From NCBI GenBank assembly GCA_027623615.1, contig JAQBVH010000033.1, positions 1 to 11,730 on the forward strand: 11,730 bases of DNA, read 5' to 3'. Source of the DNA: Planctomycetota bacterium. Its GTDB lineage: Bacteria > Planctomycetota > UBA1135 > GCA-002686595. Position 1 is the first letter of the stretch. Each line of letters starts with the position of its first letter. This document shows, piece by piece, positions 1 through 11,730 of the stretch. Made by a program: the position numbers and the translations under genes. The notes under the pieces were generated by a model, which had not been told where the DNA came from, ran no database searches, and saw only the letters and a program-made list of their open reading frames with translations.

Positions 1-1225
1 CGAGCTTGCGGCCGAGCTTGGTGGGTGCGCCGTCCTCGATCGCGCCGAGCTGACCCAGCAGGTGCGTCGCGCGCGACAGGGCCTCCGGTTTGGGCGGCTC
101 GAACCAGGCGAACTGGGCCGGGTCCCGCTCGCCGAAGCAGGCCAGCTCGAGCACCGGACCGGTCAGGTCGAGGCGGTGGATCGCCGGCACCTCGGCGAGC
201 GGCCGCGACTTCTGATCGTGGGCGCTCCAGAGGCGCACGCACACCCCCGGACCCTGGCGACCGGCGCGACCCGCCCGTTGATCCGAGGACGCGATCGAGA
301 TCGGGCCCAGCTCCAGCCGATCGAGCCCCGCGCCCGGGTCGTGGCGCATGACCCGGGCGAGCCCGACGTCCACCACCGCAGCGACCCCGTCGACCGTCAC
401 GGAGGACTCCGCCACGTTCGTCGCCAGGACGAGCTTGCGTCGCGCGCCCCGGCGCAGCACCGCGTCCTGCTTTTCGGGCGGCAGGTCGCCGTAGAGCTCG
501 TGCAGCTCGAGTGCGTGCTTGCGGGCCACGCCCGCGAGGGACTCCGCCGCGCGCCGGATCTCCCCGACCCCCGGCAGGAAGACGAGCACGTCGCCCTCCA
601 CCGCAGCGAGCGCCGCGCGCACGCCGCGCACGAGGTGATCGCGCGCGTCCTCGCCGCGCTCCTCCGGCACGTACTGCACGTCGACGGGGAACGCGCGACC
701 CTCGCCGCGCACGACCGGCGCGCCACCCAGCGCGCGCGCGACGGCGTCACCCTCCAGGGTCGCCGACATCACGATCAGCTTCAGGTCCTCGCGCGCCTCG
801 CGCTGCACCTGGCGCACGAGGGCCAGCGCGAGGTCCGCCTCGAGCGAGCGCTCGTGGAACTCGTCGAGCACGATCGTCCCGTAACCATCGAGGAAGGGGT
901 CGTCCTGCAGGAAGCGCAGCAGCACCCCCTCGGTCACCACGAGCAAGCGCGTCGCCTGCGAGCGCTTGCGATCGAAGCGCACCTGGTAGCCGACCTCGTC
1001 GCCAAGGGCCCCGCCGCGCTGGGTCGCGATCCAGCGCGCAGCTGCCCGCGCCGCGAGCCGGCGCGGTTCGAGCACGAGCACCGGACCCAGGCCTGCGTCG
1101 AGGAGCGCCGGCGGGACGCGGGTCGTCTTGCCCGAGCCGGTCGGCGCCTCGAGGACCAGGCACGGGTGGTTGGACAGACTGGCGAGCACCTGGGGCAGGA
1201 CCTCGTCGACGGGCAGCTCGCTCAC
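1..1225 (-). CDS. hrpB: ATP-dependent RNA helicase HrpB, N-terminal 408 residues (runs off the window)
   Basis: DEAH-box helicase of the bacterial HrpB family. The start is GTG at 1223-1225, overlapping the stop of the upstream DUF1499 gene as GTGA. No ATG fits, and the GTG places the family's opening LPVDEVLPQVL at residues 4-14. Motifs in order: Walker A GSGKTT (31-35 with the preceding Gly), LEPRRLAAR (52-60), VVTEGVLLRFL (96-106), the DEAH variant DEFHERSLEADLAL from residue 121, VMSATL, FLPGVGEIRRAAE, LATNVAESSVTVDG and QRAGRAGR from residue 316. The last visible residues, LLGQLGAIEDG...LGRKL, match the family just after the helicase core. The HrpB-specific C-terminal half, roughly as long again, lies outside. 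HrpB members are predicted RNA helicases and their cellular role is poorly defined in most bacteria. The reading frame is intact throughout. Its place as fourth gene of an ArsR-controlled unit is unusual. The identification is secure. Confidence 0.96.
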   Translation of the reverse strand, partial: MSELPVDEVLPQVLASLSNHPCLVLEAPTGSGKTTRVPPALLDAGLGPVLVLEPRRLAARAAARWIATQRGGALGDEVGYQVRFDRKRSQATRLLVVTEGVLLRFLQDDPFLDGYGTIVLDEFHERSLEADLALALVRQVQREAREDLKLIVMSATLEGDAVARALGGAPVVRGEGRAFPVDVQYVPEERGEDARDHLVRGVRAALAAVEGDVLVFLPGVGEIRRAAESLAGVARKHALELHELYGDLPPEKQDAVLRRGARRKLVLATNVAESSVTVDGVAAVVDVGLARVMRHDPGAGLDRLELGPISIASSDQRAGRAGRQGPGVCVRLWSAHDQKSRPLAEVPAIHRLDLTGPVLELACFGERDPAQFAWFEPPKPEALSRATHLLGQLGAIEDGAPTKLGRKL

Positions 1226-1665
1226 TGGTCCGCGAGCTCCGCGCGCAGGGCCTCGACGCGGCGCTGGTGGGCTTCCCGCGAGCCGCGTCCCACCCGCGCG
1301 GAGGAGCGCACGTGGACCTGGCGGCCCTGGCGGTCGAGCAGGACCTCGAGGTCGCTGCGCACGCCCATCCAGTTCGACGGCTGGAAGTGGACGTAGGTGT
1401 CGTCGGACACGAGCACCGTGTAGCGCTCGGACAGCAGGGCGACCAGCTTGGCGAAGGCCCCGTCCGGTTCGCCCCTCAGGGGCAGCGGCGCGACGTGACT
1501 CTCCCCCTCGTCCTGACTGCACACGCAGCCGCTGCGCTCGGCGCAGGGGCGCAGCCGTCCAGCCACGAGGCCCGAGGCCGGCGCCGTCCGCGAGGACAGC
1601 ACCAACCCGACGCAGGCCGCCGCCACGAGGAGGACGACGGCCAGGACCACGATTCGGGGACGCAT
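1222..1665 (-). CDS. DUF1499 family protein with N-terminal membrane segment
   Basis: 147 residues from the ATG at 1663-1665. A longer in-frame reading to 1791 is rejected because it adds Pro/Arg-rich low-complexity sequence and invades the ArsR gene. Residues 4-24 are strongly hydrophobic after MRPR, so the protein is either anchored or exported. A poor lipobox (VAAAC, Cys18) leaves a lipoprotein possible. The DUF1499 pattern is clear: CAERSGCVCSQ (41-51) matches the usual C-P-x-S-P-N-C-V-S-S, followed by HVAPLPL, then DDTYVHFQPSN (88-98), then VHVRSSARVG (117-126) and QRRVEALR near the end. The family's usual D-x-G-x-N before RRVE is replaced by GSREAHQ. The family has no established biochemical role. 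It lies 61 bp after the ArsR gene and overlaps the hrpB start by 4 bp, implying translational coupling. A perfect 16-bp palindrome sits 4 bp upstream of its ATG. Confidence 0.83.
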   Translation of the reverse strand: MRPRIVVLAVVLLVAAACVGLVLSSRTAPASGLVAGRLRPCAERSGCVCSQDEGESHVAPLPLRGEPDGAFAKLVALLSERYTVLVSDDTYVHFQPSNWMGVRSDLEVLLDRQGRQVHVRSSARVGRGSREAHQRRVEALRAELADQ

Positions 1666-1669
1666 GCCC

Positions 1670-1685
1670 CCAGGGTCCACCCTGG
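1670..1685. repeat. Perfect 16-bp palindrome before the DUF1499 gene
   Basis: CCAGGGT and ACCCTGG flank a 2-bp spacer, 4 bp upstream of the DUF1499 ATG and 41 bp after the ArsR stop. In the mRNA it could form a 6-bp stem with a 4-nt loop whose 3' arm abuts the G-rich stretch that would serve as ribosome binding site. It could be a second operator or a translational hairpin. No U-tract follows, so it is not a typical terminator. Confidence 0.45.
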
Positions 1686-1726
1686 CCCGGCAGGCGGCAA
1701 GGCTTGCATCAGGGCTCCGGCGAGCA

Positions 1727-2038
1727 TCAGGGCCTGGCCGGCGACCGCTCGAACCAGCCGAGCCAGCGCTCGACCACGGCGAGGCGCTCACGGTTCAGGC
1801 GGTAGATCCGTTCACGGCCCTGTTTCTCGACCGAGACGAGGCCCGACTCGACCAGCACCTTGAGGTGGCGCGAGGTTGTGGGCCACGAGCACTCGAAGCG
1901 CTCCGCGATCCGGCCCGCGGTCATCTCGCCCCCGCGAAAGTGCAACACGAGCAGCACGTGACGGCGTGTCTCGTGGCTGAGAGCGTCGAAGACGGCCTCG
2001 ACGTCCGCCAGATCCCGCGCCGCCCGGGAGAGGCTCAC
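1727..2038 (-). CDS. ArsR/SmtB-family winged helix-turn-helix repressor
   Basis: 103 residues, starting with GTG at 2036-2038, which overlaps the TGA of the preceding gene as GTGA. The whole chain is one winged HTH: ALSHETRRHVLLVL (19-32), the positioning helix MTAGRIAERF (39-48), the recognition helix SWPTTSRHLKVL (51-62), then SGLVSVEKQGRERIYRLN (65-82) as the beta-wing. This is the ArsR subgroup often found beside SRPBCC or ABM-type genes. The metal-binding ELCVCDL motif is absent and the only cysteine is Cys50, so classical arsenic or metal sensing is unlikely. The family generally represses its own operon by binding an AT-rich palindrome over the promoter, and such a palindrome lies at 2391-2416 in front of the first gene. 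The ligand or signal is unknown. Confidence 0.92.
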   Translation of the reverse strand: MSLSRAARDLADVEAVFDALSHETRRHVLLVLHFRGGEMTAGRIAERFECSWPTTSRHLKVLVESGLVSVEKQGRERIYRLNRERLAVVERWLGWFERSPARP

Positions 2039-2379
2039 ACCAGGCCCGGATAGCTGATCGTGACCGGCTCGACGTGCTGGAACTCGAACTTGGGCCGCGC
2101 CTCACGCTCCCCGCAGAGTTCCCCCATCGGCTCCCAGACGGCGAGCACGGCGGGTGACTGGTGGGCGATGTTCGGCGCGTCGGCGTCCCTCCACTCGAAC
2201 ACCTCGAAGAAGACGGTGCCGCCCGTGCCGTCGCTGCCGCGGTAGATCAGCGGCCCCATCTCGGTGGCGAGATCCGCGCCGCGCAGGGCGGGATAGTGCT
2301 GGGCGAGGATGCCCTCGAAGTCGGCTTCCTTGCCAGGGAGGACGCGGTAGGTGCAGAGGACGGTGACGGGTTGGCTCAT
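2035..2379 (-). CDS. Dimeric alpha/beta-barrel protein, antibiotic-biosynthesis-monooxygenase (ABM)-like
   Basis: 114 residues from the ATG at 2377-2379, the first gene of the minus-strand unit. The N-terminus VTVLCTYRVLPGKEADFEGIL (5-25) shows the beta-strand, 'PGKE' turn and first helix of ABM and related ferredoxin-like dimeric barrels. A central GTVFFEVFEWRDADAP (53-68) and HQSPAVLAVWEPM (73-85) give the second half of the fold. ABM-fold proteins include cofactor-free monooxygenases, heme-degrading enzymes and small-molecule binders. No catalytic assignment is possible here, because the heme-pocket or quinone-oxidation signatures are not visible. There is no signal peptide, so it is probably cytoplasmic. 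Coupling by GTGA to an ArsR repressor suggests an inducible detoxification or sensing module in which the ABM protein handles the inducer. That is inference. Fold assignment is moderately sure; function is not. Confidence 0.72.
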   Translation of the reverse strand: MSQPVTVLCTYRVLPGKEADFEGILAQHYPALRGADLATEMGPLIYRGSDGTGGTVFFEVFEWRDADAPNIAHQSPAVLAVWEPMGELCGEREARPKFEFQHVEPVTISYPGLV

Positions 2380-2388
2380 GGGGTGCTC

Positions 2389-2394
2389 ACTTTA
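2389..2394 (-). promoter_or_regulatory. Candidate -10 element of the ABM-arsR-DUF1499-hrpB unit
   Basis: Read on the minus strand the hexamer is TAAAGT, 9 nt before the ATG, and it overlaps the proximal arm of the palindrome. No convincing -35 is seen. A repressor on the palindrome would cover this box. The implied 5' leader would be very short. Confidence 0.35.
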
Positions 2395-2416
2395 GTTAGC
2401 TGTCATGCTAAATAAC
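2391..2416. promoter_or_regulatory. Imperfect AT-rich palindrome, probable ArsR operator
   Basis: Arms TTTAGTTAGC (2391-2400) and GCTAAATAAC (2407-2416) are inverted with a 6-bp spacer, and 8 of 10 positions pair. The inner TTAGC/GCTAA is perfect. It begins 11 bp upstream of the ABM gene ATG and is the most AT-rich stretch nearby. Length, symmetry and position fit an ArsR autoregulatory operator, with the ArsR gene second in the unit. Binding is inferred. Confidence 0.62.
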
Positions 2417-2562
2417 AACGGCGAGCCGCGCAAGGGCCCCTGGCGCGCGAGAATGGGACCACCGATGCGCCTCCTGGCCTCGCTGCGACGTGGTCGAGCC
2501 GGTGATCGGCCACGCTGAGGCGTCCGGCGCGCCTGGTGAGGTCGGTCTCCTGGGAGCACCGC

Positions 2563-2568
2563 TAGGAT
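2563..2568 (+). promoter_or_regulatory. Candidate -10 element (TAGGAT) before a small ORF
   Basis: TAGGAT lies exactly 7 nt upstream of the ATG at 2576, a spacing expected for a leaderless transcript. Similar TAGG(G/C)T boxes sit 6-7 nt before the two divergent genes near 7565/7607. No clear -35 is seen. Prediction only. Confidence 0.3.
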
Positions 2569-2575
2569 CGCCCTG

Positions 2576-2680
2576 ATGCAGACCCACTGGCTCGCCGTCG
2601 GCGGCGCGCTGAGCGGGAGGTGGTTCGAGTTCTTGCGCTGGGCTGCTCGGTGGCCGTACCGCGCCGACGATCCGAGCTGA
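2576..2680 (+). CDS. Possible 34-residue small protein, Trp-rich (speculative)
   Basis: ATG to TGA in an otherwise empty region. The peptide begins MQTHWLAVGGALSGRW and contains four tryptophans (residues 5, 16, 22, 26) plus several basic residues. A hydrophobic or amphipathic N-terminal half is followed by a charged tail ending ADDPS. A TAGGAT box sits 7 nt before the ATG, and a stem-loop follows 25 bp after the stop, so the three elements could form one tiny transcription unit. I do not recognise the sequence. Against it: an ORF of this size is expected by chance in GC-rich DNA, and there is no Shine-Dalgarno sequence. It could equally be leader RNA of the downstream gene. Confidence 0.22.
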   Translation: MQTHWLAVGGALSGRWFEFLRWAARWPYRADDPS

Positions 2681-2705
2681 CTCCAGCGTGTCCGGGAAGG
2701 GTCGG

Positions 2706-2729
2706 GGGCGCTCCCAGGCGCCCTACTTT
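2706..2729 (+). terminator. GC-rich stem-loop with weak T-rich tail
   Basis: GGGCGC (2706-2711) and GCGCCC (2718-2723) pair perfectly around the 6-nt loop TCCCAG and are followed by TACTTT. It resembles an intrinsic terminator, but the T-tract is short and interrupted. It lies between the small ORF and the second TAGGAT box, so it could insulate the coiled-coil gene or act in its leader. Confidence 0.35.
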
Positions 2730-2756
2730 GAGCGGGAATCGACCGTAGGCAATCGC

Positions 2757-2762
2757 TAGGAT
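2757..2762 (+). promoter_or_regulatory. Candidate -10 element for the coiled-coil gene
   Basis: TAGGAT within the second copy of CGCTAGGATC, 62 nt before the ATG at 2825. If used, it would give a leader of about 55 nt. A TTGAGC lies too far upstream (23-bp spacer) to be a good -35. The choice rests on the exact repetition of the 10-mer and is tentative. Confidence 0.28.
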
Positions 2763-2824
2763 CCAGTCCTCGGGTTGGCCTTTGGGGGGCCTCCCGTTCC
2801 GCGCCTTCCACCGCAATTTCAATC

Positions 2825-5593
2825 ATGGTCTACAACCTCGCGCTCATCCTCGGTGGCGCGCTCATCGGCGCCGTCATCTCGTGGCTGGTCGTCGTGCAGC
2901 GCGGCATCAACCAGCGCCGGGTCCAGCAAGCGCTCTGGGACCGCAAGTTCCGCCTGGCCGAGGCCGACCGCGAGGCCGCGGTCGCCGCGCTGAACCGCAA
3001 CAACATCGAGGTCAAGAAGATCCGCGGCACCTTCGAGGGGCAGGAGGAGCGCATCGAAGAGCTCGTGCTCGCCCTGGACAGCGCGCGGAAGACCCTCGAT
3101 CAAGGTGAGGGCGAGCTCGAAGCCCGCGCCCACGAGGTGCACGAGCTCGCGTCCACCACCCAGAAGCTGCGCGAGGAACTCGAGCACGCCCAGACCGAGT
3201 CGCGGCGCAAGACGATCGTGTTCCGCGAGCTGAGCGATGAGCGCGACCGGCTGAGCGAGCGCCTCGAGGAGTCGACCAAGGCGAACCGCGACTTCGCGGA
3301 GCGCGTCGCGCGTGACGCCGAGCGGCTGCACGACTGGGAGGAGAAGCACGCCTCCCTGACCGAGAGCAAGGTGACCCTGGTCGAGGGTCTCGAGGAACGC
3401 ATCCGCACCCTCGAGCCCTTCCCCGAGCGACTCGAGGCCGCCAACGCCCGGGTCCAGGAGTGGGAGCGTCGCTACCTCGAGGCCGAGCAGGAGACCCGCG
3501 AGGAGCTCGAAGGGTTGCGCAGCCGCGTCGCCGACCTCGAGCCGGTCCCCGAGCGGCTCGCGCTGCGTGAGCTCGAGCTCGCCACCGCTCTGGAGCGTGC
3601 AGGTCAGGCCGAAGCGCGTGTGAAGGAGCTGACGCCGCTGAGCGCGCGGCTCGAGGAGCGCGAGCTCGAGCTCACCCAGCTCGCCGACGAGCTGGCCCAG
3701 CTGCGCGAGACCACCGAGGCGACGATCAACGACCTCGAGGCCCGCGTCGAGGAGCTGTCGCCCTTCCCCGATCGCCTGCAGACCCGCGAGGAGCAGCTGC
3801 GGGTCGCGACCGAGCGCCACGAGGAGCTCCTGACCTCCTCCCAGGAGGAGATCGTGGGACTCAAGGCGCGCATCGACGAGCTGTCCCCCTACCCGGCGCT
3901 GCTCGCCGAGCGTGAGGAAGAGCTGCGCACGGCGAGGGTGCACCTCGAGGAGCTCGAGCGTACGAGCGAGGCCGAGGTCGAATCCCTGCGCGCACGTCTC
4001 GAGGAGCTGCACCCCGTCCAGGAGGAGCTCGGGCAACGCAAGCAGGAGCTGCGCAAGAGCACCGCGCGCTACGAGCAGGATCTGGCCGCGGCTCGGGCCG
4101 AGGTGACGACCCTGCGCGAGCGCGTGAACGACCTCGAGCCCATGCCGGCCCAGCTCGCCAAGCGCGAGACCGAGCTGCGCGCCGCCGTGGAGCGCCACGA
4201 CCGCCTGGCCGAGGACACCGATCGGGAGCTCAGCGCCCTGCGCGCCAAGGTCGAGAAGCTCGAGCCGAAGCAGCTCAGCCTGGCCGAACGCGATGGCGAG
4301 CTGCGGGTGCTCGAGAAGCGCCACGGCGAGCTGCAGGTGCAGTCGGACAGCCGCATCCGCGAGCTGACCGATCGCCTCATGAAGCTCGAGCCCATGCCGG
4401 AGAAGCTTTCCGAGCGCGAGCGTCAACTCGAGGAGACCCGCGCCGAGCACAAGGACTACGTCGCCAAGAAGAGCAAGGAGCTGGCCACCCTGCTGGACCA
4501 GGTCTCCAAGCTCGCCGCCCTGCCGAACCGGATCGGGGAGGCGGAGCTCCAGTTGGCCAAGACCGAGGGCAAGCTGCAGAAGGTCGACCGCGAGAAGCGC
4601 GAGGAGATCGAACAGCTGCGGTCGGTCGTGCAGACCCTCGAGCCCCTACCTGCTCAGCTCGAGGAGCGCGAGCAAGAGGTCAGCGACTGGCGCACCCGCT
4701 TCGGCAGCCTCGAGGAGAAGACCGAGCGTGACCGGGACAAGCTCGAGAAGCGCATCGTCGAGCTGGAGGAGAGGTCCAGGGACCTGGCGAGCGCGCGCAA
4801 GCAGCTCTCGACCCTGACCCGCCAGGTCGCACGCGGCAAGAAGGAGGTCGACTCGCGCGAGGTGCGCATCGAGGTCCTTGGCGGCCGCATCGAGGCTCAG
4901 AAGGGCGAGCTGGCCGATCTCAAGCGCCAGGTCCTGGGCATGGGCGCCGACCACCGCAGCCAGCAGCAACGCATCAACAGCCTCGAACAGGAACGCAAGG
5001 AGCTGCTGACCCAGCTGCAGGCCTCCGAGGTGCGCCTCCAGGACGCGACGAACACCAAGCGCCTGGTCGAGAAGGACCTGCGCGGCAAGGAGCGCGAGGT
5101 CGCCAAACTCGAGCGAGCGCTCACGAAGGACGCGGCCGCGAAGTCGCCGGCCGCTCCTGCCAAGACGGCTGCCACGGCCAAGGCCGCACAGGCCGAGGTC
5201 GCCGCCGCGAAGGCCTCGCCGAAGACGCCCGCTGCGAAGCAGCCGGCTACCAAGGCTCCGGCCCCGCCCAAGGCTCCGGCCAAGGAGCCCGCCGCCAAGA
5301 AGGCTCCGGCCAAGAAAGCTCCGGCCAGGAAGCCCGCCGCCAAGCCGGCTCCGGCCAAGAAGGCGCCGGCCAAGAAGCCCGCCGCAAAGGGCAGGGAGAA
5401 GCTCCGCGTGGTCGAGCTCGCGCCGCAGCCGCGTGGGGGCGTGAGCGCTTCGGAAGCAGCCAAGAGAAGGGCCGCGGCGAAGAAGGCGCCGGCCAAGAAG
5501 GCTCCGGCGGCAAAGAAGGTCGCCAAGAAGGCACCTGCCAGGACGAAGACGACCGCGAAGAAGAGGGTGCGCACGAAGGCAGGCTCCCGCTGA
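2825..5593 (+). CDS. Membrane-anchored coiled-coil rod of 42-residue repeats with histone-H1-like tail
   Basis: 922 residues in four parts. (a) Residues 4-24 form one membrane helix. The RGINQRR that follows predicts a cytoplasmic C-terminal body by the positive-inside rule. (b) Residues 30-195 are a highly charged helical neck, ending in a degenerate repeat (154-195). (c) Residues 196-646 hold eleven tandem units, ten of exactly 42 residues and one of 31 (238-268). Most open L-x-P-x-P, with conserved Leu at positions 1, 8, 15 and 36. Helix continues to about 766. (d) Residues 767-922 are Ala/Lys/Pro-rich (repeated APAKK), split by a non-repetitive stretch at about 856-882. No catalytic domain is visible. 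Such tails occur in H1-like and AlgP-like proteins and often bind DNA. A tether between membrane and nucleoid, or another polyanion, is inferred. The start gives a clean membrane helix but has no good Shine-Dalgarno. The methyltransferase gene follows by 13 bp. Confidence 0.88.
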   Translation: MVYNLALILGGALIGAVISWLVVVQRGINQRRVQQALWDRKFRLAEADREAAVAALNRNNIEVKKIRGTFEGQEERIEELVLALDSARKTLDQGEGELEARAHEVHELASTTQKLREELEHAQTESRRKTIVFRELSDERDRLSERLEESTKANRDFAERVARDAERLHDWEEKHASLTESKVTLVEGLEERIRTLEPFPERLEAANARVQEWERRYLEAEQETREELEGLRSRVADLEPVPERLALRELELATALERAGQAEARVKELTPLSARLEERELELTQLADELAQLRETTEATINDLEARVEELSPFPDRLQTREEQLRVATERHEELLTSSQEEIVGLKARIDELSPYPALLAEREEELRTARVHLEELERTSEAEVESLRARLEELHPVQEELGQRKQELRKSTARYEQDLAAARAEVTTLRERVNDLEPMPAQLAKRETELRAAVERHDRLAEDTDRELSALRAKVEKLEPKQLSLAERDGELRVLEKRHGELQVQSDSRIRELTDRLMKLEPMPEKLSERERQLEETRAEHKDYVAKKSKELATLLDQVSKLAALPNRIGEAELQLAKTEGKLQKVDREKREEIEQLRSVVQTLEPLPAQLEEREQEVSDWRTRFGSLEEKTERDRDKLEKRIVELEERSRDLASARKQLSTLTRQVARGKKEVDSREVRIEVLGGRIEAQKGELADLKRQVLGMGADHRSQQQRINSLEQERKELLTQLQASEVRLQDATNTKRLVEKDLRGKEREVAKLERALTKDAAAKSPAAPAKTAATAKAAQAEVAAAKASPKTPAAKQPATKAPAPPKAPAKEPAAKKAPAKKAPARKPAAKPAPAKKAPAKKPAAKGREKLRVVELAPQPRGGVSASEAAKRRAAAKKAPAKKAPAAKKVAKKAPARTKTTAKKRVRTKAGSR
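3410..4762 (+). repeat. Eleven tandem protein repeat units, 42 residues (126 bp) each, one of 31
   Basis: Units begin at residues 196, 238, 269, 311, 353, 395, 437, 479, 521, 563 and 605 of the coiled-coil protein. Typical openings are LEPFPERL, LEPVPERL, LSPFPDRL, LSPYPALL, LEPMPAQL, LEPMPEKL and LEPLPAQL. Later positions favour R-E-x-E-L at 11-15, E-R-H near 20-22 and L-R-A-R-V-E-E near 36-42. At DNA level the units are diverged, so the repeat is ancient or under selection at protein level rather than a recent duplication. Unit 10 has lost both hinge prolines except the one at position 5 (LAALP), and units 6 and 8 keep only the first. Confidence 0.9.
5123..5590 (+). repeat. Low-complexity Ala/Lys/Pro-coding tail
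   Basis: Degenerate short repeats of GCTCCGGCCAAGAAG-type sequence encode APAKK and KPAAK motifs at the 3' end of the coiled-coil gene. They form two blocks separated by an exception at about 5390-5470 (peptide REKLRVVELAPQPRGG). Near-identical units such as those at 5266-5390 could expand or contract by slippage, so tail length may differ between strains. Confidence 0.75.
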
Positions 5594-5606
5594 CTCGCTG
5601 AAAACG

Positions 5607-6218
5607 ATGGGGTTCTACGGCGATCACGTCCTTCCGCGCGGGATCGCCTGGGGTATGCAGGGCCGGGCCTTCCGCGAGCAGCGGGGTCCGGCCCTCACTC
5701 TCGCCCGGGGTCGCGTGCTCGAGCTCGGGTTCGGGGCGGGGCACAACCTCGAGCACTACCCGGCAGCGGTCGAGGAGGTGCTCGCCCTCGAGCCGGCGAC
5801 CGTGAACCGCAAGCTGGCCGCGAAGCGCGTGGCCGCCGCGCGCATGCCGGTGCGCTGGGTCGGCCTGGAGGGCGAGTCCGTTCCCCTGGAGGACGACACG
5901 GTCGACACGGTCGTCTCCACCTGGACCCTGTGCACGATCCCCGGCCTTGGCCAAGCCCTGGCGGAGGTGCGCCGGGTCCTGCGACCGGGGGGCGAACTGC
6001 TCTTCCTCGAGCACGGCCTCAGCCCCGACCCCAAGGTCGCGCGCTGGCAGAATCGGCTCAACCCGCTGCAACGCCGGCTCTGCGGCGGCTGCCACTTGAA
6101 CCGGCGCATCGACGCCGAACTCGAGGCCGCCGGCTTCGATCTCAGGGCCCTCGAGACCTTCGCGATGAAGGGCCCGCGCATCGCCACGTGGATGTATCGG
6201 GGACGAGCGACGCAGTAG
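5607..6218 (+). CDS. Class I SAM-dependent methyltransferase, METTL7/UbiE-like
   Basis: 203 residues. Motif I is VLELGFGAGHN (37-47), followed by LEP (61-63) as the acidic end of strand 2, then GESVPLEDDTVDTVVSTWTLC (89-109) as the motif II and strand 4 region, and VRRVLRPGGELLFLEHG (121-137). The FLEHG strand, the WQNRLNPLQRRLCGGCHLNR stretch (147-166) and the late ELEAAGF (171-177) match the methyltransferase-11 branch that includes the METTL7 thiol methyltransferases. The full length fits and no membrane anchor is present. The acceptor substrate is unknown. It lies 13 bp after the coiled-coil gene, so it is probably read from the same transcript. No strong ribosome binding site is seen before its ATG. 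Its stop is 9 bp from the stop of the convergent hydrolase gene. Confidence 0.88.
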   Translation: MGFYGDHVLPRGIAWGMQGRAFREQRGPALTLARGRVLELGFGAGHNLEHYPAAVEEVLALEPATVNRKLAAKRVAAARMPVRWVGLEGESVPLEDDTVDTVVSTWTLCTIPGLGQALAEVRRVLRPGGELLFLEHGLSPDPKVARWQNRLNPLQRRLCGGCHLNRRIDAELEAAGFDLRALETFAMKGPRIATWMYRGRATQ

Positions 6219-6227
6219 GTGCCAGGG

Positions 6228-7565
6228 CTACTTGCCGTAGCTCGGGACGGGCACCTCACCGTCGGTCGCGATCACGACGTCGATTGCCGCGTGGAAGATG
6301 CGGCCGCGATCGTCGTACTCGCGCACGAGCTCGAGCAGGAAGCGCGGGTCGGGGTCGAACCTGGCCTCGAAAACCTTCTCGCCGTTGGCGACCACGCTGA
6401 CGGGCTTGGCGAAATCGACCATGCGCGGATGCAGGTGCAGGCGCAGCGCGCGGACTCCCGCCGTGGTCAACTCGATGCGGTTGTCGCCGGCGTTGACGGC
6501 CCACACGCGCTGGTCGACGGCCTCCTCGCCCTGCGGTGTCTCGAGCGGCGTCAGACGCACCCAGTGGCTCGTCTCACGGGTGATCGCCCGATCGGGGTGC
6601 CAGGTGTGCTGCTCGTCCCAGTCGTCGCGGGTCGGCGCCGCGTCCCAGCGCAGGCTGCCGCGACCCCAGGCGAAGACCCGCTGCGGATACGGATCGCGCG
6701 GGTGCTCGTCGAGGAAGCTGGCCGCCTTCGGTAGCTCGTCCGCGAAGATCTGGTGACCACCCGGCTTCTCCACGTTGACCCAGGGGAACGCGCGCTCGGC
6801 CCTCCCGTCCCGGCTGCGACGGTTGAACTCGGCGATCTGGTACGGCTCACGCACGCCCCAGGTCGCGTAGCCCGGGACGTTGAAGAGCAGCTCGGCCTGG
6901 CGGTTCTCGACGTAGTCGTAGCCGCCGCTCATCGGCGACACCGCGCCGAAGCGATCGCCGAGGGAGATCCCCGTGCGCCAGGACAGGTGCCCCCCCATCG
7001 AGTGCCCGGTCATGAACACCCGATCCGGGTCGATGTTGTAGTGCCGCTGCACCTTCGAGATCGCGCTCAGGACCAACGAGTTGCCGATCGCGCCCCAACC
7101 CCGGCGCGTGAACGGCGCGACCAGGATCCAACCGCGCTGCTCGACCTCGGCGATCCAGGGCCGCACCCCCCCGTGCGACGCCCGGCGCGCGTAGTCGAGG
7201 CTCATCGCGCTGTTGCCCCCGTGGCCGACCACGAGCAGCGAGGTCGGGACGTCCGGGTCGAGGCGCTTCGAGACGTAGAGGAAGCCCGCGGTCGTGTAGT
7301 CCACGTGGTCGCAGGCGAGCGCGATCTCGGTCAGCGCTCCAGCCTCGACCAGCGGCTCGAACGCCCCGCTCCGGCCGGCACGCAGACGACGTTCGAGCTC
7401 CTCGACGCCGAGCGCGGCCAGCGCGTCGGGGACGGGAGTACCCTGCTCGAAACGCGCATCCAGCCAGGCGTCGAGGGCGAGGCCGACGGGGTCGGGTGCC
7501 TGGGCCTCCTGGGCCAGGAGGACGGGCGAGCAGAGCACGGTCAGGACGAGCGAGGCGTGACGCAT
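6228..7565 (-). CDS. Secreted alpha/beta hydrolase (prolyl-oligopeptidase/PHB-depolymerase-like esterase)
   Basis: 445 residues from the ATG at 7563-7565. Residues 1-18 form a short signal peptide (hydrophobic LVLTVLCSPVLLA, cleavage near AQ), so export is predicted. The hydrolase core shows LLVVGHGGN (110-118) as the oxyanion strand and turn, RGWILVAPFTRRG (144-156), YNIDPDRVFMTGHSMGG (176-192) with nucleophile Ser189, and GGHQIF (269-274) with candidate catalytic His271. The acid residue is not assigned with confidence. Residues about 330-445 form a beta-rich tail with VWAVNAGDNRIELTT and FAKPVSVVANGEKVF, a C-terminal module often seen behind such hydrolases in Planctomycetota. Substrate is unknown; an ester or peptide bond is likely. 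It is divergent from the sulfatase, and the two may act together on extracellular polymers (inference). TAGGGT lies 6 nt before the ATG. Confidence 0.85.
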   Translation of the reverse strand: MRHASLVLTVLCSPVLLAQEAQAPDPVGLALDAWLDARFEQGTPVPDALAALGVEELERRLRAGRSGAFEPLVEAGALTEIALACDHVDYTTAGFLYVSKRLDPDVPTSLLVVGHGGNSAMSLDYARRASHGGVRPWIAEVEQRGWILVAPFTRRGWGAIGNSLVLSAISKVQRHYNIDPDRVFMTGHSMGGHLSWRTGISLGDRFGAVSPMSGGYDYVENRQAELLFNVPGYATWGVREPYQIAEFNRRSRDGRAERAFPWVNVEKPGGHQIFADELPKAASFLDEHPRDPYPQRVFAWGRGSLRWDAAPTRDDWDEQHTWHPDRAITRETSHWVRLTPLETPQGEEAVDQRVWAVNAGDNRIELTTAGVRALRLHLHPRMVDFAKPVSVVANGEKVFEARFDPDPRFLLELVREYDDRGRIFHAAIDVVIATDGEVPVPSYGK

Positions 7566-7571
7566 GGCCTC

Positions 7572-7599
7572 ACCCTACACGCCCGACCGGCGTTAGGCT
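7572..7599. promoter_or_regulatory. Near-symmetric divergent promoter region
   Basis: The minus-strand box TAGGGT (plus 7572-7577) is 6 nt from the hydrolase ATG, and the plus-strand box TAGGCT (7594-7599) is 7 nt from the sulfatase ATG. They are separated by 16 bp, so each box sits where the -35 of the other promoter would be. Both fit the TAnnnT pattern of -10 elements, at spacings expected for leaderless mRNAs, and neither gene has a Shine-Dalgarno sequence. The promoter assignment is inferred. Confidence 0.42.
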
Positions 7600-7606
7600 G
7601 ACCAGC

Positions 7607-8968
7607 ATGATCCTCCGCGCCGCGCTCTCCCTGGCCGTCTGCCTCAGCGCTCCTCTCGCCGCCAACGATCGCGCGCCTAGCCTGGTGCTGATCGTGGCCG
7701 ACGACCTCGGCTACGGCGACCTCGGCTGCTACGGCCAGCAGGTCATCCAGACTCCTCACATCGACCAGCTCGCGGCGGAGGGCCTGCGCCTGACGCACTT
7801 CTACGCGGGCTCGACCGTGTGCGCTCCATCCCGGTGCGTGCTGATGACCGGGCTCGACACCGGCAAGTGCCTGATCCGGGGCAACGGCAAGACGAACCTG
7901 CGCCCCGAGGACGCGACGATGGCCAAGGTGCTGCAGGGCGCGGGCTACCAGACCGGCTGCTTCGGCAAGTGGGGCCTGGGCCACGAGGGGTCGACGGGCT
8001 TGCCCACCCGGCAGGGCTTCGACGCCTTCTTCGGGTACCTCGACCAGCACCACGCCCACAACTACTACCCAACCTTCCTCATCGACGGCGAGGAGCGCCA
8101 CGCGCTGCCCAACGTCGTTCCCACGGAGGGCCAGTACGGCCAGGGCAAGGCCTCCGAGAAGATCGAGTACGCCGCGGACACGATCCACGACCGCGCGCTG
8201 ACCTGGATGCGCGGGCTGGATCCGGGACGACCGTTCTTCCTCTTCTATCCTTCGACCCTCCCCCACGCGAACAACGAGGCCGGGCGCGAGGGCATGGAGG
8301 TTCCGAGCTACGGTCCGTACGTCGACGAGGACTGGCCCGAGCCGCAGAAGGGTCACGCGGCGATGATCTCGCACCTCGATCGCCAGGTCGGCGAGCTCGT
8401 CGCGCTGCTCGAGGAGCTGGACCGCGCTCGCGACACGCTCGTGATCTTCACCTCGGACAACGGCCCCCACCGCGAGGGCGGCAACGACCCCGACTTCCAC
8501 GACTCGAACGGACCCCTGCGCGGCATCAAGCGCGCGTTGACCGACGGCGGCATCCGCGTGCCGACGGTCGTGCGCTGGCCGGGGGTGACCCGGCGCGGCT
8601 CGTCCTGCGACCACGCCCTGGGCTTCGTCGACCTGCTCGCGACCGCGGCCGACCTGTGTGCTGCTTCCGCAGCGGCCCCGACCGACGGTGTCAGCCTGCT
8701 CCCATCCCTGCGCGGCGGCGCCGCCCCGCAGCGGGACGCGCTGTACTGGGAGTTCTACGAGGGTGACAGCGCGCAGGCCGTGCGCTTCGGCGCCTACAAG
8801 GCCATCCGCGCGCCGCTCTTCCATGGCCCGATCGAGCTCTACGACGTGGTTGCCGATCCGGGCGAGGAGACGAACCTCGCGCAGCGCCGTCCCGATCTGG
8901 TGCGGCGCGCCGAGGGGTTGCTGGCGGCAGGCCACACGCCCTCCGAGCTCTGGAAACGTCGACGTTGA
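7607..8968 (+). CDS. Secreted sulfatase, arylsulfatase family (Cys-type formylglycine)
   Basis: 453 residues from the ATG at 7607, chosen because it opens a signal peptide (ILRAALSLAVCLSAPLAA, 2-19). An in-frame start at 7496 would lie inside the divergent hydrolase gene. Visible active-site parts: metal ligands ADD (31-33); the sulfatase signature CAPSRCVLMTG (72-82), where Cys72 would be oxidised to formylglycine and Arg76 supports it; Lys121 in GKWGLG; H220 in STLPH; FTSDNG (281-286); and Lys308 with GGIRVP (314-319). GFDAFFGYLDQHHAHNYYP (137-155, 19 residues) marks the subfamily in which GKWHLG becomes GKWGLG. The full length is present and the C-terminal subdomain includes LYDVVADPGEETNLA. 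It hydrolyses sulfate esters outside the cytoplasm, probably of a polysaccharide. The exact substrate is not readable. A formylglycine-generating or anaerobic maturation enzyme must be encoded elsewhere. A terminator follows. Confidence 0.94.
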   Translation: MILRAALSLAVCLSAPLAANDRAPSLVLIVADDLGYGDLGCYGQQVIQTPHIDQLAAEGLRLTHFYAGSTVCAPSRCVLMTGLDTGKCLIRGNGKTNLRPEDATMAKVLQGAGYQTGCFGKWGLGHEGSTGLPTRQGFDAFFGYLDQHHAHNYYPTFLIDGEERHALPNVVPTEGQYGQGKASEKIEYAADTIHDRALTWMRGLDPGRPFFLFYPSTLPHANNEAGREGMEVPSYGPYVDEDWPEPQKGHAAMISHLDRQVGELVALLEELDRARDTLVIFTSDNGPHREGGNDPDFHDSNGPLRGIKRALTDGGIRVPTVVRWPGVTRRGSSCDHALGFVDLLATAADLCAASAAAPTDGVSLLPSLRGGAAPQRDALYWEFYEGDSAQAVRFGAYKAIRAPLFHGPIELYDVVADPGEETNLAQRRPDLVRRAEGLLAAGHTPSELWKRRR

Positions 8969-8980
8969 GGCTCTCTCCTT

Positions 8981-9005
8981 GGGAATTCTTACGAATCCCT
9001 TTTTT
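8981..9005 (+). terminator. Intrinsic terminator of the sulfatase gene
   Basis: GGGAATTC (8981-8988) pairs with GAATCCC (8993-8999) across the loop TTAC, with one bulged A, and is followed directly by six T (9000-9005). It lies 12 bp after the sulfatase stop and is the clearest terminator in the window. It separates the sulfatase from the flagellin unit. Confidence 0.8.
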
Positions 9006-9067
9006 GTTGACGCCCAGCAGCCGCCCGCTCCGAAGGGGGTCTTGAACGGTACGTTTCCCCACCCCCA

Positions 9068-9086
9068 CGAGGCCGCCCCAGCCTCG
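9068..9086 (+). other. Stem-loop in the flagellin 5' leader
   Basis: CGAGGC (9068-9073) and GCCTCG (9081-9086) pair perfectly around the loop CGCCCCA, about 60 bp upstream of the flagellin start. No T-tract follows. It may stabilise the mRNA or tune translation; no known element is recognised. Confidence 0.35.
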
Positions 9087-9098
9087 GGAAGCTCACCA

Positions 9099-9152
9099 AT
9101 GAGTCCCCCGTCCCACGCGGACGCCGTCCCCTCCCCTGGAGGCGCTCGGTGA
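9099..9152 (+). CDS. Possible 17-residue leader peptide overlapping the flagellin start
   Basis: ATG at 9099 to TGA at 9150-9152, encoding MSPPSHADAVPSPGGAR. Its stop overlaps the flagellin GTG as GTGA, the same junction form seen twice in the minus-strand unit, so it could couple translation. A weak GGGAAG lies upstream of its ATG. The peptide is Pro/Ala-rich with no recognisable feature, and chance occurrence is quite possible. Confidence 0.2.
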   Translation: MSPPSHADAVPSPGGAR

Positions 9153-9961
9153 GCCTGCGCATCCACAACAACCTGGCGGCCATGGCCGCCCAGACCAACC
9201 TGTTTCAGGCGACCCAACGCGTCGAGCGCGGTCACCTGAAGCTGGCCACCGGTCTGCGCATCGCAGGAGCGGCCGACGACGCGGCCGGCCTGGGCGTCGT
9301 GGAGAGGATGCGCGTGCGCGCGCGGTCGATGCAGGTGGCGGCGCGCAACATGCAGGACGGGATCAGCCTGGTGCAGGTGTTCGAGGGCGCGCTCGGCGAG
9401 CCGCAGGAGCTGATCCACCAGCAGCGAGAGCTCGCCGTGCAGGCGGGGAGCGGGACCTTGGGCGAAGACGAGCTCGAGCTGCTCGACGACGTCAAGCAGA
9501 CCAACGCCGAGGAGATCGGGCGCCTCATTCGCCAGACGGAGTACGGCGGCCGTAGCCTGCTCCGGGACAACGGTACGGTCGACATCCAGATGGGCCTGGA
9601 CGACGGGGAGACGCTCGCGATCGACCTCGAGAACTTCAGCGCCTGGCAGTCGGCCTTCGAGAACGCGCACCTGTTCAACGCCGCGGGGCGTGACTGGATC
9701 ATGCGCCTCTCGGATCTGTTCACAGGGCTGATCGGCACGGCGCGCGCGAAGACCGGCACGGCGCAAACCGTGCTCGAGGGCGCCCAGCGCCAGATCCTCG
9801 ATCAGCGCACCCATGTCCAGAACGCGGAGTCGCGGCTGCGCGACGTGGACATGGCCGAGGAGACGTCCAATCTCACCCGCAATCAGATCGTGCAGTCGGC
9901 GGCCACGGCCGTGCTGGCCCAGGCGAACCTGAACCCCGAGCTGGCGCTGATGCTGATCTGA
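9149..9961 (+). CDS. Short flagellin (D0/D1 domains only)
   Basis: 270 residues starting with GTG at 9149, supported by TGGAGG at 9138-9143 with 5-6 nt spacing. The N-terminal flagellin domain spans about 3-140: IHNNLAAMAAQTNL, LATGLRIAGAADDAAGLGVVERM (first 20 at 32-51), AARNMQDGISLVQVFEGALGE (64-84) and RELAVQAGSGT (93-103) then RQTEYGGRSLL (128-138). The C-terminal domain runs from about 190 to 270 with ESRLRDVDMAEETSNLTRNQ (227-246) and ends LAQANLNPELALMLI, close to the usual flagellin end. Only about 50 residues link the halves, so the variable surface domains D2/D3 are missing and a thin, smooth filament is expected. The conserved Lys in the SAKDDAAG motif is Ala here. Flagellins are exported by the flagellar type III apparatus without a cleaved signal. 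No other flagellar gene lies in the window. It is probably the filament subunit, but a minor second flagellin cannot be excluded. Confidence 0.94.
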   Translation: MSLRIHNNLAAMAAQTNLFQATQRVERGHLKLATGLRIAGAADDAAGLGVVERMRVRARSMQVAARNMQDGISLVQVFEGALGEPQELIHQQRELAVQAGSGTLGEDELELLDDVKQTNAEEIGRLIRQTEYGGRSLLRDNGTVDIQMGLDDGETLAIDLENFSAWQSAFENAHLFNAAGRDWIMRLSDLFTGLIGTARAKTGTAQTVLEGAQRQILDQRTHVQNAESRLRDVDMAEETSNLTRNQIVQSAATAVLAQANLNPELALMLI

Positions 9962-9994
9962 ACCGGGGCCGAGGCGCTCCGTTTCGATGGCAGC

Positions 9995-11038
9995 ATGCTC
10001 CACGCCGTCCCCCTGCTCCTCCTGGGCCTCACCTGGCCTGGATCCGAGGCACCTGCCGCGACGGCGAGCTGCCTCGCGGCGCTGTCCTGGGAGGACTCCT
10101 GGCTGGCCAGGCACCAGAACGAGGACGGCAGCTGGGACGCGGACGGGTTCCAACGCCACTCCCGCGAGGACGACCCGCCCGCGACACCGGGCCAGGCGGA
10201 CGCGGACCTACGCGTCACATCCCTGGTCGTCCTGCAGCTGCTCCAGAACAGCGACCTGACCAGCGGACCGAACCGGCGCGCCCTCAAGCGGTCGCTCGAC
10301 TGGTTCCTGTCCCTGCGCGAGGACGCGCTCGACCTCGGCAGCCAGGGGCCGCGCAGCATTCGCGACCACGCCCTCGCGACCCTGGCGCTGACCGAGATGC
10401 TCTCGCTCAGCGAGAACGAGGAGCTGCGCAGCGTGGCCGGGGAGTGGGTCATGGCGCTCGAATTCGCGCGCCATGGAAACGGCGGCTGGGGCGCCGGACC
10501 CGACCTCCCGGCGGACTCCCTGACGACAGGTTGGGCCCTGATCGCCCTGCGCAAGGCGCAGCTCACGCAGCTGCCGGTCTCGCACCGTGCGGCGCGCGAC
10601 GGATGGGGCTTCCAGCGCTCGTGCTTCGACCTCGAGTCGGGCCTGGTCGCGGCCACGCCCGAGGCCGCACCCGGGCGGCTCGCGGCGACAGGACTCACGC
10701 TCGCGGCGGCGAACCTGCGTGAGGGCGACGCGCCGCTCGACCCGTGGCTGCGTCGCGCGCAGGCGGCGCTGCACGCGCGCGGCCTCGAGGGTGTGACGGT
10801 CGATGGCGCGACCGACTGGGAGAGCGTCTTCAGCGTTGGCCTGGCGGCGTACATCACCGGTGGCCGCTGGTGGAAGGCCTGGATGGACGAGACGAAGGCC
10901 ATGTTCCACGACCTGCTCGAGGCGCAGGGACAGGCGCCGGTGAGCGAGCACGAACCCGGCGGCAGCCTGGGCAGTCGAGCCTGGTCGGCCATGGGCGTGA
11001 TGCTCTACTACCGCTACGGGCGGCTGATCTTCCGCTAG
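9995..11038 (+). CDS. Secreted squalene-cyclase/prenyltransferase-fold repeat protein, probably non-catalytic
   Basis: 347 residues from the ATG at 9995, 33 bp after the flagellin stop. The hydrophobic start MLHAVPLLLLGLTW followed by SEAPAATAS suggests a signal peptide cleaved near residue 24. The mature chain looks like an alpha/alpha toroid of the terpenoid cyclase superfamily. Visible elements are WLARHQNEDGSWD (36-48), a QW-type motif; DLRVTSLVVLQLLQ (71-84); RDHALATLALTEML (123-136); HGNGGWGAGPD (160-170), then TTGWALIALRKAQL (177-190); and a late DWESVFSVGLAAYI. The squalene-hopene cyclase DxDD acid motif in its proper context is absent, and length is about half that of true cyclases. 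Planctomycetota encode many exported proteins with this repeat, of unknown function. Binding of hydrophobic or polymer ligands is only a guess. It may share the flagellin transcript, as no terminator separates them. Confidence 0.75.
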   Translation: MLHAVPLLLLGLTWPGSEAPAATASCLAALSWEDSWLARHQNEDGSWDADGFQRHSREDDPPATPGQADADLRVTSLVVLQLLQNSDLTSGPNRRALKRSLDWFLSLREDALDLGSQGPRSIRDHALATLALTEMLSLSENEELRSVAGEWVMALEFARHGNGGWGAGPDLPADSLTTGWALIALRKAQLTQLPVSHRAARDGWGFQRSCFDLESGLVAATPEAAPGRLAATGLTLAAANLREGDAPLDPWLRRAQAALHARGLEGVTVDGATDWESVFSVGLAAYITGGRWWKAWMDETKAMFHDLLEAQGQAPVSEHEPGGSLGSRAWSAMGVMLYYRYGRLIFR

Positions 11039-11048
11039 AAGAGCCGAG

Positions 11049-11067
11049 GCAGGACTACTCGTCCTGC
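11049..11067. terminator. Stem-loop between convergent genes
   Basis: GCAGGAC (11049-11055) and GTCCTGC (11061-11067) pair perfectly around TACTC. It straddles the 16-bp gap and the last codons of the minus-strand gene. Only a C/T-mixed tract follows on the plus strand, so it would be a weak, possibly bidirectional, terminator or 3'-end stabiliser. Confidence 0.4.
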
Positions 11068-11730
11068 TGCTTCTCGTCCTTGACCCGCTGCTTGATCACG
11101 TCGCGGTGCGCCATGGGGTCGGCGATCATCGCGCGGTGATCCTCCTGGAGGGTCTTCCACCACTCCGCGGCGCCGAGGACGCGCTCGATGCGTTCTCTTA
11201 CCGAGAGCTCCGCGGCCATGATCTCCTCGAAGGTCTTGGCCTGCAGCCCCTCGCGCACCTGGGGCCGCAGCAGGAAGCGCAGCTTGCAGAGGGTGCCGAA
11301 GACGGCCCGCTCGGTGTCGAGCGAGACGAAGACGCTCTCCATCAGGTCGTGAAAGTCGCGGTTCTTGCGCTCGTAGCCGAACTCCTGCTCGAGCCGCCCG
11401 GCCCAGTACCTGGAGAGCTCCTTGAGCCCGCGGGCCTGGTCCTTGTCCGGCTCGCGCCCGATCCATGCCGCGAGGCGAAACTCGACGTCCGCGCTGCCCG
11501 CTCCGACCATCACGCTGTGGTCGGAGGTGACCTCGGTGACCTTGTAGGCGCCCTTGTCCCGGGAGTTCCACCCAGGCCCCTCGAAGCCGAGCAGCTCGCT
11601 CGGCCAGTCGGGTACGTCCATCCCGAAGCTCTCGAGGGGCCCGTACTGCACGTTGCGCTCGTCGCTGTGGGAGAGCCCCAGGTCCTCGAGCAGGAGCTCG
11701 ATGAGCAGCGCCTTGTAGCGCCGCTCGACC
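11055..11730 (-). CDS. Unrecognised protein, C-terminal 225 residues (start outside window)
   Basis: The frame is open from the window edge to TAG at 11055-11057, so this is the 3' part of a longer gene. A GTG at 11651 is internal and not a likely start, because in-frame coding sequence (ERRYKALLIELLLEDLGLSH) continues upstream of it. The visible part opens with an amphipathic helix, then a short Pro/Gly region (GPLESFGMDVPDWPSELLGF) and a beta-like stretch AYKVTEVTSDHSVMVGAG. The rest is mainly charged helix with YWAGRLEQEFGYERKNRDFH and EWWKTLQEDHRAMIADPMAH, ending in a very polar tail (VKDEKQQDE). No signal peptide or membrane segment is visible in this part, and I do not recognise a family. 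A cytoplasmic protein is likely. It is convergent with the secreted repeat-protein gene, 16 bp away. Confidence 0.8.
   Translation of the reverse strand, partial: VERRYKALLIELLLEDLGLSHSDERNVQYGPLESFGMDVPDWPSELLGFEGPGWNSRDKGAYKVTEVTSDHSVMVGAGSADVEFRLAAWIGREPDKDQARGLKELSRYWAGRLEQEFGYERKNRDFHDLMESVFVSLDTERAVFGTLCKLRFLLRPQVREGLQAKTFEEIMAAELSVRERIERVLGAAEWWKTLQEDHRAMIADPMAHRDVIKQRVKDEKQQDE

Follow-up and report, generated by a model that had tools for sequence, protein, structure and literature searches.

A rod gene with a proline-hinged repeat array

The window, by which we mean the whole stretch of 11,730 nucleotides analysed here, carries on its forward strand a gene for a 922-aa protein whose parts are collected in Table 1. 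Read by eye, the N-terminus of the protein is a hydrophobic stretch followed by basic residues, and from the positive-inside rule we infer that the long rod beyond it lies on the cytoplasmic side of the membrane. Neither promoter-like nor terminator-like sites were found in positions 2300-5700, and no tRNA was found within the window.

Table 1. Parts of the rod gene and its product, in window coordinates
Feature	Positions	Strand	Basis or model result
Rod gene	2825..5593	+	922 aa ORF; homologues found by sequence search
N-terminal transmembrane helix, ~residues 5-24, then basic residues	2837..2896	+	sequence, by eye
Family signature adjoining membrane, residues 31-71 (RRVQQALWDRKFRLAEADREAAVAALNRNN...)	2915..3037	+	alignment
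N-terminal arm of rod, residues 72-195, without proline	3038..3409	+	
Unit 1, 42 aa, double-proline hinge	3410..3535	+	AlphaFold break in 2/2 models
Unit 2, 31 aa (42 minus 11), double-proline hinge	3536..3628	+	AlphaFold break in 2/2 models
Unit 3, 42 aa, single-proline hinge	3629..3754	+	helical in 2/2 AlphaFold models
Unit 4, 42 aa, double-proline hinge	3755..3880	+	AlphaFold break in 2/2 models
Unit 5, 42 aa, double-proline hinge	3881..4006	+	AlphaFold break in 2/2 models
Unit 6, 42 aa, single-proline hinge	4007..4132	+	helical in 2/2 AlphaFold models
Unit 7, 42 aa, double-proline hinge	4133..4258	+	AlphaFold break in 2/2 models
Unit 8, 42 aa, single-proline hinge	4259..4384	+	AlphaFold break in 1/2 models
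Unit 9, 42 aa, double-proline hinge	4385..4510	+	AlphaFold break in 2/2 models
Unit 10, 42 aa, proline solely at position 5 (LAALP)	4511..4636	+	AlphaFold break in 2/2 models
Unit 11, 42 aa, double-proline hinge	4637..4762	+	AlphaFold break in 2/2 models
C-terminal arm of rod, ~residues 647-758, without proline	4763..5098	+	
K/A/P-rich histone-H1-like tail	5099..5590	+	low confidence, no helix in model from residue 771

Positions 3410-4762 encode residues 196-646, an array of ten 42-residue units and one of 31 (residues 238-268), with hinges starting at residues 196, 238, 269, 311, 353, 395, 437, 479, 521, 563 and 605, and residue 647 closing the last unit. Each unit opens with L-x-P-x-P-x-x-L or a one-proline form of it. 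Within the ten 42-residue units leucine occupies position 1 in 10/10, position 8 in 9/10, position 15 in 8/10 and position 36 in 10/10, and proline occupies position 3 in 9/10 and position 5 in 7/10; all 18 prolines of residues 1-774 fall at unit position 3 or 5, a count that rests on the phase of the units and not on proline-defined hinges. Heptad-preserving shuffles give a self-identity of 0.137 +/- 0.012 at lag 42, and the protein itself reaches 0.235 (z 8.5); lags 84 and 126 echo the signal, and in a second run the best lag was reached by 0/100 shuffles. The 42-residue repeat described in a sequence-only reading of this DNA is thus confirmed by the lag-42 signal, the recurrent leucines and the placement of the prolines, and its units have indeed diverged: pairs share on average 49% of their DNA and 30% of their residues, the latter falling to 15% at other heptad-phase offsets. 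Its description of the units as exactly 42 residues long holds for ten of them, but passed over the 31-residue unit, and its six heptads per unit are an approximation: the hydrophobic positions (1, 4, 8, 15, 18, 22, 25, 33, 36 and 40) read as three heptads followed by a hendecad (22-32), a fourth heptad and three residues, which would place a register shift inside each unit that is undone at the hinge.

Composition was compared over 158 of 164 units, setting aside six with unknown residues as well as five proteins that are near-copies or cut by contig ends (P0001, P0002, L071, L073 and L076). Surface positions are often E at 32 (101/158) and R at 39 (97/158); no near-invariant surface position and no glycine- or asparagine-rich mid-unit loop was found in these 158 units.

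Relatives and their distribution

Within one planctomycete family, 40 of 81 genomes hold relatives that share the membrane-end signature. The gene went undetected in the other 41, many of them incomplete, so it need not serve a core function. No relatives were found among ~283 genomes elsewhere in the phylum, an absence that is less certain because this shallower search scored 17 candidates per genome, against up to 64 in the family search. Three hits from outside the family, L093-L095, were dropped, as by eye two of them looked like phosphatases and one like a histidine kinase; L032 and L092, unrelated by eye, were dropped too. All 15 aligned members have a hydrophobic N-terminus and are related in the segment at the membrane end, with E46 the sole invariant column; the window protein has the family's N-terminal membrane helix, its RRVQQELWDRK..RLAE-type signature and the L-x-P-x-P-x-x-L hinges in its rod. 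A search with residues 1-80 gave no match at E<=0.001, yet P0001, a product of the first full-length search, fits the profile of that region (12 proteins) at 9e-32. Since the full-length searches scored only the candidates sharing most words (7,995 and 7,994), more relatives may exist. Among the ten proteins from the second full-length search, P0006-P0012 show neither the signature nor the array, a result based partly on reading by eye.

Neither Pfam nor NCBIfam holds a family that the window protein reaches at its cut-off, and the PDB offers nothing over the rod, its matches being two ribosomal L19 chains (E 0.002-0.01) over residues 710-850; the earlier statement that the unit belongs to no named family is borne out to this extent. 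Literature searched by title and abstract opening held no description of a proline-hinged 42-residue bacterial coiled coil.

Variation in spacing and length

In a tree of ~105 membrane-end residues (midpoint root, with a long-branch warning for sequences including L024, and leaving out L071, L073, L076, L084, L085, L092-L095 and P0001-P0003), seven genera with the array group together with support 95/98, and the regular array belongs mainly to this group. Its uncut copies carry 7 to 20 hinges and span 679-1342 aa; lengths in the window's own genus are 922 and 930 aa, and those in genus g10 are 1034, 1125 and 1342 aa. A conserved 42-residue length with a variable unit count, proposed beforehand as a check, is what this one group displays. 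The distance from last hinge to tail is 151 aa in the window protein and 147-176 aa in most uncut group members.

Across the 40 family loci 173 of 271 hinge intervals are exactly 42 (P0001, P0002, P0003 and L092-L095 not counted), a share lowered by intervals that lie in tails (L002 157; L022 165 and 19; L078 184; probably L087 11 and 7). Other spacings recur in relatives, namely 24, 31, 38, 49, 71 and 75 (P0001 and L092-L095 left out). Non-42 rod spacings up to 60, counted by hand with three short tail intervals aside, are all 0, 3 or 4 modulo 7, which is partly built in, as hinge detection leans on core leucines. Within the seven-genus group the best lag is not always 42 (L077 at 71, L020 at 49, L080 at 14), and 42 is the best lag of L086 (z 4.5), which lies outside the group, as do L021 and L031, with z 4.0 at that lag. 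Irregular unit lengths, named in advance as grounds for abandoning the original description, do occur outside the group and in some units inside it, but the accompanying loss of prolines does not: relatives outside the group have irregular hinges, yet the proline hinge persists. Of 407 prolines counted, 394 stand at hinges, a partly circular figure in that the hinge itself is defined by proline after leucine.

Eight matching units (336 aa) of g1, g22 and g2 align without net indel at 45-51% identity, with the hinge prolines kept, and sliding the window protein by one unit against L022 or L024 lowers identity to 30%. In g1, g2 and g22 the penultimate hinge of the array has its proline at position 5 alone (LAALP, LVALP, LAILP), and the array of L019 (g10) ends with a similar hinge, LSILP. 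Unit copies are up to 82% identical in DNA (L070), and 76% for a 71-residue unit (L072), from which we conclude that hinge number varies partly through recent whole-unit duplication.

Structure models and the C-terminal end

AlphaFold models built from two-sequence and five-sequence inputs, both monomers with low pTM (0.23, 0.26), break the helix at 9/11 and 8/11 hinges, respectively; all seven double-proline hinges break in both models, and neither model starts a break within a unit. The full-length model, built from five sequences, has a non-helical stretch in unit 10 (565-583, pLDDT ~57-59) that reaches mid-unit, and another break at 671-680, outside the array. Of the two architectures suggested by the initial reading, evenly jointed helical segments are supported by breaks that fall at hinges in these low-pTM monomers, and spectrin-like hairpins are not.

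The last 170 residues of the window protein contain 29% K+R and 5% D+E. The last 110 aa match the histone-H1-like family HC2 at 7.5e-5, below Pfam's cut-off, and the whole protein matches it at 0.099; K/A/P tails are of low complexity, and this likeness may therefore be due to chance. Of the 40 loci, 34 with uncut C-termini were compared (five run into contig ends and L025 has no tail), and 23 of the 34 match HHH_5 at E<=0.01. No helix-hairpin-helix domain was found in the window protein or its genus mate L002.

A MamK-like actin beside some rod genes

In 5/40 loci, from five genera (L021, L023, L026, L028 and L029), the rod gene is divergent from a two-gene unit that encodes a MamK-like actin and a coil protein, the latter weakly matching GGDEF in 3/5. 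These loci are placed next to the window's group in the midpoint-rooted tree (92/85). The MamK-like protein matches the solved actin-like ATPases 5ljw and 5jyg, which we take to be MamK, at 3e-78 and 6e-78. A strong MamK-like match is present in 75/81 family genomes, that of the window genome at C41:4328-5380, including some in which the rod gene went undetected. For the window's group, counting the window itself, the fetched loci showed no actin unit nearby, over flanks that differ in length and sometimes meet contig ends, and L025, on the same branch as the actin-linked loci, has none. An actin-like operon beside the gene in one other lineage is not something that a pure nucleoid tether predicts.

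Comparison with known proteins

SMC and Rad50 share with the rod a long coiled coil with a functional end, but the window protein has no ATPase halves and ends in a membrane helix and a K/A/P tail. Chromosome-segregation names stayed below cut-off (best TIGR02168, 79 bits vs 567), and this similarity is taken as one of coiled-coil composition. EzrA, HubP/FimV and TipN resemble the rod in joining one membrane helix to a long cytoplasmic part, and HubP-type proteins also in their variable repeat number; the units of EzrA form helix bundles, the repeats of HubP are acidic, and the rod differs from all of these in its DNA-binding-like far end. In apolipoprotein-type helices prolines likewise delimit fixed-length helical repeats, but these are 22-residue lipid-binding helices and not a coiled-coil rod.

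HC2 (PF07382) and NF038053 resemble the tail in being K/A/P-rich and basic, with matches below curated cut-offs. AlgP and PhaF have histone-H1-like tails, and PhaF uses one to link a different structure with the chromosome. P0001 matches the PDB chains 9wqv_a and 8yy9_O, named as membrane-complex subunits, which like it carry a K/A-rich stretch and then a helix-hairpin-helix-type (HHH_5, PF14520) region; these chains are short (229 and 239 aa), and the window protein itself is without HHH_5. P0005, a 572-aa metagenome protein, is by eye like the window protein in its N-terminal membrane helix, five L-x-P hinges (131, 190, 246, 305 and 374) and HHH-type end, but its hinges lie 56-69 residues apart and it does not match the membrane-end signature profile; the architecture may reach beyond the family defined here. 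The MamK-associated coiled-coil proteins of magnetotactic bacteria work with MamK-type actin (PMC12748827), as the rod would in a cytoskeletal role. They differ from the rod in that, according to the paper, a membrane helix is predicted for none of the RS-1 coiled-coil magnetosome proteins (PMC12748827).

Interpretation

We propose, with a probability of a little under one half (about 0.48), that the protein is a jointed, length-adjustable coiled-coil tether running from the inner membrane to nucleic acid, which it would hold by a putative binding end; the proposal draws on sequence comparison and structure models. The N-terminal helix would anchor the protein in the inner membrane and the cytoplasmic rod would be a coiled coil, probably a parallel dimer, that the prolines cut into 42-residue helical segments of ~6 nm each. 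Coiled coils rise 0.1485 nm per residue, at which eleven units, if straight, would span ~67 nm and the whole rod ~108 nm. The models predict that double prolines act as joints and single prolines as weaker kinks, and such joints would let a very long helix bend, so that even where the membrane is curved or crowded it could extend to the nucleoid. Judging by domain type, the basic tail, or the HHH domain in most relatives, would bind DNA or RNA without sequence preference. Sequence comparison shows length evolving by gain and loss of whole units, and species may differ in reach through unit number; unit length would stay near 42 mostly through whole-unit copying and the survival of register-keeping changes alone.

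The main rival is a cytoskeletal role, in which the rod connects the membrane with MamK-like actin filaments or organises something along them, docking or flexing takes place at the joints, and the basic end makes a secondary contact. The divergent actin units in five genera, the position of their loci beside the window's group in the midpoint-rooted tree and the strong MamK-like matches in 75/81 genomes argue for it. However, no fetched locus from the window's group has the actin unit nearby, nor does L025 on the linked branch itself, the actin also occurs in genomes without a detected rod gene, and a DNA-binding-type end is left unexplained; we consider this reading somewhat unlikely. A broader idea, that these proteins form a new class of jointed-arm inner-membrane rods with 6-nm segments and individually conserved joints (double proline free, single kink), with a reach that depends on how many segments they have and with a coupling role between membrane, nucleoid and MamK-like actin in one planctomycete family, is also unlikely.

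Three further explanations concern the regularity itself. If the rod were a coiled-coil spacer grown by tandem duplication, its regularity having no function of its own and its hinge being a tolerated relic, recent unit duplications (L070, L072) would be expected and non-42 spacings of 0, 3 or 4 modulo 7 would follow from register constraint alone; this is rendered rather improbable by prolines kept at 45-51% identity, by hinges that keep their own type in g1, g2, g22 and L019, and by the persistence of hinges in lineages without regular units. A molecular ruler, whose exact 42-residue step measures distance or spaces binding sites, had been inferred at the outset and could call on the modal spacing of 42 (173/271), on the 336 aa without net indels between three genera and on the common E at 32 and R at 39 as a possible periodic site. 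A fixed ruler fits poorly, however, with total lengths of 679-1342 aa in the group and 1034 to 1342 aa in g10 alone, relatives repeatedly use other spacings, and units lack a near-invariant surface position, which together make a ruler quite improbable. Regularly spaced prolines could also mark the turns of a spectrin-like chain with one helical hairpin per unit, and the first half of unit 10 is non-helical in one model, but hairpins are unlikely because neither model has a break that begins within a unit; mid-units have no glycine- or asparagine-rich loop, and the sole Pfam spectrin match (15.5 bits vs a cut-off of 35) lies outside the array. This last explanation is very improbable.

For the connection between membrane and nucleoid in planctomycetes the rod family provides a concrete candidate, found in part of the genomes but not in their near relatives. 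Its natural series of rod lengths in 42-residue steps lets the roles of reach and joint number be tested, and the rod would represent a naturally designed coiled coil whose joints are programmed.

Results

The array of proline hinges in the rod protein is regular, with one exception. Units open with L-x-P-x-P-x-x-L or a one-proline form of it, and all 18 prolines within residues 1-774 fall at unit position 3 or 5. The sequence-only reading described ten exact 42-residue repeats; this holds for ten of the eleven units, and the remaining one (residues 238-268) has 31 residues, shorter than the others by the 11 residues of a single hendecad. Self-identity at a lag of 42 lies 8.5 standard deviations over shuffles keeping heptad composition, and the signal recurs at lags of 84 and 126. 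In 27 sequences of the rod family (relatives sharing the membrane-end signature), which together supplied 158 of the 42-residue units, large hydrophobic residues occupy positions 1, 4, 8, 15, 33, 36 and 40 in 79-100% of units and positions 18, 22 and 25 in 53-68%, while position 11 is mostly R or T and position 29 mostly S or T. This pattern can be read as a run of three heptads followed by a hendecad (positions 22-32), one more heptad and three extra residues, an arrangement that would shift the register within the unit and reset it at the hinge.

Features of the rod protein, its gene neighbourhood and selected relatives
Feature	Location	Strand	Remarks
Rod gene	2825-5593	+	ORF, 922 aa
Membrane helix	residues ~5-24		read by eye
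Rod	residues ~28-758		prolines at hinges only
K/A/P-rich tail	residues 759-922		
Array of the sequence-only reading	3410-4762		residues 196-646; eleven units
Methyltransferase gene	5607-6218		starts 13 bases past rod-gene stop codon
Methyltransferase gene of genus mate	L002:3106-3711		same order; 68% identity
Flagellin gene	9149-9961		short (270 aa; Flagellin_N and _C); between sulfatase and 347-aa protein without Pfam match
MamK-like actin of window genome	L100:4322-5383		contig C41
Longest rod	L070:1249-5274		1342 aa, 20 hinges
Rod with 49-residue units	L020:1456-4431		six hinge intervals of 49

No second copy of the rod gene was found in the window genome at E<=0.001. The rod gene is mirrored on the other strand by an open frame of 543 aa (2819-4450), which we regard as a by-product of high G+C rather than as a gene.

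Protein searches with the rod protein returned few relatives. The rod of L002, a locus from a Planctomycetota metagenome assembly, is 70% identical in its best segment and repeats the 42, 31, 42 ... pattern with all 18 prolines. A membrane-end profile built from 15 members matched 40 of the 81 genomes, and 20 of the 42 genera, of the window's GTDB family. In a phylum sample of 294 genomes (11 listed as that GTDB family) its matches were five members of the window's family and three unrelated proteins, and it matched no rod-family member in the ~283 genomes outside, which were searched less deeply. A 572-aa metagenome protein, P0005, does not match the signature, yet by eye it has a membrane helix, an HHH-type end and five proline hinges at spacings of 56-69 residues; it is possibly a cousin in another lineage, and since it shares the architecture, this kind of rod may extend beyond the family defined by signature.

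Hinges are exactly 42 residues apart in 173 of 271 intervals from 40 family loci, and in 176 of 282 in a slightly larger set of 42 sequences, where the next commonest intervals are 24 (17), 38 (12), 49 (10), 75 (7) and 71 (7); rarer are 31 (5) and 84 (6), the latter probably a double unit in which the hinge between has degenerated. Sequences with three or more 42-residue intervals are present in six of the 20 genera, and these six group in the tree with genus g13 (two intervals of 42, six of 49; support 95/98). Members outside this seven-genus group have one to six irregularly spaced hinges, with other periods in L023 (40/80) and L031 (49) and a weak 42 period in L086 and L021. Within the group the number of units has changed, uncut copies having 7 to 20 hinges, and three genomes of genus g10 alone have 14, 16 and 20 (1034 to 1342 aa). 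Because total rod length varies in this way, a fixed-length ruler is disfavoured.

Some unit copies look recent, DNA identity reaching 82% in L070, 76% for a 71-residue unit of L072 and 74% among the 49-residue units of L020 (most alike pairs 67-69% in protein), whose length was altered by one heptad and then copied. Judged by alignment, other units are old, since a stretch of eight units (336 aa) shows no net indel, at 45-51% identity, across the window's genus (g1), g22 and g2, and all ten 42-residue window units find their best match in the positional counterpart in L002. Identity falls to 30% once the window sequence is shifted one unit relative to L022 or L024. Hinges also retain their own type: the last-but-one is LAALP, LVALP or LAILP in these three genera, and the array of L019 ends with LSILP.

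Discussion

Joints at the hinges are predicted by AlphaFold. In a model of residues 166-685 from two sequences (pLDDT 74, pTM 0.23), 9 of 11 hinges interrupt a helix that is otherwise unbroken throughout the array; the full-length model from five sequences (pLDDT 67, pTM 0.26) has breaks at 8 of 11, with the one at hinge 563 extending to residue 583, mid-unit 10, and one further break outside the array (671-680). All seven double-proline hinges are broken in both models and the one-proline hinges 269 and 395 are helical in both; the tail is unstructured in the full-length model. These are monomer models whose overall arrangement is not trustworthy. The spectrin-like helical hairpins suggested earlier conflict with them and are disfavoured.

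The main rival to a tether is that the rod protein is an adaptor to MamK-like filaments, and it rests on gene linkage in other genera: outside the group, five genera (L021, L023, L026, L028, L029) have the rod gene divergent from a pair encoding a MamK-like actin and a coil protein (weak GGDEF match in three of five). The coil protein has a homologue adjoining the actin in 7 of 10 loci examined, including that of the window genome. The actin has a strong match in 75 of the 81 genomes, the tool's count of 79 including four with weak or fragmentary matches only. Many genomes also hold a second actin-family match (25-30% identity). Around the rod gene, across 40 loci with flanks of unequal length, hrpB lies nearby in 19, which include the window and all come from six of the group's genera, a DUF4388 protein in six, and the downstream methyltransferase gene only in the window and L002.

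At the far end, 23 of 34 uncut C-termini match HHH_5 at E<=0.01, and the window's genus and several others have a basic K/A tail in its place; the sequences of both end types suggest nucleic-acid binding. Searches of Pfam, NCBIfam and PDB gave no name for the rod, and our literature search found no description of a proline-hinged 42-residue unit of this kind. Its component parts are of familiar kinds; to our knowledge the combination of proline-jointed coiled-coil units, kept in length and varying in number, has not been described. We favour a reading in which the rod protein would be a jointed tether linking the inner membrane to nucleic acid, where we infer its side of the membrane, its dimerisation and its binding of nucleic acid.
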